Shown: positions 1-64,000 of the stretch, piece by piece
Numbering within the stretch: the first letter of the stretch is position 1
Layout of the letters: every line of letters begins with the position of its first letter
NCBI RefSeq assembly: GCF_039555335.1
Contig: NC_092640.1
Span: 36,450,784-36,514,783, forward strand
Length of the DNA stretch: 64,000 nucleotides
Source: Amphiura filiformis
Taxonomy: Eukaryota > Echinodermata > Ophiuroidea > Amphilepidida > Amphiuridae
Direction of reading: 5' to 3'
Notes under the pieces: model-generated
Databases searched by the model: none
What the model was told of the DNA's origin: nothing
The model's input: the letters and a program-made list of their open reading frames with translations, nothing else
Program-made: the position numbers and the translations under genes

Positions 1-291
1 GATACTAATTTTTGTTATAACCAACTGGTACACGAAATATACTAGCTTATTACCTATACAGAAAGGTGATTATCAGCCTTCACTCCGGGCCTCAGCAATT
101 TGACATGCCCGGTATATGCAGCCATTCTCCGTCTGGATAACATGACTGTCGCCCTCAATACGTCTGGACAAAAATTTAAATAACAATACGCTATTTACAT
201 ATCAATGCAGCCTCATGCTAATTAAAGCTGCCGCTTCCAGGAGTTCTTCTATGGTATGGGTTACTCTAGGAACAGAGTCCATCCAGTACGT

Positions 292-440
292 GACTCTATG
301 TCTAAAATTACTCTATATTGGGAGTCAAATGACTCCTGTGTATAGTCATCAACAGTGACTCTTTAGCGGGGTCAAGAAATTTATGACTCTTCAAGGGAGT
401 CAAATGACTCCCAATATGGAGTCAATTTAGACATAGAGTC
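292..440. mobile_element. Foldback/MITE, 150 bp
   Basis: Left arm GACTCTATGTCTAAAATTAC and TTGGGAGTCAAATGACTCC, complement at 395-440. No coding sequence. Confidence 0.8.
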
Positions 441-3400
441 GCAGAGTGGCTGGACTCTTACATTTAGAGTCACATAGACTCCAGTTTGGCTTTCAGTGAA
501 CATGAAACACTGAAATTGAGTACCACATAAGAATTGGAGGTGTCGGGTCCTTTTAAGTGTACCAAAATGCTAATATTTCATTGACGCCAATGTGCTGTTA
601 ATTGACACGCCACAGCAGTGTATTCAATGGTGTCATTTGACACTCCGATTTACTCCAGTAGTAGAACCTGTCACTTACACCCCAAGGGAGGATGTCACTA
701 CACCCCAAGGGAGGGAGGGAGCTTAGTTCTACTACGTACTAGTACTCTTCTGGGGTGTCAACTCGTCTGTCACTTGACACCTTCATAGTGTTGATTTGAG
801 CTTTTCGCGTTGTGCACATGCGTATTGTTTTAACACTGCCCGTCTGCGCAGCAAAGTGGTCGTGTGAAATCGGGAGCTCCGTCTAAAATGTGAGTAGGCC
901 GAAAGTAGGAGCTTCAATTCATGTTGCGTTATTGCGCGCAGGACATTCGGAACGACTCTCACCCCCTAAGCAATTAAAAGTTCGTTGTAAAATAGAGAGC
1001 CATGCTATATTTGATTCGATACAAGCACACTGTTATTCAGTACAAACTAACATTTGTCTTTTTTTCATTATTGTTGTCTCGTTTGGCTACTTTGCCAATG
1101 GTTGGATCAACGTTGGCAAATGTTTGGCTAAAAGTCAAATTACTCCCGGGAAATTACTATCATTGGGCCGACGGACAAAATTGGGTTGGCCCATTGTTCA
1201 CCTACCAACATATTGTGCCAACATATGCAGCAATATGTTGTGCCAACGTTAGGCTCACTATGCTTTGCTATCGGGACATGCGCGGAGCGTGCAAAATTCT
1301 GCACAACTTTAATACAGAACTTAATTTTAGTTATAATGAAGTTCAGTGAATTTCGGTTTTATGCGAATAGATTTTAAATCATATTCAATATAAACACGCT
1401 GATTGAGGTGTGAGATTAGATAATGTTTCAAATATTTTGAGCCATATTATTTCATTCAGTTCAAGTCATTTAATTAATAAAAATTCCCTTTAAAAGGGAA
1501 GGCCAGCCTCAATGCAGAAGAGGTCTTGTAAATAGTTTGGGTCACCGTGAAAGGCATTTGTTAGGATCACGCTTACATCCATGTTACATGACAGTTCACC
1601 AAACCATCAATGGTGAGAACATGCACACTGAAACAGCAAAAAGCATTAACTCCTATAACTCCTGTCAACTCTTTAATTCATTACTCCAAATTGGTCTGTA
1701 TTTTTGTCTTTACTGCTTTTTTACCCATGCTTATTATTAAAATCAAGAAATACACTGCAGTTGTTAGTTAATTCGCTATGTAAACTCAACTTACATGCAC
1801 ATTTTATTTTAAAATGATTTTATATTGTTTCGCAATGTATAGTTTACTATAAAGTAGATAGTGGCAAACACATGATAAAAAGGACTGATCATTCACTACA
1901 ATCTTCACTTTTAAACTGTATTTTTTGAATGTGTTGATTGTTAGTCCGAAACTCCTGCAAAGCTATGGACATGGCATCTTACCTACTCCATTCTGTAATA
2001 GTCTGCATTGTGTGTTTTCTCAGTCTTCAATCATTTTGTTGAATGTAATTTTATGAATCAAATAAAAAAAAGATAGAAAGTGGCCTCACTTTAGTTATGT
2101 GTCATTTTACAGTATTTATAATTTATAAAGACAATAATGTATTTATTTTCTATAAGTGCATGCCAAAGTATGGGATATATTGTTCAATATTATAGCTAAC
2201 CCCTAAAAACTTTATTTTCCATCGGATTTTTCCCGTTGAAAAGACAAAACTAATGTTAAAGATAGCAATAATATCATCAATAACATTTTGAGTCAATTTT
2301 ATCCATAAAACGATACAGGATAGGATAGATAATTACTTTGACTTCAATGTGGTCCATATAATGAAGATTTTGATTCTACAACATTATTAGATCTGTTATC
2401 AACATATCAATTAATATGCACTCACAGGCAACCAAACATCATGTTATGCTCAGTAGTCCACTGATATGACCTTGTTCTAGTGATCATTCCCCGCTAATTA
2501 CTAATTGTTGACCATGTCATTTTTGTTATATGCTGATTGCTGAACAAGTTTATGTTTATATGTGTAGGCCTAACCTATGATAACTTTATAAGTCATAATT
2601 AATTCAAACATAACTTTGGCAATACTCAATCGTTTTCGTTCGTTGAAACGGCAAAACATACTTTCTTTTCCTTGCAAATCGAATTAGCAGACATCAAAAA
2701 CAGTTCCACCACAAGAAGTAAAAAAAATAATTCATACCAATAGAAGAAGGCTATAATCTTAGCTAATCTTTAGTGTACACAAATCCCCTCTCAGAATTAG
2801 ATACCAGCCCTATGGGCTGGCGAAAAAAACCCCGTATCCCGTGTACCAAATATTGGTAAATGGTAAAAGACAGAAAAAGTAAAAAGACAAGCTTGGAGCT
2901 GCAAGAGTTAGATTGTTATGGACACGATGGGTGTAAGCGCGAAAATGTTGAAGGTCAGGTCAAGGTCATCGGAGGTGAATTGCATGTTCACAATTCTACG
3001 CCAAAAAGTTAAAAGTGCATAATGAGGTTGACTAAGTATTGTTGAATAGTCAAAATGTTCAAAGTCGTGTCATAAAACGTAATCACAACTAAGTATCAAA
3101 ACCATCTAACGCAGCTGTTATAAATACGCATATAGCGTCAGAACTAATAACTGTGTTCACAATATTTTAACATAGAAGGGTGGTTTATTTACGCACATAC
3201 CCCATTTGTCCAATTTCGTTCAATACAACAACACAGCAGCAGTGTTTTTAAAGAAACATGTATACCCGAATTTAAAAGTTGCAGCTATTTGTATTGACAA
3301 GATAATGGATTTGAGTCTCTCTTTTCATGGTTATCCATCCCATGCTAAAGCAATAAATATACGTCACTATACGTCAATTTAAAAATAATAAGTATTAACT

Positions 3401-3790
3401 TGTTGATTAAATTCGCTTAAAACATGTAAAAAGAGAATTTTTGGTCATTTTGATTACGGTTCCTTAAGGTTCTCAAGTGCCACGAATCCACAATATGGGA
3501 GGGTAAAAGGGTGTCAAGGTCGGTCAATGGTGCCAAGTTGGGGCAAGGAGAGTGCGTTAAAGGCCAATATTGGAATGTCATCTTTCCCTGGGTAATATCT
3601 ACACCAGGCCAGCCCATGGCCAGAGGGTAACATGAGTAGGTTTGTTTCACCTTGAAGGCAAGGATAGTCTTGCAAATATGGGCCAACTTTCCCCTAGGCC
3701 ATCTAATATGCCATTAATTAGTTGGACTACAACTGGTATCTACTGGTCAGTTTATACTCTTATTTCCACACCTGTTATTTTTATATGAGC
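441..3790. other. No gene recognised; AT-rich intergenic DNA
   Basis: Short frames at 890-1377 and 1537-1740 show no domain or splice support. Short repeats of GGTGTCA.TTGACACC words lie at 540-790, and inverted ATATTGTGCCAACATAT words near 1208-1250. An N-terminal SSAT exon was sought here and not found. Confidence 0.5.
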
Positions 3791-4230
3791 CTTTAAGGGA
3801 AAGACGGATGGGTCAAATGGTCATGTGATGTCAGTATGGGCCAATGGGTATCATTGTAGGTGAATGGGTGTCATGGTGGGATAAGGGGCGTCGGGGCTGT
3901 CGGGGTAGGTCAAGGTAGGTCATGGTGAGTCAAGCGATATTATGACGGGTCAGGGGGTGTCATGGATCATCAATGAGTGCCATGGTGGGTCATGAGGTCT
4001 CATGACGAGTCAAAGGTTAATATGGTTGCTCAAGGTTAGGTCTCACTATGGGGGGTCAAATTAAATGTTAATACATAAATGGGATCACTATACCTTATTT
4101 GAAATTAGAGATAGTGACCTTATTTAAAATTAGTGATACCGAACTTAACAAGTAAAGAACCTTATTTTGGAATCAGTAATATCGAACCACTGAATAAGGA
4201 TCTTCTTTGTAATTAGTGATAGCGAACCTT
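3790..4230. repeat. Degenerate short tandem repeats
   Basis: 3800-4050 is built of GGGTCA(T/A)GG-like words; 4070-4225 of a 35-45 bp unit with CCTTATTTGAAATTAGTGAT and AGCGAACC. It directly precedes the SSAT-A middle exon. Confidence 0.6.
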
Positions 4231-4527
4231 AGAGATAACTATAGCGAACCTATAGGCTATATCGGTCCGGATATTACCGTCATATGGCGGTTCTTCATGT
4301 GATGATCTTGTCATTGTTGCTGTTGTACGTATTAGCACCAATCCGGCTTCAAATGTGGTGGAGGATCGATCTGAATTGTCAAAAAGTGGCTGAAAAGAAC
4401 AAAAAATGGGTCATTTTGCCGAAAGCTGGGAGGGACACGCCCCCGGTTGACGCACATGGTTGTACTGATGAATTACATTTATGTTCAAGACTGACTGACT
4501 TTTTTACATTATCATTCACTAATTTAG

Positions 4528-4716
4528 AGTTAATCTCGGATGGCTTTGGGCCTCGTCCATGGTACCACTGTATCGTAGCATGTATTAACCATCACGATCA
4601 AGATTCACATCAAGGAACGGAAATTGTAGGCTTTGCTATGTACGCTTTTTCCTATGACGTTAATGGAGGAAGAACGATCTTTGGTCTTGAATTATTCGTG
4701 AACCCAGAACACACAG
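4528..4716 (+). CDS. SSAT-like acetyltransferase copy A, middle exon
   Basis: An exon of a GNAT-fold diamine/polyamine acetyltransferase-like protein (SSAT family: acetyl-CoA transfer to spermidine, spermine or thialysine). After the acceptor AATTTAG it reads LISDGFGPRPWYHCIVA, then EIVGFAMYAFSYDVNGGRT and LFVNPEHTG. This corresponds to DGFG..PFYHCLVAE, IVGFAMYYFTYD and LYLEDFFV in SSAT1. The donor is G/GTAAAA, and the exon begins with two bases and ends with one base of split codons. The Glu of the family YLED motif is not at its usual place (FGLELFV). The N-terminal exon was not found upstream in the window. Confidence 0.8.
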
Positions 4717-4999
4717 GTAAAATGATTATTGTCAGAGTTACAGTATTCAGCCCATACGGCACGATTTAGGGTGTAAAAAAATCGGATCTTTTTTTTTTTC
4801 TACAGCCTCACATTTCTTAAGAACTAAAAGACTGTTGCCTCACAAAACAATCAATAAAAAAGCAGAAAATATATTAAATACATCAATGTAATTATGCAGC
4901 ATTGGAAATGGTTGCGACATTGTAACCAGTATTATAAATCATAAAAGACTGGAGGGAAATATAGTCCAGTTTCGATAAGCACAAAGGTTTTAATGCCCA

Positions 5000-6106
5000 A
5001 CCTAAATACATAGACCACTCAAAATAATAGAAAACATAACATTAAAATTTAAGATTTTTTTTCTCTTTCCTAAAAACGATCGCCTCACAAAACAATATAA
5101 AACAAAAGATAGCCACTCACAAAATAATAGAAAACACAACATTTAGATTTTGTTTGTCTCTCTTAAAATTGACCGCCTCACAAAACAATATAAAACAAAG
5201 AAAACTATTCACAAAATAATACAAAACATAACATTAAGATTTTTTCTTTCCTAAAAACGATCGCCTCACATAACAATATAAAACAAAAGATATCCACTCA
5301 CAAAATATTAGAAAACATAACAAATAGTGTTTTTTTACTCTTTCCTAAAAATTAGTGATCGCCTCACAAAACAATATAAAACAAAATAAATCCAATCATA
5401 AAATAATAGAAAACATAACATAGTGGATTTTGTATCTCTCTGCAAATGATCGCATCACAAAACAATATGAAACAAAAGAAATCCAATCACAAAATAATAG
5501 AAAACATAAAACAGTGTTGTTGTTTTTTGTCTCTCCTGCAAATGATCGCCTCACAAAACAATATAAAACAAAAGAAATCCAATCACAAAGTAATAAAAAA
5601 AATAACATAGTGTTTTTTATCTCTCCTGCAAATGATCGGTTTCTTTTGTTTTATTTAGATTTTTAATGAGAGATTAAAACTTCATATGTTATGTTTTGTT
5701 TTATTTTGTAATCACAAAATAATACAAAACATAACATAGTGGTTTTTTACCTCTCCTGCAAATGATCGCCTCACAAAACAATATAAAACAAAAGAAATCC
5801 AATTACAAAATAATACAAAACATAACATATTCGTTATTTTTATCTCTCCTGCAAGTGATCGCCTCACAAAACAATATAAAACAAAAGAAAGCCAATCACA
5901 AAATAATACAAAACATAACATAGTGGTTTTTTACCTCTCCTGCAAATGATCGCCTCACAAACAATATAAAAGAAAAGAAATCCAATTACAAAATAATACA
6001 AAACATAACATATTCGTTATTTTTATCTCTCCTGCAAGTGATCGCCTCACAAAATATTATAAAACAAAAGAAATCCAATCACAAAATAATACAAAACATA
6101 ACATAA
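5000..6106. repeat. AT-rich tandem array, first part
   Basis: About 12 units of 70-90 bp; the left units are shorter and more diverged, the right ones (from about 5390) nearly identical. The ORF-like stretches on both strands repeat with the unit and are not genes. Confidence 0.88.
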
Positions 6107-7378
6107 TGTTTTTGGGCGGGTGCGGCGTGCCGCACCCGCCTATATTCTCTGACTATTGACCTACTTTTTCACATGCCGCAGTGTTGAGAAAATATTCGTG
6201 CCGGTTATATCCCAAACACCCACAGAAGTGATAGTTTGCGGCGAGTTTTGTAATTATTACTTGATTTTGATATGTAAGTAATACAATAAAGTCGTCATAG
6301 GCAGTAATGTGTATGTATTAAAAGAAATAACAAAAATAATTATTTAAGTAATAGAAATACTATTTTGAAATTGCAGCAAGATTTGCAGATGTTTTTATTT
6401 GAACAGTACCAGTTCACCAGTTTTGCTAGTTTTCCTAATCTTTGGGCTAAATTAATAGCATCGTGAAGGTCATACATATCATACATATCAGACAGCTTCG
6501 GCAGGTACTTAAATACAGCTTGTATGTGCATTGTGTTCAGTGTGTACATAGGCTATTTACTTTTCAAATCTTGTGACAAATAGTGCTGGCTGATGCTTGT
6601 ATAAGGTATTATAGACAAATTATTAGAATACATGTGCACCAGTAGAAATGGCCCAGGTTGAATAAAATAAATAAACATATGAATGAATATTTTATTCCCT
6701 GGATTATTTTTGTTGGGACAAAATAATGATATAGTTTGACGCTTTGAAATACAGTTATGTTAATCATAATAAAGTTACAAAGTTACAAAGTTAAAAAATG
6801 ATATCGAAATATTGTAAAATCAAACTTTTTCCCTCATAAGTTGTATCAAAACAACATATTGAGGAAATTGATATGACATATTTTTAAACTTTGATATGGA
6901 AATATACCCCAGCCCTGTTGTCTCACCAGAGAAGATGAGCAGAAGTCTTTCTATCTGATGATAAAAAAAACCTCTAGGTATGATTACGAAAATGTTTTAA
7001 ATAACTATTATCTACAAAAGTTTTATAACAATGTTTTATATAAAATATTAACATAAAACGTCTGTTATGATGTGAAGGGTTAATATAAAAACAGGGAAAA
7101 TCTGTTCCAACTGACCAGCAGAGAACAAAGGATACCGTAAGCAATAGATAAGATTAAAATCAGGGAAAATATGACACAACCTCCAATGGGGGAATAACAA
7201 ACGTATGTACACGTATAAAGTTAAACACTCTTTTAACTTTGTTTATACGTTTTGTGTTATTCCCCCATTGGAAATTGATGTTGTGTCATATTTTCCCTGT
7301 TTTTAATTGTGAACTTGACTTATTCATTCATTTATCTTGACAATTTTTCATTTGCCCGCCCTATTCCTTTTAAAGGAA
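6107..7378. mobile_element. Insertion splitting the tandem array
   Basis: 1.27 kb without satellite units. It begins at a GC-rich hairpin (GGGCGGGTGCGG / CCGCACCCGCC, 6115-6141) and ends near GCCCGCCCTATTCC. Inside is a 150-bp foldback (about 7155-7305, arms GGGAAAATATGACACAACCT / TTGTGTCATATTTTCCCTG). No protein recognised. Whether it is one element is inferred from the array resuming on both sides. Confidence 0.55.
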
Positions 7379-8340
7379 TTTTTATTTTATCTCTCCTGCA
7401 AATGATCGCATCACAAAACAATATAAAACAAAAGAAATCCAATCACAAAATAATACAAAACATACCATAGTGTTTTTTTATCTCTCCTGCAAATAATCGC
7501 ATCACAAAACAATATAAAACAAAAGAAATCCAATCACAAAATAATACAAAACATAACATAGTGTTTTTTTATCTCTCCTGCATATGATCGCATCACAAAA
7601 CAATATAAAACAAAACAAATCCAATCACAAAATAATACAAAACATAACGGGTTTTTCACCTCCTATGCAAATGATCGCCTCACAAAACAATATAAAACAA
7701 AAGAAATCCAATCACAAAGTAATAAAAAATATAACATAGTGTTTTTTATCTCTCCTGCAAATGATCGGATTTCTTTTCTTTTATACTGTTTTGTGAGGCG
7801 ATCATTTGCAGGATAGATAAAAACCCCACTATGTTATGTTTTGTTTTATTTTGTAATCACAAAATAATACAAAACATAACATAGTGGTTTTTTACCATTC
7901 CTGCAAATGATCGTCTCACAAAACAATATAAAAGAAAAGAAATCCAATCACAAAATAATACAAAACATAACATAGTGGTTTTTTACCTCTCCTGCAAATG
8001 ATCGCCTCACAAAACAATATAAAAGAAAAGAAATCCAATCACAAAATAATACAAAACATAACATATTGCTATTTTTATCTCTCCTGCAAGTGATCGCCTT
8101 ACAAAACAATAAAAACCAAAGAAATCCAATCATAAAATAATAGAAAACATAACATAGTGGTTTTTTTTTTGTATCTCTCCTGCAAATGGTCGCATCACAA
8201 AATAATATGTAACAAAAGAAATCCAATCACAAAATAATAGCAAACATAAAATAGTGGGTTTTTTATCTCTCCTGCAAATAATCGCCTCACAAAACAATAT
8301 AAAACAAAAGAAATCCAATCACAATATAATAGAATGCATA
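7379..8340. repeat. AT-rich tandem array, second part
   Basis: About 11 units of the same 85-90 bp satellite, including one inverted unit at about 7765-7850, which makes a local palindrome. Confidence 0.88.
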
Positions 8341-9049
8341 AAAATGTGGAGAGACTGTAGAGGGCGGTAATGTGAGTGCGGCACAAAATCCTCACACAGA
8401 AATTACACCCTAAATCGTGCCATTGCTGCCAACTTGTGTTGAAACACCCCCTAGGTTTTACCCTACCAGCAAATTTAGCCCCGATAATAAGGTAATTTAA
8501 TATAGAATTAACCCCCTAATAAGTTTTTGGGTAGTAAAATGCAACAAATGTACCCCTTTATTTTGGACTCATAATTTACCAACAATTTGAAAAGGTACCC
8601 TAAACAAGTTGTTCATTTTCAGAAAACTATCCTTATTCTTGAAAATCAGTGTTTGTTAGACCCTAAATGCGTCACGCGCGTAACTTGCCTTGCCTAAAAA
8701 AACACCCCCTTATCCTTGTTTTTTTTTGTCACGCATGCGTACAGACTATTTATGTGAGTGCCCCCCCACCGTGGTAATATCTCACACCAGGGTCGTAAAA
8801 GGTCACACATCGTTACTAAGTCGGGGCCCAGAGTTATTATCTTCGGGCCCCGACTGCCATAAACTGGTGTCAATCTTTGTCACGTTTGAGTGTTTATTTG
8901 GTATCAAATTGGAGATAACAAGATTCTGCACACGACCGTATCAATCACATTGTCATAACAAGATCAAGTTTTGGTGTAGGACAGGTTACATGACTGTGGA
9001 CTTTCTTTATTTGAGAAGTTCATAATAAAACATTATGTCCATCATGGGC

Positions 9050-9192
9050 AGGAAAAACCTCCCATGTGTCTTTGGCCCTTGAACATGTTTAAAGCCAAAC
9101 CTCCTATGCAACATATATTCCCAGGTTTGCAGGTTTGTTTTAAACATGTTCAAGGGCCACAGACACATAAAAGGTTTTTCCTACCCAATACC
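9050..9192. mobile_element. Palindromic MITE (GGGCAGGAAAAACCT family)
   Basis: Arms GGCAGGAAAAACCT...TGGCCCTTGAACATGTTTA and the complement to about 9190. Relatives lie at 26995-27045 (half) and 37630-37752. Copies sit just upstream of the 41-nt SSAT exon in both gene copies, so this insertion probably predates the duplication. Confidence 0.7.
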
Positions 9193-9243
9193 TTGCCCTC
9201 CCATGGCCGATTAGCCCCTAAAGGATGTATTTTTGCTTTGCAG

Positions 9244-9284
9244 GTCATCGCCTTGGAAAGGCTCTAATGGACGCAGTATTTCTG
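9244..9284 (+). CDS. SSAT-like copy A, acetyl-CoA loop exon (41 nt)
   Basis: A very short exon between TTTGCAG and GTACGC. Joined to the previous exon it reads EHTGHRLGKALMDAVFL, at the position of the acetyl-CoA pyrophosphate loop (RGFGIG in SSAT1). Here the loop is TGHRLG, so the Arg and one Gly are changed. The pseudogene copy B has an exon of identical length and nearly identical sequence at 27083-27123, which supports it as a true exon. Confidence 0.8.
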
Positions 9285-9301
9285 GTACGCAGTGCAGGTC
9301 T

Positions 9302-9606
9302 ATTCGTTGTAGAAGTGACGCAATAATTGGATAAACAACCATAGCATCAATAGATGAATAGAATGTTTGACTATATCGCCCTGCACTACAACGTCCACGC
9401 GGTACCTATGCATTGAACCATATCATGCTGATCACTCGTACCTGTAAGATTAGCATCTTTGAAAGGAGCGGTATTGCATTCAATGTATGATTGCAGACAT
9501 GCACATGAGTGCAACCTGCTTGTAGTGCAGGGCGTTATAGTCAAAATTGTTTTCATCTATTGGTATGGTTGTTAATTATATCTATTACGTCACTTCTACA
9601 GCGAAT
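9302..9606. mobile_element. Foldback element, 305 bp
   Basis: Inverted ends ATTCG(T/C)TGTAGAAGTGACG, inner arms CGCCCTGCACTACA / TGTAGTGCAGGGCG. It starts 18 bp past the SSAT-A exon donor. Confidence 0.8.
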
Positions 9607-11361
9607 TCTCGCCATGGATTATGACAATAGATTAAAAACTTTTCACATTATCTGTTACTGAAGAAAATCCATGCATTCTTGGCTAAATCAGGGCCGCTGA
9701 TTTCAAATAATGAAGTCAGAATTTACCCAGCACGTCACACTTTCTAGTTAGTTTTTACTGAGAAGATATATAAAAAGACATTATAAAATATATCCGTCAT
9801 CATGTTTGGGTTAAACAGTCCTTGATACCCGGTTTTCAACACTTTATGTCTTGATAGAATCCTTTCACCAAGTTCGTCACTTACATCACACACCGACATC
9901 GCCTGGCTAATAATTACTTAATTGGTACAGCAGAGATACTAAAATAAATACCCGGGATCGATACACGTGAATGTGCTATGCACGATTTGATATTCAGACG
10001 ATAAATCTTTGGATACCGGGGTAGAAAATGATGAATATATCCAGTATTTGTTTGTTGTTGTTCTAAAGAAGCCATATTTAGATCCTTGTACTTGAACATA
10101 TGTGTTGAAAGGATATGATAGTCATTAGCTTGAGTATTGAGAAAGAAGCGTGCGTCTTGAACTCAAAAACTGACCAAAATTCTGATTTTATATTGCGTTG
10201 GTCCTGTATGGACTACAGCGCGTAGGCTATAGCTGCACTCACTACTCCCGTTGAGGCAGTAAAAAAGTCGATAACCATTGACCTCAATGGCGTATACAAG
10301 CTTACTCACACACAGAGAAATCATTACCCGGCTATATATTGTCAGTAGCCTTAGTCAGGTCCCTCGGCTCATTATGCGTCTTAAAGGTCGGAACAAAATG
10401 GCCATGCTGTGGATTCAACCTACCATGGCGATTTCTGCCATGAAGATATCGGGGCGATGACACTGTGCAAAATCAAGGCGAGTATACAAGAAAGCGCATT
10501 TTTAAACTTGGTGATGGAGGTACAACTTTTTGAATGACCCTCGTATTATTACCCATAAAACGTTTTGCGTTCGCTGGGATATGGACAAGAAAGATTTTAC
10601 TATTCAGGGTAAAAATATGAGTTCTGACTAAATCGAGCATGCTGATTCCGAATCTGACGTCAGAATTTGTCCATCATGTCAGGATTTTAAGACATAGGCC
10701 TATGTAAGCCTATCAGCTACCCACAAGGGCGGAAAACTGGTGTTGGTTTCCATAAATCAGTGTGGTGTTGTGAATTTGTGATCACTACCACCATAGCTAT
10801 CAGCTGTGATTCCTGGGCGGCGGTAAAACAATGTCTAAAATATTATTTTTCAGCACCGCTGTCACCCAAAGACCCCTTATTTTTTCCTTTCGATTTGTTA
10901 CCTGAAGACCCTTATATTTCCATTTGAACAACAACGAGTCAGCTCGTTATATATCACTGCTTTTGTTACTTCTTTTGAAACAACAAAGCCATTTAGAACT
11001 GGAAATTAATTTTTTAAGACTATTTTTGACTCTCACCCAAAGACCCCATTTTCACACAATAGATCCAGAAAGTTCGTCTCTCACCCAATCTGACATATTT
11101 GAACATTTTGCTCTCACCGAATGCCAAAACGCACCCAATGACCCCATATCTTTTTTATATATTTTACTCTCAACGAATACGTACCCCTTACTCCCGGGCC
11201 CTTACTGTGAAAGTTCATGCCAGCCCTACACATATATCCATTTCATATTGAAGTGCCCCCTCCCCCTATCTGGAAGACGATCAACTACCGTACTTGAACA
11301 AAATCACTCAGTTTATTTTGTTTTGATTAAAGGTGATATCGATGTTTTTCTTTCAATAAAG
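9607..11361. other. SSAT-A last intron; no gene recognised
   Basis: Contains a half copy of the 37021-37420 element (about 10560-10600) and repeated CTCACCCAAAGACCCC words at 10860-11170. The open frame running into the last exon from 10924 is intronic until 11361. Confidence 0.55.
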
Positions 11362-11607
11362 CATGCTAAGGAACAAGGTTGTACGACTGCGCAGTGCCTG
11401 GTATTCCATAACAATCTACCTGCACGTCGATTACACGCTTCGTATGGATTCGTTGATCAAACAACTGACGTTCCCGACTCGCAAAGAATCAACTTTTTGG
11501 AAATTGATCCCAAGCGTTTCCCGGATACATTGAAGAAAGCTGAAGCTGAACTCAAAACATACAAACATATTGGACTCAAGGGACGAAACATAAAGTCTAA
11601 ATTATAA
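11362..11607 (+). CDS. SSAT-like copy A, last exon
   Basis: The acceptor CAATAAAG is in phase 0 with the preceding 41-nt exon. It reads HAKEQGCTTAQCLVFHNN, LPARRLHASYGFVDQTTDV, then a 40-residue basic tail to TAA at 11605. CTTAQCLVFHN aligns with CSSMHFLVAEWN of SSAT1. In the family NFYKRRGA / DLYKALGA position the catalytic Tyr is His (RLHASYGF). AATAAA lies at 11619, 12 nt past the stop. The tail is longer than in vertebrate SSAT. Confidence 0.8.
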   Translation, partial: HAKEQGCTTAQCLVFHNNLPARRLHASYGFVDQTTDVPDSQRINFLEIDPKRFPDTLKKAEAELKTYKHIGLKGRNIKSKL

Positions 11608-11624
11608 GATACGAACATAATAAA

Positions 11625-12256
11625 TAGCTTATCAAATAATAATCAATCACTGTACAAATTTAGACAAATAATGCTGACGAGTAATACTAGTATGAAGGGG
11701 TTGTCATTTTCGCCCTATTTGCATGATTTTTCTCGGGGGGGGGGGGGGAACACCCAAAACTTTCGCATTGGTATGTTATTGGTCAAAGTCAAGAACTAAG
11801 TTGCAACCTACGGAAATATGAATGTATTCATATGAATAGGCTGGACCTATTTTGGAAATATGTGCTGAATAAACTGGTTCTATTTTGGAAATATGTGACG
11901 TGTCATGTCAAAAGGAGACGCTTTTGGGCAGGATATCAATTTTGAGGTTTTTACATATCTTAAATATAGAGATATTTTGCTCCACAACGCCGTTTCTCCC
12001 AATGAAATCGGACATTCCTAAGCGAAGATATTTAGTTAGTAAATTATGGTATTATAAACTTGGAAATTGAGATATCGGTCTCTACAAATATTATTGACAA
12101 TGTTGAGAGTAGGAATTACCTTGAAAATGTCTCCAAAATACAAGATGCCAGTTATATTCCGGTCTGAAACTATCGACACATTGTACAGTCCATCCTTGAA
12201 TGTTTAAGACCTGTATCAGATTTCCAGCGAAGTTTAGTTTCCTTAAATCACACTTT
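11625..12256. other. No gene recognised downstream of SSAT-A
   Basis: AT-rich, with a run of 13 G near 11737. Short frames on both strands at 11885-12397 have no support. Confidence 0.5.
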
Positions 12257-12840
12257 ACATGTCGTCGCTGTTTTGGCATACTGTCGTATGACGAAAAATG
12301 CCGTTTTGAGAAAATTGCATTTAAAGTTTTTCCAATTTTTGAAGACCCACTGGAGAGCACCAAAGTAAAATATGTTTATTATTATCAAAGAATATAATCA
12401 ATAATATATTTGTCTTTGTTCTCAACTTATACAAACTTTTTATTCATTCACTAATTAGAAGTAATTAATCTGCAAACTCATACGGCAGTATGCCAAAATA
12501 TGCACAATTTGACAACCTATGTAAAAATATATGATACGCCATGTGATATGACAGTATGCCAAAACAATAGGAAACTGCAGTTACACTGTGGCCTATGGCG
12601 ACGTATCATGATACGACTATGATACGACTGTATGCCAAAACACAGAATGAAGATTTAGGGGAGTGACATAAAAAACATGTCGTATCATACTAATTAGTGC
12701 CATATCTCATTAACTAATTACATTTAGGTCTCAAAACTTTGTGAATATATAGAGTTTCATTCATAGATTTTGAAAGTTTATATAACTCATTTTGCCCAAA
12801 AATCGTCATACGACACTATGCCAAAACAGCGACGATGTGT
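12257..12840. mobile_element. Foldback element, 584 bp
   Basis: Inverted ends ACA(T/C)(G/A)TCGTCGCTGTTTTGG with CATA.TGTCGTATGACG. Related GTATGCCAAAA words recur inside (12490, 12552, 12630). Confidence 0.8.
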
Positions 12841-13117
12841 CCATTGAATAATATCACCGATATTATTTTACTTTATTTTATTATTTTATTTTATTTTAAT
12901 ACTGAAAGGGGTTCTTCTAGTAAGCACAATTACACTCATGACAATAGGCAGGTCCATCCCATTAAAAAAATTACTGCCTTTTCCTAACCATAGTTAGTTG
13001 GTTTTTTTCTCAAATCCTAGATGGCGTCCAAAAATCCAGCAAAATCCCTGAAAACTCATGATTACCGTTTTAGAATGTTATGGAACTATTATTTTCTCTT
13101 TACCTTCAACTTATATA

Positions 13118-13639
13118 CATGGGCGTAGCAAGCGGCGGGACAGGGTGGACGAAGTCCATGGGCCCCAAGGGTTCAGGGGCCCTGAGCAAAAAAGCGAAAA
13201 TTAAATAAGGGCTGATAATGCAGAGCAGGGTCGGATTTACCATTGGGCCAGATCAGTGGGCCCGGGTCCAAGACCACCCCCAAAAAAGTCCCCGTGCATC
13301 TCTCTTTTAACCCCACTATAAACAGCAAGTTTTGCCAAAATAGGGCAAAATTGTAAAAAATTTCCGCGCTTCGCGGACCATGTTAATCTGGAGCTAAAAT
13401 AGTCTGAAATTAATTTTTTTCGCGTGTTTTGCTCGCAATATGTTAGTCCCCCTCTATATTATACGTAAACCAAAACTAAGCCACTGACTAATTGGGTGCG
13501 CATGCCTTTCTCGGCACGTGAGTTTGGGGCCTCCACATTTTGGCCTGGCCCAGGGCCCCCATAAGTAAAATCCCGCCCTGATTAAAAGGGCCCATACTGC
13601 TCCTTGCCCATGGCCCCTGATGCTCTTGCTACGCCCCTG
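13118..13639. mobile_element. hAT-like MITE, 8-bp TSD, with a nested element
   Basis: Target duplication CTTATATA (13110-13117 and 13640-13647). Ends CATGGGCGTAGCAAG and CTTGCTACGCCCCTG. A second inverted-end element, CAGGGTCGGATTTAC...TAAAATCCCGCCCTG, is nested at about 13226-13580 without a clear duplication. Confidence 0.88.
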
Positions 13640-14022
13640 CTTATATACAGAAATCGATTAATATAATGCGCAAAACAACAAAATGCGTAATTCCCTAGTA
13701 TGGACTCACCACCCCAATATCATCCAACTCATGACTAGATGTTTAAAAAAAACGTATGATGAAATGATACAATGAGTCCATGTGTCGTTATGGTCACTGT
13801 AGGCTATACAATTAGTACTAAAAAATTTAAAGGTGCTTGTACATGTTTCAGTACGATGAAGAGGAGAACGCCGAGGAGAGCGATAGAGCCATGGACGAAG
13901 GCAGCGAATATTAAGCAAAATATGCTCACGCACTTTTAACGAAAATAAAATGGAGAAACAAAATAAAATTGACTGATTCGACTCGTCATTATCAAATTTT
14001 AAACCTCTAAAAATCCTTTTGC

Positions 14023-14192
14023 GTAACGCATCTCGTTACGCAATCGATGCATTTTGTTACGCAATCGACGCAGTTTAACACATTTGTTACGCAATCGATG
14101 CAGTTAAACACATTTGTTACGCAATCGACGCAGTTTAACGCATTTTGTTACGCAATTGACGCACTTTGAGACGCAATCGACGCATTTGACGT
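14023..14192. repeat. Minisatellite, unit about 30-34 bp
   Basis: Five or six copies of TTACGCAATCGACGCAGTTT followed by an AACACATTTG-like spacer. Confidence 0.85.
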
Positions 14193-14283
14193 GTGTGTGT
14201 GTGGTGAGGGTGTGTAGCGTGTTACTTAATCGGTCTTATCATGTTCTATATTGCATGTCTCAAAATTGAAGAAAATAAACCAT

Positions 14284-14357
14284 TCCCCGAACCTGGGCTC
14301 GAACCAGGGGCCTTCCGAACTACAGTTTGGATGCTCTTCAAACTGAGCTACACGGGG
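14284..14357 (-). tRNA. tRNA-like sequence, anticodon uncertain
   Basis: - strand, 74 nt. Acceptor CCCCGTG pairs mostly with TTCGGGG, D arm GCTC/GAGC, T arm CCTGG/CCAGG with loop TTCGAGC, discriminator A. The anticodon stem (TCCAA/TTCGG) has a C-C mismatch and position 33 is C, so an anticodon cannot be read safely. Probably a decaying tRNA or a tRNA-derived SINE head. Confidence 0.55.
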
Positions 14358-14593
14358 ATATACAAATCTCAGTTATTATTTATATTATTATTCATGCGAA
14401 AAATATGGATAAATCTTTTCCAAGATTTTTTATTGATTGTATTGTAAAACATAGCATGAAACATAAAAATGTAATTTACGAAAACTTATAATAAATCTGC
14501 GCAATTGTCATTTATTAATAAGTGTTTGATTCTTACATCTCCATCCTAGGCCTCTTGTTGTGTAAACAAGTAAACATACAGCGTGTTTATAGT

Positions 14594-15171
14594 GAATATA
14601 CCGCATACCGTATACGATAATCCTTGTATATATGTACCGATACTCTTGCTGTTTATAGTGAGACACAGTTACCGCACAAAATATTACCATCTAACATTAT
14701 CGTACATTTGCAATGGCCCCGAGGTCACACGGGGAATGTGTAAATATTGTGGCGCGAGCTATGAACAGCCAATTCAACAGTACGATCATGGCGGCGAACA
14801 TGTAGCTTCTGTTTTGATAAACTCTTATAACCTTTAAAAGTGACTTATTACCGGTAAGTGACTTACGTCCGGCCGTAGTTATGAATATACCGCATACCGT
14901 ATACGATAATCCTTGTATATGTACCGATACTCTTGCTGTTTATAGTGAGACACAGTTACCGCACAAAATATTACCATCTAACATTATCGTACATTTGCAA
15001 TGGCCCCGAGGTCACACGGGGAATGTGTAAATATTGTGGCGCGAGCTATGAACAGCCAATTCAACAGTACGATCATGGCGGCGAACATGTAGCTTCTGTT
15101 TTGATAAACTCTTATAACCTTTAAAAGTGACTTATTACCGGTAAGTGACTTACGTCCGGCCGTAGTTATGA
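14594..15171. repeat. 289-bp tandem duplication, nearly identical
   Basis: Two head-to-tail copies starting GAATATACCGCATACCG (14594 and 14883), period 289. The only clear difference is a 2-bp length change in TGTATATATG versus TGTATATG. Frames through it (GPEVTRGMCKYCG...) occur in both copies and match no family known to me. Confidence 0.93.
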
Positions 15172-15236
15172 TTACGTTAATAGTAAGCATGCACTAATTT
15201 TGCACTTATACTCGGAAATGTTCTGAATGTCATCAT

Positions 15237-16505
15237 CAGGGGCGTAGCCAGACTTCTTTGCCAGGGTGGGCAAGGCTCCCAAAATTTCCCCCAAGTTAAT
15301 AAATAAATAGAGCAAAGCGAGCATAGCGAGCGGAGCGACCACTGGCGTGGGGTCCAGGGCCCGCTTTAGGGCCCCTGGTGGCTGTCCAGGGGGCGATGCC
15401 CCCGGAAGCTCATGGGTTTTAGGCATTTTTATACCATGAGGGGAAGCCTCCTTGTATACATTTGTAACGTTTTTATGTGAAAATTTTGCCATTTAAAAAT
15501 GTAAAGTTTTGTTTTTAGAATTATCTGAAAGGGCCCGCTTTAGGGTCCCTGGTGGGCGTCCAGGGGGCGAAGCCCCCGGAAGCTCATGGGTTTGGGGCAT
15601 TTTTATACCATGAGGAGATGCCTCCTTGCATACATTTGTAACGTTTTTATGTGAATATTTTGCCATGTAAAAAATGTAAAGTTTTGTTTTTAGAATTATC
15701 TGAAAGGAAACAAAAAATAATTTACAATGTAAGAACAATACAATAAAACAATACTGATATTGAAAATTATTAATTTACTGATATTCTTGAGTTGATTTAA
15801 CAAGTTGTTACATTCCCTATTATATTCACCCCTTATTTCCCCCTTCGTTCTCTTTCCTTCACCTTTACATTCTTCAATTTCTTCCCCTTTCTCGCATTCC
15901 TTCCCCCTTCCATTAAATTACTTTCCAATTACTTCCACTTGTGTTCCTTAAGTTTCCATTCTTTCTCTTTCCGTCTTCTTCATATTCTTCAGTTAAGTTT
16001 CCTCCCTTTCTCTCATTTCTTCCCCCATTCCATTACACTCACTACTGCCCCTCAAATCACTTCCTTAAATTCCCTCTCCTTCTTCATATTCTTCAATTTC
16101 TTCCCTTTCTTACACTCCTTCCCCTGCGTATGAATTGCTTCCCCACAATAAACATGCAAGTTGTTGTTTTCCCCTCTTTCGTTCCCCTTTCCCTATTCCT
16201 TCCCCATCCCTCTTAGGCTTCCCTTTTGTTTGTTTTATTTCCCTCTTTTTTTATTTATTCAGGTTTCCTCTCTGTTGCTTTTCCTTCCCTCTTGACCCTT
16301 TCTTTCTCCATTCCCTCTTCCTTTTCTCTTCTTTCCTTTCCTTTCCTCTTCTTTCTTTTTTTCCTTCCTTTTTCTCTTCTTTCCTTTCTTTTCTTTTCTC
16401 TTTCCCCTTTCCTTTCTCTTTTTTCCTTCTCACTCCAAAATTTCCCCAGATTTTTTCCAGGGTGGGCAGAGTCGCCCACCCTGCCCACCCCTAGCTACGC
16501 CACTG
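15237..16505. mobile_element. hAT-like non-autonomous element, 8-bp TSD
   Basis: Target duplication GTCATCAT at 15229-15236 and 16506-16513. Ends CAGGGGCGTAGCC and AGCTACGCCACTG are the hAT-type CAG.GGCGTAGC inverted repeats; a GCCAGGGTGGGC block is repeated inverted just inside. No transposase ORF. The interior holds a tandem pair of about 178 bp (about 15351-15528 and 15532-15709, both with CAGGGGGCGA.GCCCCCGGA) and a 600-bp pyrimidine-rich tract. Confidence 0.92.
15830..16440. repeat. 600-bp polypyrimidine tract inside the hAT-like element
   Basis: The + strand is almost only C and T (TTCCCTTTCC-like words, densest at 16255-16435), with short mixed stretches. Long open frames here on both strands are composition artefacts. 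Confidence 0.85.
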
Positions 16506-16539
16506 GTCATCATGTCATATAGATGTCTTAAGGGATCTA

Positions 16540-17155
16540 GAATGAGCGTTTATGGCGTTTCGGCAGTATTTTTGTGGGACATGAGAGCACCTCAGACGTA
16601 TCGAATTGCATTCTGAATACGAAGCATGTCTTTCTGATATCAAATAATTTTAATTTTTGAAATTCACGATATAATACAAATTTTATGACAAATTATCAAA
16701 ATTTGATATTTTTCAAATTGTTGATATTCAGTCCTCGAAGTAAATTTTATAAATCTAATGATATATTCTTAAAGCGTATGTAGCTGGGAGGAAAAGCCGA
16801 CAATCAATTGAAAATTTTGACCTTTTATATTAAAGATATGGATTTTTTTCCCAAAAAGACCTAATTTTGTTGGTGTTTTGGGAAAAAATCCATATCTTCA
16901 AATATGAAAGGTCAAAATTTTCAATTGATACACTTTATGTATAAATCATCAGATTTATAAATTTTACTTCGAGTACTGTTAAATATCAAAAATATAAATT
17001 TTTAATGATTTCCCGTAAAATGTGTATTACATTGCGAATTTCAAAAAATCAAAATTGTTTGATATCAGAAGGACATTCTTCGTATTCAGAATGCAATTCG
17101 ATATGTCTGATGTACTCTAATGTCCCACAATAAATACTGTCCGAACGTTCATACC
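16540..17155. mobile_element. Foldback element, about 610 bp
   Basis: Arms with TCGAATTGCATTCTGAATAC and TCTGATATCAAATAATTTT on the left and their complements at 17030-17110. A partial relative lies at 32275-32445. Confidence 0.8.
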
Positions 17156-17566
17156 CCTTCACTTAAAGGAGTTAACCCTACTTCTGTAAAGTTGACATGT
17201 TTTAAAAGTGAAATTTGGTGAGAAATTCAAACTGTTCAAATATTCCATTGGGTTGGGTGTAAGGGATAGAGGAAAAGAAGTTTTGATTGAAACAGTCAGA
17301 ATTTTTTTTAAATTTCGTACGATTTTTGATCTCAGTACCTCAGTAAGGCAACATAATTCATTCTTTACCATTTTTGTTTGTTTTTGAAAGCCTATATATA
17401 TGTTCTTAGTACATCTAAAAAGGTTTTAACAGAAGAAGGGGAACACCATTTTGTATAGACTTGCTCCAAGTCCTCGGGCTTTCTATAGACTGATGTATTT
17501 TGCTATCAATTGTTAATTTATATCCATTGGTAATGACATGGAAATACTTCAGAAAAACATTGATCT

Positions 17567-17944
17567 ATATAATTCGTTATGAATACGGCAGACGGCCGAA
17601 TCCGGATTCGTCTTTTGGTAAATTTATTTTACGAATGCATTACATTTGAATTAGAGAACAAGGGATCAATGCTGTACATGATAGAGGGCAGCATATCATT
17701 TTTTTAACGGAGACCAGATGATAACAGCATAAATAAGTAATCAAAAGAGGGCGGCATACAAGGTTAGTTGACGGTGCATCACAGTACGGTCACCGACGGC
17801 AACCGTTAAAAAATCGAGATGCTGCCCTCTATAGATATAGCATTGATCCCTTGTTCTCGAATTCAAATGTAATGCATGTGTAAAATGAATTTACCAAAAG
17901 CCGAATCTGGATTCGGCCGTCTGGCGTATTCATAACGATATATA
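17567..17944. mobile_element. Foldback element, 378 bp
   Basis: Arms of about 140 bp: CGTTATGAATACG, GCCGAATCCGGATTCG, ACAAGGGATCAATGCTGTA and complements. Outer ends near ATATATA. Confidence 0.85.
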
Positions 17945-18294
17945 TAGCAATATAGGCCTATATAATTGGGTAAGGTTTCATGTTCTATTTCAAGCAAAAG
18001 TAAAGTAATTTTTAAAAAAGGAAGAAAGAAGAGGAAAAAGGCAGAAGCCTTGAATCAAGGCTACATTTTGTACTTTTTGAACAAAAGTTTGAACTTTCCT
18101 CCCTATATGATATTTGCAGCACCCTGTATATCAACCTCAAGTTACACAATTGTCTTCCTTGTTGCAGCTTTACGATGATAATATAATATGGTTTTGTAGT
18201 TTCTGACAAACCTGAGATGAATGACAATCACATTTGTGTGAAAGCATGGCTATTTTTCTAATGTTGAGCATGTAACGCGTTTTCCCCTCATATT

Positions 18295-18512
18295 CAGTGG
18301 CGGCGTTACGGGGGTAAGGGGGGGGGGCATTTGCCCCAAATATTTTTCTTGCCCCCCACTTTTGAGGCAAAAAAACCCCAAATCACGTCAATTTCCACTT
18401 TTTGCGGCAATTTTGCGCAAAATTGGCAAATTTTGCCCCCCCTGAAATTCACTTTGCCCCCTCAAGGCCCCCCCCCCCTGCCCCCCGAAAAAAATTCCTG
18501 GCGCCGCCACTG
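18295..18512. mobile_element. Short hAT-like MITE, 8-bp TSD
   Basis: 218 bp with ends CAGTGGCGGCG and GGCGCCGCCACTG and an exact target duplication CTCATATT (18287-18294 and 18513-18520). The interior is very C-rich on the right and G-rich on the left (foldback). Confidence 0.92.
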
Positions 18513-19119
18513 CTCATATTCGTCACGGAGGCGAATGACCATCACAACATTCGTATTCGTTGGATCCCCTTTTTATATAGGACAACCTGTATTAACCAAA
18601 ACTTGAACCATTGAACTATTAAAAACAAACCTCAACTAACTATTCTTGCATGACCTACTGAAAGGAAATAATTCGCTCAATGTGATCGGAAATACATGTT
18701 CGTCAGAGTCTATGTGCTAACTTAACATTTCACATGCTTTCACATGCGCGTTGCAGGTATATGAACAACTTTAATAACCATGTTAATATAATATATAACT
18801 GAACTTGTATCATCAATAGGCTACTGGATGGACTAAATCGCAAACATGCACTTTCAATAGGCTACAGCAAACTTGAACTCGGCACGGGATACATAGGCCT
18901 ATATATTCCATCAATAACAGCACAATAAAATATTTATTGGCGTGATTATGGCTTTGCAGTATACATGTCTTACGCTTTGCAGAACGAAGTGATTGTCCAG
19001 CAATACATAAGTTGCTACAGCAGATGCATGACGGAGCTTCAAAATCATCCACAATACATGCAAACGGTGACTGTGGAAAGTACGTATTACACTATATATT
19101 AGCTATAATCAAATCAATA

Positions 19120-19589
19120 AGGGGTGGTGCAATGATTGTGTGTGTACCCCCGGGTGGTGAATTCTCAAAATGGTCTGCCAAAAATCGCTTGCCCCCCCCT
19201 CTTCGACGTGCCAAAAAACCTTTGCCCCCCCTTTTGATGTGCCAAAAAATCTTTGCCCCCCTTACCAATGCAAGATTTTGGGGAACCTGAATTTACAATC
19301 TTAAATTGTCTTACCATATAGGGCCTAATGCGAGCGCAGCGAGCAGGAAATTTAGCATATTTGAACGTGTTCCTAACGTTTTCCTACACATTTTTAGGGC
19401 ATATAGAAACGGTTCCCAAAATATCTGTGCCAAAAATCGCTTGCCCCCCTTTGACTTGCCAAAAATCGCTTGACCCCCCTTTCGACCTGCCAAAAATGCT
19501 TGCCCCCCCCTCCTTTTGGCCTGCCAAAAATCTTTGCCCCCCCTATAATTCACCACCCCGGGGGTACACATAATTATTGCACCACCCCT
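19120..19589. mobile_element. Foldback element, 470 bp
   Basis: Ends AGGGGTGGTGCAATGATTG and GTACCCCCGGGTGGTGAATT with complements on the right. The interior repeats TGCCAAAAATC.CTTGCCCCC. A diverged partial relative lies at 41300-41420. Confidence 0.82.
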
Positions 19590-20520
19590 CAAGCTGATCA
19601 TTATGCATTTTCTGTCCGTTTTTCCTATTCAGTGCACATTGATGATTGATGACCTCTAGCTCACTCACTGTACTGTAGGCAATAGACTAGTTAGTGCGCT
19701 GGTGGGAAAACCCTTCACCCAATAATAGCCATAGAAGCTCACATGTGAATTATAATGTTCATCCTTAACATACTACAATTTGAAGTAAAAAATGTCACGG
19801 GAAAGCTGTTGTCGAGCTGTTTTCCCGAAGAGAGTCTTTCAAAATTTCATAACAGTCGGACGTGTAATTTCAATGGCATATAACAAATTGTGCTCAACAG
19901 CTGACTCGCGATAGCTCCAACTACGAACGAGCAACATCGTGTGATCGGTTTGATCAATTTTTGCCATAGAAGCTGTAAATAAACTTCAATTCTTTCCCTC
20001 TATGGTCATCTAAAAATGATTAAAATTCGATTTTGGGAAGATTGTTGTCGAGCCCTCCCAAATAGAGGTTATCCACTTTACTCATGCGTGACTTCTAACA
20101 AAAGGCGCTGATTCCCGTAGTGTTCCTCATTCAAACCAATTCAATACACGACCTCGGAGTTACCTCATGACCTGCATGACTTTGGCGGGCTATTTTGAAG
20201 CAGTCATGGTTGCACATGCAGGTACTTCTTTTGAAAGTCCTAAACAAGGTATAGCAGTCAAATATCAGATTATGTTGTTCAAGTCCAAAGATTTACTCAC
20301 GTTTTAGACGGCAGAAGATATCATCAGTAATGCGCCCATGCGCCGATACAGCCGCTGCACAAAGATGTTTTACTTTAGTAAAACCTAGATACGCTTATTC
20401 GTATACTAATGCACGGCAGTAAACGTAACCGTTCCGGCTGAAATCCAGAAATGACGTCATTTGTTCTGGTGCTGCCACTTCCGGGTAACGCGGGAGAAGA
20501 ACACGCCGTTTGCAAACAAA
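19590..20520. other. No gene recognised
   Basis: Mixed-composition DNA without repeats I can define. 20400-20520 is GC-rich, with ACTTCCGGGTAACGCGGG, and leads to an ATG at 20521. Confidence 0.5.
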
Positions 20521-20608
20521 ATGGCCGACAAGTCCCGGCCCCTTTCCAGCGAAAATACAGCTTATTTAGCCAATGTGAACATGGGGGTCATCGCCAGAAA
20601 TATTTTCC
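20521..20608 (+). CDS. Possible 5' coding exon of an unknown gene (tentative)
   Basis: ATG at 20521 after a GC-rich, CpG-containing stretch reads MADKSRPLSSENTAYLANVN then MGVIARNIFP. I do not recognise the protein. The frame meets the left end of the 3-kb inverted structure at 20609. At the far end of that structure CGACGG is followed by TAAGTGTG, so that CGACG/GTAAGTGTG could be a donor. This fits an exon split by the element, but no downstream exon or relative is known. Treat as a hypothesis. Confidence 0.3.
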
Positions 20609-21263
20609 CGTCGTTTTATCTAATCAGTTTCTGTTTCCGTATCCGTAATAGTTTTTGTAAGTCATTGTTATTCTGAAGTGGTAGTCTCCCTGGTGTGACC
20701 AATCTTTTATTCTAGCCTTTTGTTAGTTACTAAAATTTGAAGCTCGTGAATTTCAGTTTTCGTTTTGGTAAGTTATATTGATTTTTGACATAAAACCTTG
20801 AGATGTGCGGTTGGGTGCTAATCTAGACAAAAGAAGAGTCTAAATTTTACGGTCCTAAATTCGCGGTAAATTGTACGGCTTCAATTGACTTGTGTTTGGT
20901 GTATATGCACTTACGCCTAGACGTAAGTGGCTCGTAAAAATTTCTTGCATTGAAATTATATACTAACCATGTTGCCAAGTTATAAGCAAAAATCTTTCAT
21001 ATTGGCGATGAAACGAGCGTCTGAAATAGTCAAATATCTCCCAATGAGGCGCGTACAAGTGGTGATTTGGTAATCATGTTTTATATTGAAATGCAATACA
21101 AAAGAATTGCATTGGAGAAAAGATAATGTATTCTATTCATTCGTACCAATGGCAAGCTAATCTGATAATTGGTTGGGCCTATATGCAAGACTCGGGTTTA
21201 TTTTAAATGTTTATTTTTGCAGAGCTTATTTTCAGTCATGGATCATACTGATAAATTTCGCAA

Positions 21264-21460
21264 GGGAGGGGGAGGGAGGGAGGGAGGGAGTGAGGGGATA
21301 CTTGAGACTGAACAAGTGAGAGTGGGAGGGGGGAGGAAGAAAGAGAGGAGAGGGATAGACGGAAAGACTAGAAAGAGAAAGCTCGAGAGGAGAGAGTAGG
21401 GACCGGGGAGGGAGTGGGGAGCCTGATTATTGGGGGGGAGGGAGGAGGAATCAAAATAGG
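21264..21460 (+). repeat. G-rich purine tract
   Basis: Starts with GGGAGGGGGAGGGAGGG and continues with GGGAGG-type units, a potential G-quadruplex. It lies in the unpaired segment of the 3-kb structure. Open frames here are compositional. Confidence 0.6.
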
Positions 21461-22149
21461 GAGATAAACATTGATACGAGGGAAGTGCGACACTGTGGCC
21501 CTGCACAAGTGCATTGGGGCGCGACAGGCTCATAAGCGGACCTGTGATTTAAGGGCTTATTTTCAACGTTTTTACAGAAAAAAAGTGGACATTATTATTC
21601 GGATTGGCATACATTTTGTCAAATTAATATAGATCAATTTAGCAATGCAAAGACGAGAGGGCGCTAGACCATTAAAAACATCGATCTTGTCTCTCCCGCT
21701 TTTATTGACATGGGCATCTGCTTCTATTGAAATAAGCTGATTGGTACTTCAAAGTTAACAATGAAGTCAGATTACAGTAAACTTACTGAATCACTTGCGT
21801 TTTCGTATCTGAACAATAGACTTACGGAAACTGAAAAGATAAAAAGACCCTTCCTATCATATTGGACTAACACGTCAGCTATATGGTATTTCACGATATA
21901 ACAGTAATAAAAAGAAAACTGCAAACGTTCGTTCGTCGGATTTTTGACGAAGTGACCAGCTCTAATGACGCCACTATATGTAAACAACATAGAGGTATAA
22001 ATAATTAATTAGGTAAACCCAAATATGGAAACCTCCAAAACTATGCAAATTAGGTGTTCGACGCCGAATCAGAATACGATCAGCCCACCTCCAAAATTAT
22101 GCAAATGAGTTGAGGCGGTTACGTGAACATGTTCACTAATGCGACTCTT

Positions 22150-22935
22150 GTGTATACCGACCTCTGCGCCGCTGCACCACCTATGGTCCTCCTACTCTCA
22201 TCCCCAGGGTGTGTAGTTGTTTGCAGTAGCTGATCGTATACATGACTCAAAGCATCATCGCGATTGATGACGTTGTACACCCGCTATCTGATCCACATGG
22301 CCTCTCTGATCCACCGCGTTTGTTTACATGAGTCTTTATCGACGACTTTGGCCCCTTCCCAATTAATCACATGGTTTTGCTGTGAAACATGGTCTGTAAT
22401 TGCTGATTTGTTTATTTCCTCAACTGAGTCCTTCCTTACCGCTCGGGTTAATGTTCTTGTCGCTAACTTATCCGATTCCTTTTGGTGCTCTTTCATTCTT
22501 ACGCTAAACTGCCTGCTGGTTTCCCCAATGTACGACTTGTTACAATTTTGACATGGGATCTCGTAAACACAGTCACAAGTTTTCGCGTCTTCTCTTTTGT
22601 CCTTCGGGTGCACAAGGTTGTTTTTCAAAGTGTTTATATGCGGCTTCATATAGCGGTTTGGATGTTGTGCTTTTTGAAAACTCGCTGTAACCTTTCCGAT
22701 ACACCCTGTACATATGGACTCACTACCATTCCATTGCTCTTTTCCGCGGTCTTGTCCTTTTGTTTCTTTTTCGCTTTGCTCTTATCTGTCATCTGTTGTT
22801 TGACTTTTTCGATGGCCCAATTGGGGTATCCACAGCGATTCAATGCTTGTCTTACTCTTGCTTCCTCATGCTGTTTGTCTTCTTCTTCTGTAACAATTGA
22901 GTCCTTTCCTTTCTATCTAAAAGTGTTCTAACTAC
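22150..22935 (-). pseudogene. Penelope-like element fragment (linker + GIY-YIG end)
   Basis: - strand, two frames. 22843-22646 reads RCGYPNWAIEKVKQQM, VVSPYVQGVSERLQRVFKK. After a shift near 22650 it reads LVHPKDKREDAKTCDCVYEI, PCQNCNKSYIGETSRQF, then NHVINWEGAKV, WIREAMWIR. These match the linker and GIY-YIG part of the element at 50434-51864. The RT catalytic motifs are absent. The 22976-23060 stretch is an inverted duplicate of the 22160-22255 end. Confidence 0.88.
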
Positions 22936-23978
22936 CCCTAGCTTTTGGTGTAGGGGGTGTTGCGATGCAAAGGAACTTATTCTTTAAGTCATGTATACGA
23001 TCAGCTACTGCAAACAACTACACACCCTGGGGATGAGAGTAGGAGGACCAGAGGTGGTGCAGCGGCTGTATCATTGCAACGAATGAATAGAATACATTAT
23101 CTTTGCTCCAATGCAATTATTTTGTATTGTATTTCAATATAAAACATATGATTACTAAATCACCACTTGTACGCGCCTCATTGGGAGATATTTGACTATT
23201 TTAGACGCTCGTTTCATCGCCAATATGAAAGACTTTTGCTTATAACTTGGCAACATGGTTAGTATATATTTCAATGCAAGACTATTTTTACGAGCCACTT
23301 ACGTCTAGGCGTAAGTGCATATACACCAAACACAAGTCAATTGAAGCCGTACAATTTACCGCGGATTTAGGACCGTAAAATTTAGACTCTTCTTTTGTCT
23401 AGATTAGCACCCAACTGCACATCTCAAGGTTTTATGTCAAAAATCAATATAACTTACCAAAACGAAAACTGAAATTCACGAGCTTCAAATTTTCAGTAAC
23501 TAACAAAAGGCTATAATAAAAGATTGGTCACACCTGGGGGACTACCACTTCAGAATAACAATGACTTACAAAAATGGATACGGATACGGAAACAGAAACT
23601 GAAAAGATAAAACGACGGTAAGTGTGCCTTTTTGTGCTTGCGGCTACTCCTTAAACCCGTGGGCTGTATGAGAACAAAAGGTACCTCGCTCATATTGGCG
23701 CTTTCACATACCTTTCTTTTGATGACCTAATTGACAGTAGGCTGCCTGGTAAAGCGTTTATATTGTGTCAGGTCAGTTACCGATTTAATGGCGGAACCCT
23801 TTTGTCTTGAACAAAAGGTACCTCTCGATGAATAGTTTCGGCACAAAGGAACAATGCGTTACGTAATCTATTGCTCCTCCATTCTTATTAAATCCTCCTT
23901 GGTTGTATACATACTGATGAATTCCATTAATGTTCAAAACTGACTGACTTTTTTACATAATATCATTCTCTGTTTTAG

Positions 23979-24755
23979 AGCTAATCTCGGATGGTTTTGG
24001 GCCTCGTCCATGGTACCACTGTATCGTACCCTGATAACACAAAGAGGTTGGCCCGACGTCGGGTATTGGTCGCCATGGACGGTGGCTGAACGTCGGCTCA
24101 GATGTCGGCTGCTCATTGGGTATATGTCCTGCCGACGAGGTCGGCCCGACTTCGGTTCGACCACCGGCCGACGTAATGTAAGTGTTTTAAGTTAATATAA
24201 GCTATATTTTGATGGCTAAACCTGCTAAAGTGTATTATTTAAAGGATATTGACCAAATTTACTGTAAATATTGATAACATTTACTAAATTTGTTGATTTG
24301 TTTTCTTTATAAAGTAATATACATGTAAAAATAAAAAAATTAGTCAATGGATGGATTAAAAACATTGGCCCAACATCAAAGATTTGATGAATTTCACCGA
24401 CCTCAACCCGACGTCGCCCCAAAGTCAGCGGGCCGACATTCACTTAGTGACGTAGGGCCGACCTCAACCCGACGTCGCCCCAAAGTCAGCAGGCCGACGT
24501 TCACTTAGTGACGTAGGGCCGATGTCCGCCCGACTACTTCAGCAGGACCCCGACCCCTTGCCGACTTCGCCGACCAGTCGCCTACGTCGGGCCGACGGCA
24601 TCGTGTTTACAGGGTAGCATGTATTAACCATCACGATCAAGATTCACATCAAGGAAAGGAAATTGTAGGCCTTGCCATGTACGCCTTTTTCTATGACGTT
24701 TATGGAGGAAGAACGATATCTGCTCTTGCATATTTCGTGAAGCCAGAACACAGAG
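23979..24755 (+). pseudogene. SSAT-like copy B, middle exon split by a MITE
   Basis: A second copy of the 4528-4716 exon, including about 50 bp of flanking intron similarity (GACTGACTTTTTTACAT). The first part runs 23979-24028 (LISDGFGPRPWYHCIV). A 586-bp element follows, and the exon resumes at 24617 (ACINHHDQDSHQGKEIVGLA, then RTISALAYFVKPEHRG) to the donor at 24756. Outside the insertion the frame is open, and EHRG keeps the Arg that copy A has lost. Confidence 0.8.
24029..24614. mobile_element. 586-bp MITE with TA duplication, inside SSAT-B exon
   Basis: Inserted in the copy B exon between two TA dinucleotides (24027-24028 and 24615-24616); copy A has the empty site ATCGTAGCATG. The ends are inverted: CCCTGATAACAC on the left, GTGTTTACAGGG on the right. 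Inside is a GC-rich array with two copies of a roughly 63-bp unit (CCGACCTCAACCCGACGTCG). No transposase. TA duplication is used by Tc1/mariner and a few other groups; I do not assign it. Confidence 0.8.
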
Positions 24756-24808
24756 GTAAAATGATCATTGTCAGGGTTGCCAATCTCACGTACAGCGTGA
24801 GTTTAAGG

Positions 24809-25823
24809 GTAGGGGAGAGCGGGGAGTGTTCGCCCTATTTTTTTCTGACCAGCCTAGCGATGTCAATTTTAAGGTTAGGGATGACCTGATTAGCCCATGT
24901 GAAAGCCCTATGTCTTAGCTATATACGGCCACAATCCCAGAACTATAGGGCTTACAATAACAACAGGATAGAGCAAACAAAAAAGTTTTGCAAAGTGGCG
25001 AACTTGCCCCACATTGGGGCAGGTTCGCCCATATGGTGGGGTAAGTTCACCCTAATCCCCAAAAAAGGTTTAAACATTGCATAACAATAACATATTCAAT
25101 GCAAACATTTAGCAAGGGTATACAGGGCATTCATTCTCTTCTGGGGAGTCACTAAATTTGTTGCAGGGGTCGGGTCAGGGTAAAATGTAGGGGTCCAAAG
25201 TGAGTTTAAACGTATCATGTTTACAACTTCGGGGAGATTATGGATTAGGAAATAAACGGTGGTATGAGCAATACTGATACCACATAACTTTAAAAAAACA
25301 TGCTTTTCAGTTGTTTTACCTTGTTTAATGGTATGATTATCAATATTTTGCATAATACGCGGATGGGGCAGGTCCGCCCTCCAGTTTGGGGTAAGTCCGC
25401 CTGGGAAGATATAGGGCGAACATGCCCCATCCTCAAAGGGCGAACGTGCCCCTTGTGCACATTTTTGTATTTTCTTAAGGGTAATGCAAAATACAAATCG
25501 AATAAGGAGTTTATAACTGCATTTAATCTTTGACAAATCCCATATGTTCCCAATACAGATTTCCATTAAAACCATCTGTATTTATGTATTAATGATAATA
25601 CAACATTATTAATGCAAAAAAAAGTTACGTTTTGGTGTAAATTTTTGTTTTGGCTGCAGTTCGATGAACACGTCCCTATATGCCACGTAGCTAATATGAG
25701 AAGTTTATAATGACCTTTGTCACCTAATTTTGCCATCACCAAATTCCCCGATAGCCGTAGTGCTGAGAAACAAGGGGTGGGCGAACCTACCCCCTAGGGC
25801 GAACACTCCCCGCTCTCCCCTAC
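24809..25823. mobile_element. 1.0-kb non-autonomous element with 29-bp inverted ends
   Basis: The left end GTAGGGGAGAGCGGGGAGTG continues TTCGCCCTA; the right end is the exact complement. Inside are repeated GGGGCA.GTTCGCCC words in both orientations. It starts 53 bp past the donor of the SSAT-B middle exon. No target duplication recognised. Confidence 0.8.
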
Positions 25824-25971
25824 TTTCTCTTTTTGGTTGAAATTTTTGGCGAGAAATAATCCCGCCAAAATATTAAAGTAATGTTTTTCCACAACTAAAT
25901 ATCATAGTCATGAAATTAATGATGCATCTGGTAGCTAATTTAATATCTTCCGCTCTTCTCCAACGTGCCTC

Positions 25972-26045
25972 TTTAGTTTAGCTCAGTTGGTTAGAGCGTC
26001 GTGCTGGTAATACGAAGGTCGCCGGTTCGAATCCGGCCGGATGCA
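25972..26045 (+). tRNA. tRNA-like sequence, anticodon loop GGT, broken acceptor stem
   Basis: D arm GCTC/GAGC with TTAGCTCAGTTGG (A box), anticodon arm TCGTG-CTGGTAA-TACGA, T arm GCCGG-TTCGAAT-CCGGC (B box), and a T9 run 9 bp downstream like a Pol III terminator. The 3' acceptor CGGATGC has no partner upstream (TTTAGTT). GGT would mean Thr, an unusual anticodon in animals. Likely a pseudogene or SINE head. Confidence 0.55.
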
Positions 26046-27082
26046 CTGGGTTTTTTTTTCAACGTTTATGTGTACTGGCCTACTCTGGGGAAAGATTAAA
26101 ATTTGTTCATCCTATTAACCCAGAGAACTAAGTATAATAACTTTCATATATATAATACATTAGAACATAAATATTAGAAACACTTTGACCAAGTTTCAAG
26201 GCAAAATATACAAAATAAAAGTTCCCTGAACATTTATGCATTGATTGTTAGCAAAGTGTTGGCACAAATTCATAAGTTACATATTAATGAACCTTTCCAG
26301 CCATCTTACTATCATTTCGAGGTCACAAGGGGTCATCTGAGGTCAAATTAGTAAAAACTGTCCTATGGGCATAAAACTTGGTGAGTACAGTCACCATCAG
26401 CCAGGTAATCGCGACAGCCGAGAACCGCCAAATACGGGTAACCGCCTAGTATTAATTAACTCATTAAAGGAGGATTTCGTGATCCTAGCATCCTCTTTTT
26501 ATGACATTTTCCAGTAGATATCCACGAAAAAAGCGTATTTCCAAAATTTCAGTTGATTCCGATTTTGCGTTTGCGAGTTATGCATGATTATGTGTATTAC
26601 ACTGCTCCATAGACAATGTGTTGTAATTTCGTTCTGGTGCACCAGAACGAAATTCAAATTTGGCGATATTTTTGCTAAACGAATTAATCTGCAAGAAATA
26701 TTTGGTACGTAAACATTATGTAGCCCGAGGTATCCAGTGGTGTAAAAATCTCAACTTTTTTTTGGGAAAAGTGGGGACATGAAGCTGTGGATCACGAAAT
26801 GCCCCTTTAACTACATTGATTATTGATAAAAACAATAAGATATAAAGAAAATATAAATTGATATATTATGAAAACCATATGTCCGAGTTGCTTCAAACAA
26901 AAGGCATATAATGGTCAGTGTACTTTGCCCTACTCTATTAATTTGTTAAAAACATACTTTAACCATTTTCTCATTTCCAAAATATGCCTCATATACACAT
27001 GTTCAAGGGTAAAGACACAAAAAAGGTTTTTTTCCCTGCCCATGGTTGAATTTGGCCTAAATGATTTATTTTTGCTTTGCAG
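26046..27082. other. SSAT-B intron; no gene recognised
   Basis: Nothing coding seen. Contains a short inverted GTTCTGGTGCACCAGAAC near 26631-26648 and a half copy of the GGGCAGGAAAAACCT repeat. Confidence 0.5.
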
Positions 27083-27123
27083 GTCATCACCTTGGAAAGG
27101 CTCTAGTGGACGCATCATTTCTG
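27083..27123 (+). pseudogene. SSAT-like copy B, acetyl-CoA loop exon
   Basis: 41 nt between TTTGCAG and GTATGT, the counterpart of 9244-9284. It reads HHLGKALVDASFL after the split Gly. The loop with the previous exon is RGHHLG. The upstream intron also shares the TTTATTTTTGCTTTGCAG tract with copy A. Confidence 0.8.
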
Positions 27124-27624
27124 GTATGTAGCGCAGCTCTTTTCACGCGGTCTATTCTCTCCGTAGATTATGATATACTTGTAATCATATCCCAGAAGTT
27201 GGGTAGCCAGTGGGGGTTCCGGGGGGGGCTCATCATGGCCGTCGCCCGGGCCGTCGGTTCATGTAGTTAGACGGAAGGGGTTGTCAATTAAAAAAAAAAA
27301 TGGGTGAACAATAGACTATTTTTTACCCTGGAAAAAGGGAAAAATGTAAAAATACAAAGTATGCCGTTTCTCATCAAATGAAGCAGCCTCAGGGCCCTGA
27401 GTTGGTACACTGATAGCCCCAGGGATATACTCTATAGTACAAGTATTCATGAGCCCCATATCTCATATATTGTGACTTATTATGAAAATTATGAAACATG
27501 ATCTTCATACATGGCGTTGTCTTTTTTAAAGACATTTCTTGTTTTAGCCTTATATTATGAGCACGAGATTCTGATGCGATTATATGGTAGTATAATTGTC
27601 GGCGACATGACTTTCTCGAATTAT

Positions 27625-29177
27625 TAGTTAGGTGAAAAAGTTCAATTTGGTGACCACTCTCTGGTTAGTAAGGTTTGACGATTGATTCGACTTCTATGGA
27701 CCATTTAGAAATAAAATAGCCACCATGTCCCTCGCGAAAATCCCGGCATTTTTCGCTCAGAGGCCAAAATCCAAAATGGCCGCCGCCACCATTTTGAAAA
27801 TTTAAGTAACTAGCCCCGTTCCACAAACCGCGACGCCTCTCGAATAGCGAGCGGAGCGAGCACCGACCGTAGCGAGGCTACAGTTGGAAAATCACCATAC
27901 AGGTATCAGAGTAGGCCTACAGCACAGAAGCCAGTGCTAAACCAGAGCACCTATAATCATATGCACAAAGACACTTTTTCGGATATGTCGAGTACAAGGA
28001 TTCCGATTCTGACACGGTTTGACATTACGGCATCATTTTCACCCAAGATGGTGGCCGGCACCATCTTGAAAAATTTAGTTTTGAACAAGAGGACTGCCAT
28101 ATATCTGAGTTTACGTCTCTTATCTGGGGTTAAGGCGCCTTATCTTGGGTTTAGATGCCTTATGAGGTTTACGACCCTTATCTGGTGTTAAGGCACCTTA
28201 TGTGGGGTTTAGATGCCTTTTCTAGGGTTTATGTTCCTTATTTAGGGTTAAGGCACCTTATTTGGGGTTTAGACTGCTTTATCTGGGGTCTACGTCGCTT
28301 ATCTGGGGTTACGGCGCATTATCTGGGGTTTATATGCCTTATCTGGTTTTAGACTGCGATATGCTAAGGTTAAGGCATCTTAGCCAAAGGTAAGGAACGT
28401 AAACCCAGGATAAGGCCGTCTACCACAGATAAGGCGCCTTATCCCTAGATAAGGGATGTAAACCCAAGCAGTTTAAACCCCATATAAGAGACATGAACCC
28501 CAGATAAGGCGGAAATGACACACTTATGCTTCTGCTCTCATTCAAAAATAATATTTACGCTCTACCAAATGGGGGGCATCTTGGATTTCTGGGCAAAAAT
28601 TATGTTGTAACGTCAAATTAATGTCAGATTCGGATTTCTTGGGGTCGACTTACCGGAAAAAGTGTCTTTGTACACGATTTTAGGTAATCTGGTTCAAAAC
28701 TTATTTTTTTCAAGATGGCCGCCGCGGCGGCCACCATCTTGGATTTCTGGGTAAATATGAGTTCGTAATGTCAAAGTAATGTCAAATTTGAAATCCTTGT
28801 GGTCGACTTAATACAAAAAAGTGTCTTTGTACACGATTTTAGGTCCTCTTGTTCAAAACTAAATTTTTCAAGATGGTGCCGGCCACCATCTTGGATTTCT
28901 GGGTGAAAATGATGCCGTAATGTCAGTCGGAATCCTTGTACTCGACATATCCGAAAAAGTGTCTTTGTGCATGATTATAGGTGCTCTGGTTCAAAACTTA
29001 AATTTTCAAAATGGTGGCGGCGGCCATTTTGGATTTTGGCCTCTAGCGAAAAATGCCGGGATTTTCGCGAGGGACATGGTGGCTAATTTTTTTCTAAATG
29101 GTCCATAGAAGTCGAATCAATCGTCAAACCTTACTAGCCAGAGAGTGGTCACCAAATTGAACTTTTTCCCCTAACTA
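27625..29177. mobile_element. 1.55-kb foldback element with internal inverted minisatellite
   Basis: Arms of about 180 bp: TTGGTGACCACTCTCTGG near 27650, complement near 29135-29160, including AAAATGGCCGCCGCC-type blocks. Inside, three direct copies of a 130-160 bp unit with AGTGTCTTTGTACACGATTT lie at 28540-29000. A 20-25 bp minisatellite (TTATCTGGGGTTTAGATGCC) runs 28110-28350 and continues inverted at 28355-28510. No coding capacity. Confidence 0.82.
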
Positions 29178-30174
29178 TATCTTATTTCTAAACGATTTCC
29201 AATGAATGTTACCATAGGAAAATATCAGCATGGGGCAGGGGGATGTACTCAGTAAAGTACTGGGACGTATCGCAAACATGGGTAGCATTTTTAGCCATTT
29301 GGTACGACGTATATCAATGACCCCTCACTTTTTCTAAGCCAATTATGGTATATGGATCGGTCCTTTTTTCAAATTTTTCTGTATTTTTCAATTTTACCTC
29401 GATCTAGCCAAATTTTTGTGTCAGTTCCTGCAGAAGTTCCTGCAGAACTGACACCTTTAGTACAGGTTTGACGATCACGTGACAATTCGAATCATCATAT
29501 CGAAATATCACGTGCTCTGTAAAAATATCAATATCGATATCGATACTATTCGTCAATTCAGCCCCAAACCAAATCGCCCACATGCCAATTCGAACCCTGT
29601 ATATTGATGTACAAAAAAGTTGGCCAAATTTAACTATTTCGTGATTTTCTCCATAACCGTTGTTTTTACACCAAATCTGTATATTTAGATGAATTGATGT
29701 CTTGCATTCGGTCACAAACCAATTCGTTGTACTTTGTGCAATAACCCTCTATCTTTTAAACCAAATATCCTCGTGCGATGTCGAACTTTTCCTCTGGTCA
29801 TAAAGAACAAAACAAGTCAGCGTTCGCGTATCTGTACGTAGCCGCAGTTTGTGGCCCTCACAACACGGGCTTCCGGTCCTAGGAAATGGAATATTACTGA
29901 TAAATATATAAAGATGGCAAAATCAGTAAACCAGTTTAAGTTACAAATAAAGAAAAGTCTAATAAAAAATTACATCTAATATTTAGGGATTATTTAATGA
30001 CCTCACCCATCCCCCACCCCACCCCCCATCTCCACTCCAACTATCAATTTATTGTGTGGACTGTGGAATATCTATATGAAATGTTATAAATATTTATATT
30101 GGAGTCTTTCTTTGCATGTTCTTCTCCTCTTTCTTTTTTCTTTTATTTGTTAACTTTGTGTAATTGTATGTTGT
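29178..30174. other. No gene recognised
   Basis: AT-rich with a C-rich stretch at 30005-30035 and a small inverted GAACTGACAC near 29420-29455. Confidence 0.5.
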
Positions 30175-30310
30175 AACTTAAGGCAGTGTAAGGGGTGCTC
30201 GCTTCAGGCCTTTGGGCCTTTTGAGCATCTCCTCATTCAAATGTTGTGTCTTTTATATTTTGTATGTTGATTTGAATGAAAATAAAATGATGATGTATGA
30301 TGATGATGAT
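30175..30310 (+). mobile_element. Probable LINE 3' end with ATG microsatellite tail
   Basis: GGCCTTTGGGCCTTTTGAGC followed by an AT-rich stretch ending AATAAAATGATGATG and further GATGAT units. CR1/L2-type LINEs end in such short tandem tails. No coding part seen upstream. Confidence 0.45.
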
Positions 30311-32132
30311 GTACATCATTTCCTACAGAGTCGTGAGATATGTCAAACTTTTCCCTTGGTCATAAGGAACAAAAAAGTCAGTGGTCGCATATCTGTAGGA
30401 TCATCGGTTAATGAGATATAGTCACTTTTTTGTACGTTGTGCACTTAACCCTCTTTTGTTTTACTTCTGGATATCGTTTGGAGTCAAATGATTTTTCATT
30501 TTAAAGCTGATGATATATTTTCTAAACACGAAATAAAACAAAATTGACCGCGAGCCGACTTTACAGCTGTTTCGAGATGGACGGTCACATATATTCATTA
30601 ACATATTAAATCGTTTATCCCTTTTGGTCAATATCGAATTAGTTTGTGGCTGACTTAGCTTGGGGCCAAATGCATGAATTGGCATATAGCCAAGTCAACT
30701 GTGGACGAATTGATTTGGCCGAATCCACCTGCTTCCATGCTGACCAGGAAGTGCCGAAAAATTACGTACTTTTACAAAGCAAAAAGCAACTTTTCTAGGC
30801 ATTTTTGACATGGTGCCTTCGCCCAAAAAGGTTTCCTACTATAAAGAGCTAACTTTTGAGATGGTTTGTATGTTTGAAGGTGCAAAATTAACAATAAGCT
30901 TAAAATCATGGCCCGATTTACCGCCGAGTTTTGCAAGTCATCACGACTTTGACAGATGACGTCAGACACTTATCTCTGTCTTGGTAATATCGACGTAAGT
31001 CTTGATAGTAATACGCTGTTTTACTTAGCCTATATCTGGTGGCAGCAGCATTTTCTACAGTCACGTGATAATGGCGCCGGCGGATAATACACGGGGGAAC
31101 TGACGGTGTCCACATCTTTTTTTTTTTTTTTTTTTTTTTCTTTTCAGTTTTTTGTATTTTATCAGTACTTAGAGCTGGTGGGGGAGAGAAAGCATTAAAA
31201 TACATTCAGGAAAAAATACAACTCGAACCAAAGATGAAGGCTCCATTTCAAAATCAAAATTAAAAAAAACCAAAAAAAACCCAACACACCAGACAATGAG
31301 CAGGTTCAAAGACCCACAGAAGGAAGATGACAAAACAGAGTCCTGACCCTATCCGAATCCTATTTTGACCTTTACACAAATAAACCACCAGCCCCTTCTT
31401 CATAACATACAATATTTTTATAAAAACATCCAGCATGTCCAGTGTTAATTAAACAAAAATCTTTTTGTATTGCGCTGGTATAGGAGTTGCAAGGGCCTGA
31501 TACTTTGCTGATATCGAATGATGAAATTCGCCATCTTCCTCCTGTGAAAAAACTTGAAGAATAGAAGGCTGACGTTGCGCCAAAACACGCACGCCTATGT
31601 AAGTGTATAATTAGGCCTATTTAATGATAAAATGAACTACCACTAAATGTTCTGTCAGTGCTGCAGTGCAAAACTTCTCTTTAACATTACATTAAAATAA
31701 TAGTTACATTGTAAATTGGAACTGACACCAATTTTTTTCAGGAATACTTGTTTTAATTTCGCCAACATTTTGGCGAAAATTTGCAAAAACTAAGACAATT
31801 TGGGTTTGGGCCAAAAATATTGACTTTTGGTATATATCGATGGGTCCAAATTTCTAGAAAACTTGGTATATTGATCGGTCCACTTTCAAATTCTCAGCGG
31901 CACACCCCTTACCAAAACCAAACTTGAGTACCCCCCATCGACTGAAAAATTAGAAAATCCCACTGAAAATTGCCGAAAAACGGCTTGTGCCTCCCCCTAG
32001 TACAAGGAACTTATACGATGTCCTCATTCACAAACTGATACTATCTGTCCATGCGAGCGGTCCGAATTTTGAGCCATACAAGTTTACGTGGTGAACTACC
32101 CCCCCGGGACAGACTTAAGTTTCAGTTTTCTA
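30311..32132. other. No gene recognised; repeat debris
   Basis: Half of the ATATGTGACC-type MITE at 30500-30605, a run of 23 T at 31117-31139 and A/C-rich words near 31260. No splice-supported frame. Confidence 0.5.
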
Positions 32133-33075
32133 CTGGCCCTCCGGGCCAGTGGTATGGCAGATCTAGTGGCCCTGCAATAAATTTACTGGCCCAGCTTTTT
32201 CAATATGTTCAAAATTAAAAAAAAAAAAAAAAGCCTGATTTTTTTTCTTGGTGTTTAGGGGGAAAATCTATATCAATTTTAAATAATTTGCCATAAAATG
32301 TGTATTGCCGGTATATCACAAATTTAAAAAAATCAAAATTATTTGATATCAGAAGGACATTCCTCGTTTTCAAAATGCAATTCGATATGTCTGATGTGCT
32401 CTAAAGTCCCACAAAAAATATGTGGAAATGTCGCTATCCGAGTCCTTAAAGTCAAGCAAACCTTAACGCGCGAAAATGTGGACAAATAAGGCCTATACAC
32501 TAATTAATTTTGGTTACTAGATGTTGAATATCTGTCTTAAAATGTTCTTACAATTGATTTTGTGCTGAAATGCGCGCAAAGCGCGCAAAATTTTGACTTT
32601 CATCGCTTGGAGGGGCGCAGAATCGATGCTGAATTGGTCAATGTGGTGCCCCCTAAGGGTGGCGCCCGGGGCATGTTGCCCCCCTCTGACCCCCGTAGTT
32701 ACGCCACTGGTCCTGCCTTTGTTAGTTCCAAAAGTTGACAAAGTTTCAAATATGATGCGATATCGCTATCATCATCAGATAGAGCTTGGAAGTAGTAGGC
32801 TACGTAGGCCTACTATCGCCGTAAAAAGCGGCCGTATGTTTCCAACTTGCTAGAAATGCAAAAATAAGAATATAAATATACGAAAAATCATTGAATAAAG
32901 ATATAAATTACAGGTGACTGGCGGAGCAGAAACTATGTAAATAATGTCCATGACTGATTATATCTTGTCTCATGTGTTGGCTCAAAAATCTAGTGGCCCG
33001 CCGGGCCAGCGTTGTTGGAAGTTTACTGGCCCGATGCAAAATCCACTGGCCCCGGGCCACCGGGCCACTGTTAAA
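32133..33075. repeat. Composite repeat with CTGGCCC.CCGGGCCAG ends
   Basis: ACTGGCCCTCCGGGCCAGT near 32135 and a related GGCCCGCCGGGCCAG cluster at 32990-33070, roughly inverted. It encloses half of the 16540 foldback family (32275-32445) and a truncated hAT-like end, CCCGTAGTTACGCCACTG (32692-32709). Confidence 0.55.
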
Positions 33076-34407
33076 TCCATCCCTGCCCCCCATCAGACCC
33101 GGTGCCCCCACCCCAACCACCCCACCACCAAATCATGGTCTCCGGTCGGTGCCCACAATGTGATGACTGATATCAGCTGTCATGGATTTCTCTCTCTCTC
33201 TCTCTTCCGTAAAATACAGGATTTAGGGCCTGTAATTTGATGGTTTGGATTTGAAAGAACTCTTTGGTTAGGCAGGGTTCGCAGGTTTTTGCCGCAGGTG
33301 GAAAAACCGTGGTTTTAAACGCAAAAACAGTTTTTGCCAGCAAAATTGGCAAAAACTAAAAAACTGATAAATAGTTCACTTTTTTTTCATCTCAAAACGA
33401 ATTATTACGTTTCAACACTACTTTCATGAGTGTAACAAGGCCAGAGTTTGTAATTTTAAGTAGAATATTAAGAAATAAAAGGCATGGGTTTTCATCATTG
33501 CTTACTAGTGCATTTAACTGAAATGCGGCATATTAAATTCAAAACTTTTTCATTAGGACTTGATGAGACAAAAATAATGTTGAATGATTTATTGAAAGTT
33601 GTGTGTCACAGTTAAGCTTTTCTGTGTTACTTTTTAATATTTGACTAACGATATGTGAGTTTTTGCCAAATTTTTGCCGGTTTAAACCAGGCAGACTTTT
33701 TTTAATCGTTCAATATTTATTGATTTTTATTCATATAAAAAACAAACAAACTAGAATTACGCGGTTCGTAATTAAGGTGGCCCCACACACAGGTGTGCAA
33801 ATAACAAAGGTTTGTAAACACAAATAATATTCCATATGCAAATAAGCTCATTAATATTCATAAATATGCAAATAACATACCACCATATCCAATCACCAAA
33901 CCAAGTTTGAAGTTGTTCGGTTATTGCATTTAAGCTGCAGAGTGGATTAATGAAAATTTAGGCAAAATATGCAAATAAGCTTATTAATATTCATAAATAT
34001 GCAAGTAACATGACACAAAACTATACAGCACATCAATAATTATCGGGAAGGATTTCTGTCCATTTTGAGCTGAAATAACATGGTAAAGTGAAAGAAACCC
34101 TACTGTTTAACATGCAGTTCTATATGGGAGGACATATTCATAATTCTTTGAATTATGACATTATGTCGAACTTTGTTCTGTTGACCTACAAACACAACAA
34201 ATTTGGCCGATTCCATTTAGGTGTAAGTTGGGACATGTGTAAACATTACAAATATGCTAAAAAATCAGGTTTGGAAAAAATTAACCAATTTCATATTATA
34301 AGATCCTACATTATGGCTTTAATTACTTGAACAAAATCTCCCGAAAGTTTATTGCGTTTTGATTAAAGTGATTTGATCTTGATGTTTCTCTTTTTCTTTC
34401 AATCTAG
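33076..34407. other. No gene recognised
   Basis: A CT repeat at 33189-33208 and direct repeats of AATATGCAAATAAGCT.ATT with CATAAATATGCAA at 33820-34015. Remainder of the SSAT-B last intron. Confidence 0.5.
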
Positions 34408-34636
34408 CATGCTAAGGAACAAGGTTGTACGACATCGCAAGGCCTGGTATTCCATACAAATCTACATGCACATCGATTTCGCGCTTCGTATGGACTCGTT
34501 GATCAGACAACCGATGTTCCCGACAAAGAAAGGATCAAGTTTGTGAAAATTGGTCCAAAGCGTTTCTGAAGAGAGCTGAAGCTGAACTCAAAACATACAA
34601 ACATATTGGGCTCACAGGAGAAAACTTAAAAGTCTA
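34408..34636 (+). pseudogene. SSAT-like copy B, last exon, frameshifted
   Basis: A copy of 11362-11607 after an acceptor CAATCTAG. It reads HAKEQGCTTSQGLVFHTNL, HAHRFRASYGLVDQTTDV, PDKERIKFVKIGPKRF and then meets TGA at 34567. Relative to copy A, ten bases are missing after CGTTTC, which shifts the frame. The rest of the tail (AEAELKTYKHIG) is still readable in another frame. With the split middle exon this makes copy B a pseudogene. Confidence 0.82.
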
Positions 34637-34639
34637 AAT

Positions 34640-35627
34640 TATAAGAAGGGGGGTGAACGGTGGATGAAACCAGAATTGAACCTGCGATTGCAATTGACCG
34701 TGTTTGTATTAACCATCCATGTAAAAAAAACCGGGATAAAGGGTAGCACTTCATTATGTACCGGTATTTAATTAGCATTGGTTTAGCTTTTTATTACTGC
34801 TCTTGACAATGTGATTTACAAAGTTTTGTCGCTTTGCCTAACTTGTCAACTTCATATTTCATGGCCAACTTATAACATAGGCATACATCATTTGTTCCTT
34901 TCATTTCAACACAATGAATGCAACCAAACACACAAACTGTTTGTATTTCGTTTATTTTTCTATCATTTTGTTCTGAGACCAAGACACATTTTACAGCCCA
35001 TTCTTAAACGTTAAAGACCTGTGATGTATCAGATTCAAGCCAAGTTAAATCACTCTTTAGATGAACTCACTGAATCATATTACTGATATTTCTTTACTTT
35101 ATTATTGAAAAGGTTTCTTCTGGTAAGCACAGGTACATAAATGCATGTATATTTATATACTAAACATTCTTTCTGTAACACCATACCTCCTCAAAAGATT
35201 ATTTTCTGACCTATGCATAAATCCACTCATGAGGCAGTCAAGACTTTAATCATTTAATGTATTCTTCAGTGTATAGCAAGAAGTTACCAATACCCAACTT
35301 TGACTGTTTAAGCCTTGCAACCATGGAATACTGTGAAGGAGGGTAGAGTGACAAGGAATTCATGTCGGAATTTGACATAAATACATGGTAACTAAAAAAA
35401 AAGCATGTGTATTTCCAAAACATAACAGTTTGTTACATCTGGGATGAATATACTACGTGTGGTATATTCGTCCAGGGGGTTACACACGTTTAGTTTAGTT
35501 TGAGCAGGGGTGTACCACTGAGAAAATGAAAACTGTACACCCGTCAATATAGGCCTACCAATTTAAGAACTTTAGACATATCGACATACCATGTCAAAAT
35601 TGTCAGCCAAATTTTTTGCAATAAAAT
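34640..35627. other. No gene recognised downstream of SSAT-B
   Basis: AT-rich unique-looking DNA. Short frames only. Confidence 0.5.
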
Positions 35628-36406
35628 ATGTGACACGATCTGGTTCGTGGAGGCCAAAGGAAGCATTTTCAAAAATTGAGTTACTATAATTATTATCTTC
35701 TACTTTGCACAAACATTAAGCTATCATATACCGAAAACACCAAAGGACTAGCATACTCTAAAGTTCAGAAGTTTTGAGATGTGTATTTTTCTATTTTACT
35801 GTTTTTTACTCCATACATATAAACTGAGCTCAAAAAGAAACTTATAATTTTTCACAAGGTCATATCTTGAAATCCTGTCAATCAAAATGAACCAAAATTA
35901 CACACAGGATTACCTTAATACTCTACTCAAAACACATGTCAGTAACCAAGCAGTTGTCCAACTGACACAACAGCAAAATGCACTGTCATGGGACAGCTTC
36001 CTGGACTTCCTTCACTTTCACAGCCCAACATTTGGCACCCAGGACAAAAAATCTGTGAGAATGCATACAAGATCCTTGCACAGATGATAAAACGATGCTG
36101 CTTTCTGCTTTTCATACACTTTTTTCATGAAACAGGGCTGGGCTGTGAATGTGGTCCAGGAAGCTGTCCCATGTCAGTGCATTTTGCTGTTGTGTCAGTT
36201 GGATAACTGCTTGGTTACTGACATGTGTTAAGAGTAGAGTATTGAAGTAAATCTGTGTAATTTTGGTTCAATTTGATGGACAGGATTTCAAGATATGACC
36301 TTGTGAAAAATTATAAGTTTCTTTTTGAGCTCAGTTCATGTTTGCCTTTATCTCAATTTCAAATTTGCTGCCTTTGGACTCCATGGACCAGATCGTGTCA
36401 CATATT
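35628..36406. mobile_element. Foldback element, about 780 bp
   Basis: Ends TGTGACACGATCTGG; long arms with GAGCTCAAAAAGAAACTTAT and GGTCATATCTTGAAATCCTG, complements at 36250-36338; inner arms with CCAAGCAGTTGTCCAACTGA. Flanks AATA/TATT extend the inversion. Confidence 0.85.
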
Positions 36407-36616
36407 AGACAATAACATTTTTTAACGGATTGTCAACACTTATTTCATATCGATGTCATATACTCTTTTCTTGATACTCTGAATAAATTTAATACACAAG
36501 CACGGTCATATTATTTATTGCATATCATGATTCATGTTTTTGTCTGATCAACAGTCTTCATTTAGTGGTGCGAGATGTATTTTTCAAGGGGTAGAGCAAG
36601 TTTGCAAAGAGTTTGA

Positions 36617-36670
36617 CATGAAGTGTGAGAATTATGTCACTGATCAGTGACATAATTCTCACACTTCATG
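36617..36670. repeat. Perfect 54-bp palindrome without spacer
   Basis: CATGAAGTGTGAGAATTATG then TCACTGA, followed by the exact complement; centre between 36643 and 36644. Confidence 0.95.
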
Positions 36671-36698
36671 AAAGATTTCAAAGTCGATTCCAGAAGGT

Positions 36699-36871
36699 AG
36701 CTATTCCAGTTGAAATCCATACACCCACTATGAAAGACATGACTGTAATCTTCCAGGCAGGAAGTGTAGATTTCAAATGGAGTCATCCATTCAGGTAGCC
36801 TCATTTGAAATTCACACTCCCTTTGTTGAAGATTAGGGTCATGTCTTCCATAAGGGGTGTATAGCCCATTA
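36699..36871. mobile_element. GGGCTATTCC-family MITE
   Basis: AGCTATTCCAGTTGAAATCC ... GGGGTGTATAGCCC. The family consensus has ends GGGCTATTCCAGTTGAAATC and CATACACCCCCTATGGAAGA. Six copies are seen in this window, five within or next to ZDHHC17. Confidence 0.8.
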
Positions 36872-37020
36872 CAGGGGGGATCCAACTACCCAACACTATT
36901 CATGCAATTAGTAAATACCATGAAAGATCATATGTATTCAAATGAAATTTCTACTATAATTGGGCAAATCATTGAGTGTACAGTTACCTCAGCAAAAACA
37001 AACATGTAGGAATGGTATCA

Positions 37021-37420
37021 CAGCAAACACAAAAATGTTTTTAACACGTTTTAAACATGTTATATTTGGGGTTTTGGTTTAGATAAAACGTTTTAATAAC
37101 ATTAAATGTCGAGTTATATAAAGGCCGTGGAAAAGTTTTAAAACGTTTTGTATGAAAACACACTACAACAATATTTTTAAAATGTTTTCAAAATGTTATT
37201 GTTCAATATTTTTTGCAAACATTTTTTGCCAAATATTTTGTCAACACTTAAATAACATTATGTTAGAATATTTGCAGCAGATTATCAACTAATGTTTTTG
37301 AATGTTATGAAAACGTTTTATACCCTTAATATACCCTTTATATAACCAGACATTTAAACGTTTTCTGGCAACCTTTTCTAACCTTTTGCGAATGATGTCG
37401 AAAACGTTTTGTGTTTGCTG
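37021..37420. mobile_element. 400-bp element with CAGCAAACAC ends
   Basis: Left CAGCAAACACAAAA, right CGTTTTGTGTTTGCTG. The interior is full of AACGTTTTA/TAAAACGTT words. The flanks do not match as an 8-bp duplication. Confidence 0.75.
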
Positions 37421-37629
37421 GGATGGTGCCGCTGAAAAAAAAATGCACAACTTCTAGTTTCAGCCAGATGTGCTTGTTTAACCTGATCATAAATACAACA
37501 ATTCAATTTTACCTCGCTATATTTGAGTGATGAGCTAGTGTTGAATATACAGAAGTGGTACATATAGATTTAATATTTTCTCTGATAGTTAAGACTAGGA
37601 CAGTCTGGACCAAAACTATAGTTGTCGTT

Positions 37630-37752
37630 GGGCAGGACAAACTTCCTACATACTTGTGGCCCTTGAACATGTTTAAAACAAACCTGCCTAGAGGTAAGAG
37701 ATTTTGCTTTATACATGTTCAGGACCAATGACACATAGCAAGTTTTCCTGCC
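37630..37752. mobile_element. GGGCAGGAAAAACCT-family MITE
   Basis: GGGCAGGACAAACTTCCTAC, GGCCCTTGAACATGTTTAAA on the left; ACATGTTCAGGACC and AAGTTTTCCTGCC on the right. Confidence 0.7.
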
Positions 37753-38810
37753 AAAGTAATGTACATTCGCATTATGTTGATATGTGCCTTGCAGTTATCC
37801 CTCTCACGCTAATACGCTAATTCTTGGAACCGCCCCGGGGAACCGCTGGGCCAACCGTGTCTCATACAGCCTTAGCGGGAATACCGGTGCCTTATTCATG
37901 TTGCTTTAAAGCTGTGTGTGTAGTGTATAGTAGTGATAATGGTTACTAAGCGTACATACACAAACCTTTGTAATGCTCTTGTTTTAACAAGCCATTGTTG
38001 TTCCATATCTAGCCTTCGCAGATAAAAGCTGTCAGTACACCATTTAAGTCCCCATAATTACAATCCAATATAGTTGATTTCCCATAGGATTATAGAGACC
38101 AGCTTAGATACAGTGTACTAGTTTGTGTCTGATGCCATCAGTCAATTAAACTAAGAATAGGTTTGCATATTAGCTGTTGTGATGATTGAAATGTCTGAAC
38201 ACAGATAACAATGTGCCTTATGTTCATGAAAGTTCATCTGTGTTGGTATAAACCCTGATTTTGATTTAAACTTTTGATCCAAATACAAAGAAACAGTTCC
38301 TACCTCAGAATTTTCAGATGGTACTCCATCTTTCATACCATCTGAAAATTTGTTTAAATCAAAATCAAGTGTGCCTTATGGTTAGTTTTGCACTTTCAAA
38401 TACAGAAATAAATGGTCACGATAGTTAGGTCTTATACTGATGGAAGCTTTCCTGAAGACACTACGTCATCAATGGCTAAAAAGTTCTTTTTTGCCATGTA
38501 AAAGTGCTGACACCATCTGCCAGTTTTTGCAATTCATTTTTGTATAATGAAGTTACCGCTGAATACATTCTGCATTGCGCACAACTAACCAATCATAGGC
38601 AGTAAAGTATTTGATTGACAGGCGATATCAGATGCAAACTAGTATCTGTATTTCTGGCTTTAACTACATTTCATCTTGACTCCTAGTCTTACCTCTTACT
38701 GTAAAAGTGGAAATTTAATTTTGCGCTTTTCACGTTACAAGTTCCTACAATGAAAAAAAACCACCCACGAAAATATCTCTTTGTGTAGAAGTCGATGTAA
38801 AGAAATTTAT
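37753..38810. other. No gene recognised; small hairpin
   Basis: A perfect hairpin at 38310-38349 (ATTTTCAGATGGTA / TACCATCTGAAAAT) nested in weaker arms with TTTTGATTTAAAC. Nothing coding. Confidence 0.5.
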
Positions 38811-38935
38811 AATTGTGACCTGCTACCACCAAATGACTCAAGTCGCAAATTGGTATTTTCGAGACATCCTGGCTGCTACGTTGGTGTTCTTAGTTTCACA
38901 CGCCTCTGTTCAATTTGTGGTAGCAGGCCACAATT
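38811..38935. mobile_element. MITE, 125 bp
   Basis: Ends AATTGTGACCTGCTACCAC and GTGGTAGCAGGCCACAATT. Confidence 0.78.
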
Positions 38936-40391
38936 GCAAACTTAAAAATGAAGGAAACAATTCAAAATAGGCCAAGCGCAAAAACTTGATAACACAAAAA
39001 TTTCCACTTTTACAGAAGTATTTTGTTTATCATTCCTTCTATTGTTTGAAAACAGCCCAAGATAGTGATTTGTTTTAAAGCAGCATATATGATTAGCAAT
39101 ATTGATATACATGTATAACAATAAGTAAACAAAACAATTCAAATGAGAAACAACACCACCTATTTTAAGGCTGCAAAACCTTTACATTATTTTAAATAAA
39201 AATTCCATTTCTATTATCTGTATATTACTATCTATACATTATTACAACATCTACATGAAATAACAAAAACAAAAGATGAAAGTTTTGTACAAAAATTATA
39301 CAAAAAATGCACACACACATTTTTAGAAACAGGAAGAATGCACAATTGTGATGAATTACTGTCTGAATATGTCCAAATTAGGCACTGGATTCGGAAGGGT
39401 CAAAGGTCAGTTAATATCACAAGTGACATTTCACATTAACATATTGTGCCGTCATTGTACTTTTCATTGGTAAGCTAAACTTAATATACCAATCTAACAT
39501 TGTTATCCTGTTTTGTGGTAGGGGTGCAGTTGTTACTGAAGTTGCAAATTGTGGGGAAACCACAGAGATTATACCCAAAGAGTATCGACTCACAATTGCC
39601 TCGTGTATAACACCATGGTAACACTCCATTTTGGATTGTCGCTCATGGAGGGAACATAGTGAAACCGCCTGCGTTTTGCAACAAGAGTGCAAAGTCAAAC
39701 AATTTGAGCTTGAGCTTTACAAAGATTTGCGCACTCAGCACACATTGCCGGGTGTCATAGTGAAATTGTCAGGAGGTACCCTAGTTGCCCTCCATTAACG
39801 ACACACAAACATGGCAGTGTCAGTACTCTTCGTTCCTACCTGTTTGGTGGAAACTGATCTATCCCTACGGATGTTAGGTATATAATCATCTTTGATTCTA
39901 CAATAGAGTAAATCCAAGATAACTATGGTTGCTATATCAAATATGTGAATGCCCTTACAAAAGACTTGGAACCAAGTGCAGATAGGGCAAGAGGCAAAAT
40001 GGTTTTGCACTGGGTAACCTGCAATAACACAGTCCTCAATATAGCAGCTTAAAATAAGGCAGGCTTTCGGGCAAAATTCTCATGAAAATCACTCTATGTG
40101 GGCTTGATTGCTATACCAGCTGCAGCCACAGGGCCCCTGGAAATTTGATGAAAAATGTTGGTATAATTTACATGCCGATTAATAACCTGGGATTCATCCC
40201 TACTGACCCTTTGCACAGTTGTGAAGTGTGTGGCTGCTTACACCATTCATATGCATGCATGAATTACCTTTGTAACAGCATTCTGGTGAGTGTGTAGGTA
40301 AGAAAATCATGAAAAACAAAATTGCACTTTTGATCATATGTTTGTACAAAGAATCTTGTGGTAGCAACATGGTGGATCTGTGCAAAGGGCC
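38936..40391. other. No gene recognised
   Basis: AT-rich. 40280-40390 resembles, inverted, the 44445-44520 segment (CTTTGCAC.GATCC.CCAT.TTGCTACCA). Confidence 0.5.
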
Positions 40392-40572
40392 AATTCGCCA
40401 GCGAAGTGGTTACGTAACTCCCTGGTAACTGAATCACGCACCTTTTGGAATTGATAGTACATGCCATAGACTTTGTGTTGCAATCATTTCGATCATGGTG
40501 CAGAACTCAAAAGCATGATCCAGTTGACATAGTGATAATCCGATTACACACGTAACACTTCGCTGGCGAATA
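40392..40572. mobile_element. Foldback, about 180 bp
   Basis: ATTCGCCAGCGAAGTGGTTA and the complement-like GTAACACTTCGCTGGCGAAT. Confidence 0.7.
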
Positions 40573-40670
40573 TATATTAAAGAAAGCACAACAATACATC
40601 TTTCTACTGGCCTATCCCAAATAAGACAAATGGGAAATCAACTGTGCTAACTCCCAGTTCCTATAACATA

Positions 40671-41000
40671 GGACTATTCCAGTTGAAATCCATAAAACCC
40701 CTATGGAAGATATTATCTTAATCTTTCACACAGGGAGTATGTATTTCAAATGGGGTTATTTCTAATGGGAGACTTCATTTGAAATCTACATCCCCTTAGG
40801 CTATGATCACATAGAAGTATACGGTATTCGCTATACGCTCATTCGATCAGGCTGAGTTCACATAGGAGTATACTATGTGAACTGATCGAATGAGCGTATT
40901 TTGTATAGCGAATACCGTATACTTCTATGTGATGGCAGCCTTTTGGGAGATTAAAGTCCTGTCCTCTACAGAGGGTAATGGATTTCAGTTGGAATAGCCC
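40671..41000. mobile_element. GGGCTATTCC-family MITE with nested palindrome, at the ZDHHC17 3' end
   Basis: Outer ends GGACTATTCCAGTTGAAATC / TTTCAGTTGGAATAGCCC. A 126-bp palindrome is nested at 40807-40932 (TCACATAGAAGTATACGGTA, TTCGCTATACGCTCATTCGA and complements). The element ends 17 bp from the ZDHHC17 stop codon. Confidence 0.82.
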
Positions 41001-41017
41001 ATTAAACGGCTTCATGG

Positions 41018-41183
41018 CTAAACATATTGGAAGTTTTCTCTTGTTTTTGAGTCCACAAAATTGGTTGACTCAGGCTGGTTGAAGTCCATACTGTATTGCT
41101 TTGTCCAGTCCAGTATTGTTGGTCTGCACAGGCCAAAACAGCCGCACCCACAAAAGTCTATTGTGTTTCGGATGACCCCTCGG
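41018..41183 (-). CDS. ZDHHC17: ZDHHC17 exon 13 (C-terminus, stop)
   Basis: Acceptor CTACAG. The frame reads [34 protein letters not shown] and ends FQYV before TAG at 41018-41020. This matches CVRNIIDFFEFRCCGLFRPVIVDWTRQYT in layout, that is, the PaCCT-type C-terminal motif. A MITE begins 17 bp past the stop, so the 3' UTR probably runs into repeat DNA. Confidence 0.95.
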
Positions 41184-44100
41184 CTGTAGTAGTGGGAGAA
41201 CAAAAGATAATAAAGGACTCATCAAAATTGTTAGCATTTAAAATCTCAAAAACACTGTTCATATGTGCTATAATTATAAGTGGGGGATTTCCAAATGACA
41301 TACCAGAAATTGCTCCACCACCCCTCTAGGTATGCCAAAACTTGCTTCCCCCAGCCTGCTAAAAATCTTTGCCCCTCCTGTTGCACACAGTAAATAATTG
41401 GGGTGATGGGTTCCCAATTTCCAATCCTTAAATGGCCTAGATATAATGTGAGTGGAGTGAACAGAAAATTTGAATATCTGAATATTTCTCTACTTTTTTC
41501 CTAAGCCTTTTAGAGTGTGTTATATAATGTGCTAAAAATCTCTTACACTCACCCCTTTGACCAGGAAAATAGCCCCCCCCATTTTGGCTTGCCAACAAAA
41601 TTCTTAACCCTTCAATTTGACCCTCACCCAAGGGCTCATAATTAAGGCAGTCGGTAAGGAAGTTTAAGTAAAGACAATGATTCCAATTTTTGCTTCCGAA
41701 AATGATAATCATTGCAACAAGAATCAAAAACAATCTGGTTCTTCTTAACAACTCTGAAACTTTGAGAGCAAACAAATCCTGAGGCTATATACTTACTCAA
41801 ATGGATGATTTTGTCCTTTCTTTGCGTGTAGATGTGCATATCTGCCAATGTTCATTCTCTCATTTGTAGTTACCCCAAGATATAACACCTGTAAGAATAT
41901 TACATTTGTATCATATTAAAGGTTGTTATAAATTAGTAGTGGTCACTGGGGGATCGAACACCAAAGTTTGCTAGGCTTATAATAGGCAAAAATTATTCTG
42001 TTTTTGTTACTGTAAAGTCCCTAACTTACGCTTGCGTAAATTTATTCAGGCTGCGTTTGCCTTTTCACCGATAATGGCACCATATGAAATAACCTTCCTT
42101 TTACGCGCTATATCCAATCAAGGGCTGTGGGGAGTTTGTTTGACAGTGACGTCAGATGCAAAAAAACTAGTCTTTTTACTTCAGCCTTGGATTGTAGCAA
42201 TGAATAGTGAGAGAACTAGCCTAAAGTTAGTTATCACTGCCCCCCCACCCCTGATAAGGATTAGGGTTTAAGGTTATGATTTATAGGGTTAGGATATGAG
42301 TTTAAAATCACCTGTTCTCAGATTCCCTCAATGATATGCAATTCACATTAACATTTATAAATTATTGAATGTCATCCACACCACCCAGAGCTAGACAGGG
42401 TGATCAAAACATGACCTGTCATACGATGGGCTACACCACTCACCTGACAAACAACTACCCAGATGAAGTATCAATTACCATTGAACTCCCACACCAGCCT
42501 GAAGGAGCAGGACAAGACCTATTATACAGTGGGCCACTTAACCACTTACCTGATATGTTTGACAAACAAACAGTGTAGTGACCCAGATGAAGTATAGACC
42601 ATCATTGAGTGTCATCCACACCACCCAGGGGGAGCAGGACAAGATCTGTCCTAGGGTGATCCAAAAACCATTCTCATCCAAATTTAGACTGCAGTTACTC
42701 TGAAAGTCTGTATACATGTAGAAAACACAAGATATACAAGAGTTTACTTAACATTTCCTGTTAAGTATGTTCATCATTTGAATGTGCTCTTCTTTAATAC
42801 AGACACGACCTGTGATGTATGCATTTAATCAAATTTTATTTACCCATGCAAAAATATGCAATAGACATAGAAATAGCACACATATCTTGGAATTACAGTT
42901 GGCATGCAGTAGACATACAAGTGCCAGCCAGGGTGACTAGCTTGCTGTAGGATATGAGAGAGTTTAAAACCAAACTGCTCATATGTGTCAGATTGGAAAG
43001 GAGAATATGATATGGATTCAATCATGTTTCAACGTTGTTCATGTTGTTCAATGTTGTCCAAATGGATGTAGCAAACCTCTTCATATGTGTACATCCATAT
43101 CAAAAGGATGCACCTGTCGGCTGCTACATGCGTCTCTTGTTACATAATATCTAGGATTAAATACCAGAATCGTCTAGTAGAGGCCTCTTCAAATCATCCC
43201 CTAGGACCTGAGGAAGTTACCAAACTATTTGGCATAACTCCGGAATACCTTTTACACTAGCCTCTATGTATTATAATGCATTTTATTCTGTAATATGTAC
43301 TGTGAGAAGGGTACGTATTCCAAACTTGTTCCCAATATTTGACTCAACTTACAGAAGACTGCAGCTACCAACCAAGCACCCAGAGCACCAACAAGAGATC
43401 CTAGATAGAGGATGAAACTACGATGGTTACCAGCACCTGACAAGGAAAACAACATCATGTAATGGATAAGTCATTCAGTCAGCAGCAGGTTCTACAATGT
43501 CTGTACTAATTGTGGGTCAAATGGGCTATTCCAGTTGACCTCCATACACCCTCTATGCACGGTTGTTTGATGGCATGTAAAACTGGGTCATTTTAAAGAA
43601 AAGTTGAACAATGAGGACGCTATTTATCTTAAATCTTGTTAGCATATTTACAAGGGGTAGAGACTTGTATAATGGTATTATATCATCAGCAAAACGACTA
43701 ACAAATGACAAGGGAATTTTCAAAATATTTTTTATCATGAAATGTAAGGTGTAGCTCATATTATTTGGCTAATTTAAATTTAAGATATATGTAAATAGCG
43801 CCCTCAATTTGGCCACAAGTGTACAGTTTATAGAATGAAAATTACCACAAAATCGCAAAAAAAGATGAATAATTTGATATAGAAACGAAAATCTATGTTA
43901 AAATTTGCTACAAAATATATGTGTATCAATATTGGTTGTTGATGTGATAGCATGTGTTGGTATTATTCAGGTCTAGAATTTAACATTATATAATTTTTTG
44001 TTATAAAAATTAATAAATGATCACATCAAACAACCGTGTATGAAAGACATGACCTTAATTATAGAGATCTCAAATTGAGTCACCCATTCAGATAACCCTA

Positions 44101-45953
44101 TTTGAAATTCAGACTCCCTGTGTGGGAGATTACGGTCATGTGTCTTCCATAGGGGGTGTATGGATTTCAATTGCAATAGCCCAATGACCAACACATTCCC
44201 ATTTCTCTTCACCAATTATTTTGATGGGATAGGAAACTAGAGAGAATCCTGGTAGGCAAACACAAAAAGTTGCAGAATTTTGTTACCATTGTTTAAAATT
44301 GACAAACTCTCTGAAACTCATTAAAAGGTCCCGAACAAAGTCCAGGGCTAAAGCCAGACTGGAACAAACCTAAGGACCAACGCCTCACCCCAATTTTGTA
44401 AAACAACACAATCAAACTATTTCCAGCCTGGCACTTCCCTTTGCACGGATCCGCCATCTTGCTACCAAAACAAGGTTCTTCCTGCGAACGCATGCATAAA
44501 AAGTGCATTTTTGTTTCTTTTTTATCACGCTTTACTAGCAACGCTAGAAGGCTTTTTGCAAAGCGCATAATTAAAGCACATTTGAGAGGCGACGCACATG
44601 CAACACACACTTTGCTGGTAGAACCTCCTTTTGAGATGACCGTTCAACAGGCGAATTGTGGAAAATGTTTGCAAGGTTATTAACTTCAGAACTGCAAAAT
44701 AAGCTTGCAAAAAGCCTCTTTTTGACAAATAGCTTTGATGTGTACCTGCAGTTGCTTGAAACCAAGTCGCCAACCCGTCAGCTTTATCGTAATGATAACA
44801 GCTGTTAATGCCTTGATATGTCTTGACATAAAAAATAAAAAAAACAAGAATTAAAATAACACAAGCTGTTCAGTTAAAATTATAATGAAAAAAATAATCT
44901 CGCTAAAATATCCACCCATACAGTAATATAATACACTCACATATTGATGAGGGAAAAGCTGTGAATACTCACCAACACAGTTGTCCACCCATGGACAATG
45001 GTGGTCAAATTTGGCCACACAGCGGTCACAGTATGAGCAGTGTTTTGATCGGATAGGCCTTTTGACGAGACAAGTGGTACAAAATCTTTCTATATTTAAT
45101 GACCCTGACTCAGCCAACTCTATGATGGTCTGAAATACAAAGATGACTCAATATTAATACAATTTTCCTAGTAATATAATAGAAGACATTCATTATCTTG
45201 CAATTCAAGTTTGGGAATCACTTTAGATTGTAAGCTAGATTTTAATTCCAAATATATGAAAAAGATGCGTGTCACACATAAGCTATTTTTAAAAAGCGTG
45301 GACCTTCTAGGTCTTACATTGAATAACAACTTGTCCTGGAACCAAGTAGTCACCAAAATGTCAAAGACAGCCGGTCAGCGACTGGGACTCCTCAGAAGAG
45401 CTTCGCCCTATATTCTACCTGCACAGAGAGCCATCATCTACAAGGCCATGATACGATCAAAATGGAATATGCCAGCAGTGCTTGGACTGGTGCAACTCCC
45501 ACCTCACTAGCTCAGCTTGACTCCATCCAAAATAGAGCTAAGCGTGTCATTGGTCTGCCAACAAATGAGTATGAAGATCATCGATTCAGCCATTGAGCCA
45601 CCGTGAGGGCAGTTGGAGCAGCCACCCTCTTCCATCGTGATATGTTTTACAAGGAGGCCCCTGAGTTGTTATGCCAGCTGATGCCAGACATCCATGTCCA
45701 TGACCCCAGGTTGCGACGGTCTGTGAGATCCCATGACCTAGCAGTGGAAGTCCCAAGATCAAACCTTGTCAGCCATGAAAGATCATTTCTACCATCTACA
45801 GCCCAATTATGGAATTCTCTACCTGCCCAAATTCCAGCCATTAGATCGAGGGCCAGCTTTAGCAGGAGGTTAATCGCTTTCTGGGTGCATCCTCGTCAGC
45901 AGCTTCTAAATGATTTATTTGTCTCTGCTGTTAATGCCCAGTTATGCCATGTC

Positions 45954-45995
<42 letters not shown>

Positions 45996-48900
45996 TACTT
46001 TTATAATAATTTCAAATTTATCAAGAAATATTTCAAAGGTAGTTGACATTGATTGCAATTATTTGCTTTTAATATATAAAATAAGTTGCTTGAAATCAAA
46101 TATATTTAGGATTAAGCAATATTTAATGTTCAATCTTTTAAACTTGTCTTGTAAATTAAAAATTTCAATTGAATGAACACAGCCAAACATAGTGTGACAA
46201 TTTTTTGCGTATACTGCGAGACGTACACCAGCGTGTGCAACTGTGCATCTTTAACACGGAAGTGAATCCAACCATGCCAACTGATTGGTTATATTATTGA
46301 ATCGTTGTGCGTTCATGTTGTAGTTAGAAATACGCAATATACGATTTCGGTTGGATTGAGTACAGCTGTTGAAAGCTGTGTTCATTCAATTGAAATTCCT
46401 ACTGTAGTATTTTTCAACAACTTCAGACAAGTTTGGAGATATTTTGGTCCATAACAAATCCCTGAAAATCACCACAGGAATTTGCCATTTCTTTCTTGCG
46501 ATCCCACTCAACTTGTCATTTTTCCACGCAACCTGCTATTTCTTATGAAATTATTCACACACAACTAATATGTGACCCGTTCTGACAAAACCAGGAACAA
46601 GTCGCATTTTTGACATTTCATGACTTGAATAAAAATGTAAGCACTAGACAATAAGCTTTAAAATGATACCACAATTATATACATAGCATCAATACTTTTC
46701 AAGATATGGATAATTTTGTTAATGACACTTTGATATTTTTGCCAAATCACTATTCTGAGTAATGGGCTAATTAGTTTTCTGCCTTCCACAGGATTAAAAA
46801 GGGATTATCATAGTTCAATTGTTAATTACTGATTAAATAAACCTGGTTTTAATAAGTACTTCCAAGGATTTGGTTTTCCTGGTTTTAATAAGTACTTCTA
46901 AGGATGTGAAAGTCCACTTAGTCCCACAGTCAAATACCATGAAATTAAAAATTCCAAAATTTGATTTTTTTTTTATGGGAATGTATTTTAAAAGCCTATA
47001 ACTCAAAAACATGCCTGGCGACTTGTTCCAGGTTTTGTTGGAGCTGGTCACATATATAAATCTTACCCTCTTTTTGTCTTCCTCAGAACTTTTGATGATC
47101 CCTGCATCGTTTTTCCAAGACTTGTAAAAGTAATACCACATGCTTGCTGAACTTAAAACAAACCATGCTCGCAACCAGATATTTTCAAAAGGTGAAGAAT
47201 AGTGGTCAAGGAATAATTCTGACATAGCATTTGAAATTACTGTAAATTACAGCCTATTCTCAGCCAGCCAACATCCTTTTACCCCGGATGATGTATGATG
47301 TATGGCTGCCTAATGGTGTGCTGGGTGTAATCTATTCTACTGTAGTAACTGCTTTTAGCATGCAACATGTCTACAAAAATAAATTTCAGTTTGATAATGG
47401 GCTACCCCTGTTGAAATCCATACCCCTCCCCATTGGGAGACGTGACCTTACAGGAAGTGAGTTTATCAAATTGGGTTATACCTGAATGGGCGACTCCATT
47501 TGAAAGCTACACTCCGTGCGGGAGATTGATGCTCTGTATGCTCGCCATAGGCTTCAACATAAAAATGTTGAGATATTTTCTCAAAATATCAAGAGCTATC
47601 TTAAGAATCACTGAACCAATACTAGGCTTGTTTGTACTCATTTCAATGCATTTTTCATGCTGATTACAAATAATGTCATGAAATGTAACGATTCTGAAAT
47701 TTATGCTTTTCATGTCGTCTACAGTCGACACCTGTGTGGACAGAGTTAAGCTCAAAGCTTCCATAGGTGGTGTATGGATTTCAACTGCAATATCCCAATC
47801 TAGGCCCCATTAATGCTTTAACATTTGTAACTAATTTCTGTGAAGCACTTGATGGGTCATCTTTCTGTTTGTACTTGTTTGTTTGTAATAATTTCTTTGA
47901 TGAACTAGGGCTTTAATAATACTGTCAAAGTTACTACACTTTTTTTCAGTTTCTACAGTGCATTTAATCTGAATTGAACATTTTTTTTTAAGGTTTTATT
48001 TCAAACTCTAATGGTGACCCGCAGGTCAAATTGCTAGAATTGTACATTAAACACACATACCTAAACAGACACAATGCAATTTGCAGGCAGCAGCTTAATC
48101 AGTGCCAATATTGCAACATTGAAACAAACAACTATACAAACATCCAATCCAACCCAACCCCATCCCCCAGTAGGCAATGAGGATAAAGTGCCTTGCCCAA
48201 GGACACAACACGCTGGCACCACCGCGGCCCGAACATACAACCTATGGATTATGAGTCGGGCGCCTCATCCACTCGGCCACACATGCTCCCATCACTGCCA
48301 GATCATAGTCCTCTTGTTAAGTCCCAGGAGGGACAAAACATTATTAAAATCTGAATTCAGACTTAATCTGGTATTCCCCTTATAACCTTTACTGTTGAGT
48401 TTTAAAATCTGAAATCATGATGTGCCGAATCCGATCTCGATCTAAACCTAGTTCCTAGCCTTAAATGCAAGCCTTACACAATGTATATCCTGGACTCGGC
48501 TATCACGCTGACATAATATTGTAATATTTTGGAATAATCAATTACTTCAACAAAAAGTACACCCATGTAGTACACTCATGACTTATGCTTATATGTGCCC
48601 ATCCACCACAAACTGGTCGTAAAGTCAGCATTTTCCATTTTGAGATACAATCAAAAACAGGATATGGATTTCTATGTAAAGTATATTAGAAATTTGACCT
48701 TTGATGAACCATAACTTCACTTCTAGATGTCCGATGAAGCTAGTTGGGGTGTCATTTTAAAGCTGAAAGCGCATTCTTTCAAAATCTGCAATAAACAGGA
48801 AATGACTTAGAGCCGACTTTACTACCACTTTGAGGCGGATGGTCACATATGACCCTACATGTAGGTTTCTAGTATTAATACAATATGAAAAGGATATTAG

Positions 48901-51900
48901 GCCACAGGTAAACAAACATAGTCATATATAAATACATCTTAGTAGCCAAGCACACAGTGATAGGCAATATGCTGCTGTAACGTTTATCAAAAAACAACCT
49001 GTAAAAAAGAAAAAACAAAACAATAGATTACAACAATGCATATTAACACAATGAAACAATGAACATGAATACCATAAAGATTCCCCTAATGCCGCTATAG
49101 GCTCACTTGACACTTTTGGAACTTTAGGCACAACCTAAAAGTGCCCTCCCGTAAAATTCCCACCAGCAAATAAGGGCATGTATCCTTAATTCTTGTTGGG
49201 ATTTCAGAGGAGAGAGCTCTCTATTTGCACATGAAATTTATACCAAGGCAAAGGAGTCCAAGTGCGCCATTAGGTGAATGTTTACGGTATTTCGCAAAGA
49301 CCTTTCTCAATGGAGAACCGATCGCATAAAAAGGACTGGGTCACATTTGCATCACACGATGCTATGCAGATTGATCGGCGAATGAGGTGCTGATGTGATG
49401 ATGTGATTCAATTAGCCAATCGGAATCCAACTTTATATTTACGCCATAAACTGCACCAAATGGAGCAGTGCGAAAGATATTGCAAATAGGTACAATACAT
49501 GTATACAAGTAATAAGTGTATTTAAGTAGATCTGCAATCATCCACAGGCAGTGTGTTTGAAAGTGGGTATGTCCCACAGGATAAATTCTATAATATAATT
49601 TCATGTGTTTTTTTATCATGTATTATTAGGCTAAAAACTATGTCGTACTTATTGCTTGAGAAATTGTACTTGCGCTGAGTGTTGATGCTTGTCTAATCGG
49701 GGCTAGTTTACCACGATGGACTGTGCACTGATTTGACTAATTTCCCAACAAGTAATATTACTGTCACAATTTGTAACCTACTTCGCTATCGTAGTGTGAC
49801 GTTAAATTTGATCTTCTGCTTCTGCTCGATTTCTGCTGGCTGGGCTCTATAATTGAGCATTAAAGCCAGGCATGTGTCGGGGGGGGTTGAGAAGATCGAG
49901 ATGTAATTTGTGCAGTGAGTCTTAACAGTTTCTGTACTTGGTGAGCTTGTGATTGATTCTGGTAGTGTGTTCCACTCTTTTATGGTGCGGTTGAAGTAAG
50001 AGTTCTTGTGTATGTTAAGGCGGCCAAATGGTATCTGGAAACTGTAGTTGTTGCAATGAGGAAGGCCTTGCCGGGTTGCAGGGGTCAGGTACCGGTCACT
50101 GGGTATGTCCACCAAGTTGTTGTTGATTTTATATATAACAAGGCTAATCTGGCAACTTGGCGTCGGTGCTGTAATGTTTGCCAATCCAGATCAGACAATA
50201 ACTTAGTGACTGTTCCAGGGGTTCGTTGCTGGGTTTTGCTGGTGTATGGATCCCATACAACCGAGGCGTACTCCACGTGGGGTCTTACGAGAGCTGTGTA
50301 TGCTGTTTCTTTGATTTTTTCGGAACAGTTGTACAGGTTTTATTATAAATGATTTCATTTGAACAAAACTAAAATGTAACTCATTATTGACGGTTTCGCC
50401 TATCATGGTCAGTAGGCATCATCAGAATGATGGTTGTTGATCCTTACTTCCGGTTGGACGGAAAGTGTGGCGGAAGTGTTTATCGAAGAGGGGGAGATTT
50501 TTAACTCCCATGATGTTGTCTCGTTATTTACATACACACCCATAGATAAATCGCCTGAAGTGATTAAATCTCGGCTTGAGGATGATAAGACTCTGAAAAA
50601 TAGAACTCTGCTAACGGCTACCGATGTGATAGAATTATTACGCTTTGTGCTCACAACGACATATTTCTTGTTCTGCGGAAAGATATACAAACATCAGTTC
50701 GGTGCAGCCATGGGAAGCCCCGTCTCCCCGGTGGTGGCTAACCTGTATTTAGAATTCCTTGAGCAACAAGCGCTGGCCTCGGCGCCATTGGATTATAGAC
50801 CTACCCTTTGGAAGAGATATGTTGATGACATATTAGGGATTGTTAAAAAAGATCAGGTAGACAATCTCACCGACCACCTCAATCAAAGCGACCCCACGGG
50901 AAGCATAAAGTTCACTTATGAGAAAGAACAAGAAGGCACTCTCCCATTTTTAGACACTTTAATTGTCCGGAAAGCGGATGGCTCGGTTAAGTTGTTAGTA
51001 TACAGGAAGGTCACCCACACCGACCAGTACCTTATCTTTGAGTCCCACCACCATAAACTGGGTGTTATCCGCACGCTTCTTGATAGAATGAATAGTATAG
51101 TTACGGAAGAGGAGGATAAGAAGCAGGAAGAAGAAAAGATCAAGCAGGCGCTCGGGCGCTGTGGCTACCCTGGTTGGACTTTCAAACAAGTCAAAGATAA
51201 AATGGTGAAAAAACAGAGCAAGGCCAACACCAAGAAAGACAGTACAAATCAGACAAAGGGACTTGTTGTGATCCCGTACGTAGAGGGACTCGCAGAGAAA
51301 GCCAATCGAATCTTCAGAAAGCACGGTATAGCGACAGCCATACAACCGAACACCACTCTCCGTAAAATGCTAGTGCATCCTAAAGACAAAGTTGATCCTC
51401 TCAGCACCACCGACTGCATATATGAGATTCCATGCACTAACTGTAAACACTCCTATGTGGGGGAGACGGGCTGCAAATTTGAAACTAGACTGAATGAGCA
51501 CCAAAAAGAAACGGCTAGGGTGTCAAAGACCAAAACCAACTATACCCGACAATCTCGCAAGCAATCAGCGAGTGAACAGTCGAAGTCCGCCATTGCGGAC
51601 CATGCGGTCCAGCAAAACCATGTCATCAATTGGGACAATGCAAAGATCTTGTGCAAAGAGTGCGATGCAAATACAAGAAGAATCAAAGAATCCATCTGGA
51701 TCAGGAGAAGAGGCCCGAACGTCATGAACAGAGATGAGGGGCCCACTTCCTTAGTCACATGTATGATCCTCTCCTGGCTGATAAAACACCCTCGTCGGCC
51801 GGGATTCGTCCAACCGGAAGTAAGGATCAACAACCATCATTCTGATGACGCCTACCGACCATGATAGGCGAAACCGTCAATAGTGAGTTACATTTTGGTT

Positions 51901-54900
51901 TTGTTCAAATGAAATCATTTATAATGTTTATCAACAAACCTGATGAATCTATTTAGTGAGTTGTACAGGTTTCTCCTCATGAGACCAAGAACACGACTGG
52001 CTTTGGAGGTGACATGTGATATTTGAGTATCCCACTCCATGTCACTCTGAAAGTGCACCCTGAGATAGGGGTGTGATGTAACAACTTTCGAGTTTTTGCC
52101 TTCAAAGTCTATAGGTACGGGGAGTGACAGATCTACTTCTGTTGATGTTCATAACATAACATTTGGATGCATTGAAGTACATGAGATATTTATTTTGCCA
52201 GTTATAAAGGTTGTCTAAGTCTTTTTGCAAAGCATTAGAATCCTCTGGTGAGTCTATGGTTCTGTAAAGTAAGCAGTCGTCTGCAAACAAACGTGTGGTT
52301 GAGGATAAATTATCAGGTAAATCGTTAACATAAAGCAGAAATAAAAGCGGCCCAAGGACCGTTCCCTGGGGAACTCCCGAGTCTACAGAAAGCGATGATG
52401 ATGTTTGTCCTTCTAACACAACTCTCTGGGTTCTACCTGCGAGGAATGATCCTATTCATTGTGTGAGTTAACTCATTGGCAGGTCAACTGGTTCACGCTA
52501 TCTGAGCTCTGAACCACGATCAAAATGATCACAGTACAAAGTCAATGCGTTGTTAACGTGTGTGCAAACCAAGCGTGAACCAGTAACTATGACTAAGGTA
52601 TGACGTATTTACTGCTATTCACTATTTACTACTGTGCATTTCAACACAGTTGCCTCTTACAACAAGTAGATATACAAATATTTGTCAAATTTTATCAAGC
52701 AGCAATTATAATTATTCAACATTGTTAGTCACCCTCAAAGGAAGGTGGTGGTCAAAAATTGTCAGCCTCGTTTTACATTATCACAATTTTTACAGTTCAT
52801 ACCGAGATTTGGTTAACTTGGAAACTTGGATTTTTCTTAGTAAACCTTTTCCAAATCTTATTATCTGATTATCGTAGAATTAGCCAAATTTTACATAGAT
52901 AAATAATGTTAATGCAAAACGAGTTCATTACATCTACTTTGTACTTACTTTGTACAAAAATAAATAGCGCCATAAGTAAGGAAGGCAGCGACAACTTTAA
53001 CCCATACTGAGATGTCCAGATCTGGTATAAGCCCAATTACAAATAAGATAATGAAAGGAGAGGCCTGCATTACTCTCTTCCTCCATACCTGCAGAAAAAA
53101 CAAACATTACATTGATTTGGGCCTATTGGGCTATTTCACTTACAATCCACACTACCCCTGTGGAAGATTTTGGAAATACATGTATCTTCCACAGGGGGCG
53201 TACAAATTTCAAATGGAATAAACACATAAAACTCACCCTCCTTCAGTGGAAAATTCAGGATGATTCTTTCTCAGAGGGTGTATGAAATTCAAATGGAGCT
53301 GCCTAATGTGTTCATTCTATTTACAAATCGTACTCCCCCTCTGGGAGATATTTCTAAAATCTTCCACAGGGGTAGTGTGGATCTTAAATGGAATAGCCCA
53401 TTACTAGCCTCAGGTTACATTTCCATCACTGGGCAGAGCTTTGACCAGAGTAGGGAACAATGGTTCCAGCACTGTTGCAGCACTGATCCCGTAGCCCTGA
53501 GAAAAAACAGGAAATTGGAATGTACAGTGTAACAAAAGAAACTCTGTAAACCTCTGCAAAACTCTGTAAAACTCATAAACTTCTAGCAATTCAAAGCACT
53601 GATCCACAATCAGTCCTGAGAAAAACCCAGGAAACTGGTAGAGCATATAAAGAAACTCTTGTAAAACTCAGGCACCCTCCAGAGTCTTTCCTCAGATGAT
53701 TAGAGCATTATCACATGTAACTATTGATAACTTGTCTTTGACAACAGGTGCTTATAATGAATGTGATGATTATTATTGCTTATTATTTAAAGACAACCCT
53801 TCAAAGTTATAAAACATTCTTTGTCCAACATACATGTTAAGGACCCGTTATTAAATAGGCAATTACGGAATGTACATTATTACTGTAATGGCTCAGGTCA
53901 GATCTCTGTACAGATGAGTCTGCTGTGGATTTGCCAGAATTCTTCCACTGAAATTGTGCTCCTCCTGCTTTAAACTTGAGAGTTTCCCCAAGTTTGAGTT
54001 CAGGACTAGCACTGAAAATAGACTGGATTAACTCAGTGTATTATCAAGAAATTGGAACAAGGGCAAAAAGATGCACTTGGCTGGGAAAACATTGGCTGCA
54101 ATGCACACATGATTTTTTTCATCAAAATAAAGTCTCAAAATGTGTCTGTACTGTAAAATTTATGTAAATATTTAACTCACAAAATCACCATAATAATGTC
54201 CCTTTATGTGGAATCTTGTAGGCCTTATTCTGGATAAAGAAAACATTTTTCCTTCATTGAATCTTATGTCACATAGTCACAAGGAACGAGTCTAATGTTG
54301 CTAATATTGATTTATTGATTATATTAATAGCAAACAGGCGAGACCTTTTGTTTTACTTTGATTCTAAAGTTGGTGAATCATCACTCATATAAGGCAATAG
54401 AAACAAATTAGTTCGATCTTTCGATCGACCGTCGATGCTTGTTTGATCCGTGTTATTTATTAAATCAATTAATTTACTATTGTTAATTATCATAATATTG
54501 TAATTATTGCCTTTAGTGATATTTACCGATAGAAATTTAGCATTAATTCTTATTAATTAGTTGATAGTTCATTAATAACAGACATCGAAGCAGCATCGAC
54601 GGTCGATCCAAAGATCGAACAAATTTGTTTCTGGTGCCTAACTTTGTGACCAGAAATCCAATCTTTGCACCATATTTACAAAATGCTTAAAATCATAACT
54701 GTGAATGTATATGAACAAAAATTAAGACTAAATCCTCTTGATCGTGTTCCATAATACGTACATATTACAGGGAAATAAAATCCTTTTTACCACTCACCTT
54801 GTCCTGTCTAAAAGGCTGTAAGAATGGGACCTTCTTTGTAAGTGGTATCTCCTCTCCTCTTTGTTCTTTGAATCTCATAACCAAGTAGCCGTTACGACGT

Positions 54901-57900
54901 GCCATGGCTATATCCAGGGGTGTCTCTTTCTGCAAAATGGAAGAGAAAACATTGCTGATAAAAATGCATGCTATTCCAATGAAATATACCGGGACCGTAT
55001 TATTTCACATTCATTCAGTTGATAATCGTCTCAGGTGCTCTTATCAGATCAATTCCAACGTCAAAACTTGTCTCCCACCTGTAGATCATTTCTCCCATAT
55101 TCTGCCGACATATGGAATAATCTACTAGCACATGTAGGTTCAATCCAGGATTGCAGCTATCTTGGCACCAACCCATCAAAATAGATAACTGTTGTATACC
55201 AAGATTAGCCTTGGCATAGAAAAAAATTAACTAGTTATGTTAATAAATGCATATTTCTGCAACTTCTGCTCATTTTGAAAACAAACAAAATATAATGGAA
55301 AATTGAACTACTATCAATGCATGAATAGCGTGTCAATTATACAATTTTTATGCATGCCTCTTATTTTGTTTAACGCTTTTTTTATTCTGATTGACTATGT
55401 GGTTCTAAGAGAGTATGAAGATGAATTAATCAATGCATTTTTGTGGTTAATTCAACTTCCAACGCCATACAGGTTTTCATAAAATACCTATTTGGGGTCT
55501 CAACATGGGGTTGTGAGACTACCCGGAAAAAGAGGGGACATTCAACACAAATTTGACAATCAATTTTAAATTTAGAGAAATAATCTTAGTTTCACTCACT
55601 CTTGCATTTTCTATATACGTGTCTGCATTAGCATGTAAGAGAGCTGCCACTGCAGATGAGTTGCCTGTTGCAGACGCCCAGTGTAAGGCTGTATTTTTGT
55701 AATGACTGTCTTGTAGGTTTGGACTGGCTCCTAGAGTCAATAGTAACCTGGTTGGATCAACACTGAAAAACAAAACAAAATAACACAATACCTAAACAGT
55801 TAACTATAAGACCTTAGTTGGTGGGTATAGGTCATTGAAAAAGTAGTATGCTTTCAAGTCTCTCGGATATAATTTAGTATTCTAACAAACATACATTCAC
55901 AAACACTCCCCTATCTGCGCGGGCATTCAAAGAGAGGACGTATGTGTATAAGCATGTTTAAGTGCATTTACCAAGTCATTCACAGCTAGGACAAGATATA
56001 GCTTCCCACATTCAAAGTGAGGATTTGAATGCCAGTACAGACACTCCCCTATGCAAACTCTAACCTTAGGGATCACAAACAATTCTGAAAAAAAAGTTTT
56101 AACTTTATATGGATCAGTGTGTGTCTCCACAAGCTTGTATCAGAACCCATAATTAGCCCCACAGGGCATATCCAATGGGACCTCACACCTCTCTAAATGG
56201 GTATACCCCCGGAGACCTTTTTTTGTCTTGACAAGGCTGTGGTTTTCAAAACCCATAATTCACTCCACAGGGCATTAGGTTTAAGACCCTCTTCAAGTAC
56301 AAACCTCTTTTGATATAAAATTGGATCGGTTGAGCCCATATTTATTGGTCGAGCTATGAGTTTTAAAATATTGGACGAGACGTAGTCGAGTCCAATATTT
56401 TAAAACTCATAGCGAGACCAATAAATATTGGGCGAAAAGCATCCAATTTTATCATTATTATGTGTTGGATCCAATATTTTCACACACTTGGATACATCAA
56501 AACATAATAATATGCATAATTGGACATCTTTCACTCCTGGTGGACTGAAATGTTCATACAATGAGCTATTCTATTGAAAAATTGGCTATTCCAGTTGAAA
56601 TCCTATACACCCCCTATGGAAGACATGATCTTAATCTCCCACACCGGGCGTGTAGATTTCAAGTATAATCACCCATTCAGGTATCCCCATTTGAAATTCA
56701 CACTCTCATGCTGTGTGGAAGATTAAGGTCATGGCTTCCATAGGGTGTATGGATTTCAACTGGAACAGCCTGATGGATTGAAAGTCATCAAAGCGAAAAG
56801 TTGACTTACGCAAATGTCTTGTAACAGGACCACATCAGAGGAGTCATTCCATTCCCGTCAACAATGTTTGGATCCTGAAAGAAAATGTTGTGAATAGACG
56901 TAATCCAATGATGTTATATAAATATATAGCGGTAAACATAAATAGAAAGCAAAACAATACTTCCACGCTACTCAAATTTAGTACACTCACTTGCAACACT
57001 AGCAACAACAACCTTCACAATGACATCCACTGAAGACGCCGGTTGATCTGGTGAAATCGCTCTGGTGAGTACACCAAATTTGAGTAGCGTAGAAGTATTA
57101 TTTTGCTTTCTATAGATGTAATCCAATTGAGTAGAAAAATTAGGCCAAAAAAATTGTTTGCTTGTCCTCCAGTGGGATTTTTGGGGTGAGTCAGTCGGTC
57201 GCAAAAAATATATATATTTTTTTAATGACTCACTAAAGTATAGATAGGCCTTGGTCATGTGGAAAGATAAATCAATATTTCACTTCAAGATGCACCATAG
57301 AAATAGATTCAATATAGAATGACTGTATACATGCAGGCATAAGACGCAAAGTTTATTTGAAACATTGATTCAGGAATGAACAAGTTATAAATATTGTAAT
57401 GAGTTTACATTAATGATTTCTTCGTAAGAAAATGTTGTTGGCCAAATTTAGCTTTGAAATGAAATTCTGACACAGAAAAAGTTTTAAAAATCCATTAAAA
57501 TTATAAACAAATTAAAAGGGCAGACCCTGATTTCAGCCAATTTTGAGTCAGTCGGTGGAGGGCAATCAAACATTTTTTTTTCTTGCCTTATGAAGTTATT
57601 ATTAATTTTGGTGGACTGTGGCAATTTTTACAGATAGCAGAACGAATGAAGGGTTTAGATGCAAAAATCAATTTTTCTACATTTGCGATATTAACAAATA
57701 TAATTGGTGCATATTTAAAGCCAGCAACATTGGTAGCTTTTTCTCAAAATGTTTGAACAACATTTGAAAAAAGCCCTCTATCAGTCTGATTTAGTCATCC
57801 AAGGGTATTATACTGTGCACCAGAACTCATCAGCCTTCATCACTCGATCTCACCAAACTAATAACCTTGATGTACCACTACAAATCTACATACATGTGCT

Positions 57901-59303
57901 GCACCCACTCGTCAACATCCCATGTGGTCTGAACTAAACCATTGAATTGAATTGAACCAATTCCACTCACCTGTCCCCGTGCTATTAAATAACCGGCAAT
58001 CGCTGTGTGACCAAACTGACAGGCTAGATGAACACAGCTACAGCCCTCGGCATCTCGTATAGACGGATCTGCTCCATACTGCATCAATACCACCACCATA
58101 GGTAGATGACCCTGTCTTGTTGCCCAGTGAAGAGCTGTAGAGTTGAGATCACCGCCTAGCTGGTCTATGATGGCTCCTTTGGCGACAAAATATCTGTGAA
58201 TTTCAAAATTGGAATATTTTTAAAATCTTGGCAATATTTAGAATTACAGTTTATATAGTGCCATCTTCCAAGATTCATCAAACTAGAATATCTCACTGCA
58301 TGGCAAATCTTAGAAGCTGATGTCCTCTTCTGCTCCTGCATGATAAGGAAACTTACTGTTGAACATAATACATTAATGGGTCCTTGTTCAATGTTGATTA
58401 CAGTACAAAAAGTGAGCTGACACTGCACCTCGACAGATGATTTCTACACGTATGTAATGCATCTCCCCAGCACAACTATGAACTATTGTAGGCAGGGCTC
58501 AAAAAATATGTTTTCTTTTTTATCACGGTAGCTATTTTCAAGATACATTGTGTATTCTACAAAAAGTAGCCCATTGTGTGTTCTTTTTGACATTAACACA
58601 ATTGTTAAAGGGTGGAGAAGTGTACTTAGCAGATTTGCATATTCTGAGCGTCCAATACTAGGGAATAAACCAGGCTGGGAAATAAGAAATGCCGGACCAG
58701 GAGCTACTTTGTAAAAAAATAGCCCCAGGTTTGCAGGGTTTTACTGGGAACCAAGGGCTATTTTCAATGAACCAGGGACTATTCAATGGATGGGAAAATT
58801 TCTTGTGTACATTTTGATACCTCGCTCAATCAGGCTGTGAAATAAGAAGTGCCGGACCAGGGGCTACTTTATAAAAAAAAAAATAGCCCCTGGTTCACCT
58901 GGTTTTACAGGGGACTAGGGGCTATTTTCAATGAATCAGGAGCTAAATGGCCCCTGGCCCCACTTATTTCTCAGCCTGGAATAAACACATTTGATGATAC
59001 TTACTTGACCAAGTCCAATCTATTATTGATAGCAGCCCAATGCAGTAACGTAACGTTCTCATTATCTGGTTCTCTCACATCATAACCATCTTCCACAAGC
59101 TCTTTGACTCTCTCCACTGCCCCATACTGCGTAGCCTTGACGATGTCAAAGTTGCTGGTATCTGGGCCTGTGAGCGGCTTAGATTCAGGTGTGTCTCTAG
59201 CCAGCATGGCTGGATTTGAGTTGACCATGGGGCCTCCTGCTGCCGTAGTTGGCTCTAGCGGCGCCATAGGCTGGGTTGGGTACGGTTTCATGGTGGGATT
59301 CAT
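41018..59303 (-). CDS. ZDHHC17: ZDHHC17/Hip14-like palmitoyltransferase gene (13 exons)
   Basis: Protein S-acyltransferase of the Hip14 family, known as a Golgi/endomembrane enzyme that transfers palmitate to cysteines of substrates bound by its ankyrin repeats. Exons on the - strand: 59303-59005, 58193-57971, 56874-56810, 55762-55600, 54929-54798, 53088-52949, 48998 to about 48906, 47218-47067, 45129-44973, 43436-43353, 42707-42550, 41888-41797, 41183-41018. Together they give about 640 codons; the human protein has 632. Order: variable N-terminus, ankyrin repeats ([32 protein letters not shown]), two membrane spans, two more, the DHHC cysteine-rich domain (FDHHCPW), two spans, TTNE (the TTxE motif), then RNTIDF and LDWTKQY near the C-terminus. 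All junctions agree in phase except exon 7 to 8. The ATG at 59303 has A at -3. An acceptor-like tract ends at 59327, so a 5' UTR intron is possible. ZDHHC13 is the alternative, but the intact DHHC favours ZDHHC17. Confidence 0.95.
41797..41888 (-). CDS. ZDHHC17: ZDHHC17 exon 12 (TTxE motif)
   Basis: Acceptor TTCTTACAG, donor GA/GTAAGT, 92 nt. It reads [20 protein letters not shown] then [10 protein letters not shown], matching LGITTNERMN...ESPF. TTNE is the TTxE motif conserved after the last membrane span of DHHC enzymes. Confidence 0.93.
42365..42531 (-). pseudogene. Decayed tandem copies of ZDHHC17 exon 11
   Basis: Two partial copies of exon 11 lie downstream of it in intron 11. One (about 42437-42531) keeps the stretches for CTTGTCCTGCTCC, TACTTCATCTGGGT and a donor-like CAGGTGAGTGG but has indels that break the frame. 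The other (about 42365-42430) keeps CTGGGTGGTGTGGATGACA and decays at both sides. Both are in the same orientation as the exon, so this looks like local tandem duplication. Confidence 0.75.
42550..42707 (-). CDS. ZDHHC17: ZDHHC17 exon 11 (lumenal loop, TM6)
   Basis: The acceptor TATACAG gives the two bases needed by exon 10. The frame reads [36 protein letters not shown] and [17 protein letters not shown], equivalent to DGFWTYITQIATCSPW and HFMWVAVLLMCQMYQ of vertebrates. The donor is CAG/GTAAGT. Two decayed copies of this exon follow it in the intron. Confidence 0.9.
43353..43436 (-). CDS. ZDHHC17: ZDHHC17 exon 10 (TM5)
   Basis: 84 nt. It completes the Gly of NCVG and reads [20 protein letters not shown] then WLVAAVF, the GNHRYF motif followed by the fifth membrane span. 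Acceptor TTGTCAG, donor T/GTAAGT. Confidence 0.93.
43523..44182. mobile_element. GGGCTATTCC-family MITE split by another MITE (intron 9)
   Basis: The two halves lie at 43523-43557 and 44039-44182. They are separated by the 481-bp element listed next. Confidence 0.85.
43558..44038. mobile_element. 481-bp MITE with TATG duplication
   Basis: Ends CACGGTTGTTTGATG and CATCAAACAACCGTG. Target TATG is duplicated at 43554-43557 and 44039-44042. AT-rich, no ORF. Confidence 0.87.
44973..45129 (-). CDS. ZDHHC17: ZDHHC17 exon 9 (DHHC cysteine-rich domain)
   Basis: The catalytic exon. [17 protein letters not shown] leads into [22 protein letters not shown] and NCVG. All zinc-binding Cys/His and the acylated Cys of DHHC are present. 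The residue after CPWV is Asp, where Gly or Asn is usual. Acceptor TTTCAG, donor G/GTGAGT; 157 nt. Confidence 0.97.
45190..45992 (+). mobile_element. 5'-truncated LINE with poly(A) tail in ZDHHC17 intron 8
   Basis: The RT C-terminal part on the + strand, antisense to ZDHHC17: [74 protein letters not shown], then [19 protein letters not shown] and [13 protein letters not shown]. At least one frameshift near 45465 and another near 45600 break the frame. It ends in a run of 37 A (45956-45992). Left boundary approximate; no target duplication recognised. Confidence 0.9.
46568..47055. mobile_element. MITE next to the exon 8 donor
   Basis: Ends ATATGTGACCCGTTCTG and GGAGCTGGTCACATAT, inner arms ACAAAACCAGGAACAAGTCGC-like. 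It ends 11 bp from the exon 8 donor. Confidence 0.82.
47067..47218 (-). CDS. ZDHHC17: ZDHHC17 exon 8 (TM4, start of cytoplasmic loop)
   Basis: It reads [20 protein letters not shown], then a hydrophobic stretch and [20 protein letters not shown], equivalent to GKSWKSDPGIIKATEEQKKK. Acceptor ATGTCAG, donor AGG/GTAAGA. The loop before TM4 is longer than in vertebrates. A MITE (46568-47055) ends 11 bp inside the following intron. Confidence 0.9.
47398..47796. mobile_element. GGGCTATTCC-family MITE, expanded or split (intron 7)
   Basis: Left GGGCTACCCCTGTTGAAATC, right GTATGGATTTCAACTGCAAT. About 200 bp of foreign sequence lies in the middle. Confidence 0.65.
48140..48295 (-). mobile_element. 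tRNA-derived SINE fragment
   Basis: - strand: GTGTGGCCGAGTGGATGAGG (tRNA A-box-like), CGACTCATAATCC (anticodon arm), a decayed B box near GGTTGTATGTTCGGG, then TGTGTCCTTGGGCAAGGCAC, a word recurring in SINE central domains. It lies in ZDHHC17 intron 7. Confidence 0.6.
48591..48850. mobile_element. MITE of the ATATGTGACC type, near the exon 7 donor
   Basis: ATATGTGCCCATCCACCACA and GGCGGATGGTCACATAT, inner TCGTAAAGTC / GACTTTACTACCA. Confidence 0.78.
48906..48998 (-). CDS. ZDHHC17: ZDHHC17 exon 7 (TM3), 3' end uncertain
   Basis: After the acceptor TTTACAG the frame completes the Lys from exon 6 and reads [20 protein letters not shown], then [12 protein letters not shown]. This aligns with SFFDHSMHSALPLGIYLATK in the vertebrate family. 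No GT in the phase needed for exon 8 is visible. Possible donors after 48914 or 48906 give other phases, so a small missing exon, a non-canonical donor or a sequence error is likely. Confidence 0.8.
50393..50425 (-). ncRNA. Hammerhead ribozyme core, left repeat of Penelope-like element
   Basis: On the - strand: CTGATGA, then stem II GCCTA/TAGGC around a 10-nt loop, then GAAAC, then CGTC (candidate cleavage after GTC). Flanking bases can pair as stem I (CATCATT with AATAATG). Stem III would be only two pairs, so activity as a dimer is expected. Hammerheads in the terminal repeats of Penelope-like elements are known. Confidence 0.82.
50434..51864 (+). CDS. Penelope-like RT with GIY-YIG endonuclease (partial)
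   Basis: An uninterrupted frame of about 476 codons. RT motif A is [12 protein letters not shown] (residue about 27), motif [19 protein letters not shown] (about 90) and motif C YVDDIL (about 129). A thumb region and Lys-rich linker follow, then a GIY-YIG nuclease with [18 protein letters not shown] (from about 328) and the C-terminal NHVINWD region. CxxC next to the GIY-like motif is typical of Penelope-like elements. The fingers subdomain upstream of motif A is absent. The first 11 and last 18 or so codons come from the flanking inverted repeats. No intact ATG-led full-length protein can be made. Confidence 0.93.
   Translation: MLILTSGWTESVAEVFIEEGEIFNSHDVVSLFTYTPIDKSPEVIKSRLEDDKTLKNRTLLTATDVIELLRFVLTTTYFLFCGKIYKHQFGAAMGSPVSPVVANLYLEFLEQQALASAPLDYRPTLWKRYVDDILGIVKKDQVDNLTDHLNQSDPTGSIKFTYEKEQEGTLPFLDTLIVRKADGSVKLLVYRKVTHTDQYLIFESHHHKLGVIRTLLDRMNSIVTEEEDKKQEEEKIKQALGRCGYPGWTFKQVKDKMVKKQSKANTKKDSTNQTKGLVVIPYVEGLAEKANRIFRKHGIATAIQPNTTLRKMLVHPKDKVDPLSTTDCIYEIPCTNCKHSYVGETGCKFETRLNEHQKETARVSKTKTNYTRQSRKQSASEQSKSAIADHAVQQNHVINWDNAKILCKECDANTRRIKESIWIRRRGPNVMNRDEGPTSLVTCMILSWLIKHPRRPGFVQPEVRINNHHSDDAYRP
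51842..51874 (+). ncRNA. Hammerhead ribozyme core, right repeat of Penelope-like element
   Basis: The mirror copy of the left motif: CTGATGA at 51842-51848, stem II GCCTA/TAGGC at 51850-51854 and 51865-51869, GAAAC at 51870-51874, GTC at 51876-51878. It differs from the left copy in the bulge base after CTGATGA and one loop base, with stem II unchanged. The RT frame stops inside it. Confidence 0.82.
52949..53088 (-). CDS. ZDHHC17: ZDHHC17 exon 6 (TM1-TM2)
   Basis: It starts [20 protein letters not shown] and goes on [20 protein letters not shown], matching the RVMLGTPF..ADLNIDSW region of the vertebrate protein. Two hydrophobic spans are separated by a short acidic loop. Acceptor CTGCAG, donor AA/GTAAGT; 140 nt, ending in phase 2. 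Confidence 0.93.
53128..53399. mobile_element. MITE related to the GGGCTATTCC family (intron 5)
   Basis: GGGCTATTTCACTTACAATC, ACTACCCCTGTGGAAGAT on the left; ATCTTCCACAGGGGTAGTGT and GGAATAGCCC on the right. Confidence 0.78.
54392..54639. mobile_element. MITE, about 250 bp (intron 5)
   Basis: AGGCAATAGAAACAAATTAG, GATCGACCGTCGATGC and inverted GCATCGACGGTCGATC, TTTGTTTCTGGTGCCT. Confidence 0.82.
54798..54929 (-). CDS. ZDHHC17: ZDHHC17 exon 5 (end of ankyrin domain, linker)
   Basis: 132 nt, phase 0 on both sides, acceptor TTTTGCAG, donor AAG/GTGAGT. It reads [18 protein letters not shown] and a charged linker ending [10 protein letters not shown], which leads into the first membrane segment in exon 6. 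Confidence 0.9.
55600..55762 (-). CDS. ZDHHC17: ZDHHC17 exon 4 (ankyrin repeats)
   Basis: It reads [20 protein letters not shown], then [20 protein letters not shown], and ends at ENAR. The acceptor is TTTTTTCAG and the donor [18 protein letters not shown] is a hallmark of Hip14 proteins. In phase on both sides. Confidence 0.95.
56316..56452. repeat. Near-perfect 137-bp palindrome (intron 3)
   Basis: ATAAAATTGGAT, CCCATATTTATTGGTCGAGC, GAGTTTTAAAATATTGGAC and complements, with about 11 bp in the middle. Confidence 0.85.
56584..56770. mobile_element. GGGCTATTCC-family MITE (intron 3)
   Basis: GGCTATTCCAGTTGAAATCC ... GGATTTCAACTGGAACAGCC. It ends 39 bp past the exon 3 donor. Confidence 0.85.
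56810..56874 (-). CDS. ZDHHC17: ZDHHC17 exon 3 (short ankyrin exon)
   Basis: 65 nt between TTTCAG and GTAAGT. It reads [20 protein letters not shown], the repeat that in vertebrates carries GMTPLMWAAY. It ends two bases into an Ala codon completed by exon 4. A palindromic MITE ends 39 bp beyond its donor. Confidence 0.92.
56943..57112. mobile_element. Foldback with a hammerhead-like core (intron 2)
   Basis: Inverted ends TAGAAAGCAAAA.AATACTTC with CGCTACTCAAATTT. At 57030-57056 (+): CTGAAGA, stem GCCGG/CTGGT with TTGAT loop, GAAA. The pattern resembles Penelope-like hammerheads but has a weaker stem. Confidence 0.6.
57971..58193 (-). CDS. ZDHHC17: ZDHHC17 exon 2 (ankyrin repeats)
   Basis: An acceptor CAG precedes 58193. 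The frame reads [19 protein letters not shown], then [28 protein letters not shown] and [20 protein letters not shown], all typical Hip14 ankyrin repeats. The donor is CAG/GTGAGT. Length 223 nt, in phase with exons 1 and 3. Confidence 0.95.
58671..58979. mobile_element. Foldback with internal tandem repeat (intron 1)
   Basis: Ends CCAGGCTG.GAAATAAG; two copies of a 165-bp unit with TGCCGGACCAGG.GCTAC and TAGCCCC.GGTTT. It ends 25 bp before the exon 1 donor. Confidence 0.75.
59005..59303 (-). CDS. ZDHHC17: ZDHHC17 exon 1 (start codon, first ankyrin repeat)
   Basis: It encodes a Pro/Thr-rich head (starts [10 protein letters not shown]) and then the conserved opening of the ankyrin domain, [11 protein letters not shown] and [15 protein letters not shown]. 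The donor GTAAGT follows directly at 59004 and the exon ends two bases into a Lys codon, which the first base of exon 2 completes. Confidence 0.93.
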
Positions 59304-59930
59304 CTTGGATAATTACTGTTTTATTTCTAGAAGAAATATTTAAAAATAATATTGTGAACTTGGGAAGTCTGTGTTTAGCATATCAACTATGATGAACAAT
59401 TTATGTACCAAGACAAACAAAGTTATAACATGGAGTAACGGGTACATCATAAAACCTGGTTGTACAGGCTGTATCAAAATGATTGGTACCCATCAGTTTT
59501 TGGTGTTCATTGACAAGCCTGCTTCTTGAATCTACAAAATGACACCAAACTTTCTAAAATAGGTATCATACTTTTAGAATAAACTAAACTTGAAGTGGGA
59601 AGAAAGCATTTTCATGTTACGGCTCCTCCATTTTTGGGTGACCTATTTGTGACATGCGACCATGTTGCTATTGCTTTTCGGTCGGACAGCGGTGCAATTT
59701 TTTGCAACGGAGGTTATTTCTTCTGTTAATGTTGAAAAAAAAAATGTATCTTTTGAGTAAGATTTGCCTAGACTATTTTGAACAGTCTAAAATTTTGCTG
59801 TTCAAGACAAAAAGTGTATTTAGCAACAGTTTTGATGCAATCGCATGTTGTGATCGGTTGTGTTTACTTCTGAACTTAAATTGCTTTACACTGTGTCGTG
59901 CTTCAGCGAATTTGACTAGATTTTGAATCA

Positions 59931-60291
59931 GCCCACGAATTAACCCACGGCACCCATGGCATTTTGCCGTGGGTGCCCATCGTCACTGCCGTAATGCCCT
60001 CAAAATATGTCCTTTACCCAATGCAGTCACTTGCTGTGCCCTCTAATGAAGTTGCCGTCGGTGCCCCAGCCCTGCCCCTTCATTATAAAATCATCTATCT
60101 ACGTTTGTGTGTGTTTTCTTCACTTTTGAGAAATTGCTTCGGTGCCCTTCTCAAATTTTCAACAGTTGACATGATGCCCTCTTGATATATTACAAACTGC
60201 CACTGCCTTGCCTTTTCAGTGAAAATCGAAGGCAATTTTCAACTTGCCCTAAAAAAGTTGCCGTGCCCCTTCAGATCCTTAATTCGAGGGC
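59931..60291. mobile_element. Possible foldback, weak ends
   Basis: GCCC.CGAATTAA and TTAATTCGAGGGC ends. The interior repeats GCCGTGGGTGCC / GGTGCCCC-type words. Confidence 0.45.
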
Positions 60292-60634
60292 TGTTTTGAA
60301 TGCAGCTCTAGCCTGGAATGTGTCTTGTCACTCTTGAAGCTACAATGTATCGTCGGTGAGCAATTTGAATTTCTTGGTTGAACAAGACTTCTCGAGCAAG
60401 TGACATGTGACCAACTGAAAGAATAGGTGCATCGTGACATTAGAATCAATGTGTGACACAAAGTCGGCAAGTTCTGGACGCATGTCATTTGTGAAAATAG
60501 AACTGGACACTGCTTTAGAGGGCATAACACTAAATCACTACGCATTTTATGTAAAAACAAAATTTGGCTAATATAGTCCATAGTGAATGAATATGAGATT
60601 GTAGCGACCATACACTGATATTCAAAAGTACGGC

Positions 60635-61483
60635 ATCTCATTTTGGAAAATGGATCTCATATTTGTAATCATCTCAAATTAAATAGATTTGAGAAGCAAT
60701 TTGAGATCCAATATGAGATCCAATTTGATTGACAAATTGAGATATAATCCACCCAATTAGGTTTTATTGAGTGCTAAGTTGCTAACTATTATAGTTGATG
60801 AAGTATGGTACTGTATGGAACCAGTGTCCAGACATCTCATGGTCAAGTAATTGCTGTTCATGGTCTTTGGAATATACACAAGGTGACCATAAGGTAAAGT
60901 TGATCTAAAAATGTTTTTCATGTTCCTTTCCAAAGCAAAAAAATCAAGAGAATGTTTTTCAAATTATTTCAAACATCAGAATATCTGACAAACAATCTGA
61001 ATACTCATAAAATCGCTCGGAAAATCGCAAACTCAATCACTAACAAAAGACTTATAAATTCTGGGAGGATAGTTGGTCAGGTTGTTTGTTACAAAAATTG
61101 AAAAGAACAACAGCTATTATAAGTAATGTGGAAATAATTCATGCAGTAAAACATAAAATTGAAGTATGTATCAACAATAAGATGTTTCGTAGTACAATTG
61201 ACCTTGTCTTCTTGGCACAGAAACCTGATCTGCAAGCACAAAATTCCCAATACTACTTCAGCTATTAAATTGGAGTAATTAGGCCTTGCTCTGTCAAAAA
61301 TACAGTTTGGTGATCCCCAACTTCTTTGACCATGAAATGACAAACATTTGGTAGCACAATGTATTTCACCAATTGGGTGATTATGGATCTCATATTGGTA
61401 CTCAAATTCATTCTCAAATTGGGTCTCAATTCTATCCAATTTGAGATGATTTTCAAAATGAGATCCATTTTCCAAAATGAGAT
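60635..61483. mobile_element. Foldback element, about 850 bp
   Basis: Ends ATCTCATTTTGGAAAATGG with ATCTCAT; many ATGAGAT.CAATTTGAGAT words inside both arms. Confidence 0.8.
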
Positions 61484-62093
61484 AGTTTTGCACAACAGTG
61501 ATACATGTATCTATGGACATGTTCACTTTAATATCAGCTCATATGAATTCAACAAGTGTCTTTAAAAGGGGGTACTACACCCCTGCCCAATTTTGTGCCT
61601 ATTTTTGCATCTTTCTCAAAAATTATAGCGCATTGGTGACAAGTAAGATATATTATTGGAGCAAGGACTACAACTAAGCTACACTGGAAATTTTATTTCA
61701 GTACAGCAAACAGTTGGTAAGGTGGTGTGCGCCCGTAAGGTGTGGACGTCCCTAATAAGAGCTGGGGACATACGTAATTTTATCGCTCAAAATACCATCT
61801 TTTGAGTTGACTTCCACACTCAATCTCCTCATTGTGCTATAGAACTAACATCGGAGATACTTTGTAGCGCAATTTGAGTGTTGTTTGCTCCTATATTTGT
61901 TGAGATTGGACTGGATTTGTCATCAAACCAGCAGTGCTTGTGTTTTCAATTGGAATTATCATCCAAGATGGCGGCTCGTTACCAATTTCACAGCGGACCA
62001 GAGATGACTACCATGCAGTGCTAAATACTTTGGCCGGGTGTAGTGACTAGTAGGTGTGGGTTGTGACGGGTAACCCTATGTTATTCCACCAAT
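61484..62093. other. No gene recognised upstream of the LINE ORF
   Basis: GGGGGTACTACACCCCTG near 61568 and a GGGTGTAGTGAC word near 62037 may be ends of another repeat. CCAAGATGGCGGC near 61963 resembles a LINE or promoter 5' region. The true LINE 5' end could lie here. Confidence 0.4.
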
Positions 62094-62885
62094 ATGAGGG
62101 TCGGAATTGTCGTGAGTACCATCACCACAGTTTTGTGGTTGATGACTTGTTATCGTGATTCAAAACCCATCCCTTTTGCTGCACAACAAAATGAATCAGT
62201 GCAAATGAAACATGTCTATGTACTGAACCAATGTAATATAAAGAACGCATACGGTCCAACTATGGAGATAATAGATTTATCAGCTTTTGTATTCATTATT
62301 GACTTCTATGACTATATCAACATTACCATATCTCAATTCCAAACAAATACATACTTGTGTAAACTTGAACATGTTTATGAAAGCTTTGTATGGTACCATG
62401 ACATCCCAAGTAAGATCATGTTTATATTTAGATTCTTCCCAGTAAATCTGAAATTACTGCTTGGTAAAAACAAAAACCAAACAAGTGGTAAAGGGAAGAT
62501 GAAAATTCTGATGTATCTATGTTTATTATATATCATGCAGGCCGGGGATACTGAGCTAAATCCAGGGCCAGAGTTCCCATGTAAGATCTGCCAAAATGAA
62601 TGTGACTGGAGTAGGTATGCAGTCCAATGTGATTCATGTGATCACTGGTATCATGCAGAGTGTATGAACATGGATACAATTGTTTACCATGCCTTGGAGG
62701 ATAGCAATATAACATGGATATGTTGTGACTGTGGTATGCCGAATTTTGCTAGCTCGCTTTTTAGTTCAAGCGCTCAACCATCTTGTCAAACAGCTTCAGT
62801 TCACTGGCATCACTTAGTACTGAAGATGAAACTGGCTTATTATCACCAGTCGCAGCATCATCCCCAATACAAAAATCTTATGTAG
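62094..62885 (+). CDS. LINE ORF: 2A-like peptide followed by PHD finger
   Basis: 264 codons. Residues about 1-151 have no recognised domain and end in a hydrophobic stretch (LMYLCLLYIMQA). Residues 152-159 are DTELNPGP, a 2A-like motif that lets ribosomes skip the bond between its last Gly and Pro; such motifs are known at the N-terminus of CR1-like LINEs in sea urchin and amphioxus. Then CKICQNECDW, CDSCDHWYHAEC and ICCDC form a C4HC3 zinc finger. The frame stops at TAG and would continue into the endonuclease region. Confidence 0.85.
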   Translation: MRVGIVVSTITTVLWLMTCYRDSKPIPFAAQQNESVQMKHVYVLNQCNIKNAYGPTMEIIDLSAFVFIIDFYDYINITISQFQTNTYLCKLEHVYESFVWYHDIPSKIMFIFRFFPVNLKLLLGKNKNQTSGKGKMKILMYLCLLYIMQAGDTELNPGPEFPCKICQNECDWSRYAVQCDSCDHWYHAECMNMDTIVYHALEDSNITWICCDCGMPNFASSLFSSSAQPSCQTASVHWHHLVLKMKLAYYHQSQHHPQYKNLM

Positions 62886-62897
62886 AAACGCATACAG

Positions 62898-64000
62898 GTG
62901 AAAGAAGGGAAAAATGGTCTCAAAACCAAAAATAAGAACATCCGCAAAACTAGCCAAGTGAAGGTTATGGTACTGAATTTCCAGAGTGTCAATAACAAAA
63001 TTGCTGAACTCGCCATCTGTCTTGACAACCACAAACCAGACGTGCTTATCGGTACTGAATCGTGGCTGTCGCCTGGGGTCAGCAACAGTGAGATATTTCC
63101 TCCCGACTATTCAGTCATCAGGAAGGATAGACCACCAAACGAGAAAGGCCAAAGCCATGGTGGTATCTTCATTGCTGTAAAAAATGACCTCATTGTGTCA
63201 CATCGCGACTGACCTTGACACAGAATGTGAGATCCTTTGGATCCAGCTTGAGTTAGTGAATACAAAAAACATCCTGATCGGAGCCTTTTATAGGCCACCC
63301 GATTCTGGGCCTGATGTTTTAGATCTGTTACAGCAATCTTTGTCCAAAATTGACCTTTCTAAAGGTCCTCAAATTTGGCTGGCAGGTGACTTTAACCTTT
63401 CCCACATTGACTGGGACAGCCAGTCCACTTTATCCAAATGCCCAAAACCAGGGCTGTGTCGACAGCTCATAGAAATCTCCAATGATTTCGGATTTGAACA
63501 GATGGTGAAATACCCTACCAGAGGGGACAACATTTTAGATTTACTTTTCACAACTAACCCATCTCTTGTTGTGAAAAGCATCACAGTGCTGCCGGAATGA
63601 GCGATCATGATGGGATTCCTCTGATCAATATTGACACCAAACCAAAAATCAACAAATCTAAACCTAGAAAGGTTTTTCAATTTTTTAAGGCAGACTGGTC
63701 AAACATCAAACAGGATTTGACTGAAATCAGTTCTGACTTTTCAGATATCATACCCGATCTTGTGTCAGCTGATGAGCTCTGGGTGGATTTTAAGAACAGA
63801 ATTCAAGAGACCATGGAAAAGAATATTCCATCACGTGTTGTTTCAAGTGGTAAAAAAATACCCTGGGTTGACTATGAAGTCAAACGTGCCCTGAGACATA
63901 AACAGAATGCCTATAATAAAGCAAGGGCAACTGATTCTTCTGAGCACTGGGAGATATTTAAATCTCTTAGAAAACATGTCAATCGTCTCACCAGAAGTAA
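62898..64000 (+). pseudogene. LINE APE-type endonuclease, frameshifted
   Basis: 62898-63200 reads VKVMVLNFQSVNNKIAEL, PDVLIGTESWL and HGGIFIAVKNDL. After a shift near 63200, 63205-63590 reads ECEILWIQLEL, ILIGAFYRPPD and IWLAGDFNLSHIDW. After a second shift near 63590 it reads MSDHDGIPLINID and continues open to the window end. These are the successive APE motifs (N.S, TES, YRPP, GDFN, SDH). The stop and two shifts make the copy inactive as assembled. Confidence 0.87.

Follow-up and report, generated by a model that had tools for sequence, protein, structure and literature searches.

Minimal hammerhead ribozymes in the pseudo-LTRs (pLTRs) of Penelope-like elements (PLEs), their likely dimeric cleavage, inverted pLTRs and a tail of about 31 bp have all been published before. 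In the excerpts of PMC7761336 and PMC6155905 the minimal hammerheads of PLEs, including those of Lunse, Weinberg and Breaker (2017), are located in the pLTR without a usable helix III, are thought to act as dimers and are reported in tandem. Inverted pLTRs have been described in Penelope families of Adineta vaga (Pen2/Pen2a and others), and the relevant part of that account gives, for Pen2a, one inverted pLTR carrying a 31-bp tail together with a target-site duplication (TSD) of 9 bp, 5'-truncated copies flanked by inverted pLTRs for a Pen2 subfamily, inverted pLTRs and 5'-truncated copies for Pen5 and Pen6, and one insertion of Pen2 into a non-LTR element where no TSD was made (PMC3846280). 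The word hammerhead is absent from the main text of that paper.

The PLE Poseidon_Ac (PAc) of Anolis carolinensis is arranged in tandem. According to the sections of PMC11167929 drawn on here, both target strands are cut and extended, and reverse transcription begins at two adjacent internal sites flanking the tail, with a mapped start at ORF nt 111-118, ACAACACA. The same sections state that the PAc hammerhead cleaves only when the protein is present, that hammerhead mutants leave insertion in vitro unchanged, and that no RNA-seq reads begin or end at the cleavage site.

We analysed a 64-kb stretch of Amphiura filiformis DNA (the window). The region 50341-51958 is, with good confidence, a 5'-truncated copy of an endonuclease-containing PLE with a minimal type I hammerhead in its pLTR, and it is an ordinary, well-preserved example of this known type.

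Anatomy of the insertion and its surroundings

The observed anatomy, with its TSD, the tail on one arm and the hammerhead cores, is collected in Table 1. The sequence-only reading had placed the element at 50341..51972; the left limit was retained, whereas the right one was moved, the element stopping at 51958 and the last 14 positions being TSD. Pseudo-LTRs, which may be direct or inverted in PLEs, are represented by the two inverted arms, and the extension on the right corresponds to the tail of about 30-40 bp that one PLE end may carry. The outer ends of the arms differ: the left one lies at ORF nt 65, the end of the pLTR, and the right one at nt 98. Within the tail, the segment 51926-51948 is predicted to fold into an 8-bp stem with the loop ACAAACC (-4.7 kcal/mol, z -2.71; 4 of 200 shuffles folded equally well).

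Table 1. Coordinates of the features of the insertion in the window.
Feature	Position	Strand	Basis or remark
Non-LTR retrotransposon relic, interrupted by the PLE	49786..52455	-	Outer limits by eye
Left TSD, 14 bp, AGTTGTACAGGTTT	50327..50340	.	14/14 identity with 51959-51972
Left pLTR arm, antisense relative to the ORF	50342..50460	-	119 nt, 115/119 equal to right arm
Left minimal type I hammerhead core	50389..50425	-	Pattern match; predicted cleavage after C at 50389
5'-truncated PLE body (C-terminal RT part and GIY-YIG endonuclease)	50461..51864	+	Open frame and Pfam similarity
Right pLTR arm, sense	51807..51925	+	119 nt, 115/119 equal to left arm
Right minimal type I hammerhead core	51842..51878	+	Pattern and structural rule; predicted cleavage after C at 51878
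ATGA in loop II	51861..51864	+	Upstream TGA overlaps ATG of presumed next ORF
Tail extension, right end only	51926..51958	+	33 nt; left arm without tail
Right TSD, 14 bp	51959..51972	.	Exact match to left copy
Arm difference 1	51849 C / 50418 T		Unpaired base following CTGATGA
Arm difference 2	51856 C / 50411 T		Loop II
Arm difference 3	51883 G / 50384 A		Stem I, U.G to U-A, pair retained
Arm difference 4	51897 G / 50370 A		Alignment of the arms

The frame open across 50431-51864, which ends with TGA at 51862-51864, resembled RVT_1 (E 0.0051; 17 bits, below the Pfam cut-off of 29.6) and, following it in the same frame, GIY-YIG (E 0.00031; 21.4 bits, below the cut-off of 22.6). The endonuclease is thus C-terminal to the RT within one ORF, as in endonuclease-containing PLEs, by matches that are both under the cut-off. 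The motifs of the first part we take to be those of a reverse transcriptase. No solved structure matched the protein, and its predicted structure (mean pLDDT 36.6) was too poor to be used. In translation, the presumed next ORF has 31 codons in this copy and ends in TAG within the tail. Penelope-like identity, as originally proposed, was upheld by the similarity to RT and GIY-YIG, by the pLTRs and by the agreement with published PLEs.

The insertion interrupts a non-LTR relic with an RVT_1 match (E 7.6e-13) at 52102-52455. The stretches adjoining the insertion (50085-50339 and 51915-52148) had no Pfam families, and we presume from sequence motifs that they belong to the relic; when the flanks were joined to restore the empty site, the frame was open across the junction, which is also a basis for this assignment. 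A second PLE fragment was detected at 22287-22781 on the minus strand, which passes the GIY-YIG cut-off at 25.4 bits and has 54% identity to the element over 117 aa. Inverted arms are present around it (22.2-23.0 kb), with no core under the structural rule described below. We take it, at this level of protein identity, to belong to a different family, and it would neither support nor refute the reading given here. The window contains another foldback structure. Protein scans of viral contigs, prokaryote genome contigs and phages gave no relatives, and no full-length or tandem PLE copy was found in these viral, prokaryote and phage collections.

Considering that terminal inverted repeats and a TSD bound the insertion, and that the window holds another foldback structure, a foldback or DNA transposon could have captured a PLE fragment, the likeness to a hammerhead being incidental. 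This is hardly credible against the rest of the anatomy: the PLE ORF runs on into the right arm, which contains the upstream stop and the next start, in a PAc-like frame, and the tail is on the right arm with none on the left.

The hammerhead cores and their predicted folding

CTGATGA, stem II and GAAAC were expected at both ends in opposite orientations, and pattern matches on the minus and plus strands bore this out. A 37-nt pattern covering both cores matched twice in the 64-kb window and never in 100 dinucleotide shuffles. The structural rule asked for CTGANGA, 0-1 nt, a stem II with 4 bp or more, GAA, a cleavage triplet and at least 5 of 6 pairs in stem I. Just these two places in the window satisfied it, and in 60 shuffles the mean was 0.03 and the maximum 1; both pattern and rule were composed post hoc, with the motif already seen. 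The proposed check with covariance models gave no match: no Rfam hammerhead was reported at the gathering threshold in the whole window, nor up to E=10 in 50300-52000. At E=10 this region gave two Rfam matches in total, to the fluoride riboswitch and far under the family cut-off.

CUGANGA, GAAA, the intervening stem II and an NUH site of a type I hammerhead are present in both copies. Stem III would consist of A-U and C-G closing a one-base loop; because two pairs would close such a loop, the monomer cannot form it, and the cores are therefore classed only as the minimal, dimer-type PLE variant. That a stem III of two pairs should make a dimer necessary, as the sequence-only reading held, agrees with the sequence and with published PLE work. 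The claim for stem I held in part: pairs are found in both copies, incompletely, with 6 of 7 formed and one C.A mismatch (51838/51882) according to the sequence and the drawn structure. All four differences between the arms are transitions. Those in the bulge and in the loop of the left copy are as had been described (50418 T and 50411 T), the stems are kept, and the change in stem I retains its pair. Two sequences differing by four transitions are too few to show covariation.

In both cores one additional base separates CUGAUGA from stem II. The core DNA pattern was found in 102 stretches of a viral contig collection, with no PLE among them by tblastn (the best of 3 matches had E 0.49). Two IMG/VR contigs in it, one with 4 pattern matches and the other with 2, contain hammerhead-like sequences with stems I, II and III recognised by eye; Rfam, to which 10 of the 102 loci were submitted, reported no hammerhead in these two. 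Since these six places share the additional base, it does not look fatal. In the parts of the PAc report used here the core layout, compared by eye, is CUGAGGA-U-GCC...GGC-GAAAC-GUC, a single unpaired base preceding stem II there too. PAc further resembles the Amphiura element in that its ORF begins within the ribozyme and is read through the core in the same frame (GlyGluThr), and in having a tail and RT plus GIY-YIG. It differs in having GAAAC-GUC where GAAAC-C-GTC, one base more, is found here, and its GUC ends at ORF nt 29 instead of 18.

The predicted folds did not favour a type I hammerhead. The monomers adopted an alternative hairpin (MFE -14.0 for the right and -11.9 for the left, against -4.4 and -4.1 with stems I and II only), and the pairs likewise preferred other folds (-32.2 for two right copies and -30.1 for two left ones, against -7.8 and -7.2 for the double hammerhead). 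In the full sense transcript the right core is predicted to pair with 50389-50425 at 10 of 10 sampled positions, and the duplex of the two arms has a predicted energy of -203 kcal/mol. Since the right core pairs with the left one in the predicted fold, this copy is probably not self-processed; its RNA would not be cut by its own ribozymes, nor would the copy serve as a source of active ribozyme.

The core and stem II are retained in both copies, and the two inverted hammerheads could be considered to act together and to delimit a processed RNA unit of their own. We hold this to be very improbable. Any transcript has one sense core, the other being its complement, the predicted fold pairs the arms across the core, and four transitions between the arms are too few for a signal of selection. 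Inverted pLTRs are, moreover, an already described insertion form of PLEs, and the idea that the inverted layout raises a new puzzle over an unusual RNA unit is not supported. The published minimal PLE hammerheads are in tandem in the excerpts cited above, whereas the sole two copies found in the window are inverted. For the inverted arm, an origin during integration is the best reading, rather than a role as a processing signal, and the ribozyme presumably acts in tandem source transcripts.

Origin of the inverted arm

We infer one insertion event, cleavage, a tandem source and, with the reservation given below, two-sided priming. The source locus is assumed to consist of tandem units; because these would be head to tail, the ribozyme would sit at the boundary between the stop of one ORF and the start of the following one. 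By analogy with published PLEs, a long source transcript would bring two cores together to be cleaved as a dimer, probably with the assistance of the protein. The endonuclease would make staggered cuts 14 bp apart, and target-primed reverse transcription may start inside the RNA, just beyond the pLTR or where the tail ends, continue through the hammerhead and on into the ORF before it, and halt early. The left antisense arm would have been added in the same event; perhaps the opposite strand of the cut served as primer for another short cDNA, begun at a neighbouring start, and the cDNAs were then joined. That each strand of a single staggered cut primed its own cDNA at neighbouring starts flanking the tail, the left arm from the pLTR end and the right one from the tail end, is a tentative proposal, and we regard it as rather doubtful. 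It was not found in the portions of the PLE literature covered, which do not include main PLE and hammerhead papers of 2014, 2017 and 2021.

The element would be the same if a single cDNA had given rise to the inverted arm through self-priming or a template switch, with an antisense strand as a possible template, and this is a plausible alternative, if short of probable. In the excerpted A. vaga account, self-priming was proposed for palindromic inverted junctions, and on an antisense template it was favoured by the authors for inverted pLTR junctions (PMC3846280). Here the two halves of a 7-nt inverted match (ACTTCCG at 50446 and its partner at 50471) lie on either side of the inner junction 50460/50461, but we estimate that about 0.3 such matches are expected by chance per 100 bases, and no inverted repeat of at least 20 nt was found at this junction. 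On its outer side the left arm ends next to the TSD, which is consistent with a primed start.

Priming from both cut strands was also compared with the described systems. The mapped PAc start coincides, in the sections cited, with neither arm end of the Amphiura element nor the AC-rich loop of its tail, and PAc is in tandem while the Amphiura copy is truncated and inverted. A likeness between this loop (74-80) and an AC-rich stretch picked by eye in PAc (ORF nt 71-84) had been considered and was dropped, given where the start is mapped, which makes two-sided priming somewhat less likely. The A. vaga elements share inverted pLTRs, a one-sided tail, a TSD, 5' truncation and a non-LTR target with the present one; however, in the part of that account used here these features are scattered across separate copies, the 5'-truncated Pen2 copy lacks a TSD, and pLTR lengths are 181-218 bp against 119.

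In this element the ribozyme core is read as protein on both sides, and the stop of the ORF and the apparent start of the next one are located in loop II. The insertion is clean, with an exact TSD, an open frame at the empty site and a tail on one arm, and is comparable with the start sites determined for PAc in vitro. Two-sided priming, if true, would account at a single stroke for the inverted pLTRs, the one-arm tail and the TSD of PLE insertions, and the insertion points to a simple way of testing, across a genome, how inverted pLTRs are formed.

Hammerhead cores in the inverted arms

The element is a Penelope-like element (PLE) with minimal hammerheads. The sequence-only reading had placed CTGATGA, a five-pair stem II (GCCTA/TAGGC) and GAAAC at both ends in opposite orientations, and this observation was sound.

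Coordinates of the PLE copy and of the hammerhead sequences
Feature	Position	Remark
PLE copy	50341-51958	bounded by 14-bp duplications
Inverted arms	50342-50460 and 51807-51925	119 nt each, 115/119 positions identical
14-bp target-site duplications (TSDs)	50327-50340 and 51959-51972	exact match, either side of the PLE copy
Hammerhead core, 37 nt, one per arm	50389-50425 (-) and 51842-51878 (+)	pattern match
Hammerhead-like sequences, viral contigs	L050 1469, 2083, 3155, 4371 (+); L099 two places (-)	stems by eye

In each core a single unpaired base separates CTGATGA from stem II, after which come GAAAC and the cleavage triplet GTC. The core pattern had 0 matches in 100 shuffles, and a structural rule, composed after the motif had already been seen, picked out 2 sites in the window; in 60 shuffles it averaged 0.03, with 1 at most. 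Stem I, described earlier simply as pairing, forms 6 of 7 pairs and contains one C.A mismatch. Stem III was correctly read as two pairs; these would close a single base, so the monomer is unable to form it, and two adjacent copies could do so with a central C.C mismatch. The core is the minimal type I form, which published work reports in PLEs. Rfam models, suggested earlier as a check, gave no hammerhead match to either core, in the window or in the element region. In the predicted folding energies other structures beat the hammerhead, for monomers and for pairs, which speaks against easy RNA-only cleavage.

The arms differ at four sites, all transitions: the unpaired base after CTGATGA and loop II, as had been noticed for the left copy, stem I, where U.G becomes U-A, and a site outside the ribozyme. 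Two of the four are compatible with CpG loss in the left copy.

The core pattern matched 102 stretches in viral contigs, none with PLE coding by tblastn. Six hammerhead-like sequences with stems I, II and III, in two IMG/VR contigs (L050 and L099), carry the same extra base after CTGATGA, which would suggest a tolerated variant. Stem III varies among the four L050 copies. Rfam found no hammerhead on either contig; a Pistol ribozyme lies in L050 at 799-874 (62 bits).

Coding body and comparison with an Anolis element

The open frame 50431-51864 has weak RVT_1 and GIY-YIG matches, both under Pfam cut-offs; Pfam at E 0.001 gave no family in it, and a solved-structure search with its protein gave no match. 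Judged from RT motifs, the N-terminal part of the ORF is presumably absent, and the copy is therefore 5'-truncated. Adineta vaga Penelope ORFs without inserts have 830-842 residues, according to the published report (PMC3846280).

A second PLE fragment, 22287-22781 (-), shares 54% identity over 117 residues with this protein and passed the GIY-YIG cut-off. Its region, 22168-23066 (-), has the GIY-YIG domain, 88-nt inverted arms (97%) and no hammerhead core under the rule, and lies next to two arms (20605-21151 and 23072-23621) that belong to a larger foldback structure.

Loop II contains the stop of the upstream ORF (TGA, 51862-51864), overlapped by an ATG at 51861 that opens a frame through stem II, GAAAC and the cleavage site into the tail, where it ends at a stop. 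In Poseidon_Ac of Anolis carolinensis (PAc; PMC11167929), the ORF likewise starts inside the hammerhead and GlyGluThr is read through the same core bases; of the comparisons made, this was the most telling. The PAc hammerhead also failed to cleave without protein, in line with the folding energies here. The mapped PAc site lies at ORF nt 111-118, whereas our arm ends fall at ORF nt 65 and 98; given that site, an AC-rich stretch of PAc was dropped as a positional match. PAc hammerhead mutants retained insertion in vitro, so the ribozyme may or may not take part in transposition.

Insertion site and origin of the inverted arms

A 33-nt tail extends the right arm; the left arm is without it. At the beginning of the tail lies a hairpin with an 8-bp stem and the loop ACAAACC (equally good folds in 4 of 200 shuffles). 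When the flanks were joined with one TSD copy, an open frame crossed the insertion site, and its sequence resembles the last part of a non-LTR reverse transcriptase. In the family search the flanking non-LTR sequence matched RVT_1 only at 52102-52455 (E 7.6e-13), with no family match in the two stretches adjoining the insertion site. Read most simply, a single event brought in the arms, the body and the tail together.

Elsewhere in the window, an open frame at 62067-62885 (+) carries GDTELNPGP, which we take to be a 2A-like motif, and then a PHD finger (Pfam E 6.3e-06); a non-LTR retrotransposon may begin here. A tRNA-like stretch at 25979-26037 (+) (47.4 bits, model positions 8-63 of 71) is possibly a SINE head. 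Tandem repeats comprise several arrays of a unit of about 91 bp (5057-8341) and two-copy repeats of 287 bp (14593-15171, 99% matches) and 174 bp (15356-15707, 93% matches).

The main features of the element are already known. PLEs have been described as tandem units, with inverted pseudo-LTRs (pLTRs), with truncated 5' ends and, in some cases, with a tail; the hammerheads in their pLTRs may act as dimers. In PAc (PMC11167929), both target strands are cut and extended, and reverse transcription begins at two internal sites bounding the tail. The arm ends of our copy are the two points bounding its tail, adjoining the TSDs. In one possible account each cut strand would prime its own cDNA, and joining of the two cDNAs would give the inverted arms. 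Self-priming, possibly on an antisense template, was instead suggested by the Adineta authors (PMC3846280); a 7-nt inverted match spans the inner junction, but is about what chance would give. A single copy cannot decide between two-strand priming and self-priming. Under either, the inverted arrangement, earlier taken to raise the question of which RNA unit is processed, seems to have resulted from integration. In the fold predicted for the sense transcript of this copy, the right core is paired with the left arm. As to how inverted pLTRs form, this single PLE copy only suggests an answer.
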